This document shows positions 1 through 64,000 of a DNA stretch of 64,000 nt, piece by piece. The first letter of the stretch is position 1; each line of letters starts with the position of its first letter. This DNA comes from Acidobacteriaceae bacterium (GTDB lineage: Bacteria; Acidobacteriota; Terriglobia; Bryobacterales; Bryobacteraceae). The position numbers were made by a program, and so were the translations under genes. Location of the stretch: positions 1 through 64,000 of the forward strand of contig JAFAYL010000012.1 of assembly GCA_019240405.1 (NCBI GenBank), written 5' to 3'. The notes under the pieces were generated by a model. The model was not told where the DNA came from and searched no databases. It was given only the letters and a program-made list of their open reading frames with translations.

Positions 1-254
<254 letters not shown>

Positions 255-269
255 TGTGTTGAGCTCTCC

Positions 270-2363
270 CTACCTGGTTGCGATTCCACCCTTACTGCGG
301 TTGATAATTTCTTCAGCTAAATTCTTGGGTACTTCTTCGTACTGCCCGAAATGCATGGTGAAGCTGCCGCGGCCCTGCGTGCGCGAACGCAGCTCGGTCG
401 CGTAGCCGAACATCTCGGATAGCGGAACCATGGCTTTGATGATGTGCGTGCCGCCTGCGATCTCGGTACCTTCCAGGCCTCCGCGACGCGAAATCAGGTC
501 GCCGTTCACAGTGCCCATGTACTCTTCGGGAACGGTCACTTCGACGCGCATGACGGGCTCGAGCAACACCGGCTTGGCCTTTTCGGCAGCCTTCTTGACC
601 GCGATGGAACCGGCGATCTTGAAGGCCATTTCCGATGAGTCGACTTCGTGGTAACTGCCGTCCCAGAGCGTCACGTGAACATCCGACATCGGATAGCCGG
701 CCAACACGCCGCCTTCGAGCGCCTCTTCGACGCCCTTCTGCACCGCCGGAATGTATTCCTTCGGGATCGAGCCGCCGACGATCGCGTTTTCAAATTCGAA
801 GCCCTTGCCCGGAGCCGACGTAATCCGCAGCTTGACGTGCCCGTACTGGCCGCGTCCGCCGGTCTGCTTGGCGTATTTCTCTTCGCCTTCCGCACTGCCG
901 CGAATGGTTTCGCGATAAGCCACCTGCGGCTTGCCGACGTTCGCTTCCACGTTGAATTCGCGCTTCATGCGGTCGACGATGATTTCGAGATGCAGCTCGC
1001 CCATACCGGACAGAATGGTCTGACCGGTTTCCGGATCCGTGTTGACGCGCAAAGTCGGATCCTCGGACGCGAGCTTCTGAATCGCGAGACCGAGCTTCTC
1101 CTGGTCAGCCTTGGTCTTCGGCTCAATCGCGAGTTGGATGACGGGCGCCGGGAAGTCGATCGACTCCAGCAGAATCGGATGCTTTTCGTCGCAGATGGTG
1201 TCGCCGGTAACGACGTTCTTCAATCCCACCGCCGCGCAAATATCCCCGGCCAGCACTTCCTGGATCTCTTCGCGCTTGTTGGCGTGCATCTTGACGAGAC
1301 GCCCAACCCGCTCCCGGCGTCCTTTGGCCACGTTGAAAATCGATTCGCCGGCGTTCAGTTTGCCTGAATAGACACGAATAAACGCGAGCTGGCCGACAAA
1401 CGGATCGGTCATGATCTTGAAGACCAGTGCCGCGAATGGTTCCGAGTCGCTCGCCTTGCGCTCGAGTGACTGTTGCGGATCGTCTACCGCAGTTCCCTTC
1501 ACCGGAGGAATATCGACGGGTGAAGGCAGGTAATCGGTAACTGCATCCAGTAAGTTCTGCACTCCCTTGTTCTTGAATGCAGAGCCGCAGATCACGGGAA
1601 AAATTTTCTGTGCAATGGTGGCTTTGCGAATGCCGGAGGCGAGCTCCTGGTTAGTGATCGCCTGTCCTTCGACGAACTTTTCAAACAAGATGTCATCGGT
1701 TTCGGCCACCGCTTCGATGAGTTTGTCACGGTACTCTTTCGCTTTCGCGGCAAGATCGGCCGGGATCTCGATATCGTCATACTTAGCCCCGAGTGTCTCG
1801 TCGCGCCAGACGCGAGCTTTCATGCCGACCAGATCGACTACGCCTTTGAACTGATCCTCAGCGCCGATCGGCAACTGAATCGGCACCGGCCGCGCATTGA
1901 GGCGATCGCTGATGGTCTCGACGGCACGATAAAAATCCGCGCCAACGCGATCCATTTTGTTGATGAAGCATATGCGCGGAACGCGATATTTGTCGGCTTG
2001 CCGCCAGACGGTTTCCGATTGCGGCTGAACGCCCGCAACTGCATCGAATACCGCGCAAGCGCCGTCGAGCACTCTCAAGCTGCGCTCCACTTCGGCGGTG
2101 AAGTCGACGTGTCCCGGTGTATCAATGATGTTGATCGTAATGTCGCGCCACGCGCACGTCGTCGCGGCAGACGTGATGGTGATTCCACGCTCCTGCTCTT
2201 GCGCCATCCAGTCCATAGTGGCGGTGCCTTCATGCACTTCACCGATCTTGTGCGTACGCCCGGTGTAATAAAGGATGCGTTCGGTCGTAGTTGTCTTACC
2301 GGCGTCAATATGCGCCATGATGCCGATATTGCGCATTCTTTCGAGCGGTACAGTGCGGGGCAT
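270..2363 (-). CDS. fusA: Elongation factor G
   Basis: A 697-aa translational GTPase that drives tRNA-mRNA translocation. The G1 motif AHIDAGKTT is at residues 17-25, the switch region carries QERGITI, G3 is DTPGHVDF and G4 is NKMD. Domain IV and the C-terminal domain V follow, and length matches the bacterial family. It lies third in the minus-strand order rpsL-rpsG-fusA-tuf, 40 nt after rpsG, so it is most likely co-transcribed from the promoter upstream of rpsL. Nothing in the G domain looks unusual; this is the only fusA paralogue in the window. Confidence 0.98.
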
Positions 2364-2403
2364 ATGGTTACGTCAATTCACGGATTTTCTTGATCCGAAT
2401 CAA

Positions 2404-2874
2404 TTACCAGCGATAGTGCGCGAAAGCTTTATTCGCCTCCGCCATGCGATGCACGTCGTCCTTCTTCTTTACTGCGCCGCCGCGCATGTTTGCGGCATCG
2501 TTTAATTCGTTGGCCAATTTCTCGGCCATGCTCTTGTCCGGCCGGGTCCGGGCGTTCGTGATGATCCAGCGCAGCGCCAGACTTGTCCGGCGGTTCTGCG
2601 GAACCTCAATGGGCACTTGATAGTTCGCGCCACCCACGCGCCGTGTCTTCACTTCAAGCAGCGGCTTCACATTCTCGACCGCCTTTTTGAACAGCTTCAA
2701 CGGGTCGTCCCCGGAGCGGTCTCGAAGGGTATCCATCGCGGAATAAAAAATCCGCTGCGCCGTGGTCTTTTTCCCATCCCACATCATGGAGTTCACAAAT
2801 TTTTCGACTAGCGTCGAGTTGTACAGCGGATCGGGAACCACTTCTCTCGGCTCTGGGCGTCTGCGGCGTGGCAT
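2404..2874 (-). CDS. rpsG: 30S ribosomal protein S7
   Basis: A 156-aa protein with typical S7 features: basic N-terminus ([16 protein letters not shown]), the [11 protein letters not shown] segment and the C-terminal motif [11 protein letters not shown]7 nucleates assembly of the 3' major domain of 16S rRNA. The start codon is 9 nt downstream of the rpsL stop, so translation is probably coupled. In E. coli S7 represses the str operon by binding the S12-S7 junction; with only 9 nt here that exact site is not visible. Length is normal. Confidence 0.98.
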
Positions 2875-2883
2875 TTGATCTCC

Positions 2884-3291
2884 TTACTTCTTGGCAGCCT
2901 TCGCTGGGGCGGCGGCTCCGCCTTTGGGACGCTTCGCGCCGTATTTTGAGCGGCCCTGCTTTCTGTTCGTCACGCCCGCCGTGTCGAGTGTCCCGCGAAC
3001 TACGTGATAGCGAACACCCGGCAGATCCTTGACGCGTCCGCCGCGAATCAGAACAATCGAGTGCTCCTGCAAGTTGTGACCAACCCCCGGAATATAGGTC
3101 GTCACTTCGATTCCATTGGTAAGGCGCACACGCGCAACCTTTCTTAACGCGGAGTTCGGCTTCTTCGGTGTAGTCGTGTAGACACGCGTACACACTCCAC
3201 GCCGCTGGGGGCAGGCCTGTAACGCGGGACTTGCGGTCTTGTACCGCGTCGCCCTCCGCCCCTTTCGCACAAGCTGGTTAAACGTCGGCAT
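2884..3291 (-). CDS. rpsL: 30S ribosomal protein S12
   Basis: A 135-aa S12 of the decoding centre, beginning [13 protein letters not shown]. The streptomycin-relevant loops are of the susceptible type: [11 protein letters not shown] keeps the lysine equivalent to K43, and [13 protein letters not shown] keeps the K88 equivalent. The C-terminus carries an Ala/Lys-rich tail ([12 protein letters not shown]) longer than in E. coli. It is the first gene of the str operon. A sigma-70-like promoter lies at 3712-3740 and leaves a leader of more than 400 nt. Confidence 0.98.
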
Positions 3292-3468
3292 TCTTTTAAT
3301 GGCGCATCATGACGGCTCTCGTCCGCAATCGCGCTTGAAATCGTCCTCTCTTCAGCAACACACCCAATCGCCCGCGACGGCGCGATAACGCCGCTCGAGC
3401 GACTCAAACGTTTGTTAATGCCCGTTCCGGGCTATTTAGCAGGCTCGAACACTGTCGGCTGCAAATGA

Positions 3469-3549
3469 TTACTGCCAGCAGGCTGATATAGCGTATTCAC
3501 CAGCCTTAAACGCGAGGGTAACTGCTTCGGAAACGGCCCATGCCAGCAT
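3469..3549 (-). CDS. Possible 26-aa leader peptide ahead of rpsL
   Basis: Inside the transcribed leader of the str operon an ATG at 3549 follows a strong Shine-Dalgarno GGAGGTG (3558-3564) with a 10-nt spacer. It opens a 26-codon frame, MLAWAVSEAVTLAFKAGEYA followed by ISACWQ and TAA. About 30 nt after its stop the leader can fold a small hairpin (GCCCG-GAA-CGGGC). No homology is recognised. It could be an attenuation peptide controlling the ribosomal operon, or a chance ORF; the SD quality is the main support. Confidence 0.35.
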   Translation of the reverse strand: MLAWAVSEAVTLAFKAGEYAISACWQ

Positions 3550-3711
3550 CGCAACGTCACCTCCAGATCTCCCTGAAAGCTTATTGCTGCGACAGCGGGG
3601 CCCGACTTCCAGCCGGATGCTTATCTGGAATCTTCGCCTCGCTCAAAGCGGGCTAATTCCCTTCAGGCACGGTAGCACGGAAGCCGAACAATCAACTCGC
3701 CAAACCCTACA

Positions 3712-3740
3712 AGTTTAGATAAGTGCGGATCCCATGTCAA
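3712..3740 (-). promoter_or_regulatory. Predicted sigma-70 promoter of the str operon
   Basis: On the minus strand a perfect -35 box TTGACA (3735-3740) is followed after 17 nt by TAAACT (3712-3717), a 4/6 match to TATAAT. Transcription would start near 3705 and run through about 410 nt of leader into rpsL. It lies just beyond the stop of the malectin-domain regulator gene, so that gene and the str operon need not share a transcript. Confidence 0.6.
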
Positions 3741-3804
3741 TTAAGACCCGCACCCACCTGGATTAAGGATACCTTAGCCGTGAACCCGATCCGTGAGCCG
3801 GCCC

Positions 3805-5382
3805 CTAACTTTCGTCAATCACCTCAATCGCGGAAAGATTGGCGTAATTGACGATGGGAACAAAGGACAGCAACAACTTGCCCTGCGCGTTCGGCTCCAG
3901 GCCATGGAAGGTTTTGGTGATCTGGCGACCGCGGCCCGCTTCGCCCAACATATCGAAGTTGCGGATCAGCGCCGTGCCATTGCAAAAAACATCGAAAAGA
4001 CGGCTACCCGCGCCGCCACGGTCTGCGCCGCTTGCTCCGAAATATGTTTCCGCAAAGAAGAGCCTCACCGCATAGCGGCCCTGCGCTACCGGTATCGCAT
4101 AAGAGAAATTTCCATACCGCTCACGCTCATAAAGCTGCGGGTCCTCGGATCCACTGACGCTTCCAAAGCGCGCAATCGTCCTGCCGCCCAAGAAGTAATC
4201 ATCGGGAGCCCAGAGCGTACCGGAGTGATCGAAAAACGTGCTGTCCTGCGTTACGATGCGGATGGGAAGAAGACGGTGAGGAGTACCCGGAACAACTTCT
4301 ATTGCGTTTACTAGAGGGCTGTTCGCGGCCTTGGTCCAATCCAAATGCAGATATCCGTCTTTTTCGGGGCTAACATCCTTGAATACCCTTACGTCAGCCG
4401 TGTTTGCTCCTGCATCGGAGATGATGTCGAACTGCGGCAGAATGGGCCGGCCATTCAGCGAGACGTTGAAGATACGAACACTCTCGCCACCTTCCATGGC
4501 GGGGCCGGGAACGTATGAAGTGTCCGCGAAGTACAGACGCAACTCGTAAACACCGGGTCGCAACGGTATTTTGTAGGAAAACTCGCCGGCTCGCATCGCT
4601 TCAAAGAGGTGGGGATTTCGCGTACGGTAGATCGGCTGAGCGGGCACATCCAACGCCGTGCCACCGGAATAAAACGAATCGGCTCCCCATTCATTTCCGT
4701 CCCGGTCGCGGTAACCCATGTGCACTTGTCCGCAAAGGATTCGAACGGCTTGGTTCTGCGCACCGGCGATTGCCCGTGTTGCGGCTGCCGCGACAAATGG
4801 CGGCGAAGAAGCCCGAGAAGACCGCCTGAATGAGCCATTCGCAAACAAGAAGCCAAACAGGAGAACCAGTGCGCCGGACGCTCCGACGGCCCAGAGCCTC
4901 ATTGCCGAGACACGGCTGGTTAGTTTCGGGGGCGTATGCTGAATCGGCGTATCCAACTGCTTCCAGAGAGCCGCCGAATCCGGGGGGCTGCCGTTGCCGT
5001 TTGCTGCATGGTGCCCGTTCGGCTTTTCCCGCACCACAAACTCCGGTTGATAATGGCCGCTTTGAATCACAATTTCCAGCGGCTGGTCCGCACCCTCGCC
5101 GAGGTAGAATTCCTTCAGCTTGCGGCGAAGCCGGTGCATTTCGACACGCACAATGGCGTCCGTGCTTTGGTCGAAATCAGGCGATCTGCCAAACACGTCC
5201 GTCGCAATGCTGTACTCCTTGATCGCTGCGGTTTCGCCGCGGAGTGAACGGGCGCAGAGATACTCAAGCAACGCCGAAAGCCGCGGATTCTTTGAAAAGC
5301 TGCTCGACCCCAGGACAGCTTCCAAAGCTTGCCAGCGCGCTTCCGATGTGGGAAACGCAGGCACGTCGTTCATGGACGTCAT
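3805..5382 (-). CDS. Membrane-anchored winged-helix regulator with tandem malectin-like domains
   Basis: A 525-aa protein. Residues about 12-115 form the winged-helix-like 'transcriptional regulator' domain common in acidobacteria (SALLEYLCARSLRG...EYSIATDVFGRS...VRVEMHRLRRKL). A hydrophobic segment at 163-182 (LWAVGASGALVLLFGFLF) is a single transmembrane helix. Two related malectin-like repeats follow, about 212-365 and 370-525, each with a G-WG/AxDxxFxGG-type start, a FSYxIP strand, a LxFAET/FADT strand and a closing xNxxAIEV motif. The layout implies cytoplasmic DNA binding and extracytoplasmic sugar sensing (inference). It is divergent from a TonB-dependent receptor, a plausible target, with inverted repeats in between. 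The ATG at 5382 is the first in frame. Confidence 0.75.
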   Translation of the reverse strand: MTSMNDVPAFPTSEARWQALEAVLGSSSFSKNPRLSALLEYLCARSLRGETAAIKEYSIATDVFGRSPDFDQSTDAIVRVEMHRLRRKLKEFYLGEGADQPLEIVIQSGHYQPEFVVREKPNGHHAANGNGSPPDSAALWKQLDTPIQHTPPKLTSRVSAMRLWAVGASGALVLLFGFLFANGSFRRSSRASSPPFVAAAATRAIAGAQNQAVRILCGQVHMGYRDRDGNEWGADSFYSGGTALDVPAQPIYRTRNPHLFEAMRAGEFSYKIPLRPGVYELRLYFADTSYVPGPAMEGGESVRIFNVSLNGRPILPQFDIISDAGANTADVRVFKDVSPEKDGYLHLDWTKAANSPLVNAIEVVPGTPHRLLPIRIVTQDSTFFDHSGTLWAPDDYFLGGRTIARFGSVSGSEDPQLYERERYGNFSYAIPVAQGRYAVRLFFAETYFGASGADRGGAGSRLFDVFCNGTALIRNFDMLGEAGRGRQITKTFHGLEPNAQGKLLLSFVPIVNYANLSAIEVIDES

Positions 5383-5448
5383 GGGGATCGAAATCGAGTA
5401 TACCCCATTCTTGATGAGACGGTTAAATCAGTTACAAAGCCGCACGTA

Positions 5449-5505
5449 CGTTTAAGAAACGATTCTGTTTAACGCATGCTGCAACCGGATGAAACGGTTA
5501 TAACC
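5449..5505. promoter_or_regulatory. Inverted repeats in the divergent promoter region
   Basis: The 258-bp gap between the regulator and the TonB receptor contains CGTTT-AAG-AAACG (5449-5461) and the perfect palindrome GGTTATAACC (5496-5505). Related CGGTTAAA and TGTTTAACG words lie nearby. These are candidate operators for the divergently encoded winged-helix protein or another regulator. No binding is demonstrated and short palindromes do occur by chance. Confidence 0.3.
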
Positions 5506-5640
5506 TAGCGCTCCCGAACAGAAGCCCTCATACTGACCTAAAGCTCCGAGGGGTAAAGCACCGCCTTGTCATGAGGTCTGTTATCCCAGTGGCTCTGTGT
5601 TGAGTCTCGCGTTTCTTTGTCACACAGGAGGTGACTACGT

Positions 5641-8600
5641 ATGCATCGGGTTTTGGCTTCTGTTTTGCTCGTGCTGCTTTGCTGTTGTGTTGTGTCAGCT
5701 CAGGTAGGGGCTGGAGGAACCATCGTTGGGACCATCACCGACCCATCCGGCGCGGCAGTGCCCAACGTATCGATAGTAATCACCAACACTGATACGAACG
5801 CCGTCACACGCGTGACCGCAAACCAGAACGGCGAATATATCGCTCCTGATTTGCAGGTCGGTCACTATACGCTCCGCGCCGAGGCGCCGGGGTTCAAAGT
5901 GGCTGAGCAAAGGGACATTGCGTTGAACGTTGGCGATCGCCGCCCGATCGATCTCAAGCTGGAAGTGGGCAGTACGACCGAAACCGTTAACGTCGAGGCC
6001 ACTGCGGTTGCGGTTCAATCCGAGTCCGGCGAAGTCAGCGATGTCATCACCGGGCAGCAGGTGACGCAGCTCGCTACTAACGGTCGCAGCCTTTACACGC
6101 TAACGGCGCTTATTCCTGGCGCTTCGAGCAACATGAGCGATTACCAGAGCCCAACACCGGTCGGCGGCAACTCGACGGTAAGTTTTAATGGCCTCCGTCA
6201 GGCTCACAATCTGTTTATGATCGACGGCGGCGAGGATCTCGATCGCGGCGGATCGGGCAACATCAGCGTCATGCCGTCGATTGACGCGATTGGGGAATTT
6301 CGGGCAATGACGTCGAATTACAGCGCCGAGTTCGGCCTCGCCTCCGGCGCCACCATGACCATGGTCTTCAAGAGCGGAACCAAGGATTTTCATGGCGAGT
6401 TGTGGGAGTTCTTCCGCAACGACTACCTGGACGCCAATAACTTCTTCTTGAATCAGGCGGGGAAGCCAGCGCCGGAGCTTCGCCAGAACATTTATGGCTT
6501 CAATTTTGGCGGCCCAGTAATCATTCCGAAAGTTTACAACCGGAACCGCGAAAAGACGTTCTTCTTCTACAACATGGAATGGCGCAAGATTGTGCAGGGC
6601 GGTTCCATTAACCAGCAGGTTCCTCTTACAAGCCAGTATGGTGGAAACTTCGGATCGACGCTGGGATCGAGCCTTGCCAATTTTCACACACCTTGCTCGA
6701 ATCAAGTCTCGCCTGGGGTCGCGGGCAGGTTTGCTGCTGCCGGCGTACCGCTTAGCGTTTGTCCGGCCGGAGGAACTCCCACTTACGCCGCATGGCCAGG
6801 TAACACAATTCCGACTTCGCTGCTCGACCCGAACGCGCAAGCGCTGCTGAGCGCAGGCATCTTTCCGGGCCCGTCGATCCTTCAAAGTGCGAACGGCGTT
6901 ACCACCGGTAACTTCGTGGGTGGCGTAGGCGCTCCGACCGATGTGCGAGAGGAGATCGCGCGCATCGATCATCGATTTTCGGATAAATTCTCGATCTTCG
7001 GCCATTGGGTAGATGAAGCGATCAGTCAGACGTATTCACCGTCACAGTGGAACTCGGATAACCTTCCGACCAGCCGCGATGTCTTCGGGAATCCCTCGTA
7101 TAGCGGGGTCATTCACGCAACGTATTCGATCAGCCCGAACATATTGAATGAGACCGCATTTAACTACAACGGGAACCGGATCAATATCGTGCCTATAGGC
7201 ATCATCAGCCGTCCGAGCGCCTTCAATGTTCCGGAATTGTATCCCGGAAACAATCTCAACCGCATCCCGACGATTCAGTTGAGCGGCGGCGAAAGCGCGA
7301 ATTACGACGTTGGGAGCTGGCCCTGGCACAACAAAGCGGACGATTATCAGATTCGCGACGACGTCTCCTGGTTGAAGGGTTCGCACCAGCTCCGGTTTGG
7401 CGGAAGCTGGATGCTTTATAAGAAGATTCAAGACCTGTTCGGAAACACGCAAGGCAGCTTCAGCTTCAACGGGACATACACTGGTAACGGCTTTGCCGAC
7501 TTCCTGCTTGGGTATGCGGCCAGTTATTCGGAATTGGCGATTCAAGACGCCGGGCACTGGGATAGTAAGTCGTACGACGCATACGTGCAGGACACATGGA
7601 AAGTTACTCCGAGACTAACTCTGAACTTAGGCGTGCGTTGGGATGGAATTCCTCACACGTACGAGGAAAACAACCGCCAGTCCAACTTTTATTCGAATCT
7701 TTACAACCCTGCGAATGCAGCGATCATCCTGCCCAACGGCACGATCGCGCCGGGCAGCCCAGGTCTAGGAACGAGCCCGAATCCTATTCTCGCTGGACAT
7801 CCGCTGTATTTAAACGGAATCGGGATCGCGGGCCAGAATGGCATTCCGCCAGGGCTAGTGAAGAATGACTGGGGATTGTTTGCGCCGCGGATAGGGTTTG
7901 CCTACGATCCGACGGGCGCCGGGAAGACGGTCCTTCGCGGCGGCTTCGGAATCATGTATGAGCGCATCCAGGGCAATGACGTTTACAACGCAGGCCCAAA
8001 CGTTCCGTTCACCCTGAATTCGACCCTCAGTAACGTTTTCCTTTCGAACCCGACCATCAGCATCGCTACAGGAACTGCAGCGGCAGCGCCCATCGCCGCG
8101 CCGTCGATCACCGGCATGGCGTACACCGATTACAAGAATCCGGCCAGCTATCAGTACAGCTTCGGCATTCAACAGCAGCTTTCCGGATCCACGGTTTTTT
8201 CGGTTGAGTACGTCGGGAACCAGAACCGGCATCAGAACGATACGCGTAATATCAATCTTCCGCCCGACAACCCGGCTTTGCTCGCGAACATCGCGCAGGG
8301 AAAGACACAATACAACTCGGTTGTGCCTTACCTGGGCTTCAATTCCATCGTCTTAGCTGAAGACGCCGAGAACTCGAACTACAACGGCCTGCAAGTAGAG
8401 CTGAGGTCGCAACTGAGACAGGATTTGACCGTCCAAGCGGCCTACACTTGGTCCAAAGCCCTGGACCCGGCCACCGGAGCTAACGGTTTTGGAAACGGCG
8501 CTTCGGGCGACCTGGCGCCAGTCTCCAACCCATATAACCGCGCATATGACTACGGCCCGAGTGGACTCGACCGCAGCCATATCTTTGTGGTGAATTTCAT

Positions 8601-9099
8601 CTATCAGCTGCCTTTCTTCAAGAACGCGAATAACCTCTTCCTGAAATCCGCACTGGGAGGATGGGAGCTCTCAGCGTACGGCACTATGGAGAGCGGCTTG
8701 GCGTTGAATGTGGCGCTGGGTGGAAACTTCGGCAACAATGGAATTCCGAATTCGACCAACCGGCCGGACGTGGTTGGCCCTTTGGGTTACCCGAGCGCCA
8801 TTCTGCAATGGTTCAACACGTCGGCATTCGCGCCACCGGCGCCGGGCAGTTGGGGCGATGCGGGCAAGGGGCTTCTGCGCGGTCCAGGCCGCGACAATTG
8901 GGATGTCGCGCTGTTCAAGCGCTTCGCCTTCAGCGAATCCGGCCAGCGCGCTTTCGAGCTCCGTTTCGAGACATTCAATACCTTCAACCATACGCAATTC
9001 AATGCCGTCGATACGACGTTCTCCAACGGCACCTTCGGTCACGTGACCAGCGTTTGGGATCCGCGCGTTTTGCAGCTCGCTGCCAAGCTGCACTTCTGA
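5641..9099 (+). CDS. TonB-dependent receptor with carboxypeptidase-regulatory N-domain (Oar-like)
   Basis: An 1152-aa outer-membrane protein. A signal peptide (about 1-21, ending VVSAQ) is followed by a CarboxypepD_reg/CNA-B-like fold (GTIVGTITDPSGAAVPNVSI to LKLEVG, about 26-110), a plug domain with the NGRSL and VSFNGLRQ segments, and a long beta-barrel ending in AAKLHF with a C-terminal aromatic residue. A near-consensus SD (AGGAGGTGACTACGT) precedes the ATG, so the start is secure. Such receptors are greatly expanded in Acidobacteriota and usually import or bind glycans or peptides; the substrate here is unknown. The malectin-domain regulator next door suggests a carbohydrate (inference). 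Confidence 0.9.
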   Translation: MHRVLASVLLVLLCCCVVSAQVGAGGTIVGTITDPSGAAVPNVSIVITNTDTNAVTRVTANQNGEYIAPDLQVGHYTLRAEAPGFKVAEQRDIALNVGDRRPIDLKLEVGSTTETVNVEATAVAVQSESGEVSDVITGQQVTQLATNGRSLYTLTALIPGASSNMSDYQSPTPVGGNSTVSFNGLRQAHNLFMIDGGEDLDRGGSGNISVMPSIDAIGEFRAMTSNYSAEFGLASGATMTMVFKSGTKDFHGELWEFFRNDYLDANNFFLNQAGKPAPELRQNIYGFNFGGPVIIPKVYNRNREKTFFFYNMEWRKIVQGGSINQQVPLTSQYGGNFGSTLGSSLANFHTPCSNQVSPGVAGRFAAAGVPLSVCPAGGTPTYAAWPGNTIPTSLLDPNAQALLSAGIFPGPSILQSANGVTTGNFVGGVGAPTDVREEIARIDHRFSDKFSIFGHWVDEAISQTYSPSQWNSDNLPTSRDVFGNPSYSGVIHATYSISPNILNETAFNYNGNRINIVPIGIISRPSAFNVPELYPGNNLNRIPTIQLSGGESANYDVGSWPWHNKADDYQIRDDVSWLKGSHQLRFGGSWMLYKKIQDLFGNTQGSFSFNGTYTGNGFADFLLGYAASYSELAIQDAGHWDSKSYDAYVQDTWKVTPRLTLNLGVRWDGIPHTYEENNRQSNFYSNLYNPANAAIILPNGTIAPGSPGLGTSPNPILAGHPLYLNGIGIAGQNGIPPGLVKNDWGLFAPRIGFAYDPTGAGKTVLRGGFGIMYERIQGNDVYNAGPNVPFTLNSTLSNVFLSNPTISIATGTAAAAPIAAPSITGMAYTDYKNPASYQYSFGIQQQLSGSTVFSVEYVGNQNRHQNDTRNINLPPDNPALLANIAQGKTQYNSVVPYLGFNSIVLAEDAENSNYNGLQVELRSQLRQDLTVQAAYTWSKALDPATGANGFGNGASGDLAPVSNPYNRAYDYGPSGLDRSHIFVVNFIYQLPFFKNANNLFLKSALGGWELSAYGTMESGLALNVALGGNFGNNGIPNSTNRPDVVGPLGYPSAILQWFNTSAFAPPAPGSWGDAGKGLLRGPGRDNWDVALFKRFAFSESGQRAFELRFETFNTFNHTQFNAVDTTFSNGTFGHVTSVWDPRVLQLAAKLHF

Positions 9100-9119
9100 G
9101 GCGAGCACAATCGGTGTCT

Positions 9120-10151
9120 CTATTGCGGGCCGTTGATCTTCATCAGCGGCCCAGCCTTTCGTTCTTCATGCAATTTCGCTACGATTGCGAACTCCGCATC
9201 GGCCTGCTCGGCGCGCCCTAGTTCGCGGTATAACCGCCCCAGCTTGTAGTGCGCGTCATACCGCTTGGGATCATCCTGGATGGCCGCTAGGAACTGCTCG
9301 ATGGCGGCGTTTGTATTCTTTTGTTCGGCGTAAATTGTTCCCAGGTCCACATGCGCCATGGCGATCTTGTTATCACCTTGGATCGCACGTTTTAGATCTC
9401 CTTCGGCTTCTTGCTTATTGCCGTTTTTCAGCAGTATGTCAGCCAGAAATGCAAGAGCTTTCGGATCATCGGGCGCTTGCCTGAGTTCTTCGCGAAACTG
9501 GGTTTCGGCGTCGGTGTAGCGCTTTTCCCTCCAGAACAGGTAACCCAGGCCGAAGTGGGCTTGTGGATGTTTCGGATCTGCGCTAATCGCTGCTTGGAAC
9601 TCGGCGATTGCTTCCGGAGTGCGGTCATCGGCATCGTAGGCTTCTCCCAGCAGCATGTGAACAGGCGCCGAATTTGGATTCCGATTCAGCAGTTCGCGGA
9701 AAATCTCCTTCGACTTGTCATACTGCCCCGACCACAAGTAACACTTGGCGAGTAAGTAGAGAATTTCCGCATTATCTGGTTGAACTCCGGCAATTGGTTG
9801 AAGTCCGCTCGCCGCTTTCTCGTACTCCCCTAAGCCGAAGTAAGTCATCGCAATGAGTATCTTTGTCCGGTCGCTTGGGCTCCTTGTTTCTTGCTTTTGG
9901 AATGCGGCAAGCGCGTCGCGAAACAAGCCTGATTTGAAATAGGCAAGGCCTAGATCCAAATAGATGCCGGGCAGATTGGGATCGAGCTGTACTGCGCGTC
10001 GATAGTGCTCGATGGCAGCGCTGAAATGCTGCTGTTGAGCTTCGCGGACGCCGGCGTTCGCTTCAGCAAGCGCCGTCGGGCTCCCGCTTTGTGCGTGCGC
10101 CAGAGACAGGGCAAAGGCGACCACGAATGCAAGCTTCTGCGGGGACTTCAT
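9120..10151 (-). CDS. Secreted tetratricopeptide-repeat protein
   Basis: A 343-aa protein with a signal peptide (MKSPQKLAFVVAFALSLAHA, cleavage before QSG). It then carries about eight or nine TPR units (for example AIEHYRRAVQLDPNLPGIYL and AEAHFGLGYLFWREKRYTDA-like repeats) running to about residue 325. TPRs are protein-protein scaffolds and no enzymatic domain is visible. The gene is convergent with the TonB receptor, 20 nt away. Its start has no recognisable Shine-Dalgarno and sits directly behind a strong terminator hairpin, so expression may depend on read-through. The specific function is unknown. Confidence 0.85.
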   Translation of the reverse strand: MKSPQKLAFVVAFALSLAHAQSGSPTALAEANAGVREAQQQHFSAAIEHYRRAVQLDPNLPGIYLDLGLAYFKSGLFRDALAAFQKQETRSPSDRTKILIAMTYFGLGEYEKAASGLQPIAGVQPDNAEILYLLAKCYLWSGQYDKSKEIFRELLNRNPNSAPVHMLLGEAYDADDRTPEAIAEFQAAISADPKHPQAHFGLGYLFWREKRYTDAETQFREELRQAPDDPKALAFLADILLKNGNKQEAEGDLKRAIQGDNKIAMAHVDLGTIYAEQKNTNAAIEQFLAAIQDDPKRYDAHYKLGRLYRELGRAEQADAEFAIVAKLHEERKAGPLMKINGPQ

Positions 10152-10157
10152 CGTTGC

Positions 10158-10198
10158 AAAACAAAAAACGGCTGATCGAGGTTTGCCCTCGATCAGCC
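10158..10198 (-). terminator. Terminator/attenuator hairpin just upstream of the TPR gene
   Basis: The minus strand folds a perfect 11-bp stem, GGCTGATCGAG pairing with CTCGATCAGCC (10170-10180 and 10188-10198) around a 7-nt loop. A T-rich tail (TTTTTTGTTTT) follows. The ATG of the TPR gene is only 7 nt past the tail, so this looks like an intrinsic terminator in the gene's own 5' leader. Confidence 0.65.
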
Positions 10199-10343
10199 TA
10201 CCTTAGTTTTGGGTTGGAGGAGAAGTGTTTCTACAGAGAAATCGCTGCCGGATCGCTCTCAAAGAACTCTTGGGCCAGATTAGCCGACCTTAAACGGGGC
10301 AGACGCTCCGGTTGACGTTTGCCTCGTTTATTAAATTTTCTTT

Positions 10344-10373
10344 AGTATGAACCTATTGGTTCCCCTTTGTCAA
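10344..10373 (-). promoter_or_regulatory. Predicted promoter of the TPR gene leader
   Basis: Minus-strand TTGACA (10368-10373), an 18-nt spacer, then CATACT (10344-10349). Transcription from here would give a leader of about 185 nt that ends in the terminator hairpin at 10158-10198. Confidence 0.5.
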
Positions 10374-10436
10374 CTGGAAAGATAATCGCTCGGACATTCC
10401 GAGACGAAGAACGTAAACAGGGCCACTCCTCGGTAG

Positions 10437-12938
10437 GTGCGCCGTGAGCCTCTCCTTGTCCCCCTGGCCGCATTGGCAACGGGAATCTTAATAGCCCATT
10501 TTTTCTATTTCCGGCTGCCGGATGTGCTTGGCGCTCTGGCCTTAAGCGGCATATTGGCGATCCTGGCCCAGGTGCTCCCGAGCGGCCGCCGCATGCGCCT
10601 GGTTACGTGCTGTCTCCTTCTCGCGATTGTGGGCATCGTGACGCAAGTGATTCACCGGCAAGGGCGAGCCCCGCGCCTGAACGCCGAGGACACGGAAACG
10701 GTTCTGGTCTCTGGATGCGTGATTAACCCTCCCGTATTCTCTCCAAACCGCGAGCAATTCACCCTGCAACTGGCGCCCCATGCTGCCGCCCGGATCTCAG
10801 TCAATCTGAAGGGCAACGCGAATCTCGGGCTGGACTACGGCCAAGCGGTCGAAGTTGTGGCTAAAATCCGTTCTCCCCGTAATTATCAGAATCCAGGCGC
10901 ATTCGACCTCGTCGGCTACCTCGCGCACCAACATATTTATTGGCTCGGCACTGTCTCGAATCCAGGGGACATCCGGGTGCTCTCTGGACGGTGCGGATCA
11001 CGGGCCGTTAGCTGGATCTACAGCATTCGAACCTGGTCCCTGGGGCGGCTTGCGCGCCTGTATCCGGATGATCCTCATACAAGAGGCTTGCTGCAGGCCA
11101 CGCTCATTGGCGAAACCAGCGGTGTCGATCGCCGCTGGACAAACGATTTCCGCGTCACGGGTACTTATCATGCTCTCGTCATCTCCGGGCTGCACATCTC
11201 AGTGCTCGCGATGACGCTTCTGTTAATCTTTCGTCTTGCTCATTTGCGGCGTGTTCCTTCTTTGTTGGTCGCCTCCGTTGTTTGCTGGCTTTACGCATTC
11301 ATTTCGGGCTTCAACTCTCCGGCCGTGCGCGCCGCGGCAGGGTTCACCTTGTTCATGGCAGCGAGCTATTTTTTCCGAAAAACCCGGACCTTGAACTTGC
11401 TGGCCGCGATCGGCATCATTTATCTGCTTTTTGATCCGGATCACCTTTTCGATCCAAGTTTTCAGCTTTCTTTCTTGTCTTGCGCGATCATCGGCGCATT
11501 CGCGATTCCTGCGATGGATCGTTTCACTCGCCCGCTTCGTGCCTCTGTGAAGCGGTTCGATCAGATCCCTTACGACGCTCAAATCGAGCAGAGAGCGGCG
11601 CAGTGGCGCGTCGAGCTACGCCTGTTCACCGAGACTCTTCGTGTTTGGTCCGGCCTTTCCGAAAGGGTGGTCCAATTCATCGTTTCGAAGAGCGTGTTGC
11701 TGGCGGCCTTCGTGGCTGACGTGGTGATTCTCTCCGCTTGCGTTCAATTCGGCCTAGCCTTGCCGATGATCAGCTACTTCCATCGCATCTCTTTCACCGG
11801 ACTCTCGGCAAACGTCATTGTGGTTCCGCTGCTTTCGCTTGTGGTTCCCATCGGTTTCGCGTCCATCTTCACGGGTTGGCATTGGCTCGCGGCGCTGACG
11901 AAAATCCTTCTGCGTTGGGCCGAGTGGGTGGCAACTTGGCATGCCCGGCTCGAGCCGGCCTGGCGCATCGCTGGAGTGCCGTTTTGGCTGTGCGTTGCGT
12001 TCGCGGCGTCTCTCCTGGTGTTGGCCATCGCGATTCGCCGTAAACCTGCCGCGATTGCTCCGATACTCGCGTGTTCAATCGTTCTTTTTGGCGTTATCTG
12101 TTGGCAGCCTTGGAAGCCTGACATTCGCACGGGCATGCTCGAGCTAACCGCGATTGACGTCAGTCAGGGCGATAGTCTCCTTCTCGTTTTCCCGAACGGC
12201 GAAACGATGCTTATCGACGCCGGCGGCTTCCCAGGAATGGGCCGCATGGTTCGCAAGCCACAGCTCGATGTAGGTGAAGACGTCGTGTCGCCTTACTTAT
12301 GGAGCCGTCGTATTCGCCGTCTGGACTATGCCGCACTTACTCACGGTCATTCCGATCACATGGACGGGCTGGCTTCGGTGCTCGATAATTTCCGGCCGCA
12401 TGTGTTATGGATCGGGGCCGAGCCGGAAACCGCAGAATGGGATAGAGTCCGGCAGCACGCCGCTGCCGACAACGTTCGAATCGTCTCACTTACCCGCGCC
12501 GCAGCTCCAATTGAAATCGGCGGAGCTACCGTCCGCGTTCTTGCGCCATCCCCAGACTACGTAGCTGGAGACGCCCCACACAATAACGATTCGCTGGTGT
12601 TCGAGGTCACATATAAACGCCGCAGCATTCTCCTCACAGGCGACGCAGAACGCCCGATCGAAGATGACATGCTCAACCATGACGAGCTACACAAAATGAC
12701 TCTGCTTAAAGTGGGGCATCATGGCAGCAAAACATCGTCTTCCGAAGAATTTCTCGATCAGGTGAATCCGCAGTTTGCTTTCATTTCAGATGGCTACAAA
12801 AATCAATTCCATCATCCGCATCCGGAAGTTCTAGAGCGTCTGGCCGAACATCACGCGATTGTATTCCGTACCGATCAACGTGGCTTGATCACGTTCCGAA
12901 CCGATGGCGAAAAGGTGGAGATCGAACCGTTTCGGTGA
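10437..12938 (+). CDS. comEC: ComEC/Rec2-family DNA-uptake channel
   Basis: An 833-aa polytopic inner-membrane protein. It begins with two TM helices (LLVPLAALATGILIAHFFYF...) and an OB-like DUF4131 segment. The Competence domain follows (GLLQATLIGETSGVD...HALVISGLHISVLAM, about 210-500), then a C-terminal metallo-beta-lactamase-fold domain from about 570 with VSQGDSLLL and the metal motif HGHSDH at about 635-640. ComEC carries single-stranded DNA across the inner membrane in transformation. The chosen GTG has only a weak ribosome site, but the N-terminal sequence fits the family. No other competence gene is adjacent. Confidence 0.93.
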   Translation: MRREPLLVPLAALATGILIAHFFYFRLPDVLGALALSGILAILAQVLPSGRRMRLVTCCLLLAIVGIVTQVIHRQGRAPRLNAEDTETVLVSGCVINPPVFSPNREQFTLQLAPHAAARISVNLKGNANLGLDYGQAVEVVAKIRSPRNYQNPGAFDLVGYLAHQHIYWLGTVSNPGDIRVLSGRCGSRAVSWIYSIRTWSLGRLARLYPDDPHTRGLLQATLIGETSGVDRRWTNDFRVTGTYHALVISGLHISVLAMTLLLIFRLAHLRRVPSLLVASVVCWLYAFISGFNSPAVRAAAGFTLFMAASYFFRKTRTLNLLAAIGIIYLLFDPDHLFDPSFQLSFLSCAIIGAFAIPAMDRFTRPLRASVKRFDQIPYDAQIEQRAAQWRVELRLFTETLRVWSGLSERVVQFIVSKSVLLAAFVADVVILSACVQFGLALPMISYFHRISFTGLSANVIVVPLLSLVVPIGFASIFTGWHWLAALTKILLRWAEWVATWHARLEPAWRIAGVPFWLCVAFAASLLVLAIAIRRKPAAIAPILACSIVLFGVICWQPWKPDIRTGMLELTAIDVSQGDSLLLVFPNGETMLIDAGGFPGMGRMVRKPQLDVGEDVVSPYLWSRRIRRLDYAALTHGHSDHMDGLASVLDNFRPHVLWIGAEPETAEWDRVRQHAAADNVRIVSLTRAAAPIEIGGATVRVLAPSPDYVAGDAPHNNDSLVFEVTYKRRSILLTGDAERPIEDDMLNHDELHKMTLLKVGHHGSKTSSSEEFLDQVNPQFAFISDGYKNQFHHPHPEVLERLAEHHAIVFRTDQRGLITFRTDGEKVEIEPFR

Positions 12939-13086
12939 GGAATCGGCCACGTCATCTCTCCTTAGGTTGGCCTCAATTGGACGCAGATTCGCCGGCGAGT
13001 TGCCTTCCGAGTACTAGTCGCGGTTTTGCTCTCGATTAGTACTAAAGTTTGCGAATCTCCGGACTCCGAGGCCACTTATCTCTGAA

Positions 13087-15600
13087 GTGCCGGATACATT
13101 TGAAGAAACTCAAGGCGTAGCGGAGGCCACCGGGCAAGCAAGGGTGAGGTCCGAAGCCGGTGAGTCGTCGCCGCCTCCACTGGGAATCTTCGACGGGCTA
13201 GGGCGCGACTTTCGACACGCTATGCGCGCCCTATATAAGAAAGCCGGGTTCACCACGGTTGCCGTTTTGACCTTAGCGCTCGGAATTGGCGCTAACACCG
13301 CGATTTTCAGTATCGTGAACGCAGCGCTCTTAACCCCAATTCCGATTCCCCATCCGGGCCAGGTCGCGATGGTCTGGTCGGATCGCATCGCTGCCAATTC
13401 ACAAGGATTTCCAGCATCGGAGCCCGATTTTCAAGATTGGCAGGCCAGCGGCGTTTTTGAAGAACTAGCCGGCTTTATCACGGAAGGCTATAACGTGGTG
13501 ATCGGAAAGCTTCCGGAACGTGTTTCTGGAGTGTCCGTAACACGCGAATGGTTTCAAATTCAACAAGTGAAGCCGTTTGTCGGGCGATTCTTCGAAGTGG
13601 AAGATATGCGGCCCGGACACGATCATGTCGCGGTGTTGACTTATGGTTTTTGGACCTCTCACTTTAACGCGAATCCGGCAATTGTCGGGAGAAGCATCAC
13701 TATTAACAGCGCTCCCTACACGCTCATCGGAGTGTTGCCCAAAAAAATCGCGAGGCTCAGCGACGAAGAACTTTATGTTCCGTTAGTTTTCGAGCCGCCC
13801 CTGCTCAACGACCGCGGGATGCACGGCGTGTTGACAGTTGGGCGGCTCGCGCCCGGTCTCACCTTTGCAGCCGCTCAGACAAGAATACGGGACCTAAGCG
13901 CGCGTTTGGCAAAGCAGTTTCCAAAGGAGGATGGCGCGTATCGATCTCGGCTGCAGCCGATTGAAGAGGCATACGTCGAGGATGTACACAGCCTGCTTTG
14001 GGTGCTATTTGGGGCAGTGGGATTTGTGCTTCTCATCGCCTGCGCGAATATAGCGAATCTTTTGCTGGTCCGCGGTACCGCACGCCAAAAGGAGATCGCG
14101 ATTCGTACCGCGCTAGGGGCAAGCAAATGGAGACTCATCCGGCAGCTACTGACGGAAAGTGTCTTGCTGTCTTTGTTAGCCGGTGTGATCGGCATCATCC
14201 CGGCTTTTCTCGGAACTCGATTTTTCACGAAAATGCAAGTCGAACAACTGCCAAATGCCGATCTGGTCACCATGAACTTTCAAGTTCTGATTTTCACGTT
14301 GGCTTTGGCGATTGCCACCGGTCTGTTGTTCGGCCTGGTTCCGGCGTGGCAAGCGTGGAAAGCCAATGCAAACGCGCCTCTGCGAGAGCGGTCGCAAAGC
14401 TCGGGCGGGCAACGATTCGGGAATCTGTTTGTAGTGTGCGAAATCGCGTTCACAGTGGTGCTGGTCACGGGAGCGGGATTGATGCTGAGAAGCTTTCTAC
14501 ACCTGCGCTCAAAAAGTCCGGGCTACGAAGGTCAGCATACGCTCACGATGAGAATTGCTCTTACGGGGGCTCAGTACGGCACTCCCGAAACGCAGAACGC
14601 TTTCTATAAAGAGCTAGTCGCACGCGTGGAAACTTTGCCGGGAGTTGAAACCGCAGCGGTAGTGAATTGTTTACCCACCTGCGAGGACGTGCAAGGCGGA
14701 AGCCTCCAGTTTACGGACCGGCCCCAACCGAAACCGGGCGAAGCCCCTTTGGTCACAATTAGTGCCATTACTCCCGATTATTTTCGGACCATGCGGATTC
14801 CGCTGGTTGCGGGCCGGTCTTTCTCTGAACACGATGGCGCGAATGATCCTTTGGTGGTGATCATTGATCGTGAGCTCGCGCGCCAATACTGGCCGAATAG
14901 GAACCCGATCGGGCAGGTTATTGCACTCCGGCGAAAGACTCCTCCGCGCAGAATTGTTGGTGTTGTGGGGCGCGTCGACCTAAGCATCGCAGCCAAAGGC
15001 AAGGGCCGCGTCGGCCAAGTCTATATCTCAATGGCCCAGGCGCCGGAAATCGACTTGAGCTGGGGAATGTCGCTCACCGTGTCGACACCTATGGATCCCA
15101 CGACACTCGCGTCTACGGTCCGCAGGACTGTCGCGAGTCTTGCACCTGATCAGCCGGTTTTCGATGTTCAGACTATGGTGCAAGCGCGGGAGAAAGGGCA
15201 AGCCTCGGCACGCCTAGGGACTTGGCTGCTTGGCTTTTTTGCGCTCTTAGCGCTTTTGCTGGCCGCTGTTGGCGTGTACGGCGTAATTTCGTACACGGTC
15301 GGCCAGCGCACGCGTGAGATCGGGCTGCGAATGGCGGTCGGCGCTAGCCCGTTTGAGATTTTGCGCATGGTTCTCCGGCGAGGGATTTTGATGATTGCCG
15401 TAGGTATTGCGATCGGGCTAACCGGCGCAGTCGCTTTGACTCGGCTCATGCGGGCGCTGCTTCATGAGATCAGCACGACGGATCCAGCTTCGTTTTTGGG
15501 TGCCGTGCTGCTGCTCATTTTGATTGGCCTCGCAGCGTGTTACGTCCCTGCATGGCGCGCGAGCCGCGTGGATCCAACCGTGGCGCTGCGATATGAGTAG
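13087..15600 (+). CDS. Acidobacterial duplicated orphan permease (MacB/FtsX-like), without prefix domain
   Basis: An 837-aa protein with two repeated FtsX/MacB units. TM1 lies near residue 55-80 (FTTVAVLTLALGIGANTAIFS), followed by a MacB periplasmic domain. A three-helix FtsX core (about 305-420) contains the ARQKEIAIRTALGAS motif. The second unit repeats the pattern and ends with RTREIGLRMAVGASPFEIL and WRASRVDPTVALRYE. No ATPase is encoded nearby, which is typical of these permeases. Unlike the member at 50.3 kb it lacks the PadR-linked N-terminal domain and has no PadR partner. The GTG start is tentative; the first about 40 residues are low complexity. The gene is convergent with the ABC exporter operon. 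Confidence 0.85.
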   Translation: MPDTFEETQGVAEATGQARVRSEAGESSPPPLGIFDGLGRDFRHAMRALYKKAGFTTVAVLTLALGIGANTAIFSIVNAALLTPIPIPHPGQVAMVWSDRIAANSQGFPASEPDFQDWQASGVFEELAGFITEGYNVVIGKLPERVSGVSVTREWFQIQQVKPFVGRFFEVEDMRPGHDHVAVLTYGFWTSHFNANPAIVGRSITINSAPYTLIGVLPKKIARLSDEELYVPLVFEPPLLNDRGMHGVLTVGRLAPGLTFAAAQTRIRDLSARLAKQFPKEDGAYRSRLQPIEEAYVEDVHSLLWVLFGAVGFVLLIACANIANLLLVRGTARQKEIAIRTALGASKWRLIRQLLTESVLLSLLAGVIGIIPAFLGTRFFTKMQVEQLPNADLVTMNFQVLIFTLALAIATGLLFGLVPAWQAWKANANAPLRERSQSSGGQRFGNLFVVCEIAFTVVLVTGAGLMLRSFLHLRSKSPGYEGQHTLTMRIALTGAQYGTPETQNAFYKELVARVETLPGVETAAVVNCLPTCEDVQGGSLQFTDRPQPKPGEAPLVTISAITPDYFRTMRIPLVAGRSFSEHDGANDPLVVIIDRELARQYWPNRNPIGQVIALRRKTPPRRIVGVVGRVDLSIAAKGKGRVGQVYISMAQAPEIDLSWGMSLTVSTPMDPTTLASTVRRTVASLAPDQPVFDVQTMVQAREKGQASARLGTWLLGFFALLALLLAAVGVYGVISYTVGQRTREIGLRMAVGASPFEILRMVLRRGILMIAVGIAIGLTGAVALTRLMRALLHEISTTDPASFLGAVLLLILIGLAACYVPAWRASRVDPTVALRYE

Positions 15601-15612
15601 CTCGGTGCCGGC

Positions 15613-17691
15613 TTACGGATGCGCGATGACCATCAGCGTAGGCGCACGCTCAAGCGTGCATTCGAGCGCGATGCGCAGATTTTCCGGATCGAGAGCGGCA
15701 AAGCTTTCATCGAGAATGACGAGATCGGCGCGCCCCAGTAGCGCGCGGGCGATATAGATGCGGCTGCGCTCGCCATGCGAAAGCTGCCAGCCGCCCTCGC
15801 CTACCATCTGCTGCATTCCACTCGGCATCGTATCGAGAAGGTGCCCGAGCCCGAGTCTGTGGCACAACGATTCGGCATCTTGCATGTCCGCCGCGGTCGG
15901 CGGCCACCGACGCCCCATTAGTAGGTTGAAGGCGAGCGTCTCGGTAAGAATATAATTCTCGTGAAATTGCGGCGCTGCCACTACGCGCTCGCGCCAGCGA
16001 TCCGTTCCGAGCGTGTGCATGTCGAGACCATTCGAAAGCAGCAGGCCCGATTCCGGCTGGCGCATCCCGCAGAGCAGTGAAGCGAAGGTTGTCTTCCCGC
16101 CACCCGATGGACCCTCAAGCAAGATACGATCGCCTCTCTTGATGGTGAGGCTGCAAGCTTGAACGACGGGAGCGCTCTCCGTGCGATAGCGATAGGTGAG
16201 GCGGTCGGCTTCGATCACCTTGGAGGCTCCACCCGCGCAGTCCGCTTCCGCAGTTCGCATTTCGCCCAGATTCTCCGTACGCGCCGCGGCCCTGAAGAGC
16301 GGTGCGAGGCGCTTCCACACAACGAAAGCGCCGGCGATATCGGTAAGCGATACAGTCAGGCGCTTGAGCGCAGTGAAGGCTAAAAGAATCCCGCCGAGCA
16401 GAACAGCGATATGGCCCGGCGAAATTTGCGCAAGAGCGATCATCGGCGCGAGACAGGTGAGTCCGGCGACGAGCCAGCCGCGCGGGATCGCCGCAACGAG
16501 CATCGTTACAGAACGGTCGAGTGAAATTGATTTCTCGAAATAGTCATGGAGCGCCTGATCTTCAGAATCATGCCAGGCGTCGGGCTGCTGCTGCACTAAA
16601 CGTGTTCTGTGTCCGACCATGGACTCAATCAGATCGTGAGTCATTTCGAGGCGTGTATCCGTCCAGCGTTGATATCGCGCGAAAACGCGCCAAGCAAGCG
16701 CAAGCACGATTCCGAACCAAAGCACGAGCAGAAGAGCCAGTCGCCCGAGCACAAATCCGGAAGCAGCTAGCTCGATCGTCGCAAGCATACCGGCAACTGC
16801 GCCGCTGAGCGCGAGAGTTTCGACGGTTTCCGCTTCGAGCGCCTGACCAAGAAAACTGCCGATCCCTTTGCTGCGCATCTCCTCGGGACCGAGGCGCATG
16901 AGGCCGTAAAGGAGGCGCCGCTTCAGAAGTCCGCCCAAGCCTATCGCAAGCTGTCCCTGAAGTCGAGTGGTGAGTACGCGGAACGGAATCAGCGTCATCA
17001 GAATCAGCGCCCAGGCGAGAAGCCATCCGCGATCCATTCGCCCCTCGAATGACATTCGGCCCACGATGATCCACGACAAGAGCCAGAGACTGTACTGCGC
17101 TATATGCGCGATGAGCAGCGTGATCCCCTTTGGAATCGCGTTTACTTGTTTCAGCCAGGGAAACGGGCGGGCTCCCGTGGGCGGCCGAAAAATCCAGCAC
17201 TGATCAAAACGCGAGTCGCTAACCTGTTCGCGCGAGAGAAGCCGAACCGTCCGCTGTCGCCGGTTGTGTGGAATTCGGGCGGCGTCGACTAACTCCTGCA
17301 GCGAGGCGTGGATTCCGTATTCGGCTGGCTCGCGGATGATTTGGCAAACGTCCTCAATTGAGATGCACTCGGTTTTCTGAGTCGGCGTTAACACCCAAAG
17401 CTTCCGGCGATTCGCTCGCACTACGGCGAGATAAAAGGAGCTGTTGAGCCGCAGCATCGCCGGAAAAGCTGCCGGCAGTTCTTGCTCCAAATCACGGAGA
17501 CCGATTTCCACCTGGTCGGCTTCCAAACCGATGTGCTTTGAAGCGCGCTCGAGCCAGCGTCCATCCGGGTGGGGCGGGTTCTCCACCTCCACACACCGGG
17601 ACATCAATCTTGCTTTTTGAACGAGTGCCGAGAGACAGCGGCCGGCTTCTTCGGCCGACCAGGCGAACATCTCGATTTGGCCGAGGCTCAT
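15613..17691 (-). CDS. ABC half-transporter with degenerate C39-like domain (peptide exporter partner)
   Basis: The reading frame opens further upstream, but the ATG at 17691 overlaps the stop of the previous gene (TGATG), implying coupled translation and a 692-aa product. Residues about 1-190 resemble a peptidase-C39-like fold, but the positions expected for catalytic His and Asp are not conserved (SSFYLAVV, LTPTQ). The TM domain spans about 215-450. The nucleotide-binding domain has Walker A GPSGGGKTT (about 527), signature LSHGERS, Walker B LVILDES (about 658) and switch His in VIAHP. It probably pairs with the upstream C39 ABC protein as a heterodimer, as in NHLM-type bacteriocin exporters. 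Confidence 0.8.
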   Translation of the reverse strand: MSLGQIEMFAWSAEEAGRCLSALVQKARLMSRCVEVENPPHPDGRWLERASKHIGLEADQVEIGLRDLEQELPAAFPAMLRLNSSFYLAVVRANRRKLWVLTPTQKTECISIEDVCQIIREPAEYGIHASLQELVDAARIPHNRRQRTVRLLSREQVSDSRFDQCWIFRPPTGARPFPWLKQVNAIPKGITLLIAHIAQYSLWLLSWIIVGRMSFEGRMDRGWLLAWALILMTLIPFRVLTTRLQGQLAIGLGGLLKRRLLYGLMRLGPEEMRSKGIGSFLGQALEAETVETLALSGAVAGMLATIELAASGFVLGRLALLLVLWFGIVLALAWRVFARYQRWTDTRLEMTHDLIESMVGHRTRLVQQQPDAWHDSEDQALHDYFEKSISLDRSVTMLVAAIPRGWLVAGLTCLAPMIALAQISPGHIAVLLGGILLAFTALKRLTVSLTDIAGAFVVWKRLAPLFRAAARTENLGEMRTAEADCAGGASKVIEADRLTYRYRTESAPVVQACSLTIKRGDRILLEGPSGGGKTTFASLLCGMRQPESGLLLSNGLDMHTLGTDRWRERVVAAPQFHENYILTETLAFNLLMGRRWPPTAADMQDAESLCHRLGLGHLLDTMPSGMQQMVGEGGWQLSHGERSRIYIARALLGRADLVILDESFAALDPENLRIALECTLERAPTLMVIAHP

Positions 17692-20348
17692 CACGCAACC
17701 TCGCTTTCGCGCTCCTGATCGTGAACCGGTTCGGGATGCTGCTCCACGATTCTGCCCGAGTGAACATGAATGCGCCGCCACATTCGCGAGGCCCAGAGGC
17801 CGGAACGCATTTCGCGTTCCGCCTCGAGTAATTCGAGATAACGCGAGTTCGCGCTTCCGCACAATTCGCCTGGCTCCCCCTCTTCAGCGATTTGGCCCTT
17901 TTCGATCACCAGTACGCGATCGAACTGCTGAGTCTCTTCAAGGTCATGCGTGATGCACAGCAAGGTTGAGCCCCGCCAGTACTCTCGTGCCCTGCGCAGA
18001 AGCTCGCGGCGCTTCTCGCGATCCAGTCCGCGAAACGGCTCATCGAGTACAACAAGACGAGCATGCGTGTGGAGCATAGCGCGGCCAAGCCGGACGCGCT
18101 GCCCTTCGCCCCCTGAGACTAGCGCTCCACCTTCGCCGAGTTTCGTCTGCAGCCCTTGCGGCATTGCTTCGAGAACGCTCCGCAGCAGCGCGGCATCAAT
18201 GGTGCGTCCGACTGCAAGCGCTTCCTGACCCGCGCCATACACCAGGTTCGCGAAAAAAGAGCGATTCCACAGTTGCACCGCGGGATCGACCCAGGCCATC
18301 GAACGGCGCAACTGATCGCAATCGAGTGGTAAGCCGTTCACGAGAACGTTTCCCGCGCATGGCTTAAACCAGCCAAGCAGTATCCCGACCAGGCTGGATT
18401 TGCCCGCCCCGGATGGCCCGACGATAGCGATGTGCGCGCCCGGCGCAACCTGAAGATTGATGCCGTTCAGAATCCTGTGCCCGGATACCTCAACAGAGAC
18501 TTGCTGGAACTCGAGTGAAGGCGCTCTATCAAGCGGCTCGCCCATTTTTTCCGGCGTAGGCTCTTCTGGAGCGCCGAGCGGCTCTAACAGCCGAAGCGTC
18601 AGATTCCGATAGTGTGGAGATTGCCGGGTCACAGCCGCGATCTCTTGTCCAAACAACGGCAGATTCAGCGCCCAGTACACGACCAGCAAAACGCTTCCGG
18701 CGCCGGTTCCCTGAATGGAATGGCTCAAGATGAGCCACGCGACTAGGCCGAAGATCGCAGTAAGCTGCACGGCCTCCACGCTGACTACGGCTCTTTGCAG
18801 ACGCAGCGCAGCATCGCCCCATGCGCCGAGCAGTCTTTCGTGCTCGCCGCGAAGACTGCGCTCAGCGCTGTGCGCCCGAATAGCGACGAGGCCAAGCATG
18901 GCGTCCAGGTAAAAACGGGTAAGTGCCGCAGCATGGCTGCGCACGCGTAGATCGCGTTCGGTCAGAAGCGACTGCACCATGAATGCCGGTAAGAGAGCGG
19001 CGGCGACGGCGAATACAACCAAAGGCGTTGCGGCCGGCGCGAGCCATATAATGCCCGCAGCGGTCGCGCAGAGACCGAAACCCGCGCGCATGAGCTGACG
19101 AGTGAGCTCTGGCAAATTTCGGAGACGATGTGTAACATGGCTTCGCTCGGCCATATCGGAAGTGAGGCGGCTTTGGAAATAGCGATCGCCGAGTTTTGGA
19201 ATCTTTCTTAGAAATGCGAGCCGCAGACGGTTTTCAATCTGGCGGCCGATCCTCAAAACACCGGACGAGATCGGTAATTCGAGCAGAAGCACAGTAAGGC
19301 TGAACAACAACAGAGCCGCTATCGCAGCTGCGCGCTGACCGACGAGCTTCAAATCGGCGGTGACATCGAACAGAGTTCGAAACAGAAGCGCTTCGATCAC
19401 GGTCGCGCATGCCGCCAGGGCGAGCGCTGCCGTGATCGCGCTGGGGCCCAATAATCCGCTTTCACAAACAATGCGGAACAGCTCGAGGCCAGGGCTAACG
19501 GGGCGCTCGGCAACGGCAGCGGCTAATTCGGGAGTCAGATTGGGCGCTTCGGCGGGAATCGCGCTAACCGGTGAGACCCGTCCCGCGCGAATGCGGACAA
19601 GCACCGCGCCGCGCATCAGTACCTGCGCTTGCCCGTCTGTGTCGTCTGGACCGCGGCGAACCGACCAATACGCATCCGGTATAAGTTCTGCTGTTTCCAC
19701 AAGGCGCGCGATCAAGCGAGCGCTTTCGGAGCCTTTTAAACCGTGCGAATCGATCAGTGCCGTGACCAGACGCGTCGCAGCGTCGAGCGCTCCCAGCGCT
19801 TGCCAGCGAGGTTGCTCAAGAGCTTGACTTGCAAGAGACTGAATGTCGCGGCTTCGGATCCCGATATGACTGAGCCGCTCCGTAAGCGCGGCTTGGAATT
19901 CCGCCGAGCTTGCAAATTCGCGCCAGCCCTCAGCGGGAACCATCATCGTGTGGCAGAAGACTTCGTTCGTGAACTGTCGGTAACCCGTCCACCGGCGTCC
20001 CGTCGCAGGATCCATCACCTGGACAATGCGGCCGTGGAGCCGCCACGCCACAACGAAATGCGTAAGACCGTTAGGCAATTTGACAATGACGATTGCGGGT
20101 AGCGCTTTTGATTCGCCGAGCAGAAGATGATCGACAGGAAGCATGACCTGCTCAGCTTCGAGCCCTAGCTGATTGGCGACCCTCTCCATCGTGTCGATGG
20201 AAGTGCCATCAATGCCGGTTTGGCAGGCCTCGCGTAGGCGGTCATAACTTACGTGAATCCGGAAGCCCTCGAGCAAGCATTTCAGGGCTGCCGGGCCACA
20301 GTCCATGTTGGAGGTTTGGACCACCTCCGGAGCGAACAATAATCTCAA
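17691..20348 (-). CDS. C39 peptidase-containing ABC transporter (peptide maturation and export)
   Basis: An 885-aa protein whose first about 140 residues form a C39 cysteine-peptidase domain. It has Gln11, Cys17 in NMDCGPAALKCL, His97 in LTHFVVAW and Asp113 in VMDPATG, so the oxyanion Gln and the full triad are present. A linker to about 290 is followed by the TM domain (about 295-560) and an NBD with Walker A GPSGAGKSS (about 645), signature VSGGEGQRV and Walker B LVVLDEP. Such PCATs cut short leaders after double-Gly-type sites and export the core. It overlaps the HlyD-like gene upstream by four bases. The likely cargo is the pair of 16-aa peptides encoded at the operon head (inference). 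Confidence 0.88.
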   Translation of the reverse strand: MRLLFAPEVVQTSNMDCGPAALKCLLEGFRIHVSYDRLREACQTGIDGTSIDTMERVANQLGLEAEQVMLPVDHLLLGESKALPAIVIVKLPNGLTHFVVAWRLHGRIVQVMDPATGRRWTGYRQFTNEVFCHTMMVPAEGWREFASSAEFQAALTERLSHIGIRSRDIQSLASQALEQPRWQALGALDAATRLVTALIDSHGLKGSESARLIARLVETAELIPDAYWSVRRGPDDTDGQAQVLMRGAVLVRIRAGRVSPVSAIPAEAPNLTPELAAAVAERPVSPGLELFRIVCESGLLGPSAITAALALAACATVIEALLFRTLFDVTADLKLVGQRAAAIAALLLFSLTVLLLELPISSGVLRIGRQIENRLRLAFLRKIPKLGDRYFQSRLTSDMAERSHVTHRLRNLPELTRQLMRAGFGLCATAAGIIWLAPAATPLVVFAVAAALLPAFMVQSLLTERDLRVRSHAAALTRFYLDAMLGLVAIRAHSAERSLRGEHERLLGAWGDAALRLQRAVVSVEAVQLTAIFGLVAWLILSHSIQGTGAGSVLLVVYWALNLPLFGQEIAAVTRQSPHYRNLTLRLLEPLGAPEEPTPEKMGEPLDRAPSLEFQQVSVEVSGHRILNGINLQVAPGAHIAIVGPSGAGKSSLVGILLGWFKPCAGNVLVNGLPLDCDQLRRSMAWVDPAVQLWNRSFFANLVYGAGQEALAVGRTIDAALLRSVLEAMPQGLQTKLGEGGALVSGGEGQRVRLGRAMLHTHARLVVLDEPFRGLDREKRRELLRRAREYWRGSTLLCITHDLEETQQFDRVLVIEKGQIAEEGEPGELCGSANSRYLELLEAEREMRSGLWASRMWRRIHVHSGRIVEQHPEPVHDQERESEVA

Positions 20349-20839
20349 TTGCTACTCGCCAGCGCGCCAGCCGAGCGCAGAATGAGCGCTGCGGGCGAGA
20401 CACGTTCAATTTCAACTTCGACGGAACCCGGCAGCCCGTTTAAAAGAGGCATTCGAGATCTGGATTTTGAGTCGATCCAGAACTCGATGATCACGCTGCC
20501 GTCGCGAATTGTGCGTACAATCCGCGAAAGGCGGGCAGAAACACCTCCATCTTTGGACGCAAGTAAACCCCGCATATGGAAACGCGCGCTTTGGCCAGGA
20601 CGCAGCCCGCCGAGAGCAGATATCGGAAATTCGGCGACGATGCGGGGAAAGCGCTGCGATGGAGATCCGTCAATTTCGACATGAGCGGATAACGACACTT
20701 CGTAGCGGATTATTTCTGCTTTGAAGGCCCAGATGAGCCAAGCTGCTAGGAGGAGTGCGCCAATTGAGAGGCCTACTCTTGACTGCCAGCCGCCATCTCG
20801 CCGAAGCGACTGACTAACACGATGAAAACTGTTGGACAT
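20345..20839 (-). CDS. Short HlyD-like membrane fusion protein
   Basis: A 164-aa protein with one N-terminal TM helix (about 21-39, RVGLSIGALLLAAWLIWAF). A small beta-rich domain follows, with the motif PISALGGLRPGQSARFHMRG that is typical of the beta-barrel part of HlyD/EmrA adaptors. It lacks the long coiled-coil hairpin of full-length adaptors, so it is either a minimal or a reduced version. Its stop overlaps the start of the C39 ABC gene (ATGA), placing it in the same operon. It probably links the exporter to the periplasm. It follows an attenuator-like terminator, so it should be expressed less than the peptides. Confidence 0.65.
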   Translation of the reverse strand: MSNSFHRVSQSLRRDGGWQSRVGLSIGALLLAAWLIWAFKAEIIRYEVSLSAHVEIDGSPSQRFPRIVAEFPISALGGLRPGQSARFHMRGLLASKDGGVSARLSRIVRTIRDGSVIIEFWIDSKSRSRMPLLNGLPGSVEVEIERVSPAALILRSAGALASSN

Positions 20840-20853
20840 TGCAGCTTGCGGGG

Positions 20854-20917
20854 AAAAGGCCGCTCGATCAATTTGGGAAAACTGGTCAAGATTCTAAACT
20901 TTATTCGTCGAGCGGCC
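20854..20917 (-). terminator. Attenuator-like terminator between peptide genes and exporter genes
   Basis: The minus strand has a perfect 10-bp inverted repeat, GGCCGCTCGA (20908-20917) and TCGAGCGGCC (20858-20867), enclosing about 40 nt and followed by TTTT. It lies after the second peptide ORF and 15 nt before the HlyD-like start. This is the expected position for partial termination, favouring peptide mRNA over exporter mRNA. Confidence 0.55.
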
Positions 20918-20927
20918 GATAGAGTAA

Positions 20928-20978
20928 TTAACTGGCCCAAATGGACTGGCCAGCTTTCACGTTTGACTTGATTTTCAA
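20928..20978 (-). CDS. 16-aa peptide 2 of a tandem pair (putative exported signal or RiPP-like precursor)
   Basis: A TTG start at 20978 lies 7 nt after a consensus AGGAGG and encodes MKIKSNVKAGQSIWAS. It differs from peptide 1 at only four positions (V/I, S/N, R/K, D/A), yet seven shared residues use different synonymous codons, which argues for selection on the protein. A double-Gly-like AG pair at 9-10 is a possible C39 cleavage site that would release QSIWAS. It heads the exporter operon with peptide 1. The family is not one I can name. Coding status is inferred from pairwise conservation, SD quality and context. Confidence 0.7.
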   Translation of the reverse strand: MKIKSNVKAGQSIWAS

Positions 20979-21003
20979 GGCTGTTCCTCCTTTCGTAACT
21001 TGT

Positions 21004-21030
21004 GGAGCCTTGCGGGCAAGGCAAGACTCC
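21004..21030 (-). other. Hairpin upstream of peptide 2 (conserved loop)
   Basis: RNA hairpin with arms GGAGTCTTGC and GCAAGGCTCC (one T-G pair) around loop CTTGCCC, ending 25 nt before the TTG start. The hairpin ahead of peptide 1 has the same 7-nt loop and a compensatory change of the closing pair (C-G here, T-A there). It could be a regulatory or mRNA-stabilising element. Confidence 0.6.
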
Positions 21031-21059
21031 AGCAGGTACTTTGTTACGAGTTAATGAGA

Positions 21060-21110
21060 TTAGGAGTCCCAGATCGACTGGCCGGCTCTCACGCTGCTTT
21101 TAACCTTCAT
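21060..21110 (-). CDS. 16-aa peptide 1 of a tandem pair (putative exported signal or RiPP-like precursor)
   Basis: An ATG at 21110, 8 nt after AAGGAG, encodes MKVKSSVRAGQSIWDS and stops with TAA. It shares the frame, length, C-terminal AGQSIWxS block and upstream hairpin with the second copy 130 nt downstream, so the unit is a tandem duplication retained under apparent purifying selection. The ORF is far too short for standard gene finders. Downstream genes encode a C39 peptidase-transporter, which makes export with cleavage after Ala-Gly plausible (released QSIWDS). No tailoring enzyme is encoded beside it. Alternative: an uncleaved secreted peptide or a leader ORF regulating the exporter. 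Confidence 0.7.
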   Translation of the reverse strand: MKVKSSVRAGQSIWDS

Positions 21111-21140
21111 TCGTCAGGCTCCTTTCTTTTCGATATATAT

Positions 21141-21165
21141 GAGCCTTGTGGGCAAGACAAGGCTC
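21141..21165 (-). other. Hairpin upstream of peptide 1 (conserved loop)
   Basis: Perfect 9-bp stem GAGCCTTGT / ACAAGGCTC around loop CTTGCCC, 30 nt before the ATG. It matches the hairpin preceding peptide 2 in loop sequence, stem register and position. No U tract follows directly, so it is not a simple terminator. Confidence 0.6.
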
Positions 21166-21177
21166 GGAAATCTTAAG

Positions 21178-21208
21178 CCGATATAGAGAGAAAATCCGCT
21201 TATATCGG
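21178..21208 (-). other. Inverted repeat in the peptide-operon leader
   Basis: CCGATATA (21201-21208, minus strand) pairs perfectly with TATATCGG (21178-21185) across 15 nt, in the AT-rich leader between the promoter and the first conserved hairpin. It may be an RNA structure or a regulator site. No partner is recognised. Confidence 0.35.
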
Positions 21209-21266
21209 GAAATTCTTCAGTTTATTTTGAGATTTTTGGCTCTAAAATTTTTTGATTTGTGAAGCC

Positions 21267-21294
21267 AGTATAGCGAGATTCGCACCTTAGTCAA
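21267..21294 (-). promoter_or_regulatory. Predicted promoter of the peptide-export operon
   Basis: Minus-strand TTGACT (21289-21294), 16-nt spacer, TATACT (21267-21272); both hexamers match 5/6. Transcription would start near 21260, giving about 150 nt of AT-rich leader before the first peptide ORF. The low GC of this stretch contrasts with its surroundings. Confidence 0.6.
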
Positions 21295-21394
21295 ATAGCT
21301 TGGAGGCGCTAAGCTGGTAGGATTTATCCTATACAGGTACTGGGTACTTTTGCCGTACCGCGCTGCAATCCGGATGCAAATTTCAGTTTGGAAA

Positions 21395-23344
21395 TTACTC
21401 CGCTTTAGGCTCGCGCTGCAGTAAGTAAGTCTCGACAAACTCTGCAGTCGCAGCGGCGAGGAAATCTCGATTCCGCTTCTTCACAAAACCGTGCCCCTCG
21501 TCTTCGGCGAGTAAATACCAGACCGGTACATTGTTTTTTCGCAGTGCTTCGGTCATTTGTTGACCTTCGGTGTAAGGAACGCGCGGATCGTTTCGGCCCG
21601 CGACGATAAACATCGGCTTCGTGATTTTTGCCGCATTGTTCAGCGGCGAGATAGTTTCGAAGAAATCCCGCATCTTCGGATCCCGCTCGTCTCCGTATTC
21701 AACCCGGCGGAGGTCGCGCCGGTAAGATTCCGTGTGCTCGAGAAACGTTCGGAAATTGCTGATCCCGACCTGCTCAACAGCACAGCGGACGCGATAGCTG
21801 TAATGTGTCATCGTGGCAAGCGTCATGTACCCGCCATAACTGCCGCCCGTGACCATAATGCGATTCGAATCGAGCTCCGGCTGCGCTTTGATCCAGTCGA
21901 GTAGCGCGCCAATATCCTTGACCGAATCTTCACGCTTCATTCCGTTGTCGAGGTTCAGGTACGTCTTGCCGTAGCCCGTCGATCCGCGGACATTGGGAAA
22001 GATCACGGCCACACCCAGTTCATTCATGTAATAATTCACCGCGCCCAAATAGCTGGGCCGGAATTGGCCTTCCGGACCGCCATGAATGTCGATAATTACC
22101 GGGCGCGCTCCGGTGTAACGCATAGCCGCCGGATACAGGAAGCCGGAAATGGACAGGCCGTCAAACGATTTCCAGTGAATAAGCTTAGGCTCTGGGAATT
22201 GAGAAGCATTGAGCCCACCCGTTTCGCTGTAGGTCCATCGATCGAGCTGCTTGGTATCGATGTTCAGCGAGTAAACGTCGCCGGGCGTGTGAGCGGATGC
22301 AAGCGTGAAGCCGATTTCGTGTCCCATGGGGCGCCAACGCAGACCTGAAATGACCCCGGACGGAATATCCGGCAGCGCGATGTCTTTGCGGGAACGCGCG
22401 TCAAAGACGTGCAGCTTGCCATAGCCGCCTTCATCGACTAGATAGCCCACGTAGCGGCCGTCGCGCGAGACATCGAGATCGTCCAGGTCCCAATGCAGGT
22501 CAGATCGAAGGACGGTCGGCTTCTTCGCGGCGAAATCGATGTACGCAAGCTGGCGGTAATCGCTGTTCGCGTTCGATACAACGAAAGCCCCTTTACCGTC
22601 GTTCGCGAATTTCGCGCTAAACCAGCCGCTGTCCGGAGCATCCGGACCCAGCTTTGTCTTCCGGCCAGACGATACGTCCAGTAGATACAGTTCGCTCACA
22701 ACTGCAGATCGATCGAGCGTGAGGAGAATCTGTTTGCCGTCTTCGGACCAGTCGCTTACCGACCAACCCGGCTCGCTGGTTTGGAGGAGAATGCGCGCGG
22801 ATTTAGGGTCACGGGGTTCGACTAGCCAGATATCGGCGTTCGTCCCGTCCCGCGCAGTCGAGCTGTACGCGATCTGCTTGCCATCTCGCGACCAAACAGG
22901 GCCCGTGTTGCGCGAGCGCCCGCCTTTTGTAAGCAACGTGATATTTCCGGTTCGAAGATCCAGAATATACAGCTGAAAGAACTCGCCGCCACCGGTATCC
23001 TTGGCGAAAACCAGCTCGTCACCGTTCGCAGGATTGAACAGACCCCCGGCGACGCGATCCGGAAAGAAGGTGAGCTGACGCCGGTCGCCACCCGGCATGG
23101 CAACACGATGAAGCTGAGGAACGTCGCCGAAGCGCGTAGAGATCAGAATTTCGCGCCGGGAAGGGCCCCAGTCGAGCAGCGCGGCGGAACGGGATTCGTT
23201 GTAGCGGTTCACTTCATCGAAGAGCGCGCGCGGAATTTCGGGCAGGCCGTCGGGTTTCAAATTAGAGGGCACGGGCAGAGGGGCGTCGGCAGCATGGAGA
23301 AGGGCAAAATTGAGCGATAGAATCAGCAGGACAGAGAGGCGCAT
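21395..23344 (-). CDS. S9-family prolyl oligopeptidase-like serine peptidase, secreted
   Basis: The frame is open further upstream, but the ATG at 23344 begins a good signal peptide (MRLSVLLILSLNFALLHAADA), giving 649 aa. An N-terminal TolB/WD-like beta-propeller (about 35-370, with repeated DG-K/IAYSS and SRDGRYVGYL strands) precedes an alpha/beta-hydrolase domain. That domain carries the nucleophile motif GGSYGGYM (Ser about 502), Asp in GRNDPRVP and His in DEGHGF. The family removes dipeptides or acyl-amino acids from short peptides. It is the last gene before the peptide-exporter promoter and reads in the same direction, but any link to the 16-aa peptides is speculative. Confidence 0.88.
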   Translation of the reverse strand: MRLSVLLILSLNFALLHAADAPLPVPSNLKPDGLPEIPRALFDEVNRYNESRSAALLDWGPSRREILISTRFGDVPQLHRVAMPGGDRRQLTFFPDRVAGGLFNPANGDELVFAKDTGGGEFFQLYILDLRTGNITLLTKGGRSRNTGPVWSRDGKQIAYSSTARDGTNADIWLVEPRDPKSARILLQTSEPGWSVSDWSEDGKQILLTLDRSAVVSELYLLDVSSGRKTKLGPDAPDSGWFSAKFANDGKGAFVVSNANSDYRQLAYIDFAAKKPTVLRSDLHWDLDDLDVSRDGRYVGYLVDEGGYGKLHVFDARSRKDIALPDIPSGVISGLRWRPMGHEIGFTLASAHTPGDVYSLNIDTKQLDRWTYSETGGLNASQFPEPKLIHWKSFDGLSISGFLYPAAMRYTGARPVIIDIHGGPEGQFRPSYLGAVNYYMNELGVAVIFPNVRGSTGYGKTYLNLDNGMKREDSVKDIGALLDWIKAQPELDSNRIMVTGGSYGGYMTLATMTHYSYRVRCAVEQVGISNFRTFLEHTESYRRDLRRVEYGDERDPKMRDFFETISPLNNAAKITKPMFIVAGRNDPRVPYTEGQQMTEALRKNNVPVWYLLAEDEGHGFVKKRNRDFLAAATAEFVETYLLQREPKAE

Positions 23345-23405
23345 ATCGGGTTCGATTGTAGCGAAAACCGGCGCTGCTGGATCAAGAGTTTCGTAGGAGG
23401 ATGCG

Positions 23406-23858
23406 ATGGCTGTTACGGTGAAGCCGATCAAGCTTTGGAGAAAAGAGATTGAGAACAAGCCAGGGGAATTGGCTCAGACATTGGAGCCGCTGGCGCGCGC
23501 GGGAGCCGACTTGCAGATTGTGATGGGCTATCGGTATCCGGGGCACGAGGAAAGGGCGGCAATTGAGCTTCACCCCATCGAAAGCAAGAAGCTCAGTTCG
23601 ACGGCTACAGCGGCCGGATTGCATGACGCCTCGATCGCAGCGCTACTGGTCGAAGGCGATAACCGTCCTGGCTTGGGGCACGGCATAACCGAGGCGCTCG
23701 CGCGAGCGGGAATCAACCTTGATTTCCTGGTGGCGCACGTCATGGGGCGGAGATATTCGGCGGTGCTTGGATTTGATAACCAAGCGGATTTGAAGAAGGC
23801 GACTCCGCTGATCAAGAAAGCGGCGGCCGCAAAACCGGCGAGGAAACGGGCGCGCTAG
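23406..23858 (+). CDS. Tandem ACT-domain protein
   Basis: A 150-aa protein with two ACT-like modules. The first has KEIENKPGELAQTLEPLARAGADLQIV (about 13-40) and the second VEGDNRPGLGHGITEALARAGINLDFL (about 83-110). Each shows the PG-L turn and the helix typical of amino-acid-binding regulatory domains. A basic tail (KKAAAAKPARKRAR) ends it. Stand-alone ACT proteins usually sense amino acids or regulate an enzyme; no partner is encoded nearby. An SD-like AGGAGG lies just before the ATG. It is divergent from the S9 peptidase and convergent with glpF. Confidence 0.7.
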   Translation: MAVTVKPIKLWRKEIENKPGELAQTLEPLARAGADLQIVMGYRYPGHEERAAIELHPIESKKLSSTATAAGLHDASIAALLVEGDNRPGLGHGITEALARAGINLDFLVAHVMGRRYSAVLGFDNQADLKKATPLIKKAAAAKPARKRAR

Positions 23859-23879
23859 CAACGTCGAAAGCTTGGTCGC

Positions 23880-24608
23880 TCAGATTCCAGTCACACGGAT
23901 GAAGAGCGCCGCGATCGCGGCTCCGCAAATCGGACCAAAGATGGGCACCCACGCATAGCTCCAATCCGAAGGGCCTTTCCCGGATATGGGTAGAAACGTG
24001 TGAGCTAGCCTGGGCCCAAGATCGCGTGCTGGGTTAATGGCGTAGCCGGTCGTCCCACCCAGAGAAAGGCCGATGCTCCACACCAAAGCGCCGACGAGCA
24101 CCGGACCGAGCCCCGGTGCAATTCCTCCAGGGGCAAGACGTCGGGAAACGAGAGAGCTCGCCACAAGCACCAACACAAATGTCGCGATAACTTCGCTCAA
24201 GAAATTACTAAACGGCTTTCGGATCGCAGGGCCAGTTGAAAAGCATGCCAATTTTTTCTCGGCGCTCTGTGTGACGTCCCAGTGCGGCAGATAAAAAAGC
24301 CAGACTAGGACGGCGCCGATAAACGCGCCCAGGATCTGAGCCGGAATATAAGTCAGAAGCCGGCGATAATGGCCGGTCATCAGAACAGAAGCAACCGTAA
24401 AAGCCGGGTTGATGTGCGCATCGGCATCGCCAATCGAAATGCTCACCGCCACAGCCGAAAACACCGCGAGTCCCCATCCGACGCTAATGGTTAGCCATCC
24501 GCTGCCTTCAGCTTTCGAACGGCTCAGCAACACACCTCCAACGACCCCATTTCCTAAAAGGATCAGGATCATGGTCCCGACGAATTCACCGAGCATAGCG
24601 CTGTCCAT
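23880..24608 (-). CDS. glpF: Glycerol facilitator (MIP/aquaporin family)
   Basis: A 242-aa six-helix channel with both half-helix motifs: NPA at 67-69 (DADAHINPAF) and NPARD at 192-196. The Asp after NPAR is characteristic of glycerol facilitators rather than water-only aquaporins. It allows glycerol and similar polyols across the inner membrane. It lies 39 nt downstream of glpK on the same strand, forming a kinase-facilitator operon that traps glycerol as glycerol-3-phosphate. Confidence 0.9.
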   Translation of the reverse strand: MDSAMLGEFVGTMILILLGNGVVGGVLLSRSKAEGSGWLTISVGWGLAVFSAVAVSISIGDADAHINPAFTVASVLMTGHYRRLLTYIPAQILGAFIGAVLVWLFYLPHWDVTQSAEKKLACFSTGPAIRKPFSNFLSEVIATFVLVLVASSLVSRRLAPGGIAPGLGPVLVGALVWSIGLSLGGTTGYAINPARDLGPRLAHTFLPISGKGPSDWSYAWVPIFGPICGAAIAALFIRVTGI

Positions 24609-24647
24609 ATGAGAGATGGCGTTTTCGCATTTCTATCACAGCGGCGC

Positions 24648-26132
24648 TTAGTGGTTGGCCCAGGATCGCGCGCGTTCGAGAGCGCGTTGCCATCCGGCCA
24701 ATTGAGAGGCACGTTGAGTCTCATCGATTTGCGGTGTGAATTGCCGGTCGCGAGTCCATTGCTCCCGGATAGCTTCCGCATCGGGCCAGAAGCCAACCGC
24801 GAGTCCCGCCAGATACGTTGCGCCGAGTACCGTAGTTTCGGGATTTCCAGGCCGCGTTACAGGCGCGCCGATCAGATCGGCTTGAATCTGCATCAGGAGG
24901 TTGTTGCGCGCTGCGCCGCCATCGACGCGCAATTCTTCGAGCGCGATTCCGGAATCGTCTCGCATGGCTGCAAGTACATCGGCTACTTGAAACGCGATGC
25001 CTTCGAGTGCCGCTCGCGCCAGATGGGCACGATTGACCCCGCGGGTCAGCCCGATGATCACGCCGCGCGCGTATTGATCCCAATGCGGAGCGCCGAGACC
25101 GGAGAAAGCAGGGACAAGATACACGCCGTTCGAGTCTGGCACAGACGCGGCAAGAGCTTCGATATCGCTGGCCTTGCGAATCATCTGTAGTTCATCGCGG
25201 AGCCATTGCACAATCGCTCCGGCGATGAAAATACTGCCTTCGAGCGCATACGCGGTGCGTCCACCTACGCGCCAGCCAATCGTTGTCAGAAGCTTGCGTT
25301 TGGACGCGACCGGCTGTTCGCCTGTATGCAGCAACATGAATGCGCCGGTTCCGTACGTGCACTTCACCATACCTGGACGCGTACACATCTGCCCAAAGAG
25401 CGCAGCTTGCTGATCCCCGGCGATCCCGGCGATCGGGATGCCTTCAAGCACGCCCACCGTTTCGCCGCAGACTTCACTCGATCCGATCACTTCCGGCAGC
25501 AGCGAAGCAGGGATTTCGAAAAGATCGAGCAGGTCCTGGTCCCACCGCTGCGTGTGAATGTTGAGCAGCATTGTTCGCGACGCATTCGTGACGTCCGTGA
25601 CATGCCTGCACCCATTCGTCAGTTTCCAAACCAGCCAGCTATCGACCGTTCCGAAGGCAAGCTCGCCGCGCGCTGCGCGCTTTTTCGCGCCGCCGATGTG
25701 ATCGAGCATCCAGCGAATCTTACTCGCCGAGAAATATGCGTCGATCACTAGTCCTGTCTTTTTCCGAATCGTTTCTTCGAACCCCCGCGTGCGGAGCTCA
25801 TCGCAGTAGCCGGAAGTTCGCCGGTCCTGCCACACGATGGCGTTCGAGATGGGCTCGCCCGTTTTGCGATCCCAAATAACGGTTGTTTCCCGCTGATTCG
25901 TTATGCCGATTGCTGCGATGGCAGCGGCACTCGCGTCCACCTGCGTAAGCGCTTCCATGGCGACTCCCCACTGGGAGGACCAGATCTCAATGGGATCGTG
26001 CTCGACCCAACCGGGTTGGGGAAAAATTTGCGGAAAGGGCCGCTGAGCGAGCGCATGGACGCGACCATCTTGACCGAGTAGGAGGGCGCGAGAGCTGGTC
26101 GTGCCTTGGTCGAGCGCGAGGATGTATCTCAT
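24648..26132 (-). CDS. glpK: Glycerol kinase
   Basis: A 494-aa FGGY-family kinase converting glycerol and ATP to sn-glycerol-3-phosphate. The N-terminal phosphate loop [26 protein letters not shown], the IVWQDRRT active-site stretch, the [13 protein letters not shown] region and the C-terminal [12 protein letters not shown] motif are all present, and the length is typical. Co-directional with glpF. No glpD or glp regulator is within the window. Confidence 0.96.
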
Positions 26133-26168
26133 CCTCGCGCTACCAGGCGTTTCAGTGGGAAGGAAGCG

Positions 26169-27437
26169 TTATTGACAAACCGGCCCCGCGTCGTGATAGA
26201 AGACGTCGTTATTGGAAAACCAGCCGTGGATTCCATCAGAGGGCTTTCCATAAAACCAGTTGAAGAAGGCCAGCTCTTGCAAATGATACGAAAAGCCGTT
26301 CGGCATAACTGTTGTAGGCGCCAACGTGCCGGTTAGCGGATCGCCTACTTCGAGGTTGGTTTGACAACCTGATTGCTGTCCAACGTGTCCCCAAGCCGGA
26401 GTTGGGTTATTGCCGAATGGATCATTCGCCCATTCTCCGACCTCATGCGCAGCGATGGCAGTATCCAAAAAACCAATGCCGAGCAGGTCGGTCGAATCGA
26501 AATCGAAGGGCGAGTATGTCTGAATGGTCGAGCCAACTTGGAAAGCCCCATGATAGCCGCCGTAGCAGCAATCGCCAATGTTCGTGATCGGTGTCGCGGC
26601 CCAGACGACGTTATGCACGACAAAAATCGGGAAGGTTGTCGGCCCGACGCCTTGTGACTTCAGCGATGGGATGAGCGTATTGATCACGAAATTATCAAAC
26701 CAGTTGATATCGACAATTCCCATACGGCCGCAAGCGTTGAAGGGCGGCTGAGGAATAGTGGTCCCGTTAGCGGCAGGGACGTTCACCGTGATTTCTTTTA
26801 CGGTCGTAACCGGATTGAGCAACACGTGGTACGTGCTGTGGTTGTCGACGGCGTAGAAGTTGGCGCGCTGGAAGGCATCGATGTATTGGGTTGTTCCCAG
26901 ATCTGTTCCACCCCAGGTAAACGTCGCGGTCGATTGAGTGATGGGCGATTGCTGAAGAAGCGTGACCGGAACGTTATTCGAGGAACCCAAGCACGACTTA
27001 TCGGCGGCGTTCGGATCGAAAGTAGTAACACCGGATTTCGTGGAGAAGTTTCCGGTGCTCGAGTCGTAATTGATACCGATCGTGTTCGTCACGATTTTCA
27101 GCGGAACGATAAATGTATGGACACTAGCGCTGGTTCCGCCAGTAAATGGATTCGAGCCTACGATCGTGCCTGAGTAACTGTTGCCGTCGCGCGAAGACGT
27201 GACTTTATAACTCGACACGGGTATTGTCGTCGTAGCCGGAGGCCCAAATTTTTCAAGCTGCTTTTGTAGTGCTTCGACATCGGCCTTTTTAGCCGGCCGA
27301 ACGGTAAAATAACCGTTCAGTTTCGGCGCATTTGTCTGTTGGATCTGATCCTGATCAGCATCTTGAGCCAACAATGCTGGGGCAATTGTAACTGCGGTTA
27401 AAAATGCGGAAGACAAAAATAGTAACGTATGCTGCAT
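26169..27437 (-). CDS. Secreted protein of unknown family (HEVxEW motif), copy 1
   Basis: The start was set at the ATG at 27437, preceded by GGAGGTG and beginning a signal peptide (MQHTLLFLSSAFLTAVTIAPALLAQ), giving 422 aa. Its beta-rich body shares many blocks with the partial gene at 62891: KxCLGSSNNVP, the TQYxDAFQR-NF block, HYHVLL-type strand, VHNVVW, and near the C-terminus AxHEVGEWANDPFGNNPTP. The invariant H-E-x-x-E and paired cysteines (GDCCYGG) hint at a metal site, but no known enzyme family is recognised. The gene stands alone between glpK and tRNA-Glu. Confidence 0.7.
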   Translation of the reverse strand: MQHTLLFLSSAFLTAVTIAPALLAQDADQDQIQQTNAPKLNGYFTVRPAKKADVEALQKQLEKFGPPATTTIPVSSYKVTSSRDGNSYSGTIVGSNPFTGGTSASVHTFIVPLKIVTNTIGINYDSSTGNFSTKSGVTTFDPNAADKSCLGSSNNVPVTLLQQSPITQSTATFTWGGTDLGTTQYIDAFQRANFYAVDNHSTYHVLLNPVTTVKEITVNVPAANGTTIPQPPFNACGRMGIVDINWFDNFVINTLIPSLKSQGVGPTTFPIFVVHNVVWAATPITNIGDCCYGGYHGAFQVGSTIQTYSPFDFDSTDLLGIGFLDTAIAAHEVGEWANDPFGNNPTPAWGHVGQQSGCQTNLEVGDPLTGTLAPTTVMPNGFSYHLQELAFFNWFYGKPSDGIHGWFSNNDVFYHDAGPVCQ

Positions 27438-27529
27438 GACACCTCCGTCCATGGATAGTGGATCGGCGGCATCACTGTCAATGTTTGGTACGTACAGTAT
27501 CGTCTGGCAATCGTGCTCGAGCCCGACGG

Positions 27530-27566
27530 TGTTACCTATGTCTCAGGAACAATCTGTTACCTATGT
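27530..27566. repeat. Direct repeat TGTTACCTATGT x2
   Basis: The 12-mer TGTTACCTATGT occurs at 27530-27541 and 27555-27566 in the spacer between the secreted-protein gene and tRNA-Glu. Such repeats resemble insertion-sequence termini seen near tRNA genes, but no transposase is present. It may be a relic end or a regulatory direct repeat. Confidence 0.4.
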
Positions 27567-27590
27567 GCCCGGTCCGGACAATGACTGGTT

Positions 27591-27668
27591 TGGCGTCCCC
27601 AAGGGGATTCGAACCCCTGTTATCGCCGTGAAAGGGCGGTGTCCTAGGCCGGGCTAGACGATGGGGAC
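27591..27668 (-). tRNA. tRNA-Glu (anticodon UUC), CCA encoded
   Basis: On the minus strand a 78-nt cloverleaf runs from GTCCCCA (27668) to TGGGGAC-G-CCA. The anticodon loop is CTTTCAC (anticodon TTC), the T arm is CAGGGGTTCGAATCCCCTT and the D arm is GTCTAGCCCGGCCTAGGAC. The outermost anticodon-stem pair reads C27-A43 (CCGCC against GGCGA), a mismatch compared with the G found in E. coli; everything else is canonical. Confidence 0.95.
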
Positions 27669-27747
27669 GCAACAGAAATGCGCGGACTTTCTAAACTGTA
27701 GCAGACCGAAACTGCAAGCTCTTCCAGGCCGTGGCTGGCGATTGCGC

Positions 27748-28125
27748 CTAAATCGTCTTCAAATAAGCTAAAAGATTCGCTTTATCGTCGGCCGATAAGA
27801 TGTCCGCATAGGCGGGCATTCCGTTTCCGCCACTGTTGATCTGCTCGAGAACGTTCGCCTCGGTTACGGCCTTGCCGTTCGCCAGCTTCGATCTCTTGAA
27901 CAGCCCTTTCAGTGAGGGCCCCATCTTCTTCTCGCCAGTGTCGACGTCATGGCATACGGCGCACTGCTCAAATGCAGTTTTGCCTTTAGAAGCATCGCCG
28001 TGAGCGGTTTTACCTTGCTGATTGGCCGCACTCGACGCGAGCGGCGCGCCGGCGAAGCACAACATTGCAAGCGTTCCTGCACTTGCCAGAACTAGTTCTG
28101 CAATTCCCGATACACGGCGAATCAT
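27748..28125 (-). CDS. Monohaem cytochrome c, exported
   Basis: From the ATG at 28125 (SD GGAG, 6-nt spacer) the 125-aa protein has a signal peptide (MIRRVSGIAELVLASAGTLA and following, about 1-33). A class I cytochrome c domain follows with the haem site C55-A-V-C58-H59 and a distal Met in NGMPAYAD near residue 102; KMGPSLKGLF is also typical. The reading frame extends 77 codons upstream without a convincing start. It probably shuttles electrons in the periplasm. It is divergent from the S55 peptidase gene. Confidence 0.88.
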   Translation of the reverse strand: MIRRVSGIAELVLASAGTLAMLCFAGAPLASSAANQQGKTAHGDASKGKTAFEQCAVCHDVDTGEKKMGPSLKGLFKRSKLANGKAVTEANVLEQINSGGNGMPAYADILSADDKANLLAYLKTI

Positions 28126-28296
28126 CGAAATCTCCATCTCCTCCCAGCCGGGAAGTCCCGGTTTCAGTCTAACAACCCCGTTCCAGAAAGGCGGGTCCCA
28201 TGGGAGGCCATCATGCGGGATAATGTTGGACATCCGGTGTATTGACTGACGAGCCCTGCAGCGAAGTCGGCTTCCGGACTTCAAAGAGGTATTCTC

Positions 28297-30162
28297 ATGG
28301 TCCAGCGAGCGCTTGTTTGCTCTTTTGTCCTTTTGTCTGCAATCGCCGTGGCTCATCCAGAGAGCGCAGTTCCCAATATGACCGTTGCTCCCAAAGCCGG
28401 GCCCATCCAGTTCTTCCCGGAAAGCGAGCTAAAGCCTGGGATGAGAGGCATGGCATGGACCGTGTTTCAGGGCGACAAACCCGAAGCAGTGCCAGTCGAA
28501 ATCATTGGCACTTGGGAAAACGCTTGGGGGCCGAAGCAGGACATTATCGTTGCGAAACTTACCGGCCAAGCGCAGCGGACCAATGTAGCTGGGGGTATGA
28601 GCGGCAGCCCAGTATACATCGATGGCAAGCTGGTGGGCGCAATTTCGCTGCGACTGAGCATTTTTTCACCGGATTCGATTTGCGGCATTACGCCAATTCA
28701 CCTCATGCTCGAAATCAAGGATTTCGATAAGAGCCATCCAGTCGATAGCCGTACGCCCGATAAAGCTGAGCAGGCAACCGCTTCTTTGCAACTGCCCGGC
28801 GAACTGCTCTCTCGCGCCGCACAAGGTTCAAACCGGCTACCTGATACGGCTATGATGAGTCCCATTGCGACGCCGATCGCGATGTCGGGATTTACCGATG
28901 AGGCAGTCAAAGAGTTTGCCCCGATTTTCAATCAACTCGGGCTCTCGGTTTCGCAGGGAGGAGCGGGAGGCGCGCTCGATTCAGCGAAGCCGGCATCCGA
29001 TTGGGCGACCTCCTTACGGCCTGGGGAAGGAATTGCGGCCGTGCTTGTGTCCGGCGATATGACGATCACGGGTGGAGGGACCGTCACTTACAACGACGGC
29101 AAGCGCATTTTGGCTTTTGGACATCCCATGTTCAACCTGGGACCGGTGGATATGCCGATAGCAAAAGAAAACATAATCATGACGCTCGCCTCCGCGTATC
29201 AGCCGACCAAAATGGGAAACGCCTCGGCGATTGTTGGCGCTTTGCGCCAGGACCGTCACAGCGGCATCGAAGGCGAGCTCGGCGCAACGGCGGACATGAT
29301 TCCGGTCACGATGCACGTTCGCTCCCATAACCCTGACGATTCGATCCGCAAATCCCAGGATTTCCATTTCAATGTGTTCGTCGATCAGAAGTGGACGCCG
29401 TATTTAATGATGGCCACACTGTTCAACTCACTGTCGAACTTGAACGATTTTTCCGAGGAAGCCACCTATCGCTTGCACGGCGAACTGCAGGTGGAAGGCC
29501 AAAATCCCATCGAACTCACCACAATGCAGGCTCCGGCGGAAACGCCTGTGCCGACTCCGATGCTCCTTGCTGGATGGTGGGGAGATAAGTTCAATCGGCT
29601 TTTTCTAAATTCATCGAAGATGCCTAAGCTCAATACTGTGAATGTCACAGTGGATCTCATCCCGGAACGCCGTATTGCGCAGATTGAGTCAGCGTGGATT
29701 GCAAATAATAAAGTCAGCGCAGGTACCGAGGTGCCTGTCAAAGTATTTTTGCGGCCTTATCGGGGCGAACGCTTGGAGCGCACCGTTAACGTGAAAATAC
29801 CCGCTGGCCTACCTCGGGGCGATCACCAGATTCTCTTCAGCGATGCAGAAACGCTCAGCCGGTTTCAGAACATCGCGAGCTCTCTTAACCGGATTGAAGA
29901 CATTCCGCAGACCGTTGCCATGCTGAACGAGGAACGCAGCAACAATCGTCTGTATGTTTCGCTGATCGATTCTCAGCCCACCATCTATTCAGATGAAAAA
30001 GTATTGCCCAGTTTACCGGCGTCAGTGCTCAACGTTATGCAGAGTGGACGCGCCACAAATCATCAGTTCGTGAGCTCTCCCGAAAGCGCCCATGAGCAAA
30101 CGTCGGTACCCTTTGACGTTGTTGTCACGGGCAATTACTCGCTAAAGATTTACGTGAACTGA
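28297..30162 (+). CDS. SpoIVB-like S55 peptidase-domain protein, secreted
   Basis: A 621-aa protein with a signal peptide (about 1-20). The N-terminal S55 region has FFPESELKPGMRGMAWTVF and the serine motif NVAGGMSGSPVYIDG, where Ser102 or Ser104 would be the nucleophile. A conserved AFGHPMFNLG (His) lies near residue 275. The C-terminal half is beta-rich with no catalytic motif. In Bacillus SpoIVB cuts a sigma-factor processing component; outside spore formers the role of S55 proteins is unknown, although they are common in Acidobacteriota. It probably forms an operon with the propeller protein 18 nt downstream. Confidence 0.8.
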   Translation: MVQRALVCSFVLLSAIAVAHPESAVPNMTVAPKAGPIQFFPESELKPGMRGMAWTVFQGDKPEAVPVEIIGTWENAWGPKQDIIVAKLTGQAQRTNVAGGMSGSPVYIDGKLVGAISLRLSIFSPDSICGITPIHLMLEIKDFDKSHPVDSRTPDKAEQATASLQLPGELLSRAAQGSNRLPDTAMMSPIATPIAMSGFTDEAVKEFAPIFNQLGLSVSQGGAGGALDSAKPASDWATSLRPGEGIAAVLVSGDMTITGGGTVTYNDGKRILAFGHPMFNLGPVDMPIAKENIIMTLASAYQPTKMGNASAIVGALRQDRHSGIEGELGATADMIPVTMHVRSHNPDDSIRKSQDFHFNVFVDQKWTPYLMMATLFNSLSNLNDFSEEATYRLHGELQVEGQNPIELTTMQAPAETPVPTPMLLAGWWGDKFNRLFLNSSKMPKLNTVNVTVDLIPERRIAQIESAWIANNKVSAGTEVPVKVFLRPYRGERLERTVNVKIPAGLPRGDHQILFSDAETLSRFQNIASSLNRIEDIPQTVAMLNEERSNNRLYVSLIDSQPTIYSDEKVLPSLPASVLNVMQSGRATNHQFVSSPESAHEQTSVPFDVVVTGNYSLKIYVN

Positions 30163-30180
30163 AAGTTATCAACACCATTC

Positions 30181-32397
30181 ATGAATAAGTACTCGGGCTT
30201 GTACCGGGCCGTAGCGGTGCTTTTGGCTATTGCCGCGCCAACTATTTTGTTCGCGGTTGACACTCGCGTCTGGGAACAATCGGATCAGGCGGCATTCGCG
30301 CGCGGTACGCCAAAAAATCTTTCAATCCGCAGTGATGGCCATCTCACTTTGGCGCCCGTTTTTAAGGAGCTGGACAGCACCGGTGTTCCTTATCTTTGGG
30401 CCATTGCCGAGGACTCGAGACAGACCCTCTATTATGCGGGGGGTGCGCCTACTGGAGCCACGACGAAAATCTTCTCGCTCCCGCCCAATGGGAAACCGAA
30501 AGTTTTCGCCGAAGTGACAGGGCTTGAAGTGCATGCGCTTGCTGTGGATGCACAGAATCGAGTGTATGCTGCGGTGTTGCCTGATGCAAAGGTGTATCGA
30601 ATTGATCAGTCCGGCAAGCCGCAGCTCTTTTTCGATGCGAAATGCAAATACATTTGGGCAATGGCTTTCGATCACACGGGCAATCTTTTCATCGCAACAG
30701 GAGATGCCGGCATGATCTACCGTGTAACGCCCGACGGCATTGGCGCTGTGTTCTTCCGCACGGAAGAGACGCACGCGCGTTCCATGATCATCGATCGGAG
30801 CGGCAACTTAGTTGTCGGCACCGAGCCCAATGGATTGGTATTGCGTATCTCTTCGAAGGGAGAAAGCTTTGTACTGTATCAGACCAATAAACGCGAAGTG
30901 ACCGCGGTAGCGGAGCATGACGGCACCATCTATGTCGCGGCGGTCGGCAATAAGCCGTCTAGCGTCTCGGTAACCGGCCCGGCCCCGGTGCTTCCGGCCA
31001 ATCCCCCGCCGGTGACTCCTACGGGCGCAGCCCGCCCGGGTACCGCTCCTCCGACCCTGCCGCCTCCCATTGGATCTCTTAGCGCGGCTGTTACGGGCGG
31101 ATCGGAGTTTTATCGAATACAGCAGGACGGATTTGCAGAAACAATATGGAGTTCCCCCTCCGATTTGATCTACGCGATTGCGTTTGATCGCGACGGGCAT
31201 CCATTGGTCGGAACCGGCAACAAGGGGCTGATCTATCGAATCGATTCGATTCATCTCTCGACGCAATTGCTGAACGCGCCGCCAACTCAAATCACCGCCT
31301 TTCTACAAGGAAGGAATGGCATTGTTTATGCCGCAAGCGGCAATGTCGGCAATCTTTATTCCATCGGACCAGCTTTCGAGAGAACTGGCTCTCTCGAAAG
31401 CGAAGTGCTGGATGCGAGCGATTTCACGCGTTGGGGTAAGGTGCATTTGATTTCGGCCTTACACGGCGGCCGAATCTCATTCCAGACGCGAAGCGGGAAT
31501 CTGAGCCGTCCTCAGAGCAGTTGGAGTCCATGGAGCTCAGTCGCTGTGACGGATCTTGGAGGCCAGATCGAATCGCCTTCAGCTCGATTTCTTCAATATC
31601 GCGTCACTCTCTCGCAGTCCTCAGAAGGCGATTCGCCGGATCTGAGCACTGTTTTCATCGCCTACCTGCCCAAAAATATCGCTCCGCAGATTCATCAAAT
31701 CCAAATCGCGCCGTTCAATTATCGCGAGAGTGCCGGCAGTCCTTCGGAGCCATCCACTTTGCCCTCCGGCTCACCAGCCACGCTGACATTGCCCGCAGTC
31801 GGCCAAAAAAAATCCTCTGGTTCAACCGCTACGCTTGAGCCTTCGGGAAGCGCTACTCTTCAGTACAGCAAAGGGTATGTTACGGCGCGTTGGAGCGCCA
31901 GTGATCCGAACGGCGATCCGCTTCTCTTCAAAGTAGAGATTAAGGGAAAGAAGGAAGCAGTTTGGCGCCTAGTAAAAGACAAACTAAAAGACGAACATTA
32001 TGCTTTCGACAGCACTGCGTTTCCGGATGGCGATTACGTGCTGCGAATTACGGCCAGCGATGCGCCGGGAAATACGCCCGCCGACGCGCTCACTTCCTCG
32101 CTTGATAGCGAACCATTTACAATCGACAACACACCGCCCGAGATAACAAATGTTGCAATAACAAAAACCGGCACTCTTCGCGCCGTCACTTTCACTGCTA
32201 AAGATGCGCTGAGCTGGATCGATAAGGCCGAATACTCAGTTGACGGAGGAGATTGGACGCTGCTCGAGCCGGTCAACAAAGTGACAGATTCTCAGGCGCT
32301 AAATTATTCAATCAATGCGCAACCTGGCCAATTGATCGCAGTGCGCATATTTGATGAGAACGATAATGTCATCGTCAAACAGTTTTCCATTCAGTGA
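30181..32397 (+). CDS. Secreted beta-propeller protein with C-terminal Ig-like region
   Basis: A 738-aa protein with an N-terminal signal segment (VAVLLAIAAPTILFAVD). Residues about 60-400 contain NHL/WD-like repeats (ALAVDAQNRVYAAV, AMAFDHTGNLFIATGDAGMIYRV, AIAFDRDGHPLVGTGNKGLIYRI). A Pro/Thr-rich insert lies near 260-295. The C-terminal part (about 560-738) resembles fibronectin or bacterial Ig domains (DGDYVLRITASDAPGNT, FTIDNTPPEITNV). It lies 18 nt after the S55 peptidase gene, so the two are likely co-expressed. The role is unknown; propellers of this type often bind partners at the cell surface. Confidence 0.7.
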   Translation: MNKYSGLYRAVAVLLAIAAPTILFAVDTRVWEQSDQAAFARGTPKNLSIRSDGHLTLAPVFKELDSTGVPYLWAIAEDSRQTLYYAGGAPTGATTKIFSLPPNGKPKVFAEVTGLEVHALAVDAQNRVYAAVLPDAKVYRIDQSGKPQLFFDAKCKYIWAMAFDHTGNLFIATGDAGMIYRVTPDGIGAVFFRTEETHARSMIIDRSGNLVVGTEPNGLVLRISSKGESFVLYQTNKREVTAVAEHDGTIYVAAVGNKPSSVSVTGPAPVLPANPPPVTPTGAARPGTAPPTLPPPIGSLSAAVTGGSEFYRIQQDGFAETIWSSPSDLIYAIAFDRDGHPLVGTGNKGLIYRIDSIHLSTQLLNAPPTQITAFLQGRNGIVYAASGNVGNLYSIGPAFERTGSLESEVLDASDFTRWGKVHLISALHGGRISFQTRSGNLSRPQSSWSPWSSVAVTDLGGQIESPSARFLQYRVTLSQSSEGDSPDLSTVFIAYLPKNIAPQIHQIQIAPFNYRESAGSPSEPSTLPSGSPATLTLPAVGQKKSSGSTATLEPSGSATLQYSKGYVTARWSASDPNGDPLLFKVEIKGKKEAVWRLVKDKLKDEHYAFDSTAFPDGDYVLRITASDAPGNTPADALTSSLDSEPFTIDNTPPEITNVAITKTGTLRAVTFTAKDALSWIDKAEYSVDGGDWTLLEPVNKVTDSQALNYSINAQPGQLIAVRIFDENDNVIVKQFSIQ

Positions 32398-32411
32398 AGC
32401 GAAATCGCTTC
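32396..32411 (+). terminator. Weak terminator-like hairpin after the propeller gene
   Basis: GAAGCG-AAAT-CGCTTC overlaps the stop codon and is followed by a pyrimidine-leaning stretch (AGCTATTCTT), in the convergent gap before the Uma2-family gene. It has a short stem and a poor U tract. Confidence 0.3.
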
Positions 32412-32450
32412 AGCTATTCTTCGGCACTGTGAAATTGAAAACGGGGCCGT

Positions 32451-32963
32451 TTAATCCTCGGGCAGGATCTCGTTTAATCCAACTTCTAAATTGAGTCGCG
32501 CGCACCGTAGCTTGCCATCTTCTACCGGGGTCGCCGGGCGTTCGGGCGTTGCGATCCAGGCTTGCTTTTCATATGGATCGATAATCCAGATCATTGGTAC
32601 CCCGAATTTCAAAAAATCTGCCAACCGGTACTGAATGCGGTGCCAGCAGTCATCGGGCGATAGTATTTCAACGCAAAGCGCGGGCGCAGTCTCCGTTACT
32701 TCATTCCGATCATCGGGACTAATGAGGCAGATATCGGGAATTCGCACTCTTGTGCGCGAGACGCGCACTCGCTGTTCCACCATGACTCTGTAGTGGTGCT
32801 TCTTCTCACGAGCAAGCAACCAGCCGCTAAGAAGTGTTTGAGTTCTGCTATGCCGGTTTTGCCCCACATTCCGGTCCTCTAGTACCCCATCCACGTAATC
32901 GCAATCGGGCTCGTAGCTGGTATTGAGGTATTCCTCCAATGAAACGTGAACTACCGTCGACAT
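32451..32963 (-). CDS. Uma2-family (DUF820) restriction-endonuclease-like protein
   Basis: A 170-aa protein with the PD-(D/E)xK-like core of the Uma2/DUF820 family: SLEEYLNTSYEPDCDYVDGVL, RVRIPDICLISPDDR (Asp), LCVEILSPDDCW (Glu) and a MIWIIDPYEKQAWI strand. These proteins are numerous in cyanobacteria and acidobacteria and have unknown biological roles, sometimes linked to mobile elements. It lies 10 nt downstream of der on the same strand but is unrelated in function. Confidence 0.85.
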   Translation of the reverse strand: MSTVVHVSLEEYLNTSYEPDCDYVDGVLEDRNVGQNRHSRTQTLLSGWLLAREKKHHYRVMVEQRVRVSRTRVRIPDICLISPDDRNEVTETAPALCVEILSPDDCWHRIQYRLADFLKFGVPMIWIIDPYEKQAWIATPERPATPVEDGKLRCARLNLEVGLNEILPED

Positions 32964-32973
32964 AACTCTTAGC

Positions 32974-34281
32974 CTATCGTCTCTTTGTTTTTATAACAAT
33001 CGGCGTTCCTTCGAACCCAAACTGCTCGCGCAAGCGATTGATCAAAAAGCGCTCCAGCGAAAAATGCATTTTATCCGCTTTGTCTGTGAAGACAATGAAT
33101 GTCGGCGGCCGTATGGACGCTTGCGTGATGTAATAAACGCGGATATCGCTCTCAAATTTCAGCGTCTCGACAAACCGGTTCAGCTCGCCCGTGCTGACTC
33201 GCTTCGATGCGGAATCATAGGAGCGCCGAATGGTTGAAAAAATTCTGCGAATCCCCTCGCTCTTTTTTGCCGATGCGAACAAAACCGGCGCGTAGTCGAG
33301 AAATTTAAGCTGATCGCGCACGCTTTCGGTGAACGCTCGCTTGCTTTTGCCCAGCGCGGCATCCCATTTGTTCACGACGATGATCACGGCCCGCCCCTCC
33401 TCATGGGCGTACCCGGCAATCGTCGCATCCGATGCCACCACACCTTCTGTGGCATCGATGATAAGCAGAACAATATTCGCCATGCGAATATGGCGTCGGG
33501 CCATCATGACGCTGAGCTTCTCCGTCATCTCGCGGGTCTTGCCTTTGCGGCGAATGCCGGCCGTATCGACGAAGCGAAACGTGGTGCTCCCCTCGCGTAT
33601 GCTCTCGTCGACCGCGTCTCTAGTAGTACCCGGAACAGGAGAAACGATCGCTCGTTCTGCGCCGACAAGCGCGTTCAGCATCGTCGATTTGCCGACATTC
33701 GGACGCCCGATAATCGCAACTTTGATTCGCCGCTCCCCTTCGGTACCGGCCTCTTCGGAACTCTCAAGCTCCCGAGGAAAAGCCGCAGTTACGATTTCGA
33801 GTAACTCATCTAGCCCGAGCTTGTGCTCAGCCGAAATTGCAAGCGGATCGCCCAAGCCGAGGGAATAGAATTCATGAATCAAATCCTCGCGAGACGGCGC
33901 GTCGATTTTGTTGACGATGAGAGAGAGCGGCTTATTCAGAGTGCGAAGCAGTTTCGCGAGCTCCCGATCTGCCGCTGTAATCTCGGCGCGGCCGTCAATC
34001 ACAAAGATAATGTGCGAGGCGAGGTCGAGTGCAACCCGGGCCTGCTTCAAGATTTCCGTAGGAATGAGTGCGTCATCGTGCGGAATAATGCCGCCCGTAT
34101 CGACAACTCCGAAGCGCTTCCCCCGATATTCCGCTTCGCCGTAGATGCGATCGCGGGTAATTCCAGGCTCATCCCCTACGATCGACCGGCGATTGCCCAG
34201 GATTGCATTGAACAATGTCGATTTACCGACATTGGGCCGGCCTACGATCACCAGCGTCGGCAGTGCTTCATTTGCCGCCAT
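32974..34281 (-). CDS. der: GTPase Der (ribosome assembly, double G domain)
   Basis: A 435-aa protein from the ATG at 34281 (an ATG seven codons upstream is equally possible). It has two tandem GTPase domains with P-loops [11 protein letters not shown] (near residue 14) and [11 protein letters not shown] (near 190), each with DTGG/DTAG and NKxD motifs. A KH-like C-terminal domain ends with GTPIVIKTKRR. Der acts in 50S subunit maturation. Complete and typical. Confidence 0.96.
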   Translation of the reverse strand: MAANEALPTLVIVGRPNVGKSTLFNAILGNRRSIVGDEPGITRDRIYGEAEYRGKRFGVVDTGGIIPHDDALIPTEILKQARVALDLASHIIFVIDGRAEITAADRELAKLLRTLNKPLSLIVNKIDAPSREDLIHEFYSLGLGDPLAISAEHKLGLDELLEIVTAAFPRELESSEEAGTEGERRIKVAIIGRPNVGKSTMLNALVGAERAIVSPVPGTTRDAVDESIREGSTTFRFVDTAGIRRKGKTREMTEKLSVMMARRHIRMANIVLLIIDATEGVVASDATIAGYAHEEGRAVIIVVNKWDAALGKSKRAFTESVRDQLKFLDYAPVLFASAKKSEGIRRIFSTIRRSYDSASKRVSTGELNRFVETLKFESDIRVYYITQASIRPPTFIVFTDKADKMHFSLERFLINRLREQFGFEGTPIVIKTKRR

Positions 34282-34436
34282 GCCGCTAGCGTCGCATAGC
34301 ATGCACTTTGGCTTGCCTTTCTCGGCAACGCCGAGTTAATCTGAGCGTCAGGACCTCGCGATATCCGAACCGACCCACATCCTTTGCTCAGCAAGAGATC
34401 CTCGCGCCGTTGGAGCTGACGAAGCGAGAGCTATCT

Positions 34437-34687
34437 ATGTCGCGAAAAAAGATTTCTAGCGGTGTGGTCCACGAACTTCCCGCAGATCTTAAAAAGCACT
34501 TACATCTGACCCGGAGGCATTAACAGCATGGGAGGATATTACACCGCTCGCACGCAATGAATGGATATGTTGGATTGAGTCAGCTAAAAAAGCAGAAACT
34601 AGAAGCCACCGGATTGAATGGGGTTGTTCAAGTCTTAAGGATGGGAAACGACGCCCCTGTTGTTGGCCCGGATGCGTTCACCGTTAA
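34437..34687 (+). pseudogene. YdeI/OmpD-associated family protein, split by a one-base shift
   Basis: An ATG at 34437 begins MSRKKISSGVVHELPADLKK and then leaves the family frame. From 34496 the -1 frame reads ALTSDPEALTAWEDITPLAR, NEWICWIESAKKAETR and ends RRPCCWPGCVHR at 34687. Joined, these give an 83-aa protein matching the small YdeI/OmpD-associated family end to end. The break sits on CTT AAA AAG, an A5 run. One extra A would restore the frame, and a -1 slip of the lysyl-tRNA from AAG to AAA would do the same during translation. So it is a pseudogene, a programmed-frameshift gene, or a base-calling error. Confidence 0.7.
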
Positions 34688-34818
34688 TTCAAGATAGTCC
34701 AACTGGACATTCGGACCGACTGGAGTCGACTAACTTCCGGTTTGCGCGTTCTCCAGTAGCAAATCCGGGGACTTTCTTCCATCCTGGGAAACCCTCGCCG
34801 AGGACACCCAAGGACCTC

Positions 34819-35205
34819 TTAGTCGATTGCGGCTTGCCTGGAGGGCACTAGCGTCAGTAGCACGACCCCGATGATCGCTGTGATGATCACATCCTTGAAG
34901 TCTCGAGGGGTGCCATGACTATAGGCCTGAACTGTTTGAATAATCATCACAGCGGAATGGGCCAGACTCTGCCACGCCGCAAAGGCAATCAGAGTGCGAT
35001 AGTTTCTGGGCTTCCTTGCGGCCAATAATAGAAAGACCCCGAGCACGACAAAGAATGTAATGAACATGGGTTCGCACTCTTCGTTGTGCATCTCGATCAG
35101 CCATTTGCTGCGCCACAAATCCGTGTACAGCGGATAGAGCAGCCCAACATAAAACAGCCCGATCACTGCCAGAACAATTTGTCGAGTCCGCTCGTGTTTC
35201 ACCAT
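34819..35205 (-). CDS. Small polytopic membrane protein of unknown function
   Basis: A 128-aa protein with four predicted TM helices: about 8-28, 47-62 (MFITFFVVLGVFLLLAA), 70-92 and 102-120. There is an acidic HNEECEPMF loop between helices 1 and 2. It resembles the uncharacterised DUF6632-like group of small membrane proteins, but I cannot confirm that without a profile search. No operon partner. Confidence 0.55.
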   Translation of the reverse strand: MVKHERTRQIVLAVIGLFYVGLLYPLYTDLWRSKWLIEMHNEECEPMFITFFVVLGVFLLLAARKPRNYRTLIAFAAWQSLAHSAVMIIQTVQAYSHGTPRDFKDVIITAIIGVVLLTLVPSRQAAID

Positions 35206-35421
35206 GCGGATTGTACAACCTTGGCAAGCATGAAATTGTGCGATGAGCGCGAATGGCCGGCTGCAATTTGACTAACCCATCACCTGAAGCTCACGGCCGG
35301 ACGGCCGCAGCAAATCCCGAACGGCCACTTTCCTGATGTTTGCCCGTTATCCGCGAAGCGAGTAGAACTATGCCGTCTCGATCAAATTATCGCTTAAAAT
35401 ATCTGGTACAATCCTGCGCAA

Positions 35422-35721
35422 ATGAAACGCTGCGACAGTTGGAGGTTCTGCGCAAAGCGTCCATCGCCTGGGTCTATTCTTCTGGGGCTGCTTCCTTTCA
35501 CGGCCGTGTGCTTTTCAGTGTCACTCTGGGACCATGTTTATCCCATGGTTCTGGGTATCCCATTCAACCTTTTCTGGCTGACCTCGTGGCTGCTCCTCAC
35601 TCCACTGTGCATGTGGGGCGCGTATCGGCTGGAAATGAGTCCGCGTTTCTCAGCCAGCCGAAGACTCAATAAAAAACCCCGCGCTCCTCGCCCGCCTCAT
35701 CGAGATGGCGGCGCACGGTGA
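35422..35721 (+). CDS. DUF3311 small membrane protein (symporter companion)
   Basis: A 99-aa protein with two TM helices (ILLGLLPFTAVCF and LFWLTSWLLLTPLCMWGAY) and the FxxPFNLFW-type motif (GIPFNLFWLTSW) of DUF3311. Members are encoded just before sodium:solute symporters and are thought to be a small accessory subunit. Here its stop overlaps the symporter's GTG start (GTGA), so the two are translationally coupled. The exact start is uncertain because there is no clear SD. Confidence 0.7.
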   Translation: MKRCDSWRFCAKRPSPGSILLGLLPFTAVCFSVSLWDHVYPMVLGIPFNLFWLTSWLLLTPLCMWGAYRLEMSPRFSASRRLNKKPRAPRPPHRDGGAR

Positions 35722-37178
35722 ACCCGAACCTCATCGCTCTGGCAGTAATTTCTGGAATCGTCGCAACCGGCTCTTTTGTCGGTTTTTATGCTGGATCCCA
35801 CCGAAAGATGGATCTCGAGCAATGGATTGTCGGAGGTAGAGGTTTCGGCATGCTGCTCGTCTGGATGCTCATGGCCGGAGAGATTTACACCGCGTTCACA
35901 TTCCTCGGGGCCTGTGGATGGGCCTACTCCAAAGGTGGACCCGCTCTATATATTCTCGGGTACGCGCCTTTGATGTATGTGGTTTCTTTCTATATTCTGC
36001 CGCAACTTTGGGAGGCCGGAAGGAAATACCGTCTCCAAACGCAAGCCGATTTCTTTCAAGCTCGCTACGACAGCAAGTATCTTGCCGCCTTTGTTGCGCT
36101 GGTGGGCATCGTCTTCATCATTCCGTATTTGCAGCTTCAAATCACTGGGCTGGGGATGATTGTGGAGGTGGCGAGTTTCGGACGGATCCCTCGCATTCCA
36201 GCGATGGTGATCTCCTTCGCTATTGTTGCGGCATTTGTACTCAATAGCGGAATCCGTGGAGTGGCATCGGTCAGCGTATTGAAGGATGTTCTATTGCTGT
36301 TTGCAGCCGTTTTCGTTGGCATCGCGGTGCCATACGCTTATTTCGGCGGCATTGGCCCGATGTTTGCCGTACTGGCGCGCGCTAAACCGAGTCACCTGGT
36401 AATGCCAGGCGCCACCACCAACCTCGGACACACCTGGTATGCCTCAACAGTTTTCCTTGTAGCTCTTGGGTTTTACATGTGGCCGCACTACATCTGCGCC
36501 ACCTTTACGGCGAAGAGCGGCGATGTCTTGCGCCGCAACGCGGTCATAATGCCGTTCTACAGCATCACTATGCCGCTGATGTTCTTTGTAGGCTTCGCCG
36601 CAACTCTGGTTTTGCCGGGTCTCAGCAACGGCGATCTTTCGATGTTGACCATTGTGCGGAAGACCTTCCCGCCCTGGTTTCTGGGAATCATTGGCGGGGC
36701 AGGCGCTCTCACAGCGATGGTTCCGGCAGCGATTTTGATTCTCACTGCGTCCACTTTGTTTGCCAAGAACCTGTTCCGCCCCATTCTGGCGCCCGGCATG
36801 ACTGATCAACGGGTTGCGAGGTTGGCCAAGATCACGGTCATGGTGATTACTACTGCAGCGCTACTTTCGGCGATATACAGCTCCACTTCTCTTGTAGGTC
36901 TTCTGCTGGTGGGATATGCCGGGGTAGCACAGTTCTTTCCCGGTATGGTGTTGGGTTTGTATTCCAAGCGAACGACCTTGCCCGGCGTGTTCGCCGGACT
37001 GGTGACTGGTGTCCTTATTGCTGTTGTTCTTATGCTCACTAAGCACGATCCGGTGATGGGACTGAATGCCGGATTTATTGCTCTGTGTTTCAACTTTGCC
37101 GTAACCGGGGTCGTGAGTTGGCTGATTCCTGCCGAAGCGCGTGTAAGTGCTCGCTCGGCTCCGATTGAGATGACGTGA
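35718..37178 (+). CDS. Sodium:solute symporter family transporter
   Basis: A 486-aa protein with about 13 TM helices of the SSS (SLC5-like) family. It has GSHRKMDLEQWIVGGRGFG near the N-terminus, TFLGACGWAYSKGGPALYILGY, and the FLVALGFYMWPHYICATFTAKS stretch around TM6-7. The start is a GTG overlapping the DUF3311 gene. The partner type suggests monocarboxylate, amino-acid or pantothenate-like cargo, but the substrate cannot be read from sequence. Confidence 0.88.
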   Translation: MNPNLIALAVISGIVATGSFVGFYAGSHRKMDLEQWIVGGRGFGMLLVWMLMAGEIYTAFTFLGACGWAYSKGGPALYILGYAPLMYVVSFYILPQLWEAGRKYRLQTQADFFQARYDSKYLAAFVALVGIVFIIPYLQLQITGLGMIVEVASFGRIPRIPAMVISFAIVAAFVLNSGIRGVASVSVLKDVLLLFAAVFVGIAVPYAYFGGIGPMFAVLARAKPSHLVMPGATTNLGHTWYASTVFLVALGFYMWPHYICATFTAKSGDVLRRNAVIMPFYSITMPLMFFVGFAATLVLPGLSNGDLSMLTIVRKTFPPWFLGIIGGAGALTAMVPAAILILTASTLFAKNLFRPILAPGMTDQRVARLAKITVMVITTAALLSAIYSSTSLVGLLLVGYAGVAQFFPGMVLGLYSKRTTLPGVFAGLVTGVLIAVVLMLTKHDPVMGLNAGFIALCFNFAVTGVVSWLIPAEARVSARSAPIEMT

Positions 37179-37193
37179 GCGCGACGAGTAGCT

Positions 37194-37649
37194 TTATTTC
37201 CCCTCAACGTGGGAGCAATGGTTCGAGGCGATCTTCCACTCGCCTGACTCGCTGATCCAAGTGTCGCTGCAAATCACCGCACGCGCGCGATGCGTGCCGT
37301 TGAGGGTCCCGTCGTAGGTGAATTTGTAGTGGGCGACTGCGGTGTTGGGACCGAAGGTCGCCACCTTCAGGTCGCTAAGCTCGGCTTTGTTGAACTTGAT
37401 GGACTTGTCCTGCATCTGCTTGATGGCCTCTGCCCTTGTCGCCCATTCGCCCCAACTGTACCCCTCGACATAGCCGTCGGCCAGGTGCTGTTGATACCAA
37501 GCGGCATCGCTATGCATCTGCGCGTGGTGCATTTCTTTTTCCAGTTGCTCCACCTTAGAGGATGCCTCTCCGCCCTCCTGCGCGACCAGCGTGCTTCCCA
37601 CTGCCAGCCAGCACACTGCCATCAATCCGGCCGTAATTTTCCGATTCAT
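37194..37649 (-). CDS. Exported NTF2/DUF4440-like protein A
   Basis: From the ATG at 37649 (SD AAAGGAG with a suitable spacer) a 151-aa protein with a signal peptide (MNRKITAGLMAVCWLAVGSTLVAQ) and an NTF2-like fold. It begins with the EKEMHHAQMHSDAAWYQQHLADGYVE helix and ends with the strands TAVAHYKFTYDG, VICSDTWISESGEWKIASNHCSH. Family members bind small ligands or are SnoaL-like; no catalytic residues are assignable. It lies beside a second member on the same strand. Confidence 0.75.
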   Translation of the reverse strand: MNRKITAGLMAVCWLAVGSTLVAQEGGEASSKVEQLEKEMHHAQMHSDAAWYQQHLADGYVEGYSWGEWATRAEAIKQMQDKSIKFNKAELSDLKVATFGPNTAVAHYKFTYDGTLNGTHRARAVICSDTWISESGEWKIASNHCSHVEGK

Positions 37650-37708
37650 CTGAGTTTCCTCTCCTTTTTTGTTCGACATTCCTGTTCTCGAGTTCGGATG
37701 ATGCTTAC

Positions 37709-38158
37709 TTATATTTTGTTTCGCGACTGATGACTTGCAACGCACTGCCATTTCCCACCCGGCATCTTCACCCACGTATCGGTCCAACGCTCATTCTCGT
37801 CAAGAGCCTGACCCGACGCATCGGTCCCTTTCCACTTCTCGGTGCCGGTCGCTATGGCCGTGTTGCCAAAGACGGTAATTTTCACGTCGGTGTTTTCAGC
37901 ACTGCTCCATTTGATCGACTTCTGTGTTGTTAGGAACTCGGCTTTCCCCATAACTTTGCCGTCGCTCGATGTATCCACGAATTTTTCGGCCAGCAGCGGA
38001 GCCGTCAAATCAGGATTGTTTGTCTTTTGCGACTGAAGCCATTGTTCTTCTAGAGCAGCTACGGCCTTCTCATTACCGCTGGTCGTTTGGGCTTTCGACT
38101 GTGCGGCACTCACCAGTAAAACTAAACCAATCAAACACCACATTGCGGTTCTCTTCAC
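37709..38158 (-). CDS. Exported NTF2/DUF4440-like protein B
   Basis: A 149-aa protein from a GTG start (38158) behind AAGGAG. It has a signal peptide (about 1-23, ending AAQSKAQ), then the NTF2-like core: ALEEQWLQSQKTNNPDLTAPLLAEKFVDT, VKITVFGNTAIATGTEKW and the closing WTDTWVKMPGGKWQCVASHQS. Same fold and orientation as the neighbouring gene at 37194, 59 nt apart, so they may be an operon or an old duplication. Function unknown. Confidence 0.75.
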   Translation of the reverse strand: MKRTAMWCLIGLVLLVSAAQSKAQTTSGNEKAVAALEEQWLQSQKTNNPDLTAPLLAEKFVDTSSDGKVMGKAEFLTTQKSIKWSSAENTDVKITVFGNTAIATGTEKWKGTDASGQALDENERWTDTWVKMPGGKWQCVASHQSRNKI

Positions 38159-38210
38159 AAAAGGTCTCCTTGAATATCCGGTTTGCAGGCGTTCACAGCT
38201 TGTAGTCTGC

Positions 38211-38470
38211 TCACAGTAGCACGTTTTCAGCGTCTACGTAGCTCCGCTGTGCTCGCGAAGAGTTTGGCGTGCAACTGACGAACTGACGTGTCGCTCGGTC
38301 GGCCGTGACCTCGACGAACTTCCCTTTGATGCCGTCTCGATCCGGGACCCACACACCAATGCCATTTACTGTCGCTGCTGTTGGGATCTCCTGCGTCCGG
38401 ATTAGCGTGCTGCATGGTTCCATCCGAATTGAAAACGAACATGTAGGACTGAAACGACACTTCTGAAAGT
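38211..38470 (-). pseudogene. Frameshifted, truncated relic of a small exported family (copy 1)
   Basis: Minus strand: one frame reads YMFVFNSDGTMQHANPDAGD-PNSSDS. After AGTAAATGG the next frame continues NGIGVW...DGIKGKFVEVTADRATRQFVS. The fuller gene at 45082-45536 aligns with these blocks almost residue for residue, so a single extra A breaks this copy. After FVS the similarity stops, and no signal peptide precedes the conserved part. It is therefore a decayed fragment. Confidence 0.7.
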
Positions 38471-38562
38471 AACGCCGAAACTCTTCAACGTCACCATGAT
38501 TCGTGTCATACTTGCTGATACTCTCTATGCCGTGCAGGACCTCCATGCCCGGATCCAACAGA

Positions 38563-39828
38563 ATGATTATGCCTTTGCCGTTCGGCGTAAGGGCATTTGT
38601 ATTCGGGTGGATAATGTCGGCGCTACTGGCCGCTCAAGCGGCCAGCCCAGGTCACTATCTTTTTGCCTGGGCTGGTGATCTTGCGGGGAAGGGTGAAGAC
38701 TTCATCGCTGTCATCGATGCGGACCCCGCATCAGCAGATTACGGCCGGCTGGTCGCCTCCGCCGCCTCGGGCATCCGCACCCGGCAGGTCCACCACACTG
38801 AATACTGGATGCCCGAGAGCGGTCTGCTCTTTGCCAACGACCACATGGCTGGCCGAACGGTAGTGATGGACGTGCGCGACCCGCTCCATCCGAAGGTCCA
38901 CGCCCGCTTTGGCGATATCGGCGGCTTCAGTCACCCACACTCGTTTCTCCGTCTGCCGAACGGACACGTGCTGGCGAGCTTCCAAATCGAGGGCCACATG
39001 GATCACGGGATGGGGGACATGGCCGGGATGCCCATGACGATGCCGATCACCGACGTCGGAGCGTTGAGGGGCGTGCACGGCGGCATTGTTGAGCTCGACG
39101 AAGAAGGACACCTGGTACGCGCAGCCTCCACCGCGGATCCGGCACGTCCTGACGATCTGCTTATGGCCTACAGCCTGCTGCCGCTGCCAGATATCGACCG
39201 GGTGTTAGTTACCAATTCCTCGATGCGCGACGAGGATATGATCGGCCACACCTACCAAATCTTCCGTCTGTCTGACCTGAAGTGGCTGTCAACCAACGAC
39301 CTGGACCCCGGACCCGGGCGCTATGGCGAAATCAATCCGGAAGAGGCCCGACGCGGCCCGGACGGATCAGTGTACTTACAGACTACGGGCTGCGGGATTG
39401 AGCGCATCACCGGGATCGCCAATGACCATCCCCGCTCCAAGCTGGTTTATCACTTTCCGGGCTCGTTCTGCGGTGTGCCCACCATCGTCTCGCATTATCT
39501 AATCCAAAGCGTGCGCCTCACACATGCGGTGGTTGTCCTGGATCTCGCTCAGCCTGACCGTCCGGTCGAAGTTTCACGCGCCGTGTTGGATGCCCAAATC
39601 GCACCACACTGGACTGGATATGACGCGAAGACGCACCGGCTCGCCGTTACTGGATATGGAGAGAACCGTCTGTTCATGCTGACCTTCGACACCGCAACCG
39701 GCACGATCATGATGGACAAAGCCTTCCACGATCAGACCGGACGCCCCGGCTTCGATTTCAGCGAACGCTCCTGGCCACACGGCTGGAGCGGCTCGGCCGT
39801 AGCACACGGCGTGGTGTTCTCGCGCTAG
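38563..39828 (+). CDS. Secreted SBP56-like beta-propeller protein
   Basis: The frame is open from 38503, but the best signal peptide starts at the ATG at 38563 (PLPFGVRAFVFGWIMSALLAAQA), giving 421 aa. The mature protein has propeller-like strands with histidine-rich loops (QVHHTEYWMPESG, GFSHPHSFLRLPNGHVL, MDHGMGDMAGMPMTMP) and LTHAVVVLDLAQPDRPVEVSRA. These recall selenium-binding-protein-56 (methanethiol oxidase-like) enzymes, which bind copper, but the family assignment is tentative. No copper-transport genes are adjacent. Confidence 0.55.
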   Translation: MIMPLPFGVRAFVFGWIMSALLAAQAASPGHYLFAWAGDLAGKGEDFIAVIDADPASADYGRLVASAASGIRTRQVHHTEYWMPESGLLFANDHMAGRTVVMDVRDPLHPKVHARFGDIGGFSHPHSFLRLPNGHVLASFQIEGHMDHGMGDMAGMPMTMPITDVGALRGVHGGIVELDEEGHLVRAASTADPARPDDLLMAYSLLPLPDIDRVLVTNSSMRDEDMIGHTYQIFRLSDLKWLSTNDLDPGPGRYGEINPEEARRGPDGSVYLQTTGCGIERITGIANDHPRSKLVYHFPGSFCGVPTIVSHYLIQSVRLTHAVVVLDLAQPDRPVEVSRAVLDAQIAPHWTGYDAKTHRLAVTGYGENRLFMLTFDTATGTIMMDKAFHDQTGRPGFDFSERSWPHGWSGSAVAHGVVFSR

Positions 39829-39883
39829 TTCCGTTGGAAGCAGTGCATTCTGAGATGGCAATTATCTACACACGGATAACTCT

Positions 39884-40057
39884 ATGAAGAAAATCACCTG
39901 GATGTGGTGTTTCAGCGCCATGTTGTCCCTGGCCGGCGCTGCATCGTCGCAGAGTACTAATACCATGGGCGGGATTGAAAAGGCGGTAACAGGACTGGAG
40001 CCGTCACGCCCGCGGGCGTCAGCTCAAGCCACCCAGTCGATTTCCGTGTTAACCTGA
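39884..40057 (+). CDS. Possible 57-aa exported peptide or gene remnant
   Basis: An ATG at 39884 opens MKKITWMWCFSAMLSLAGAA followed by SSQSTNTMGGIEKAVTG, a convincing signal peptide with a short mature part ending ISVLT. No SD is evident. It could be a small exported protein or the surviving 5' end of a larger gene whose remainder was lost; the 100 bp that follow up to the kinase hold nothing recognisable. Confidence 0.4.
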   Translation: MKKITWMWCFSAMLSLAGAASSQSTNTMGGIEKAVTGLEPSRPRASAQATQSISVLT

Positions 40058-40158
40058 CCTCTTGAATTCGCAGTCCCTCCCTGCGAGTATTCAAGTGACC
40101 CGGGAAGTACCGGCGCTAGGCTTTGCAGATTTCAGTTCGTCAAGCGGAGACCGCGTAA

Positions 40159-42561
40159 ATGGATGACCAACACGCGAAACCGGACGAATTCGACGCAGGC
40201 TCACAGCCGACAGCGACCACTTTCATAACGACAGGAGGCGCGCCGGCCTTAAACGGGCTCGGCGAGCCTCATCCGAACATAGACGCATACAGTATTCTCG
40301 GTTTGCTCGGGCAAGGCGGCATGGGAATCGTCTACCGGGCCGAGCAGCAAAATCCGCAGCGGATTGTCGCCCTTAAAGTCATCCGGGCGGGGGTCACCAC
40401 GACCCAACATCTGCTGCGCTTCGAGCAGGAAGCGAACCTGCTCGGACGATTGCAGCACCCGGGCATAGCCCAGATCTACGAGGCCGGAACTGCCAATAGC
40501 GGCGGAGGGGGTCAACCCTACTTCGCCATGGAGTTCATCCAGGGCCTGCCCCTTCTTCAATACGCCAACACCCACGATCTCGGAACGCGGTCTCGTTTAG
40601 AGCTGATGGCGAAAATCTGTGATGCCGTAAATCATGCTCACCAACGCGGCATCATCCACCGCGATCTGAAACCGACGAACATTTTGGTAGACGAATCCGG
40701 GCAACCGAAGGTGCTCGATTTCGGCGTAGCGCGCGTCACCGACTCCGACACGCAGGCAACGCGGCAGACCGACATGGGCCAGCTCATCGGCACGCTGGCC
40801 TATATGAGTCCAGAACAGGTGCTAGCCGATCCTCTGGCGCTCGATATCCGTAGCGATGTTTATGCGCTCGGCGTGATTCTTTACGAACTGCTAGCACGCA
40901 AAGCACCGTATGACACCGGGCGAAAAGCATTGCACGAAGTCGTGCAGGTCATTCGCGAAGAAGATCCGGCCCCCCTCAGTTCCATCAATCGCCATTTCCG
41001 CGGCGACGTGGAAACCATCGTTGCCAAGGCGCTCGAAAAAGACAAGGGGCGGAGGTATACCTCAGCCGCTGAATTCGGCGCGGACATTCGCCGATATCTC
41101 GCCGACGAACCGATCGTGGCGCGGCCGCCGAGCGCCAGTTATCAGCTCCAGAAGTTCGGGCGGCGGCACAAGGCACTGGTGGCAGGTGCGTCGGCGGTGT
41201 TTGTGGTTCTTGTCGCAGGGATTATCGTGAGTTCGCGAGAGGCGGTTGTGGCCCGCAGAGCGGAGCAGATCGCGGCCAGGGAAGCTGCGTCGGCCAATGC
41301 GGTCATCGATTTCTTGCGCAACGATCTGCTTGCTCAGGCCAGCGCAAACAAGCAATCCGGCTTCGGCGCTAAAGTTGATCGGGACATCAAAGTGAGAACC
41401 GCTCTGGATCGGGCCGCAGCGCGCGTCGGAGGAAAGTTCGACCGACAACCAGAAGTCGAGGCTTCGATTCGGGACGCCATGGGAAAGACATACGAGGATC
41501 TCGCGGAGTACGGGGAATCCCAGAGGCATTTGGAACGCGCGCTCGACCTGGAGCGCCGGCTTTGGGGCCCGGAGAATCCAAAGACCCTCAACACGCTGAA
41601 CCATCTGGGACGTACTCTCTGGCATCAAGGCAAATATCAAGAGGCGGGGGCGCTTTTCGGTCCGGCCCTCGAGATGGAGCGGCGGGTATTGGGTCCCGAG
41701 CACCCCGACACGCTGTACTGCATGAACAACCTGGCCAACGTCTATAGGGCGGAGGGAAAAAACGAACAGGCCGAGCCGCTCTACCGGAAGACGCTGGAGA
41801 TCCGGCGCCGCGTGCTCGGTCCCGAACATCCCGACACACTGACATCGCTGAACAATCTAGCCAACGTTTACTGGTCGCAGGGCAACTACCCGCAGGCTGA
41901 GGCGCTCTACAGCCAGGCCATGGAAATCCAAGCGCGCGTGCTCGGACTAGAGAATCCGGCTACGCTTTTGTCGATGGGCAATCTCGCCGACACTTACACG
42001 CAACAAGACAAGTACGCTCAGGCCGAGCCGCTCTTCACTCGCGCCCTGGAGATCAGCCGCCGCGTGTTGGGGCCGGAGCATACCTTAACTCTTGGCTTCC
42101 TCTCAGATTTTGCAACCTTGTATCAGCGACAGGGCCGATATGCTTTAGCCGAGACTTATGCCGCGCAGGTTCTGGCGGGACGCCAGCGCGCCGGCTCATC
42201 GGAAGACCCGGCTGACATTCAGTCCGCAATGTGCGATCTGGCATTGATCTATGTCTCGGAGGGAAAGTTTACCGAGGGTGCACGTCTTGCGCGCCAGACC
42301 CTGGAGTTCGCCGAAAAGAACCAACTGGACAACTGGGAACGATTCCGCGCGGAAAGTCTGCTCGGCGCCAGCCTGGCTGGACAGACGAAATACGCCGAAG
42401 CAGAACCGCTGCTGCTACAGGGCTGGCAGGGGATGTCGTCGCACAAAGAACAGATTGGGGTCCCAGAGTTATATCACGTGGACCGCGCCCGGGAGTGGCT
42501 GATACAGCTTTATCAGTCATGGGGCAAGCCCGAGCAAGCAGCCGCCTGGCGAAACAACTGA
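40159..42561 (+). CDS. Membrane Ser/Thr protein kinase with extracellular TPRs
   Basis: An 800-aa Hanks-type kinase. The kinase domain spans about 42-315, with G-loop LLGQGGMGIVYRA, Lys in VALKVIR, catalytic HRDLKPTN, DFGVAR and a YMSPEQV motif in place of APE. One TM helix lies at about 340-357 (ALVAGASAVFVVLVAGIIV). About eight TPR-like 42-residue repeats follow (EIRRRVLGPEHPDTLTSLNNLANVY type, kinesin-light-chain-like). The architecture is frequent in acidobacteria and planctomycetes and suggests reception of an extracytoplasmic protein or peptide signal. The target is unknown. Confidence 0.92.
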   Translation: MDDQHAKPDEFDAGSQPTATTFITTGGAPALNGLGEPHPNIDAYSILGLLGQGGMGIVYRAEQQNPQRIVALKVIRAGVTTTQHLLRFEQEANLLGRLQHPGIAQIYEAGTANSGGGGQPYFAMEFIQGLPLLQYANTHDLGTRSRLELMAKICDAVNHAHQRGIIHRDLKPTNILVDESGQPKVLDFGVARVTDSDTQATRQTDMGQLIGTLAYMSPEQVLADPLALDIRSDVYALGVILYELLARKAPYDTGRKALHEVVQVIREEDPAPLSSINRHFRGDVETIVAKALEKDKGRRYTSAAEFGADIRRYLADEPIVARPPSASYQLQKFGRRHKALVAGASAVFVVLVAGIIVSSREAVVARRAEQIAAREAASANAVIDFLRNDLLAQASANKQSGFGAKVDRDIKVRTALDRAAARVGGKFDRQPEVEASIRDAMGKTYEDLAEYGESQRHLERALDLERRLWGPENPKTLNTLNHLGRTLWHQGKYQEAGALFGPALEMERRVLGPEHPDTLYCMNNLANVYRAEGKNEQAEPLYRKTLEIRRRVLGPEHPDTLTSLNNLANVYWSQGNYPQAEALYSQAMEIQARVLGLENPATLLSMGNLADTYTQQDKYAQAEPLFTRALEISRRVLGPEHTLTLGFLSDFATLYQRQGRYALAETYAAQVLAGRQRAGSSEDPADIQSAMCDLALIYVSEGKFTEGARLARQTLEFAEKNQLDNWERFRAESLLGASLAGQTKYAEAEPLLLQGWQGMSSHKEQIGVPELYHVDRAREWLIQLYQSWGKPEQAAAWRNN

Positions 42562-42577
42562 GAGCGCAGGAAAGCGA

Positions 42578-43144
42578 ATGGGCCGCGAGCAACCGGAACC
42601 AACAGCTCAGAGGTGCATCAACGAGTCCGATCCCATAATCTCAGCGCAGTTCACGGATGGAGTCATTTTTCTCCGCCCTTTGCATATGGGCGATGCAGCT
42701 GACCATCTCGCCGGCGAAGACGAAGCAATCGCGCGATGGCTAAGCGGCGGACGCAGTACCATCGAGACGGTGCAGACCTACATTAATTCGTGTGAGGAGC
42801 AGTGGCGAAACAACGGCCCACGAAAAGCATTTGGAATATTTGATGTTGCTAGCGGAAAGCTGATCGGTTGCATCGAAGCTAACCTTGATCCGCCCGTTAG
42901 CCCCGGCCAGGCGAATGTCTCGTTTGGGATCTTCTCCGCTTGGAGAGGAAAGGGCATTGTCGGGCGTGCGATCAATCTCATGAGTGAGTACGTGCGAGGA
43001 GCTAATCAGATACGGCAGATGGTGGCCAGAATCTCGCTGCTGAACACCGCTTCTCTCAAGGCAGTTCAAAGGGCGGGTTTCCGACTTGTACGAGTCGTTG
43101 GAGAGCCCGAGGGCGAGATGGCTCACTTTGTGCGGGATCTCTGA
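42578..43144 (+). CDS. GNAT-family N-acetyltransferase
   Basis: A 188-aa protein of the RimJ/RimL-like acetyltransferase group: FLRPLHMGDAADHLAGEDEAIARWLSG, then FGIFDVASGKLIGCIEANLD, the acetyl-CoA-binding stretch FGIFSAWRGKGIVGRAINLM and the C-terminal NTASLKAVQRAGFRLV. It starts 16 nt after the kinase stop. The first about 25 residues are not conserved-looking, so the true start may be internal. The substrate is unknown. Confidence 0.82.
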   Translation: MGREQPEPTAQRCINESDPIISAQFTDGVIFLRPLHMGDAADHLAGEDEAIARWLSGGRSTIETVQTYINSCEEQWRNNGPRKAFGIFDVASGKLIGCIEANLDPPVSPGQANVSFGIFSAWRGKGIVGRAINLMSEYVRGANQIRQMVARISLLNTASLKAVQRAGFRLVRVVGEPEGEMAHFVRDL

Positions 43145-43300
43145 CCGCGGTGAGTTTTTCAACAGCATCGATCCTTTATGAACGAGGGCAGTCAAACAAC
43201 CGCAGTCGCTTCTGCAGACCTGGGTCTGAAATATCGACGCAATTGGCTCTTATCGCTCGCTCAGGATTGCCCGGCTTGGCACCCGCGAGAGATTCTCTTG

Positions 43301-43765
43301 CTACTCACATTCCACGCGATTATCATGCGAGGCGATAATCTGCCACTTACCTTCGCGTTTCAGCCACGTATCGGTCCAAATTTGACATACCATTGCGCTC
43401 GGTTGGGACTTGTCTTTGCCGACAGCATGTTCGCGGCCATAGACAACGGCGACACTGTCTCCGAAGAAATGCACTTTGGCCTCATCGAGTCCGCAATCAT
43501 GCGCGGTGCGTGCGCTCTTCTCGTCCTTCAATTCATCGGTCTTTGCGAAGCGCGCACCTTTCGTTGAGGTGCCTTGGAAATCGTCGGCAAGCAGACTGGC
43601 AACCACGCCGTTATCGACGCATACACTCTCGGCCCACTTGCGTTCCATATTGATGATGTATTTCGCCGTCTTATCATCGGCCGATGCCCAGTGACTCTGC
43701 TGTGCGTGCGCCGGGAAGCGCAACAATATCCCCGCGGTCAATACAGCGAACATCCGTAAATGCAT
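43301..43765 (-). CDS. Exported NTF2/DUF4440-like protein C
   Basis: From the ATG at 43765 (SD GGAGGAAGAA) a 154-aa protein with a signal peptide (MHLRMFAVLTAGILLRFPAHA). The NTF2-like core includes IINMERKWAESVCVDNGVVASLLADDFQGT, VHFFGDSVAVVYGREHAV and the last strands MVCQIWTDTWLKREGKWQIIASHDN. Third member of the dispersed set in this region. Function unknown. Confidence 0.75.
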   Translation of the reverse strand: MHLRMFAVLTAGILLRFPAHAQQSHWASADDKTAKYIINMERKWAESVCVDNGVVASLLADDFQGTSTKGARFAKTDELKDEKSARTAHDCGLDEAKVHFFGDSVAVVYGREHAVGKDKSQPSAMVCQIWTDTWLKREGKWQIIASHDNRVECE

Positions 43766-43978
43766 TTCTTCCTCCAGTGACATAGGCTAACAGCAGGACG
43801 GAGGACTCGTCTGGATTGCGATAAGGCGGCAGTGGCAAAGTTTAGCGGTGTTAGCTTGCACAGGCAAAAACGACAACCGCACTGGCGTGACTAGGGGGCG
43901 CGATTCGTTGATCGTCGGCTGTGTGGTAGCATCGATTTCCTTCCAAAGCCTAGGCAATCCCATCAGAAGGAGTTCGCG

Positions 43979-44044
43979 ATGGCAGCAAGAAGTTACGACA
44001 TCGTTGCTGTAGGCGGAATTGGTAGAATCGGACCCTGTGCCTGA
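43979..44044 (+). pseudogene. N-terminal stub of a flavoprotein (relic)
   Basis: An ATG behind AGAAGGAG encodes MAARSYDIVAVGGIGRIGPC-A and a stop. YDIVAVGG-IG is the start of a Rossmann FAD-binding motif (normally VVGGGIGG), so the 5' end of an FAD-dependent oxidoreductase survives here, with its body replaced by the NTF2-like gene below. It overlaps that gene's start in another frame. Confidence 0.45.
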
Positions 44045-44441
44045 CTCGATTGATATAAGGGATTTCGCGACTCGCTACACAGCGGCATGGTGCAGCCGTG
44101 ATCCCCGGAGCGTTGCTGCATTTTACTCCGATCAAGGATCGCTCCGCGTCAATGACGATCCTCCTGCGGTCGGAAGGGACGCAATCGCACAATTGGCGCA
44201 GTCCTTTATGACGGCGTTCCCGGATCTTCGCGTCTTGATGGACGAACTGAGGCTGACCGAGAACGGGCCGGAGTATCACTGGACGCTTTGCGGGACGAAC
44301 TCCGGCCCGGGAGGCACGGGGCGCAAGGTCCGCATCAGCGGTTTCGAACGTTGGCGTATTGGAACGGACCGCTTGCTTGCGTCCTCGCAGGGGCATTTCG
44401 ACGCGGCCGAATATCGCCGCCAATTGGAACAAGGAGCGTAA
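44037..44441 (+). CDS. SnoaL/ester-cyclase-like NTF2 protein D (cytoplasmic)
   Basis: From the GTG at 44037 a 134-aa protein (a TTG at 44019 is an alternative). The SnoaL-like polyketide-cyclase/ester-cyclase pattern is visible: RDFATRYTAAWCSRDPRSVAAFYSDQG, GRDAIAQLAQSFMTAFPDLRV, EYHWTLCGTNSGPGGTGRKVRISGFERW and the terminal FDAAEYRRQL. It has no signal peptide, unlike its neighbours. It lies 9 nt upstream of protein E and is probably co-transcribed with it. Substrate unknown. Confidence 0.72.
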   Translation: MPDSIDIRDFATRYTAAWCSRDPRSVAAFYSDQGSLRVNDDPPAVGRDAIAQLAQSFMTAFPDLRVLMDELRLTENGPEYHWTLCGTNSGPGGTGRKVRISGFERWRIGTDRLLASSQGHFDAAEYRRQLEQGA

Positions 44442-44450
44442 ACAGCAGAC

Positions 44451-44957
44451 ATGAGGTTCCGAACTGCGCTTCTGCTCTTCCTGGCTTCGTTCGCTTTCGT
44501 GACGACGTCGTGCGCCCGGTCCACCCAAGGCGGTAGCCCCGCGGCAGAGGAGGCGAAGCTCCGCGCTCTCGACGAGCAATGGTCCGCCACGGCAGCAAGA
44601 AACGATCTCGAAGGGACCGTCGCATTCTATGCCTATAATGCGGTGCTGCTTGCTTCCAACGCACCGATCGCTACGGACCGGAAGTCGATCCGAGAGTCCT
44701 GGGCGGGCCTGCTCGGCCCCCACAACAATGTGTCGTGGAAGGTCTCCAAGGTCGAAGTGGCCGCTTCCGGCGAACTTGGATATCTCTACGGAACGTACTC
44801 ACTGGCGCTTCGGGACCCGAAAGGCGGGCCGCCGGTCTCCGACACCGGTAAATTCGTCGAGATCTGGAAGAAGCAAGCGGGCGGGGAATGGAAATGTATC
44901 CTCGATACCTATAACTCCGACCTGCCCGCCGTCCCGGTACCCGAGACAAAGAGATGA
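44451..44957 (+). CDS. Exported NTF2/DUF4440-like protein E (probable lipoprotein)
   Basis: A 168-aa protein with a signal peptide ending in a lipobox-like VTTSC (Cys21). The DUF4440-type fold follows: LRALDEQWSATAARNDLEGTVAFYAYNAVLL, WKVSKVEVAASGELGYLYGTYSL and EIWKKQAGGEWKCILDTYNS. It lies 9 nt after protein D. Lipid anchoring is an inference from the Cys. Confidence 0.75.
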   Translation: MRFRTALLLFLASFAFVTTSCARSTQGGSPAAEEAKLRALDEQWSATAARNDLEGTVAFYAYNAVLLASNAPIATDRKSIRESWAGLLGPHNNVSWKVSKVEVAASGELGYLYGTYSLALRDPKGGPPVSDTGKFVEIWKKQAGGEWKCILDTYNSDLPAVPVPETKR

Positions 44958-45081
44958 CCGTTGAAAAATTGCGCGAGAGCGGCGTGGCGGCTACCGTCGC
45001 ATAATCTCGTCCTCCATCACCTCGCCAGAACCTCGCAATCGACAAAATCCGAAATCCGGCCGGATGCTATGCTCCAGCGAG

Positions 45082-45536
45082 ATGCGCATCCATCTGGCAG
45101 TTATTGGAGTGGCTGCCGCAGTCCTTTACGCTAGCGCGTGCAGATCAAACTCTGGCGTGAAGAACGAGGCGGCTCCGATTGTCGGAACTTGGCTGGTCAA
45201 GGTCCCGAGGCGCCGTTTCCGTACCACATGTTCATTTTCCATTCAGATGGAACGATGCTACAAACCAACCCAGACGCGGGAGATCCGAATACCAGTGACA
45301 GTAACGGAGCAGGGGTGTGGACGCTTGTTGCCGGCGGAATCAAAGGCAAGTTCGTCGAGGTGACTGCCGACCGAACAACGCGGCGGTTCGTGAGCCGGGG
45401 TGAGATTTCCTTCGTAGTTCACGTGCGCGGTGATTCTCTGAGCGGCACGGCGAGCGCGATCTTCTACGACGAAGAAGGGCGACAAACGAGAGGGCCATTA
45501 AGCGCAACGCTCGAGGGACGGCGCGTCGTGCCGTAA
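45082..45536 (+). pseudogene. Small exported family (copy 2), interrupted by one missing base
   Basis: An ATG at 45082 gives a lipoprotein-like start (MRIHLAVIGVAAAVLYASAC) and then APIVGTWLVKV. At GTCCCGAGG (near 45210) the homologous frame shifts by -1 and continues PEAPFPYHMFIFHSDGTM, AGVWTLVAGGIKGKFVEVTAD, FVSRGEISFVVHVRGDSLSG to the stop at 45536. One extra C would restore about 150 aa. The fold suggestion is lipocalin-like (GTW motif, beta strands), not confirmed. The decayed copy at 38.2 kb supports the reconstructed frame. Confidence 0.65.
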
Positions 45537-45721
45537 ACAGTAACTTAATTACCTTGCGAGTTGCCGCCGACCTAACGGTCCGAGCGGCCGGCTTCTACTT
45601 AGCGCTCGGATCGTCGGCGATCCGGACATTAGCTCCGAGTCGCCCGTCCTCCCACAGAGAAGGCATCTCGGTATCAGCGCAGCTCTTTTTGTTCTGCACA
45701 ATCCTGTGCTGTGATGTTTTC

Positions 45722-47053
45722 ATGCCTCGAAGGGTTCTTTGTTACTGTTTGCTATGCGTTGTCGCTGGTCTTGCCAATGCGCAGCACGAAGAGCAGCGGC
45801 AAGGACCCGCATCTCTGTTCGTTAAGGCCGGGAAGTTGCTCGATGTGCGCAAAGGAACGTACGTAAACAACGCCGCGATTTGGATTGAGGCAGAGCGCAT
45901 CAAAGAAGTCGGCCCCATCTCTCAGGTTGTCGCCCACGCTCCACGAGGAGTAGAAGTAATCGATTTGAGCCGGCTCACCGTAATGCCCGGCCTGATAGAT
46001 TGCCACACGCACCTTATGGCTCGCTTTGACGATACGCCGGACGCTTACTTGCTCGGCTTGGCAACTAAATCGGAAGCCTTCCGAGCACTCGAAGGAGCAG
46101 CCGACGCGCGCGTTACCCTACTCGCGGGTTTCACCACCGTGCGGGATGTTGAAAACGAAGGCTCCATGTATGCCGATGTGGCGCTACGCGATGCGATCCA
46201 GCAGGGCCTCGTCGATGGTCCGCGTATGCAGGTTGCAACGCGGGCAATCGCGGCTGTGGGTCAATACAATCCTTTCGGCGTTTCGCCGGACCTGACAAAT
46301 TTTCCGACCGGCGCTCAGATGGTGAGTGGTGTCGAGGAAGCCAGCCGCGCTGTGCGTGAACAGATTGGTCACGGCGCAGACCTAATCAAGGTATATGCGG
46401 ATTGGCAGCACCCTACCCTGACGGTTGATGAGATGCGCGTCATCGTCGAAGAAGCCCACAAGCAGAAACGCAAGGTGGCTGCTCATGCGACCACCCCGGA
46501 GGGAATTAAGAACGCAGTAACGGCGGGCGTGGATTCAATTGAGCATGGGCATGGGGCGGACCGTCAGGCGATCGAAATGATCAAAGCGAAAGGGATATTC
46601 TTGGTTCCTACCGTTGGCGTCGTCGACGAGTTCGTCCTAAAGCGCAAAAACGGCGCAATGTCTCTTGAGGAGCGCCGTAGGCTTGAACAATTTCTGCTTG
46701 GAATTCAAGAGGAGATTACGGTGGCGAGGGAATTAGGTGTGAAGATGGCCTCTGGATTCGATGCCAGCAGCGCCGGCTTACAAGGAAAAAATGCTGAAGA
46801 GTTAGTTGGTCTTGTGAAGCGCGGCCTGAGCCCTGCGGACGCGATCCGATGCGCCACGATGAATGCCGCCGAGTTGCTGGGCTGGGAGGATCGCCTTGGT
46901 GTGCTAGAGGCTGGCAAATACGCCGATGTAATCGGCGTCGAAGGAGATCCGCTTACCAATATAATCGCGCTCCAGCATGTGCAGTTCGTCATGAAGGGCG
47001 GCAAGGTGAAAAAGGATGCTTCCATAGAAGGGGTTCGGGATAGGGCTCGGTAG
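45722..47053 (+). CDS. Secreted amidohydrolase (imidazolonepropionase/prolidase-like)
   Basis: Start chosen at the ATG at 45722, which begins a signal peptide (MPRRVLCYCLLCVVAGLANA); product 443 aa. Amidohydrolase superfamily: VMPGLIDCHTHLMA provides the HxH metal pair, followed by TTVRDVENEG, Lys in ADLIKVYAD, His in KVAAHATT and SIEHGHGAD, Asp in MASGFDASSAG, and the C-terminal LGVLEAGKYADVIGVEGDPL. Members of this subgroup often hydrolyse Xaa-Pro or other dipeptides. No operon partner. Confidence 0.9.
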   Translation: MPRRVLCYCLLCVVAGLANAQHEEQRQGPASLFVKAGKLLDVRKGTYVNNAAIWIEAERIKEVGPISQVVAHAPRGVEVIDLSRLTVMPGLIDCHTHLMARFDDTPDAYLLGLATKSEAFRALEGAADARVTLLAGFTTVRDVENEGSMYADVALRDAIQQGLVDGPRMQVATRAIAAVGQYNPFGVSPDLTNFPTGAQMVSGVEEASRAVREQIGHGADLIKVYADWQHPTLTVDEMRVIVEEAHKQKRKVAAHATTPEGIKNAVTAGVDSIEHGHGADRQAIEMIKAKGIFLVPTVGVVDEFVLKRKNGAMSLEERRRLEQFLLGIQEEITVARELGVKMASGFDASSAGLQGKNAEELVGLVKRGLSPADAIRCATMNAAELLGWEDRLGVLEAGKYADVIGVEGDPLTNIIALQHVQFVMKGGKVKKDASIEGVRDRAR

Positions 47054-47081
47054 TTCGCACTCCGACGACAATCTGGGTGCA

Positions 47082-47249
47082 TTACCCGGAAAGCTCGTGC
47101 TTCAGCGGCTCTGGCTTTCCCACTCCAGAGAACGGCTCGCGTTGTACTTCTCGGATGAGGCGAATGATACGCACTGCTTGCGCTCGATCACGTTCAGCCC
47201 ACCATGCCAAGTCCTCAAATGCCGACGAGTCAAACTCAACCCGCGTCAC
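47082..47249 (-). pseudogene. YoeB/Txe-type toxin, truncated
   Basis: A GTG at 47249 overlaps the stop of the antitoxin frame (GTGA). The 55-aa frame includes [45 protein letters not shown], the body of YoeB family mRNA interferases. It stops there, whereas the family normally continues about 30 residues (YWSRRI..EHRLVY) with the catalytic His and Tyr. The toxin is therefore expected to be inactive. Confidence 0.65.
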
Positions 47250-47454
47250 AATCCAAGCTTCGCGGCCACATCTTCGAGAGGTATGCCATCCCGCCTCTGT
47301 AGAGAGGTCAACGACGATCCTTCATCACTCCAGACTTAAGCAAGTAGGCGGTTTCGTACTCTGAAGTGATTTCCTTCCACAACTCGATGGGAACAATCAC
47401 CGCGGTCTGCTCGCCGGCCTCATTGGAGACGATCTGGATATCACTATCCGGCAC
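47246..47454 (-). pseudogene. YefM/Phd-type antitoxin, frameshifted
   Basis: A GTG at 47454 gives [47 protein letters not shown] and a stop at 47308. One base over, the sequence continues [21 protein letters not shown] and ends with a TGA overlapping the toxin GTG. The second half is the usual C-terminus of this antitoxin group, so a single-base loss split the gene. It belongs with the truncated toxin downstream. Confidence 0.6.
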
Positions 47455-47716
47455 AACAGCTTAACCTGCAAACGGTACGCCGCTCCCGCTTTGTATCGAG
47501 TCAAGACAGAGCCCGTGCGGGTACTAGCGCACGTGAATTGGGAGATAAGAAAGCAAGTCGCCATGAGCAATATTGAAACAAGCTCGCCGAGATCGTGAGA
47601 GTTCGGGTGGGACTGCTGCACAACCGCTGATGAGGAGTTTCAGTCTGCGCAGAGGTTAATGCTTAGTAGCTGCTGACGTAATTTGCCGAATTCCCTATAA
47701 GGTTGCCTTCACGACC

Positions 47717-48706
47717 GTGTCCAATTTGAAGGTTCTCTATACATCGACCGAGCTACATAACGCCATTAGGGGAGTTCTCGGTTCGCCTTCGCCCAACGAG
47801 CGGAGGGTGGCTCTTGTTGCATATGCAGGAAAGAATGCGCATGCATTCTTGCTGGACCCCAAAGATCTTGAGATCGTATGCGCACTGGAGCCATCTGCGA
47901 CGAGCGCGGAGACACTCATTCGTTTGAGGGAGCGCGGCGCCGAAATCTCCCAATCGGATCGATTGCACATGAAGGTGTACTGGTCGAGCAAGAAAGGTGC
48001 CGTCATCTGTTCTGCTAATGCCTCAGCAAATGCGCTTGGGCGAAGAGGTCTCAAGGAGGCGGGGGTCTGGATTCCGAAAGGGGCAGTGGACATTCAGAAG
48101 TTATTACGTTACGCCAGACCGCATTCTATTCGCGATTCCGATTTAAAGGCGCTCGCGCGTGAATCCGATCAGATACAAGCAGCTCGTCCGAGACGTCAGA
48201 CTCGAGTCCATGATGAATCGCCAACGCTTCGAGATTGGTTGGCCTCAGGGGGCCGCAAAGACTGGGATCTCGGATGGTGGGATGCGTCCTGCCATGTTGC
48301 TAAGGCTGCGAAGACCGAGGCAATTAGCCACTACGGGGTAGGAGAACCCGCAGACTTCCTGACGTGTAAAAGAAATTATCACAGCCCAGGTGACTGGGTC
48401 CTCACATTCAACGTGGAGGGAGGCAAGAGCGCTTCTTGGATGTATGTCGATTTCGTAGTCAAGGTTCCGCGCTCAGACAAACGGGCATTCTACCCAAGCT
48501 ATCCTTATCAAGCTGCACAGGTACACCCAAGCAGCTTGTATCCGGCTCCTCCCTTTAGGCTCGATTCACAAGCACGGAAGGTTATCGCGGCTGCGGTGAA
48601 GGGGTTCGGGCGAAAGCAATTCGAAAAGATGAGAACGGCGCGGGTGCCTTCCGCCTTTCGGCAATTGCTCAAAGCGCATGTCAGAAGCACCCAGGGAACC
48701 ACGTAG
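47717..48706 (+). CDS. PLD-like (single HxK motif) protein, role unknown
   Basis: A 329-aa protein with a GTG start. The N-terminal part resembles a phospholipase-D/HKD domain: RVALVAYAGKNAHAFL, LRERGAEISQSDRLHMKVYW, GAVICSANASANALG, with His-x-Lys and the SANxS motif but only one HKD copy (the family dimerises or carries two). The C-terminal about 150 residues are unrecognised, Trp- and basic-rich (DWDLGWWDASC). Such proteins include nucleases and defence components, but nothing nearby confirms that. It follows a degenerate toxin-antitoxin locus. Confidence 0.55.
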   Translation: MSNLKVLYTSTELHNAIRGVLGSPSPNERRVALVAYAGKNAHAFLLDPKDLEIVCALEPSATSAETLIRLRERGAEISQSDRLHMKVYWSSKKGAVICSANASANALGRRGLKEAGVWIPKGAVDIQKLLRYARPHSIRDSDLKALARESDQIQAARPRRQTRVHDESPTLRDWLASGGRKDWDLGWWDASCHVAKAAKTEAISHYGVGEPADFLTCKRNYHSPGDWVLTFNVEGGKSASWMYVDFVVKVPRSDKRAFYPSYPYQAAQVHPSSLYPAPPFRLDSQARKVIAAAVKGFGRKQFEKMRTARVPSAFRQLLKAHVRSTQGTT

Positions 48707-48862
48707 CAGACTATACGCCGGGATAGCTTGATCCCGCCTAAAATACCCAGCCTAAGAACAATCTGAACAGGTTGGGGCCGGGAGTGCCGTGAACTCAGAC
48801 AGTCAACGCGCCGATGGGTCAGTTGTGTGCGTCCGGATTAACTGCACCATGGAAGAGGCCGA

Positions 48863-49591
48863 GTGACACAAAACAGTGACATCGATCAGGCTGCTGCCCA
48901 GGCAAGGCATTCACAGTCAGTGAGGACGGCTATTATTTGCCGAAACAGGGTACGGACAACAATACTGACTCGAATTGCTGTGGCTTTTTTTGTGGCGTCC
49001 TTGGTTTTTCCCGCTGAACAGCGGGAATACAACAAAGGAACACTCGATCGCTGGGATCTGCTCTCTACAGGGACAGACTGTAGCACGAGGGAGGGGCTTC
49101 TGAGTGGAATATCCACGCATTGCGCGAAGACAGGCGTGAGAGTCTATCACGTCCTAACATCCGAGGGGTTTGACTACACGCTTCAACCAGAGACCTGGGA
49201 TCCCTTTAAAGCTGTCCAGCTCGGTCAGGAGATCAGCTACCGAATTGACGAGAAGGGAAATTTCTGGACACCTGACCCAAAGCATGGTGTATGCCCTTGG
49301 CCATGTACGGGGGAAAAGAGAAGGGAATTCAAAAGTTCTGGCGATCCGAAACATGAGGCCAAATACTTTGTGAACCTCGTAGAAAAGAGGAAGGTTGATC
49401 CTTACCCGGCGCTAACAAATAAAGACGTTCTCGATATGTCACGCCTCGGACTTTCCGAAGCATTGATCTTTCAAAAGATCAATACCTCGAAAACTGCGTT
49501 TGACCTCAGTATTCCGGCGCTGAAGGCGCTGAAAGACAGCGGCGTTTCGGATACTCTGATTTCCGCAATGATGCAACGTCAGAATCAGTGA
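48863..49591 (+). CDS. Membrane-anchored hypothetical protein with C-terminal helical repeat
   Basis: A 242-aa protein (GTG start) with one hydrophobic segment (about 34-50, LTRIAVAFFVASLVFPA), an unrecognised Cys-containing middle domain (CSTREGLLSGISTHC, CPWPC) and a C-terminal motif. That motif, LTNKDVLDMSRLGLSEALIF, QKINTSKTAFDLSIPALKAL, KDSGVSDTLISAMM, is recurrent in acidobacterial secreted proteins. Function unknown. The start is uncertain because no clear SD precedes it. Confidence 0.5.
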   Translation: MTQNSDIDQAAAQARHSQSVRTAIICRNRVRTTILTRIAVAFFVASLVFPAEQREYNKGTLDRWDLLSTGTDCSTREGLLSGISTHCAKTGVRVYHVLTSEGFDYTLQPETWDPFKAVQLGQEISYRIDEKGNFWTPDPKHGVCPWPCTGEKRREFKSSGDPKHEAKYFVNLVEKRKVDPYPALTNKDVLDMSRLGLSEALIFQKINTSKTAFDLSIPALKALKDSGVSDTLISAMMQRQNQ

Positions 49592-49639
49592 CCCGCCCCT
49601 CACCCGGGCCTTCACCCGCTCTCGATCATCCTATGAGAG

Positions 49640-49920
49640 CGGTTCGAATCGCAAGAGCGAAAGCGGAACGAGGAAAAACGAAAAGAGGCAGGGCGAGCCG
49701 AACGTAAGCGGCTTGAAGAGGCGCGGGAGGAGCGTCGTGCCGCTGGGCTCGCCCTCAAACAAGCCATCGAACAACGCAAGCAGGACACGCACCGATGGGA
49801 TATTTGCTCGTGCAGGCAAAAGTCGACAACCAGGTTCTACAAAAGATCCACTTGGAGACTCCGGAACATCGCATCACCGTCACGCCCCAGCGCATCATCG
49901 CCGTCGAAAACGCCGCGTAG
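49640..49920 (+). pseudogene. Possible gene remnant (charged helix plus 41-aa frame)
   Basis: Between the hypothetical protein and padR there is no intact gene. One frame reads a highly charged helix (RKRNEEKRKEAGRAERKRLE, EAREERRAAGLALKQAIEQR) without a start codon. In another frame an ATG at 49795 gives MGYLLVQAKVDNQVLQKIHL and TPQRIIAVENAA. Together they look coding-like but broken. The source gene is not recognised. Confidence 0.25.
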
Positions 49921-49978
49921 GAGCGCCGCGCTGCTTGACATCGGGGCCCCGGACGCGCGATACTTCCATCGATAGCCG

Positions 49979-50317
49979 ATGGGAGCCCTCCCCAAAACAT
50001 CTGAGCTTCTTCCCGGGACGCTCGATCTGTTAATTCTCCGAGCGCTACTTCCCGGCCCGATGCACGGATATGGAATCGCCTCGCGCCTGAAGCAGGTTTC
50101 GGACGACGTCCTTCAGGTTGGTGAAAGCTCGCTCTACCCCGCGCTGCAGCGTCTCCTGCTGAACGGCTGGGTGAAAGCCGAATGGGGCACATCTGAAAAT
50201 AACCGGCGTGCGCGGTATTACAAATTGACCGCCTCCGGGCGAAAGCAACTCGCAACCGAGCGCGAGAATTTCTCTCGCATGATCGGCGCAATCCAGAAGG
50301 TCCTCGACATGGCATGA
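49979..50317 (+). CDS. PadR-family transcriptional regulator
   Basis: A 112-aa PadR-type winged helix: LLPGTLDLLILRALLPGPMHGYGIASRL (helices 1-2), the recognition region VGESSLYPALQRLLLNGWVKAEW, and the wing and C-terminal helix RRARYYKLTASGRKQL. It lies immediately upstream of the orphan permease at 50314 and overlaps its start by four bases (ATGA). PadR-permease pairing is a hallmark of this permease group in acidobacteria, so it probably autoregulates the pair. Confidence 0.9.
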   Translation: MGALPKTSELLPGTLDLLILRALLPGPMHGYGIASRLKQVSDDVLQVGESSLYPALQRLLLNGWVKAEWGTSENNRRARYYKLTASGRKQLATERENFSRMIGAIQKVLDMA

Positions 50318-52977
50318 GCGGCCGCTCCTTACATACCTCGCTCGCTCGAAGCTGGCACCGCCTCGCCTTCCGATGGCGCCGCGCTCAGTTCTATCGAGAG
50401 CTGGCCGAAGAACTCGAATTTCACAGCCAGCTCAAAGCCGCCGAGAATCGCCGGGCCGGAATGTCGCCCGAATCCGCCCTTGCGCTCAGCCGCAAGCAAA
50501 TGGGCAACATCACCATTGCAAAGGAAGAATGTCGCGATATGTGGAGTTTCATGCGCCTCGAACGGCTTTGGCAAGACTTGCATCACGCAGCTCGGATGTT
50601 CGCGCGAACACCTGTGTTCACAGCGGTCGCGATCCTCTCGCTCGCTCTCGGCATCGGCGGAAACGCAGCCATGTTTAGCCTGGTAAACACGCTTCTCATC
50701 CGGCCTCTTCCATATTCCCGGCCTGAAAGTCTCTACCGGATCACCGGAACCTATCCTCGTGCTGCAATTCCGTTTCTTCAGCAGCGCAGCCGGAGTCTCG
50801 ATATCGCTGCGGTCAGCACCGCATCGGAAATGAATCTGACGCGAAATGGTCTCGCGATTCGCATTGTCGGAAGCCGTATCTCCCCAAATTTCCTTTCGGT
50901 GCTCGGCGCTTCTGTGGCTAAAGGCCGCAGCTTGAAACCGGGAGAAGATCTGCCCGGGCGTGATGGCTTAGCGATTATCAGCCATTCTCTTTGGAAAGAA
51001 AGATTAGGTAGCGATCCCGCAATTCTTGACCGCGTTATCGCGCTCGATGGCGTGAACCGCGAGATCGTCGGCATTATGCCGGCAGGCTTCAGCTACCCCT
51101 CAGCGAAAGTGCAGATATGGATACCTATGCGGCTCGATCCATCAAATCTTCTCGAGTACTGGGCGGGCGGATTTGTGCCCGTCATTGGCCGCCTTCGTCC
51201 CGGAGCAACAGTCAACAAAGCCCGCGAGGAAATCAGGAATTCGGTGGCGCAGTTCCGAAAAACATTTCCCTATCCGATGGCTCGTGATTGGAACGCAAAC
51301 GTAACCGCGATTTCCCTGCAACAAGACATCGTAGGCGATCTGAGAAGCAAGCTGATTATTCTGCTCTCGTCCGTTGGCATGGTCTTGCTGATCGCGTGCG
51401 CCAATGTAGCGGGCTTGCTGCTATCCCGCGCGGCAGCACGCCGGAAAGAAATAGCTCTGCGAGGCGCCCTTGGAGCCGGCCGCTTGCGCATCCTGCGACA
51501 ACTGCTAACCGAAAGCGTTGCACTCGCGCTCGTCGGCGCCGGCATTGGGATCATTCTCGGCATGAGCGCGCTTTCCATTTTCAAATCCGTGTTGCCGCCC
51601 TTCACGCCTGGTCTTGCAGAGGCGTCAATTGATTGGCACGTGGCCGCGGCAGTTACAGTCATTGCGGTACTCGCGGGGCTTGCCTTTGGACTCGCTCCCG
51701 CCTTGAGCGCCCAGCAAACCGATCTCACCGAGACAATCAAAGCCGGCAGCCCGCGATCAGTCGGAAGCGCCTGGACTCAATTTCGCAGCCTTCTCATCAC
51801 CGGTGAAATCGCGCTCACGTTAGTATTGGTCGTCAGCGCGGGCCTCTTGTTGCGCAGCTTATACAGGCTCTCTGAAGCCAACCCCGGTTTCAACCCGGCG
51901 GGTATTCTCACAGTCGAAATTAGCCCGGATCAGTTCTCGTGCACTCAGCGTGCCGCGTGCGTTGCTCTGTACGATCGCCTTCTCGCGCGTGTTCGTAACA
52001 TCTCCGGCGTCGCCGATGCCGCGATCGTTAATTCAGTTCCTCTTGATGGACAACTCCCAACGATTCCGCTCGATATAGAGGGACACCCGAAATCGGCTGA
52101 CTATCCATCTCCGATGCTTTGGTTCGGCGCCGTCACTCCGGATTACCTCCGCATCATGCATATTCCGCTTCTCGCCGGCCGCGAGTTTACCTCCGCGGAT
52201 GGCCCGAATTCCGCCGGAGTAGTGTTGATCAGCGCGTCTACCGCAAAACATTTCTGGCCGGGAGAGAACCCGATCGGCAAGCACCTCAAGCTCGCTGGTG
52301 CCAAGCTTTGGCGAACGGTAATAGGTGTAGTTGGAGATGTTGACCACAACAGCTTGACCAACCCTCTGCCGAGCTGGATTCAAGGCGCGGTCTACATGCC
52401 GTACGGCCAGTCCGCCTGCGAAGACGGACAGATCCCAGCCGCGATGACCTTACTTGTCCGGCCAAACCTCGATAACGCGTGGCTCCGAACCGAGATCCGC
52501 CAAATCGCAGAAGACCAAGCCCCGAACGTCCCCGTCGGCAGAGTGCGGCCGTTGCAGGACATCGTGTCCGCTTCCATTGCCGACTTCCGCTCCACCATGC
52601 GCGTGTTCATTACCTTTGCGGGTGCGGCTTTATTGTTGGCGGCGATCGGCATCTATGGCCTGCTCTCTTATTGGGTCACCCAAAGAACCTACGAGATTGG
52701 CTTGCGTATAGCAATAGGAGCCACGCGCCGACAAATCGTCGCGTTGATTTTGCATCAAGGCATGCGGATCACGATGTATGGCGTCGGGATTGGCCTCTTC
52801 GGTGCACTCATATTGACCCGTTTCTTGCGCAGTCTCCTTTACGGCGTCGGCGCGACAGATGTCAATACCTATGCAGAAGTCGCCGCTTTGATCTTGGGAG
52901 TGGCGCTCGCGGCAGCGGCTGTACCGGCCTGGAGGGCCGCCCGCATCGATCCCGCTAAATCGCTGCGAGTTGAATAA
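50314..52977 (+). CDS. Acidobacterial duplicated orphan permease (MacB/FtsX-like), PadR-linked
   Basis: An 887-aa protein. An N-terminal permease prefix domain (FYRELAEELEFHSQLKAAENRRAGMSPESA, about 25-65) precedes TM1 (VFTAVAILSLALGIGGNAAMFS). Two MacB-periplasmic/FtsX units follow, the first with ARRKEIALRGALGAG and the last with RTYEIGLRIAIGATRRQI and WRAARIDPAKSLRVE. No ATPase partner is adjacent. It is translationally coupled to padR. The function of such permeases is unsettled; they may extract or sense lipids or peptides. Confidence 0.9.
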   Translation: MSGRSLHTSLARSWHRLAFRWRRAQFYRELAEELEFHSQLKAAENRRAGMSPESALALSRKQMGNITIAKEECRDMWSFMRLERLWQDLHHAARMFARTPVFTAVAILSLALGIGGNAAMFSLVNTLLIRPLPYSRPESLYRITGTYPRAAIPFLQQRSRSLDIAAVSTASEMNLTRNGLAIRIVGSRISPNFLSVLGASVAKGRSLKPGEDLPGRDGLAIISHSLWKERLGSDPAILDRVIALDGVNREIVGIMPAGFSYPSAKVQIWIPMRLDPSNLLEYWAGGFVPVIGRLRPGATVNKAREEIRNSVAQFRKTFPYPMARDWNANVTAISLQQDIVGDLRSKLIILLSSVGMVLLIACANVAGLLLSRAAARRKEIALRGALGAGRLRILRQLLTESVALALVGAGIGIILGMSALSIFKSVLPPFTPGLAEASIDWHVAAAVTVIAVLAGLAFGLAPALSAQQTDLTETIKAGSPRSVGSAWTQFRSLLITGEIALTLVLVVSAGLLLRSLYRLSEANPGFNPAGILTVEISPDQFSCTQRAACVALYDRLLARVRNISGVADAAIVNSVPLDGQLPTIPLDIEGHPKSADYPSPMLWFGAVTPDYLRIMHIPLLAGREFTSADGPNSAGVVLISASTAKHFWPGENPIGKHLKLAGAKLWRTVIGVVGDVDHNSLTNPLPSWIQGAVYMPYGQSACEDGQIPAAMTLLVRPNLDNAWLRTEIRQIAEDQAPNVPVGRVRPLQDIVSASIADFRSTMRVFITFAGAALLLAAIGIYGLLSYWVTQRTYEIGLRIAIGATRRQIVALILHQGMRITMYGVGIGLFGALILTRFLRSLLYGVGATDVNTYAEVAALILGVALAAAAVPAWRAARIDPAKSLRVE

Positions 52978-52982
52978 CGGAG

Positions 52983-54794
52983 CTATTGGCCTGACTCGCC
53001 GCCGACTTTCAGCACCGCCAAAAACGCTTCCTGCGGTATATCAACGCGGCCCACGCGCTTCATGCGCCGCTTGCCTTCTTTCTGCTTCTCGAGCAGCTTT
53101 CGTTTACGCGTGATATCGCCGCCGTAACACTTCGCCAGAACGTTCTTGCGCATGGCCGATATCGTTTCCCGAGCGATAATCTTGTTCCCGATCGCCGCCT
53201 GCAGCGCAACCTCGAACATCTGCCGCGGAATCAGTTTCCGCAACCTTTCTATAAGAGCCTTGCCGCGCTCATACGCAAAATCACGATGCACGATGATCGA
53301 TAACGCATCCACCGGCTCACCGGCCACGAGTACATCCAACTTCACCATCGGCGATACGCGATAACCCGACAGATGATAGTCGAGCGACGCATACCCGCGA
53401 GAAGCCGATTTCAACCGGTCATAAAAATCAAGCACAATCTCGTTCAGCGGCAACTCATAAAGCAGAAGCACGCGGCCACTCCCGATGTATTCAAACTTCT
53501 TCTGTATGCCGCGCTTCTCTTCGAGCAGCTTTAGAATTTCGCCGATGTACTCTTCGCGCGTCATCACCGTAGCATCAATGATCGGCTCTTCGACCTGTTT
53601 GATCGATGACGGCTCAGGGAACTTCTGCGGATTATCGACTTCGATCACCTCATCCGCAGTAGTCGTCACTCGATAGCGCACTCCGGGAGCCGTCGTAATC
53701 AGATCGATTTCGAACTCCCGCTCCAGCCGCTCCTGCACGATCTCCAAATGCAGCAGCCCCAGAAAGCCGCATCGAAATCCGAAACCGAGAGCCACCGAAT
53801 TTTCAGGCTCGAACGTAAACGCGCTGTCATTCAGGCGCAATTTCTCCAGTGCGTCCCTCAGCAAGCCGTGCTCATGCGATTCCACAGGATAAAGCCCGGC
53901 GAACACCATCGGCTTGATTTCCTGAAAACCGGGCAAAGGTTCATCAGCCGGATTTGCATCGTCGATAATCGTGTCGCCGACTTGCGCGTCGGAAACCGTT
54001 TTAATATTCGCGAACACGAAACCAACTTCTCCGGAATCCAGTTGGTCGCACGCCACCGGTTTCGGCGACTGGTATCCGAGCCCCTCGACCTCATACGTCT
54101 TCCTGTTCGACCATAACCGGATCTTTTGCCCCTGCCGCAATGAGCCATCCACAACACGCGTAAGAATGATCACACCGCGATAGGGATCGAACCACGAATC
54201 GAAGATCAGCGCGCGCAGCGGAGCATCCACGTGTCCCTTCGGCTCGGGCATGCGGTGGACAATCGCTTCGAGAGTTTCCTTGATCCCGATCCCGTTCTTG
54301 GCGCTCGCGAGAATGGCGTCGCTCGCATCAAGACCAATCACCTGTTCAATCTGTTCTCGGATCCGCTCAGGCTCGGCCGAAGGCAAATCGATCTTATTAA
54401 TGACCGGAATAATTTCGAGATCATGGCTCAGCGCTAGATACGTGTTCGCCAGCGTCTGCGCTTCCACGCCTTGCGACGCATCGACCACCAGTAACGTCCC
54501 TTCGCATGCCTGCAAGCTGCGCGAGACTTCATAGGTGAAATCGACGTGACCCGGCGTGTCGATCAGGTTCAGCTCGTATGTATTGCCGTCTTCCGCTTTA
54601 TAGTTCAAGCGAACAGCGTGCGCCTTGATCGTGATCCCGCGTTCGCGCTCCAGATCCATCGTGTCCAGGACCTGGTCCATCATTTCTCTTTGCGAAAGCG
54701 CGCCGGTATATTCCAATAAGCGATCCGCGAGCGTCGATTTCCCGTGATCGATATGCGCAATGATAGAAAAATTGCGAATATAGCGGGAATCCAT
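52983..54794 (-). CDS. lepA: Elongation factor 4 (back-translocase)
   Basis: A 603-aa GTPase with G1 [17 protein letters not shown] near residue 11, [26 protein letters not shown] and the LepA-specific C-terminal domain ([23 protein letters not shown]). EF4 acts on stalled or mistranslocated ribosomes. The length is standard. It is convergent with the orphan permease (5 nt apart) and divergent from ribH. Confidence 0.97.
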
Positions 54795-54862
54795 GCGGTA
54801 GACTGAGGGGTAAACCGAATTATCCCACAGCGTGTGGGCGCACTGCGTTCGCCCGCTTCTCC

Positions 54863-55336
54863 ATGCCTTATCAAACGTTCCAAGGTTCGCTCGACGCCAC
54901 CAACTTGCGCATTGGAGTTGTCGTCAGCCGGTTCAATGAGTTCATCACGGAGCAACTGGCTCAAGGGGCGTTGGCAATCCTCGAAAAGCACGGCTGCCCG
55001 CACGAAAACATCAGCTTCGTGAAAGTGCCCGGCGCTTGGGAGCTCCCTCTGGCGGCCAGGAATTTGGCCTCCCGCTGCGACGCCATCATCGCTCTCGGCG
55101 CAGTAGTGCGAGGCGATACGCCGCACTTCGAATATGTCTCCCGCGGAGCGGCTGACGGCCTGAATCAGGTCAGTGTCGAAACCGGCGTGCCGATCGCATT
55201 CGGCGTTCTCACCACCGACGATATGCAGCAAGCGATGGATCGGGCAGGCGGCAAGAGCGGCAATAAAGGCAGTGAAGCCGCCGAAGCTGCTATCGAGCTC
55301 GCCAATCTGATCAAGCTGCTGAAGGAATCGCGTTAG
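54863..55336 (+). CDS. ribH: 6,7-dimethyl-8-ribityllumazine synthase
   Basis: A 157-aa enzyme of riboflavin biosynthesis. [14 protein letters not shown], the substrate site [11 protein letters not shown], the conserved [16 protein letters not shown] (catalytic His in the TPHF motif) and [15 protein letters not shown] are all present. It condenses a ribityl-aminouracil with dihydroxybutanone phosphate. Directly followed, with 2 nt between, by nusB, the common ribH-nusB pairing. Confidence 0.97.
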
Positions 55337-55338
55337 AC

Positions 55339-55767
55339 ATGGCGGCCCGGCACAGATCCAGAAAACGCGCGCTGCAAATTCTCTTTGAGTGGGACATGCG
55401 CGGAGAGCCGGTCGAACGGGCCATCGCGCATTATTACGACACGCTTTATTCCGAAGAAAGCGATAAGCAGCCGAAGCCTGACAAGTTTATGGAAGAGCTC
55501 GCGCGCGGGACCGTCGCGAATGCTGCTCAAATCGATGGCAAGATCGAGGCGAAATCGGAGCACTGGCGTCTCGAACGCATGCCCGTCGTAGATCGTAATA
55601 TTCTTCGCCTCGCGATTTACGAACTCAGCCAGCAGGCCGTACCCGCGCCGGTCATTATCGATGAAGCCCTCCAGCTCGCGCGCCAATTCTCGAGCGACGA
55701 ATCGATTCCGTTTATTAACGGCGTTCTCGATGCGGTGCATCGTCAAACGGCAGCAGCAACCGGTTAA
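55339..55767 (+). CDS. nusB: Transcription antitermination factor NusB
   Basis: A 142-aa all-helical protein with the family signatures RSRKRALQILFEWDMRGEP, MPVVDRNILRLAIYEL and PAPVIIDEALQLARQFSSDESIPFINGVLDAV. NusB binds boxA RNA with S10 in rRNA antitermination. It follows ribH after 2 nt, so the two are translationally linked. Confidence 0.97.
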   Translation: MAARHRSRKRALQILFEWDMRGEPVERAIAHYYDTLYSEESDKQPKPDKFMEELARGTVANAAQIDGKIEAKSEHWRLERMPVVDRNILRLAIYELSQQAVPAPVIIDEALQLARQFSSDESIPFINGVLDAVHRQTAAATG

Positions 55768-55793
55768 CCGTAGGGCCCGGACATGTCCGGCCA

Positions 55794-57143
55794 CTATTTC
55801 CCAATACAGAACGTCGAGAAGATCCGATTGAGGATATCGTCGGCTGTCGTCGCGCCGGTTACCGCATCAATGGGCCGCAGCGCGGCATACAAATCGAGCA
55901 GCAGCATTTCGTGCGGAATCTCAAACGCGACAGCGCGCCGAGCGTTCGCCAGAGCCTCCAGAGTCTCGCGTAACAGCGCTTCATGACGTATGCTCGTGAT
56001 GCTCCCGCTCTCTGGTGCCGCCAACCCCTCCGGCGCGAGCCGGCGCAAAATCGCACACCGCAGATCATCGATACCCTCCCCTGTCATCGCGGAAACCGCG
56101 ATGAAGCTGTCCTCAGCCGTCAGCCGCTGTTCGAGATCACATTTATTGCCCGCAACTATTGCCTTTCGATTCTGCAACTTCTCGCGTAATAGCCTGTCTT
56201 CATCGCTCATCTCTTCGGAAAGGTCGAGTACAAGCAGCGTGAGATCGGCATCGGCCATCGCCTGGTAACTTCGCTCGATCCCAAGCGTCTCGACCAACTC
56301 CTTCGCCTCTCGAATTCCCGCGGTATCCACCAGGCGCACTGGAATTCCATCGAGCGAAGTTGTTTCCGACACAAGATCTCGCGTCGTGCCGGGAATTTCA
56401 GTGACTATCGCGCGATCTTGCTCGAGCAAGCGATTAAACAAACTGCTTTTACCGACATTCGGCCGTCCCACAATCGCGAGCGTGAATCCCTCGTGAACCA
56501 GCTTGCCCGCCGCAAAGCTTGCAACGAGATCACGCACTCCTCGTTCGATGGGTTCTAGACGACGCAAGATATCCTCTGCGCTTGCGACACTAACATCGTC
56601 TTCGGCAAAATCGATGCCGGCTTCGAGCAGTGCGATCAGTTCCAGAAGCTGCTCTTTAATTGGGCGGATACGTCTTGAAACGGAGCCGTCGATTTGCTGA
56701 GCCGCCACGCGGGCTTGATACAGCGTCGTCGCTTCGATCAGATCCCGTACCGCTTCCGCCTGAGGCAAATCGATCCGGCCGTTGATATAGGCGCGCAATG
56801 TGAATTCGCCTGGTTCTGCAATGCGAGCGCCTCGCTCTACCGCCCGTTGAACACAGAAACGAAGCACCACAGGAGCGCCGTGGCAAGAGATTTCGATAAC
56901 GTCTTCGGCTGTATAGGAGCGTGGCTTCTCGAAAAATGAGACCACCACTTGATCTACAATCGAGCCTGCGGAATCCAGCAGCTCTGCGAGTTCGCTGGTC
57001 CAAGGACGCCACCGGGGTCCTTGCGTGAATCTTAGAAAGCCTTCCGCGATCTCGCGGCTCCGTGCTCCGGATAAGCGGACAACACCCAAACCGCTGCGGG
57101 CAAGAGGAGTCGAAATGGCGACGATCGTGTCGCGCGGATTCAT
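55794..57143 (-). CDS. mnmE: tRNA uridine-5-carboxymethylaminomethyl GTPase MnmE
   Basis: Start at the ATG at 57143 ([20 protein letters not shown]), 14 nt after the jag stop; the longer frame upstream overlaps jag and is not expected. The 449-aa protein has the N-terminal formyl-THF-binding domain, a helical domain, an inserted G domain ([23 protein letters not shown]) and the C-terminal CxGK motif (STFCIGK). With MnmG it modifies the wobble uridine of several tRNAs. Last gene of the rpmH operon. Confidence 0.95.
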
Positions 57144-57156
57144 TAACGGCGATAGA

Positions 57157-57807
57157 TCAGCGTGGTCCGCGTCCGCGGCCGCCACGCGGAGGCCGGCTAC
57201 CGGTTCCTTGGCGACCTTCGCGCCGTGCGCCGTCGCTTCGACGCGCGCCACCATGCCCGTTTCCACGGCTGCCGCGTTCGCGCCCGAAACGAGGCAAGGG
57301 CGGTGCGGGTGGAGTCGGCATATCAGCGGGAATAATCACCACTGCGCGGGCCGGCCCAACACCCACGCTCTCGCTGCGCAGGTCCTTTTCATCCCGCAGA
57401 GCCAGATGAATCACCCGCCGCTCACGGCTGCTCATCGGATTGAAATGGAAGGGCACGCGCGTCCGCTTTACCTTTTCGGCAGCCGCGATCGCGCTCATGC
57501 GCAGCTCTTCTACTCGCAGCAACCGGTAATCGTTTGCGTCGAACGAAATCAGCGAGTGGTCTTCGAACGGGATTCTCAGCGCCTCCATGCTGAGGTGCTC
57601 CAACGCGAGCAGTAGTTCCGCGCGATTACTCAGCAGTAATTCAACGTCGCTTCCGTGGAATCTCACGATAATTTCCGGATTCTCTACTTCCGGATGCGGA
57701 TTCGGCCGGCTCTCGAATTCATAGGTAACGTCAAAACCCGCCCGCTCGAGCAGCGGTTTCAAAAACGCATCCAGCTCCGGCCCCAAGGAGTCCGCAGTAT
57801 ATTTCAT
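57157..57807 (-). CDS. jag: Jag/KhpB-type R3H-domain RNA-binding protein
   Basis: A 216-aa protein with a KH-like region (about 1-75), then an R3H domain (about 80-150; [20 protein letters not shown]). A long basic Arg/Gly-rich tail follows ([27 protein letters not shown]). It sits between yidC and mnmE as in many bacteria. KhpB binds RNA with KhpA and influences cell division; the RG tail is an extra RNA-binding feature. Confidence 0.88.
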
Positions 57808-57812
57808 ACGGT

Positions 57813-59537
57813 CTACCTTTTGACTGTCTTCCGGACGGGAGCTTTGGGCGGCGGAGGTGGTGGCAGCGGCGCCGGAGGGGGCATGAATTTATTGATAATC
57901 AACTGCTGAACGATCCCCACCAAATTGCTGGTTAACCAATATAGTACTAGTCCCGCTGACGCGTAATAGAAGAAGAAGCCCATCATTATGGGCATGAACA
58001 TCATCATTCGCTGCTGATTCGGGTCGACGCCCGCCGCCGGGGTCAGTTTCTGCGAGAAGAATTGCGTCGCCACTAAGACAATTGGCAGTAAGTGGATGGG
58101 CAATGCCTCGGCAGCCGAAAGATCGGAAACCCACAACCACGGTGCGTGTCGTAGCTCGATCGCGATGTTCAGAACACGATAAAACGCATAGAAGAATGGC
58201 AACTGCAGCAGCATGGGCAAACATCCGCCCAACGGATTGACGCCCTCTCTCTTATAAAGCGCCATTACCTCCTGGTTTTGTTCCGCCTTCCGCGGATCGC
58301 GGATGCTGATGTCCTTGTACTTTGCATTGATGGCTTGGATCTGCGGCTGCAACTTCTGCATCTTCCGTGCCGATTTCAAGCTCGTGAGCTTGAAAGGAAA
58401 CAGCAGCACGTTAATGATGAGCGTCACCAGAATGATCGCCCAACCGTAGTTGTTCGTCCAGCGGTCGTGAACCCAGTTCAGTGAAAGAAAAAGCGGCTTG
58501 GCAAGAATCCCAAAGAAGCCCCAATCCACCAACTGGGCCAGCTTTGGATTGACCTTTCTGAGAATGTCGATGTCCTTAGGTCCTACGTAGAGCGAAAGCT
58601 CGTTTTCCGTGCCTGTTGAGATGCCTACGCCAACATACGGTGTTGTCTTGTCCTCGTTTGCTCCCTTAAGTGCATCGTTGTACGTTCGGATCTCGAGCGC
58701 GGAAGAATCTACCGGAAGTGCGACGGCAGCGAAGAAGTTGTCTTCCAATCCGCCAAACGTGTAGTTGCCGCTATCGGTAATAGGTCCGTCTTTCGCGTCT
58801 TTTGCCGATTTCTTAATCAGCTTGCCGGCATTGGCGTCATAGCGCACCGTCTGCTCGCTCACTGCCGCATTTCGAATTTTGATGTCGCCGAATCCACCGC
58901 GCCATACCAGGAAATGCTGCACAGGAGTGTTGTTCTCCAGCACCACCGACCGGACGTTTGCGAGAAAACTGTCCTGCCCAAAACGGAACGATTTCCGGAT
59001 GTCCGTTTTGCCGTCTGAAAACTCATAATCCACTGCGCTACTGTCGCTTGAAACCTTTGCCTGATAAAGAACGGAATTGGGATCTATCGAAAGCTTCCGG
59101 TCTTTCACTTCGATTGCAAATGCCAGCTCGATGCTCGCGACAGCAGGGTTGATCAGTTCCAGCGGCTTGCCCGTGTTGTCTCGATAGCCTTTCAACACCC
59201 AGCTCCTGATCGTCGCGCCGCGGTTGGTGAAGACGATGTGATACTGCTTCGTGTCAATGACCGTAGAAAGTTCCGCAGGCGCTTGAATGTGCGTGCTCGA
59301 ATTTTCAGTCTGAGCCGCAGCCTGCGCCGGAGCGGCCGCAGTCTCCGCGGGCTTCTTCGCGAGAGCCGCTGCAGCCTTCTGATTCTGATCGCTCGGCGCG
59401 ACGGGCTTTGGTCCGGGAGCAGGCTTAAAGAGCCACTGCGAAATCAGCAGCACCGCCATCATCAATCCCAGCGCGATCGGGAGCCGCTTTTCTAGCGAGA
59501 CGGGCTGGTTATTCACATCACCGGATTTGTCAGGCAT
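57813..59537 (-). CDS. yidC: Membrane protein insertase YidC
   Basis: A 574-aa Gram-negative-type insertase: TM1 at about 20-37 (ALGLMMAVLLISQWLF), an Ala/Pro-rich linker, a large periplasmic beta domain (about 80-350), then the conserved five-helix core with NYGWAIILVTLIINVLLFPF and LGGCLPMLLQLPFFYAFYRVL. A Pro-rich basic tail (PPAPLPPPPPPKAPVRK) ends it. It inserts membrane proteins alone or with SecYEG. Part of the rpmH-rnpA-yidD-yidC operon. Confidence 0.97.
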   Translation of the reverse strand: MPDKSGDVNNQPVSLEKRLPIALGLMMAVLLISQWLFKPAPGPKPVAPSDQNQKAAAALAKKPAETAAAPAQAAAQTENSSTHIQAPAELSTVIDTKQYHIVFTNRGATIRSWVLKGYRDNTGKPLELINPAVASIELAFAIEVKDRKLSIDPNSVLYQAKVSSDSSAVDYEFSDGKTDIRKSFRFGQDSFLANVRSVVLENNTPVQHFLVWRGGFGDIKIRNAAVSEQTVRYDANAGKLIKKSAKDAKDGPITDSGNYTFGGLEDNFFAAVALPVDSSALEIRTYNDALKGANEDKTTPYVGVGISTGTENELSLYVGPKDIDILRKVNPKLAQLVDWGFFGILAKPLFLSLNWVHDRWTNNYGWAIILVTLIINVLLFPFKLTSLKSARKMQKLQPQIQAINAKYKDISIRDPRKAEQNQEVMALYKREGVNPLGGCLPMLLQLPFFYAFYRVLNIAIELRHAPWLWVSDLSAAEALPIHLLPIVLVATQFFSQKLTPAAGVDPNQQRMMMFMPIMMGFFFYYASAGLVLYWLTSNLVGIVQQLIINKFMPPPAPLPPPPPPKAPVRKTVKR

Positions 59538-59558
59538 AGCGAATGCGGTAGTCCGCTC

Positions 59559-59768
59559 TCATTGGACCGGGTCAAATCCTCCTTCATGAAAGGGATGACA
59601 ACGGCCTAAGCGCTTCAATCCCATCCAGAATCCGCGCAACGCCCCGTGCTTATCTATGGCGGCGAGCATGTACTCCGAACACGTGGGATAAAACCGGCAC
59701 GCCGAAGGGAGCCAGGGCGAGATCACTCGCTTGTACCCTCGGAGAGCCGCGATTAACAGTCCTTGCAT
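59559..59768 (-). CDS. yidD: Membrane protein insertion efficiency factor YidD
   Basis: A 69-aa protein with the family motif [23 protein letters not shown] (three conserved positions including both Cys) and the C-terminal [14 protein letters not shown]. It overlaps the 3' end of rnpA by 16 nt, the usual arrangement, and is thought to assist YidC. Confidence 0.95.
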
Positions 59769-60100
59769 CGCTCAAAAATCCGGCCCACTTCCCGGCACAG
59801 ATCCGCAAACGGCGCTTTGATCGCGCTGCGCCTTGGATTAAACACAATGCTCCAATTGGAGGGGATGGCATTCATCTGATTCCGCACCGCTTCTCTCATC
59901 CGGCGTTTCAATCGATTCCGTTCGACGGCCTTCCCCACCGCTCTGGGTACAGTAAACCCGAACCGGGAAGGGACTGCCTCGCCGTTCATCCTCAAGCAGA
60001 ACGCCGCGAAATAGCGGCTCGTCATGCGAACACCTTCCTGGTAAGTTCTGCGGAACTCGGATGATCGGAGAAGCCGCCTTGGTTTAGGAAATGACAGCAG
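59753..60100 (-). CDS. rnpA: Ribonuclease P protein component, apparent CTG start
   Basis: The core [28 protein letters not shown] (RNR motif) identifies RnpA. The first ATG (60025) would drop the conserved N-terminus, yet the same open frame continues upstream without ATG, GTG or TTG and encodes [20 protein letters not shown] and EGVR, exactly the family's opening. The only plausible initiators before the in-frame TAA are CTG codons at 60098-60100 or 60095-60097, giving about 115 aa, the normal length. It lies 19 nt after rpmH. No SD is visible, which fits coupling to rpmH. Confidence 0.9.
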
Positions 60101-60119
60101 TGCAAATTAATTTCGAGCG

Positions 60120-60287
60120 CTACTTCGCGTCGCGAACAGCCGGCTCATCGCTCACCGTTAGTTTGTAGCGGCCCTTCGCGCGCCGGCGCGCCAGCACAGC
60201 CCGCCCATCGGCAGTTTTCATCCGCTTCCGGAAGCCGTGAGTCTTCGCCCGGTGGCGATTATTCGGCTGAAACGTACGTTTTGGCAT
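60120..60287 (-). CDS. rpmH: 50S ribosomal protein L34
   Basis: A 55-aa protein, [20 protein letters not shown] followed by [20 protein letters not shown], the near-invariant L34 sequence, with a ten-residue C-terminal extension ([10 protein letters not shown]). It heads the rpmH-rnpA-yidD-yidC-jag-mnmE operon. L34 lies near the exit-tunnel side of the 50S subunit. dnaA is not beside it in this window. Confidence 0.97.
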
Positions 60288-60358
60288 TTACAATCCTTGA
60301 TTTGAATCGAGTGGCCCTGGTGGGGTGCGCCGACAACCGCGCGTAGACTCAAAACCTT

Positions 60359-60364
60359 ATTATA
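60359..60364 (-). promoter_or_regulatory. Predicted -10 box of the rpmH operon
   Basis: A perfect TATAAT on the minus strand lies 72 nt upstream of the rpmH ATG; no good -35 hexamer stands at the usual 16-18 nt. The remaining sequence between rpmH and the S53 peptidase gene (60288-60603) shows no gene and no DnaA-box cluster. Confidence 0.45.
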
Positions 60365-60603
60365 CGGGAGCGGCAAATCACGCTTTTGGCGGCAACCGAT
60401 ACCTGGCTACGTATACGTCGTGTACCCCTATCGAGACTTAAACACGATAGGACTTTTGCAGTGTCTCGGTCGTTGACTCTTCGCAACGTCGGCTAGTAAA
60501 CTGATGCTCGCCATATGAAGTTACGTCCGTTGTTTTACTAAGCAACGCATTCTCCAATATCTAAGTTTCCTCTCATGAATCGACGACTCAAAGGACTTCC
60601 CGT

Positions 60604-62721
60604 ATGTTCATAAAACGCTATTCTCAAATCTCTCTTTTCTGTTTCATCATCCTGGCAATCGGTGGTTTCCGTTCCGTCGCTAGTGCCCCCGCTCAGATCG
60701 GTTCGGCAACGCCCGCCAGAATCACCCAGCCAATCGACGAAACAAAATTAGTTCCACTTTCGGGCAATACACATCCGCTTGCAACTGCGCAGGCCGATAG
60801 CGGACCCGTGCCGGACAGCTTCGCGCTCGAACACGTGTTTTTGCAATTGAGCCGCGGCGCCGAGCAGGAAAACGCCCTCGCAGCCTTCATGAAGGAGCAG
60901 TACGATCCGAATTCGGCCAACTATCGCAAATGGCTCGCACCAGGTGAACTGGGATCGCAGTTCGGACCATCCCTTCACGACATCGCAACCATTTCGCGAT
61001 GGCTGAGCTCACACGGCTTTCGCGTCAACGTGGTTCACCAGAGCGGGATGACAATTGATTTCTCAGGAACTGCCGCGCAGGTCCGCGAAGCATTCCACAC
61101 CGAAATCCATCAGTACAACGTTCGGGGCGAGCGGCACATTGCGAACGCCAGTGATCCCGAAATCCCAGCGGCTCTCGCGCCTGCTGTCTCCGGCGTCTTG
61201 GCGCTGCATGACTTCCGGCCCAAACCGCAAGTCCATAAGCGCCTGCCGAATTTTTCGTTTAACTTCAGCAATTCGGAGCAATATGATGTAGCGCCCGCGG
61301 ATTTTGCGACCATCTACAATGTCAATCCGCTGTATAAAGCCAGCAAGCCGGTTACGGGAAAGGGACAAACCATCGCAGTCATAGAGGATTCAGACATGAA
61401 TCCATCCGATTGGACGACATTCCGCTCCGCTTTCGGCCTGTCAAAGTTTTCCGGGAAGTTGACCCAAATTCATCCTGGGCCGGGCTGCAGCGACCCCGGC
61501 AAAAACGGGGATGAAGTCGAAGCCGCAATAGATTCCGAATGGGCCGGAGCAGTCGCTCCCGACGCAAACGTTGTGCTCGCTTCCTGCGCCGACACCACCT
61601 CGAACGCCGGAATCTTCATCGCTGCGCAGAACCTGATCGACAGCTCGACTCCTCCGCCAATCATCAATCTCAGCTTCGGCGCGTGCGAAGCGGCCTTGGG
61701 GTCCGCTGGCAATGCGTTCATCAACGCTCTTTGGCAGCAAGCCGCAGGTGAGGGGATTTCTGTTTTTGTCTCCTCGGGCGATGAGGGCGCCGCAGGTTGC
61801 GACGACTCAAATATCGTGCCTACTTGGGCTACCAACGGCATCGCCGTAAATGGTTTCGCTTCGACACCGTACAACGTTGCCGTCGGCGGAACAGACTTCC
61901 TCGATACCTCAGAGGGTACCAACAGCACATATTGGGATACCAGCAATAGCCCGACCGGTAAATCCGCGCTCTCGTATGTGCCGGAAACACCGTGGAATGA
62001 TTCCTGCGCGGGGAGCGTGGTTTATCAGTCTTTCTTCTACAAGAGTGGGGTTGATTTCTGCAACAGCTCCACGGGTTCTCAGGTTTTGGACATTATCGCC
62101 GGAAGCGGAGGGCCCAGCTACGTGTACTCCAAGCCTGCCTGGCAGGATGGCAAGGTATTCGGGAATCCCGCCGATGGCCGCCGCGATTTACCGGACGTCT
62201 CGTTGTTTTCCTCCAACGCCTTCTGGTCTCATGCGCTCATGTACTGTATGTCAGATCCCAACCAAGGCGGATTTCCCTGCAAATATGGCGATGCAACGGA
62301 TGCGTGGAATAACAGCGCCGGGGGTACGTCGTTCGCCGCGCCTCAATTTGCGGGTATTCAGGCGCTCATTAATCAGAAAGAAGGCGCTCGTCAAGGCAAT
62401 CCCAATCCAGTTCTCTACGCGCTTGCTGCTGTAGAGTACGGGAGCGCAACTCATCCCAACGCCGGCGAGCTGTACAACTGTAAGGCAACCTGGGGGAATC
62501 AGGTCTGCGAATCGTGCATTTTCTACGACATCACGGTGGGAGATATTGACGTCCCGTGCCAGGGTTCCAATAACTGCTACGATCCGTCTGGCGATCAATA
62601 CGGAGTTCTTTCCACGTCCGATAAGTCGCTCGAACCCGCCTATCCCGCACACAGAGGCTGGGATTTCGCGACCGGTCTGGGAAGTGTAAATGTCACGAAA
62701 TTAGTGAATAGCTGGCCATAA
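60604..62721 (+). CDS. Sedolisin (S53) serine-carboxyl peptidase with pro-domain
   Basis: A 705-aa secreted peptidase. The signal segment (about 1-28) is followed by a pro-kumamolisin activation domain (about 60-210: HVFLQLSRGAEQENALAAFM, LHDIATISRWLSSHGF, FHTEIHQYNVRGERHIAN). The S53 catalytic domain carries the Glu/Asp pair in GDEVEAAIDSEWAGAVAPDA, an oxyanion-region Asp and the nucleophile in AGGTSFAAPQFAGIQA. Such enzymes act at acidic pH, consistent with an acid-soil organism. Monocistronic in appearance. Confidence 0.92.
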   Translation: MFIKRYSQISLFCFIILAIGGFRSVASAPAQIGSATPARITQPIDETKLVPLSGNTHPLATAQADSGPVPDSFALEHVFLQLSRGAEQENALAAFMKEQYDPNSANYRKWLAPGELGSQFGPSLHDIATISRWLSSHGFRVNVVHQSGMTIDFSGTAAQVREAFHTEIHQYNVRGERHIANASDPEIPAALAPAVSGVLALHDFRPKPQVHKRLPNFSFNFSNSEQYDVAPADFATIYNVNPLYKASKPVTGKGQTIAVIEDSDMNPSDWTTFRSAFGLSKFSGKLTQIHPGPGCSDPGKNGDEVEAAIDSEWAGAVAPDANVVLASCADTTSNAGIFIAAQNLIDSSTPPPIINLSFGACEAALGSAGNAFINALWQQAAGEGISVFVSSGDEGAAGCDDSNIVPTWATNGIAVNGFASTPYNVAVGGTDFLDTSEGTNSTYWDTSNSPTGKSALSYVPETPWNDSCAGSVVYQSFFYKSGVDFCNSSTGSQVLDIIAGSGGPSYVYSKPAWQDGKVFGNPADGRRDLPDVSLFSSNAFWSHALMYCMSDPNQGGFPCKYGDATDAWNNSAGGTSFAAPQFAGIQALINQKEGARQGNPNPVLYALAAVEYGSATHPNAGELYNCKATWGNQVCESCIFYDITVGDIDVPCQGSNNCYDPSGDQYGVLSTSDKSLEPAYPAHRGWDFATGLGSVNVTKLVNSWP

Positions 62722-62806
62722 CGGCGAATCACCTGGCACGTAAAGAAACACGATCACAAGCGGCGAGCCATTCCGTCCGCTTTATTAACAGCCGGCCAAC
62801 CCCGCT

Positions 62807-62825
62807 AGTACTTTCTCTTAGTACT
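62807..62825. repeat. AGTACT pair upstream of secreted-protein gene
   Basis: CTAGTACT (62807-62812 core) and TTAGTACTA (62820-62825 core) lie 13 nt apart, about 70 nt before the ATG at 62891. A comparable pair, cores 13010-13015 and 13038-13043, lies upstream of the orphan permease at 13087. Candidate operator, unproven. Confidence 0.25.
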
Positions 62826-62890
62826 ACTGCCCAGTGTCATTGAAACGAAGTTCGGCCTGCGATTATCGATCCTCCGGAGGCATTCTGTTC

Positions 62891-64000
62891 ATGCGGCAAA
62901 AATGCATTTCTTTTTTCACCTGCGCGGCGGTCGCCCTGTGCGCCTCAGCCCTGTGGGGACAGGAGGACTCGGCGAAGGGATCGCAGCCGAACGTCCCGAG
63001 ATTGAAGGTACTCAGTTGGCACAAAGCACCGCCGAAAAAGGAAGACGTTGAGGCAATGAAGAATCTGGCGGCGAACAATTCGAGCAAATCGCTGCCGCTG
63101 TGGACTCTCTTCACCGAGGCCTCGCGCGATGACAACGGTTACTCCGGCGTGATGGTGGGCCGCGACCCCTTCAACGGCGGAGGGGGCGTCAATGTGGCCA
63201 CTTACATCGTTCCGCTAAAAATTACTACTCACCAAATCGCCGTAAGCGTCAATTCGAAAGGTATTCTCACGAACAAGCCAGGAAAGACCGTTTTTGACCC
63301 TACTGCCACGGATAAGGCGTGCCTTGGGTCTTCCAATAATGTTCCGGCGACTCTGTTCGAGCAATCGCCAATTTTTAAGAACACAAATTTTGATTTTGGG
63401 GGCACGATCGTCGGCGATACGCAGTACGTTGACGCTTTTCAGCGGGGCAATTTCTGGCAAGTCGAGGACCGCGATCACTATCACGTTCTTCTTGGTCCGG
63501 TGAAAACGCTCAAGGCAATCGATCTCGATGTGCCCGTTAAATATGGGACCGCGCTTGCGACCACTGCATTAGGTCCGCCAGCCTTCTGCGCGCCCATGGC
63601 AATTGTCGATATCGGCTGGTTCGATACGTGGGTCGCAAATACACTGATTCCGGCGCTGTCATCTCAGGGCGTAAATCCCTCGAATCTTCCGATCGTTTTC
63701 GTACACAACGTGGTGTGGTCAATCGGGCCGCCTGAGCTCAACGACTGCTGTGCGATCGGTTATCACTCTTGGACCGGTTACCCGCTCCAGACCTACTCGT
63801 CCATCAATTTCGACTACACCGATCTCTTTGGGCCTGCAATTCTTGACACCGCCGTAGCGTCGCACGAGGTGGCGGAATGGATGAACGATCCCTTCGGCAA
63901 CAATCCCACGCCAGGATGGAGCGCTGGACAAGCCACTGGTTTCTGTCAGACGAATTTAGAAGTCGGCGATCCTTTGACCGGCACTGAAGCTCCCCGGATT
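62891..64000 (+). CDS. Secreted protein of unknown family (HEVxEW motif), copy 2, cut by window end
   Basis: An ATG at 62891 behind CCGGAGG encodes a signal peptide (MRQKCISFFTCAAVALCASA) and at least 370 residues before the window ends. It shares with the gene at 26169 the blocks KACLGSSNNVPATL, TQYVDAFQRGNF, VHNVVW, a CC pair (NDCCAIGYHSW) and VASHEVAEWMNDPFGNNPTP. The invariant His-Glu-Val-x-Glu-Trp may hold a metal. The family is unnamed to me. It follows the S53 peptidase by 170 nt on the same strand. Confidence 0.7.
   Translation, partial: MRQKCISFFTCAAVALCASALWGQEDSAKGSQPNVPRLKVLSWHKAPPKKEDVEAMKNLAANNSSKSLPLWTLFTEASRDDNGYSGVMVGRDPFNGGGGVNVATYIVPLKITTHQIAVSVNSKGILTNKPGKTVFDPTATDKACLGSSNNVPATLFEQSPIFKNTNFDFGGTIVGDTQYVDAFQRGNFWQVEDRDHYHVLLGPVKTLKAIDLDVPVKYGTALATTALGPPAFCAPMAIVDIGWFDTWVANTLIPALSSQGVNPSNLPIVFVHNVVWSIGPPELNDCCAIGYHSWTGYPLQTYSSINFDYTDLFGPAILDTAVASHEVAEWMNDPFGNNPTPGWSAGQATGFCQTNLEVGDPLTGTEAPRI

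Follow-up and report, generated by a model that had tools for sequence, protein, structure and literature searches.

The peptide genes and the exporter operon of the window

The window considered here is a stretch of 64,000 nucleotides from an Acidobacteriaceae bacterium (contig JAFAYL010000012.1), in which two very short genes lie on the minus strand upstream of exporter genes, namely peptide gene 1 at 21060..21110 (-), encoding MKVKSSVRAGQSIWDS with residues 1-10 taken as leader and 11-16 as variable part, and peptide gene 2 at 20928..20978 (-), encoding MKIKSNVKAGQSIWAS from a TTG start. Shine-Dalgarno (SD)-like sequences are found before each of them, AAAGGAG at 21119..21125 (-), 8 bases upstream of gene 1, and AAAGGAGG at 20986..20993 (-), 7 bases upstream of gene 2, as proposed in a preliminary description of this DNA, which had also placed two 17-codon ORFs correctly as to position, save that the second starts with TTG and not ATG. 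Both peptides are 16 amino acids (aa) long and share 75% identity; of the 16 codons, 4 are the same in both genes, 7 show synonymous differences and 5 specify another residue (pS 0.83, pN 0.23), which bears out the earlier claim that seven residues are kept through synonymous codons.

An inverted repeat with a 9 bp stem and a 7-nt loop lies upstream of gene 1 at 21141..21165 (-), and another one with a 10 bp stem and a 7-nt loop lies between both peptide genes, upstream of gene 2, at 21004..21030 (-). Such hairpins precede 7 of the 10 peptide genes compared in the window's genus (besides the window, at loci L034, L036, L038, L120 and L149), about 10-15 bases ahead of the SD, and the letters of their stems vary between genomes. 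As the stem alignment contained an indel and paired better when slid by +1, a count of covariation was set aside and only single hairpins are relied upon. A search of window positions 15000-24000 against Rfam gave no match at E<=1. The S9 peptidase gene upstream of the window pair was rejected as a conserved neighbour, loci L032-L282 yielding only two stretches with it, both of the window genome.

Downstream of the peptide genes come a short HlyD-like protein of 164 aa (20345..20839, -), a C39 peptidase-ABC exporter half of 885 aa (17691..20348, -), 41-63% identical to its relatives, and a second ABC half-transporter of 749 aa as called (15613..17862, -), whose actual start codon may be further downstream, given the overlap with the C39-ABC gene; this operon order is the one given in the preliminary description. 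The 164-aa protein matches no Pfam or NCBIfam model and is called HlyD-like because its 384-aa homologue in genome G128 matches HlyD_3 and HlyD_D23; the window protein is devoid of about 220 middle residues of these 384-aa forms, including most of the stretch spanned by the HlyD_D23 match in the G128 protein (residues 64-340). Short HlyD-like forms of 139-166 aa recur, within the aligned set, in two genomes of genus g35 and two Anaerolineae (L051, L124, L173, L205), likewise without most of the HlyD_D23 part.

Regarding the C39-ABC protein, the catalytic residues C17, H97 and D113 are intact, as had been claimed, and align with the PCAT1 domain; among 59 full-length exporter homologues they are kept in 58, 59 and 59 sequences, respectively. 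Acidic residues are also found at positions 47 (Asp, 59/59), 52 (Asp, 53/59) and 55 (Glu, 55/59, plus one Asp), where the aligned counterparts in PCAT1 are Gln, Tyr and Ile, and the residues at 52 and 55 would suit a lysine-rich, basic leader held in the groove. The best NCBIfam score of the C39-ABC protein is with NHLM_micro_ABC1 (TIGR03796), at 190 bits against a curated cut-off of 853, and the second ABC half scores best with CydC (133 bits), followed by CydD and by NHLM_micro_ABC2 (TIGR03797, 118 bits, curated cut-off 709), all below cut-off; because of these scores, the operon is described as NHLM-like in layout and is not assigned to that family.

Conservation of the peptide genes within the acidobacterial family

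A profile built from the two window peptides, at the loose limit of E<=1, matched 51 of 150 genomes of the family, and the loci read after this search contain 16-aa ORFs preceded by SD-like sites and frequently arranged in tandem, the largest array counting five. With a 15-row profile at E<=0.05, matches were obtained in 35 of 237 genomes from the acidobacterial family to which the window belongs, and in every one of the 35 a leader-type ORF with an SD-like 4-mer occurs at least once; after permutation of its columns, this 15-row profile matched 2 of the 237, within frames of 298 and 1139 codons. Both 16-aa ORFs of the window are real, conserved protein-coding genes. In the window's genus, a peptide gene stands before the HlyD-like or exporter genes in seven genomes (G000, G128, G101, G548, G550, G575, G578).

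Many of these peptides carry a tryptophan near their end and are referred to here as W-type. A filter applied to the loci in hand accepted ORFs of 14-17 aa with M-[KR], [STN] at position 5, [VIL] at 7 and [AGS]G at 9-10, provided that an SD-like site preceded them and that the tail contained a Trp, Gly10 and the length range being entry conditions. It returned 46 ORFs from 24 genomes, of which 36 are distinct and 34 of these are 16 aa long; longer W-type ORFs of 20-22 aa occur at L039, L048 and L049. Among the 34 distinct 16-mers, Trp is at position 14 in all (a Trp in the tail was demanded on entry), Gly is at position 15 in 27, and positions 9-10 read AG in 26, SG in 7 and GG in 1, [AGS]G being demanded on entry. 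The six-residue remainder in relatives is mostly of the form xx[IV]WG[TDS], as compared with QSIWDS and QSIWAS in the window. Gln is found at position 11 in only 3 of the 34, so that the N-terminal Gln able to form pyroglutamate, put forward for the window peptides, does not extend to the family as a general feature.

Selective constraint is uneven along the peptide. The pooled pN/pS over ten ORFs of the window's genus, a set that leaves out a 20-mer, a 15-mer and an ORF found later in G550, amounts to 0.21 in the leader part (residues 2-10) and to 0.61 in the tail (residues 11-16).

A common leader unit with variable cores in several phyla

Residues 1-10, MKxK[ST]xVKAG, form a unit that recurs before unrelated tails, the W-type tails, often giving 16 aa overall with Trp14, being one group among others. 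When the named genome collection was scanned with a DNA pattern covering the leader only (MK[VIL]K[TS]N[VIL]KAG), 67 matches in 48 stretches were obtained, 65 of them with an SD-like 4-mer, as against 15% of random ATGs (287/1888). Going by record titles, the unit is present in six phyla, the taxa being Acidobacteria, Anaerolineae/Chloroflexi, Myxococcota, Gammaproteobacteria (Methylobacter, Thiodictyon, Methyloglobulus and others), Deltaproteobacteria/Desulfobacterales and Planctomycetota; a match in a Micrarchaeota genome, within a 300-aa frame and without SD, was treated as chance.

The tails behind the leader range from 5 to 147 residues and comprise W-types, NHNQ types, Cys-rich types and others. 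In Anaerolineae, the W-type MKVKTNVKAGSVNWG is encoded once at L189 and three times at L205, directly upstream of HlyD-like and C39-ABC genes. A 28-aa ORF, MKVETDVKAGGAIWVGDGRGNHNETIVG, combines a W-type tail with an NHNE-type tail. In multi-core precursors, the leader unit recurs internally as a spacer between cores, e.g. in an 86-aa ORF with four repeats at L134 and a 93-aa ORF at L269, as well as at L185, L186, L193 and L200. The very short precursor in a tandem pair, as first described, is therefore right for the window and too narrow for the family, since precursors with the same leader reach 157 residues and tandem genes are one of many arrangements.

Some longer leaders end in a similar unit (G399, G628, G631). 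Those of genus g48 end in ...T[AK].T[SN][VI]RAG (L128 12781-12870 and 13097-13189; L130 57-149 and 1713-1799) and are possibly a link to canonical double-glycine leaders. Besides, a GKxCGCKQRQExLN tail is common to two precursors, one from Desulfobacterales and one from Anaerolineales (L176 338; L215 1028-1246).

Searched against Pfam and NCBIfam, 12 precursors gave weak matches only, none at cut-off, the two window 16-mers being joined into one 32-residue query to reach the 20-residue minimum, and tblastn of one NHNQ-type 31-mer against plasmids gave no match. Searches of a library of published papers for leader strings brought up no relevant paper among the matches listed, as judged by title, those for KTNVKA being unrelated by title, several of them about haemoglobin peptides; topic searches listed PCAT papers whose titles and abstract openings mention no such peptide family. 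Similar hypothetical proteins of the KVKTNVKAG...NHNE kind occur in public annotation. Taken as a whole, this is an uncatalogued family of small peptides in several bacterial phyla, made of a ten-residue leader and a variable remainder.

Co-occurrence of the peptides and the exporter

Conservation alongside the same exporter, on which the preliminary description had staked its reading, was found: searching the 237 family genomes for the C39-ABC protein at E<=1e-60 gave 35 with the exporter, to be set against the 35 with the peptide profile, and 27 have both where about 5 would be expected (Fisher p = 1.6e-21). This p value is inflated because the genomes are related; at the genus level, where 13 genera are shared out of 16 peptide and 16 exporter genera among 76, p is 1.8e-9, which lessens the inflation only in part. 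The exporter tracks the peptides even where the peptide genes lie elsewhere in the genome. In the 20 both-positive genomes outside the window's genus, a leader ORF is present in the fetched exporter neighbourhood in 6 (G030, G034, G067, G073, G102, G603) and in none of the other 14, some of which are explained by contig ends; in G064, assembled in four contigs, a single contig holds the exporter at 89 kb and the peptides at 1,024 and 1,515 kb.

Discordant genomes were inspected in both directions. Of the eight exporter-only family genomes, seven have a leader-type ORF by a looser, partly by-eye search (G143, G021, G578, G148, G628, G631, G093), and the same search found none in G104. The exporter search was negative in seven of the 8 peptide-only genomes among the 35 (G009, G049, G075, G545, G594, G602, G627); the eighth, G050, has a 3-kb contig with HlyD pieces and is the only one of the eight with a visible excuse.

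Beyond the family, 30 of the 48 pattern-scan loci, representing 29 genomes, were searched for the exporter at E<=1e-40, with 23 of 29 positive (23 of 28 without the archaeal chance match) compared with 13 of 396 genomes drawn from the phylum, a comparison in which the pattern genomes span phyla and the control a single phylum, nine loci were already known to lie beside an exporter, and at least three genomes, G642, G656 and G663, repeat family ones (same places or peptides). Conversely, 8 of the 12 exporter-bearing genomes of the phylum draw that are not the window's own have a leader-type ORF, partly recognised by eye (G210, G270, G378, G399, G462, G299, G163, G498); no peptide was found in G154, for which a short stretch was read, nor in G516, G528 and G532. 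Three of the six non-own matches of the phylum search (G286, G330, G396) were not counted, no short leader ORF being found there on checking. With a leader-only profile at E<=1, short-frame matches appeared in 4 of 13 genomes that bear the exporter and had given no profile match before, and in 0 of 39 exporter-free genomes, where the two matches obtained are both in frames of >500 codons.

Proposed mechanism

The conserved coding ORFs and their joint occurrence with the exporter (27 genomes shared) make the view that the peptides are substrates of the C39 exporter, as initially suggested, a well backed one. Both ORFs would encode precursors of short peptides, the C39 domain cutting after the leader and the HlyD/C39-ABC/ABC machinery exporting the remainder, a prediction from sequence to which a probability of about three in four is given. 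Residues 1-10 would act as a minimal, basic export leader recognised by the C39 domain of the C39-ABC protein, the cut would fall after Ala-Gly (or the Ser-Gly and Gly-Gly variants), and the pair formed by the C39-ABC protein and the second ABC half, together with the HlyD-like protein, would secrete the six-residue peptide, QSIWDS or QSIWAS, from the cytoplasm. Peptide genes located away from the exporter locus would, in many relatives, depend on that same exporter, and further precursors would pair the same leader unit with different cores, sometimes repeating it as a spacer. Leader recognition, cleavage site and export are inferred. The placing of the leader/core border at Ala-Gly 9-10, already proposed for the window, is supported by the weaker conservation beyond it and by the recurrence of this unit inside multi-core precursors.

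In its most general form, the scheme could amount to a hitherto undescribed multi-phylum peptide secretion code, i.e. a basic ten-residue address, MKxKTxVKAG, read by an acidic C39 groove and placed on dozens of unrelated cores (orphan genes, tandem arrays and multi-core chains), by which Acidobacteriota and further bacteria, environmental ones for the most part, would signal under FHA-sigma54 control; this wider proposal is a tentative one, to which roughly one chance in three is given.

Regulation, neighbouring genes and alternative explanations

A homologue of an FHA-GAF-sigma54 activator is divergent from a leader-peptide gene in 11 genomes of 6 genera (G107, G064, G028, G034, G073, G590, G140, G121, G088, G627, G093; loci L040, L041, L044, L051, L125, L153, L154, L156/L279, L276, L277, L278). 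All three domains are present in 10 of the 10 activators scanned, the eleventh, from G107, being 94% identical to that of G064, and the flanked peptide locus is W-type in 10 of 11, the exception being G073. A -24/-12-like site (TGG-N9-TTGC-like) faces the peptide gene in 9 of the 11 loci, 42-57 bases upstream of the start codon in eight and 98 in G088, with no near site before the peptide in G064 and G107; as scored with our own weights against 500 mononucleotide shuffles, the site score is reached by 0-21 of 500 shuffles in eight of the nine and by 116 of 500 in G590. In the direction of the activator, a site of equal quality is present in G140, and scores are lower in the other ten intergenic regions. 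Among six loci without the activator, G023 has a site at -54 (5/500), the window a weak one at -256 (45/500) and four have none. Expression therefore looks regulated, given the divergent activator in 11 genomes and the -24/-12-like site in nine; in the window and its genus, no such activator occurs in the stretches read.

Other regulatory genes are found in the vicinity. A kinesin-light-chain-like TPR_12 protein, identified by a Pfam run on four of the proteins, lies near exporter or leader-peptide genes at L125, L128, L130, L133, L134, L139, L140, L145 and L147, and also at L050 and L200. In Anaerolineae, NB-ARC/TPR or BTAD/NB-ARC regulators neighbour exporter or leader-peptide genes (L173, L189, L205). 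ECF sigma factors (PF07638) and/or Ser/Thr kinases, which are common genes, lie close to leader peptides or exporters at L161, L195, L200, L135 and L143.

That the released peptides are signals is speculative. Such a role would add a function to the export reading: the W-containing hexapeptides would be pheromones sensed by receptors, with production switched by the phospho-dependent activator, a scenario rated somewhat short of an even chance. It draws on the divergent activator and its peptide-ward sites, on Trp14 being invariant in the 34 distinct 16-mers (subject to the entry condition given above), on TPR proteins near 9 of the 32 exporter loci clustered and on the NB-ARC/TPR or BTAD regulators that accompany the exporter at three Anaerolineae loci. 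However, no receptor is conserved alongside the W-type peptides, the activator is missing from the stretches read in the very genus of the window, genes for TPR proteins, kinases and sigma factors occur commonly, and the sites themselves are ambiguous in G140, G064, G107 and G590, while G023 has one without the activator.

An antimicrobial or other RiPP function, in which enzymes encoded elsewhere would modify the cores and these would leave the cell as bacteriocins, is considered unlikely. The diversity of cores under one leader, several per genome, including Cys-rich and NHNQ cores, would fit it, as would a locus on the Piscinibacter plasmid NZ_CP136338 (L032 7356-9221), where an exporter homologue (39%) and a 57-aa ORF containing KVNVKLGPIPF lie beside an MbnB/TglH/ChrH-family protein, with MoeB and ThiS-family genes near, and which is perhaps a modified relative. 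Against it, six-residue cores leave few sites for modification and, among the clustered neighbours of W-type loci, no candidate modifying or immunity gene family recurs (the singletons being mostly unannotated), in line with the initial remark that no modifying enzyme is present.

Export of the whole peptide, or cleavage by another protease with Ala-Gly merely part of the export signal, is about as improbable as the former: Ala-Gly is not a standard double-glycine site and canonical leader residues are missing, but the C39 triad is kept in nearly all of the 59 exporter homologues, tails diverge after Gly10 and the leader unit is reused between cores. Much less probable is attenuation, whereby regulatory leader ORFs would control the downstream exporter genes and the peptide itself would be inert; within the window's genus, the ORFs are commonly located ahead of the exporter, with hairpins upstream, but many copies are distant from the exporter, arrays count up to five, and leader residues are conserved across phyla. 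Chance ORFs, for which the very short length could speak, are a negligible prospect in view of the scrambled control and of the SD-like sites before 65 of 67 pattern matches.

Significance and comparison with known systems

Substrates of C39 exporters are usually sought via canonical double-glycine leaders and among genes of a length that gene callers accept. PMC10986499 describes the substrate of HetC as an open question. The peptide family reported here supplies a searchable leader for one exporter clade and predicts exact mature peptides, QSIWDS and QSIWAS in the case of the window, by which peptide secretion in Acidobacteriota, Anaerolineae and others becomes directly testable. To our knowledge, no peptide communication has been described in the phyla concerned, and it would be opened in these additional phyla if the regulated W-peptides were signals.

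The closest comparison is with double-glycine leader peptides and their C39 PCAT/AMS exporters, such as ComC/ComA, LahA/LahT, PCAT1 and microcin V. Common to both are a C39-ABC protein with intact triad, a constant leader ending in a small-residue motif, a variable core and several precursors per exporter. In contrast, the leader here is only 10 residues long, basic and mostly ending in Ala-Gly, many precursors are distant from the exporter, the leader unit is reused as a spacer, and of the two ABC halves only one carries an intact C39 domain. According to PMC10885120, hydrophobic residues occupy positions -4, -7 and -12 of canonical leaders, which terminate in GG, GA or GS; LahT needs those at -7 and -12. 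The leaders of the 16-mers have V, I or L at -4 (an entry condition, yet true of the window pair), a K, T, R, N or Q at -7 in 34/34 and no position -12 at all, hence no hydrophobic residue at -7 or -12, and they mostly end in Ala-Gly instead of GG, GA or GS.

The layout of NHLM exporters is HlyD + C39-ABC + ABC half, and the same three-part arrangement is found here, as in the NHLM/NHLP bacteriocin exporters (TIGR03796, TIGR03797, with HlyD). Unlike NHLP-type leaders, which have >70 residues according to PMC10885120, the leader here has 10. Scores are also far under the cut-offs (190/853 and 118/709 bits), with the second half slightly favouring CydC.

Lastly, RNPP/SHP-type pheromones are made from very short precursor genes, as short mature peptides with TPR receptors. 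While, unlike in these systems, a C39 exporter is present here and no adjacent receptor is conserved with the W-type genes, the very short precursor genes, the short predicted mature peptide and the possible TPR receptors are features that the present family would share with them.
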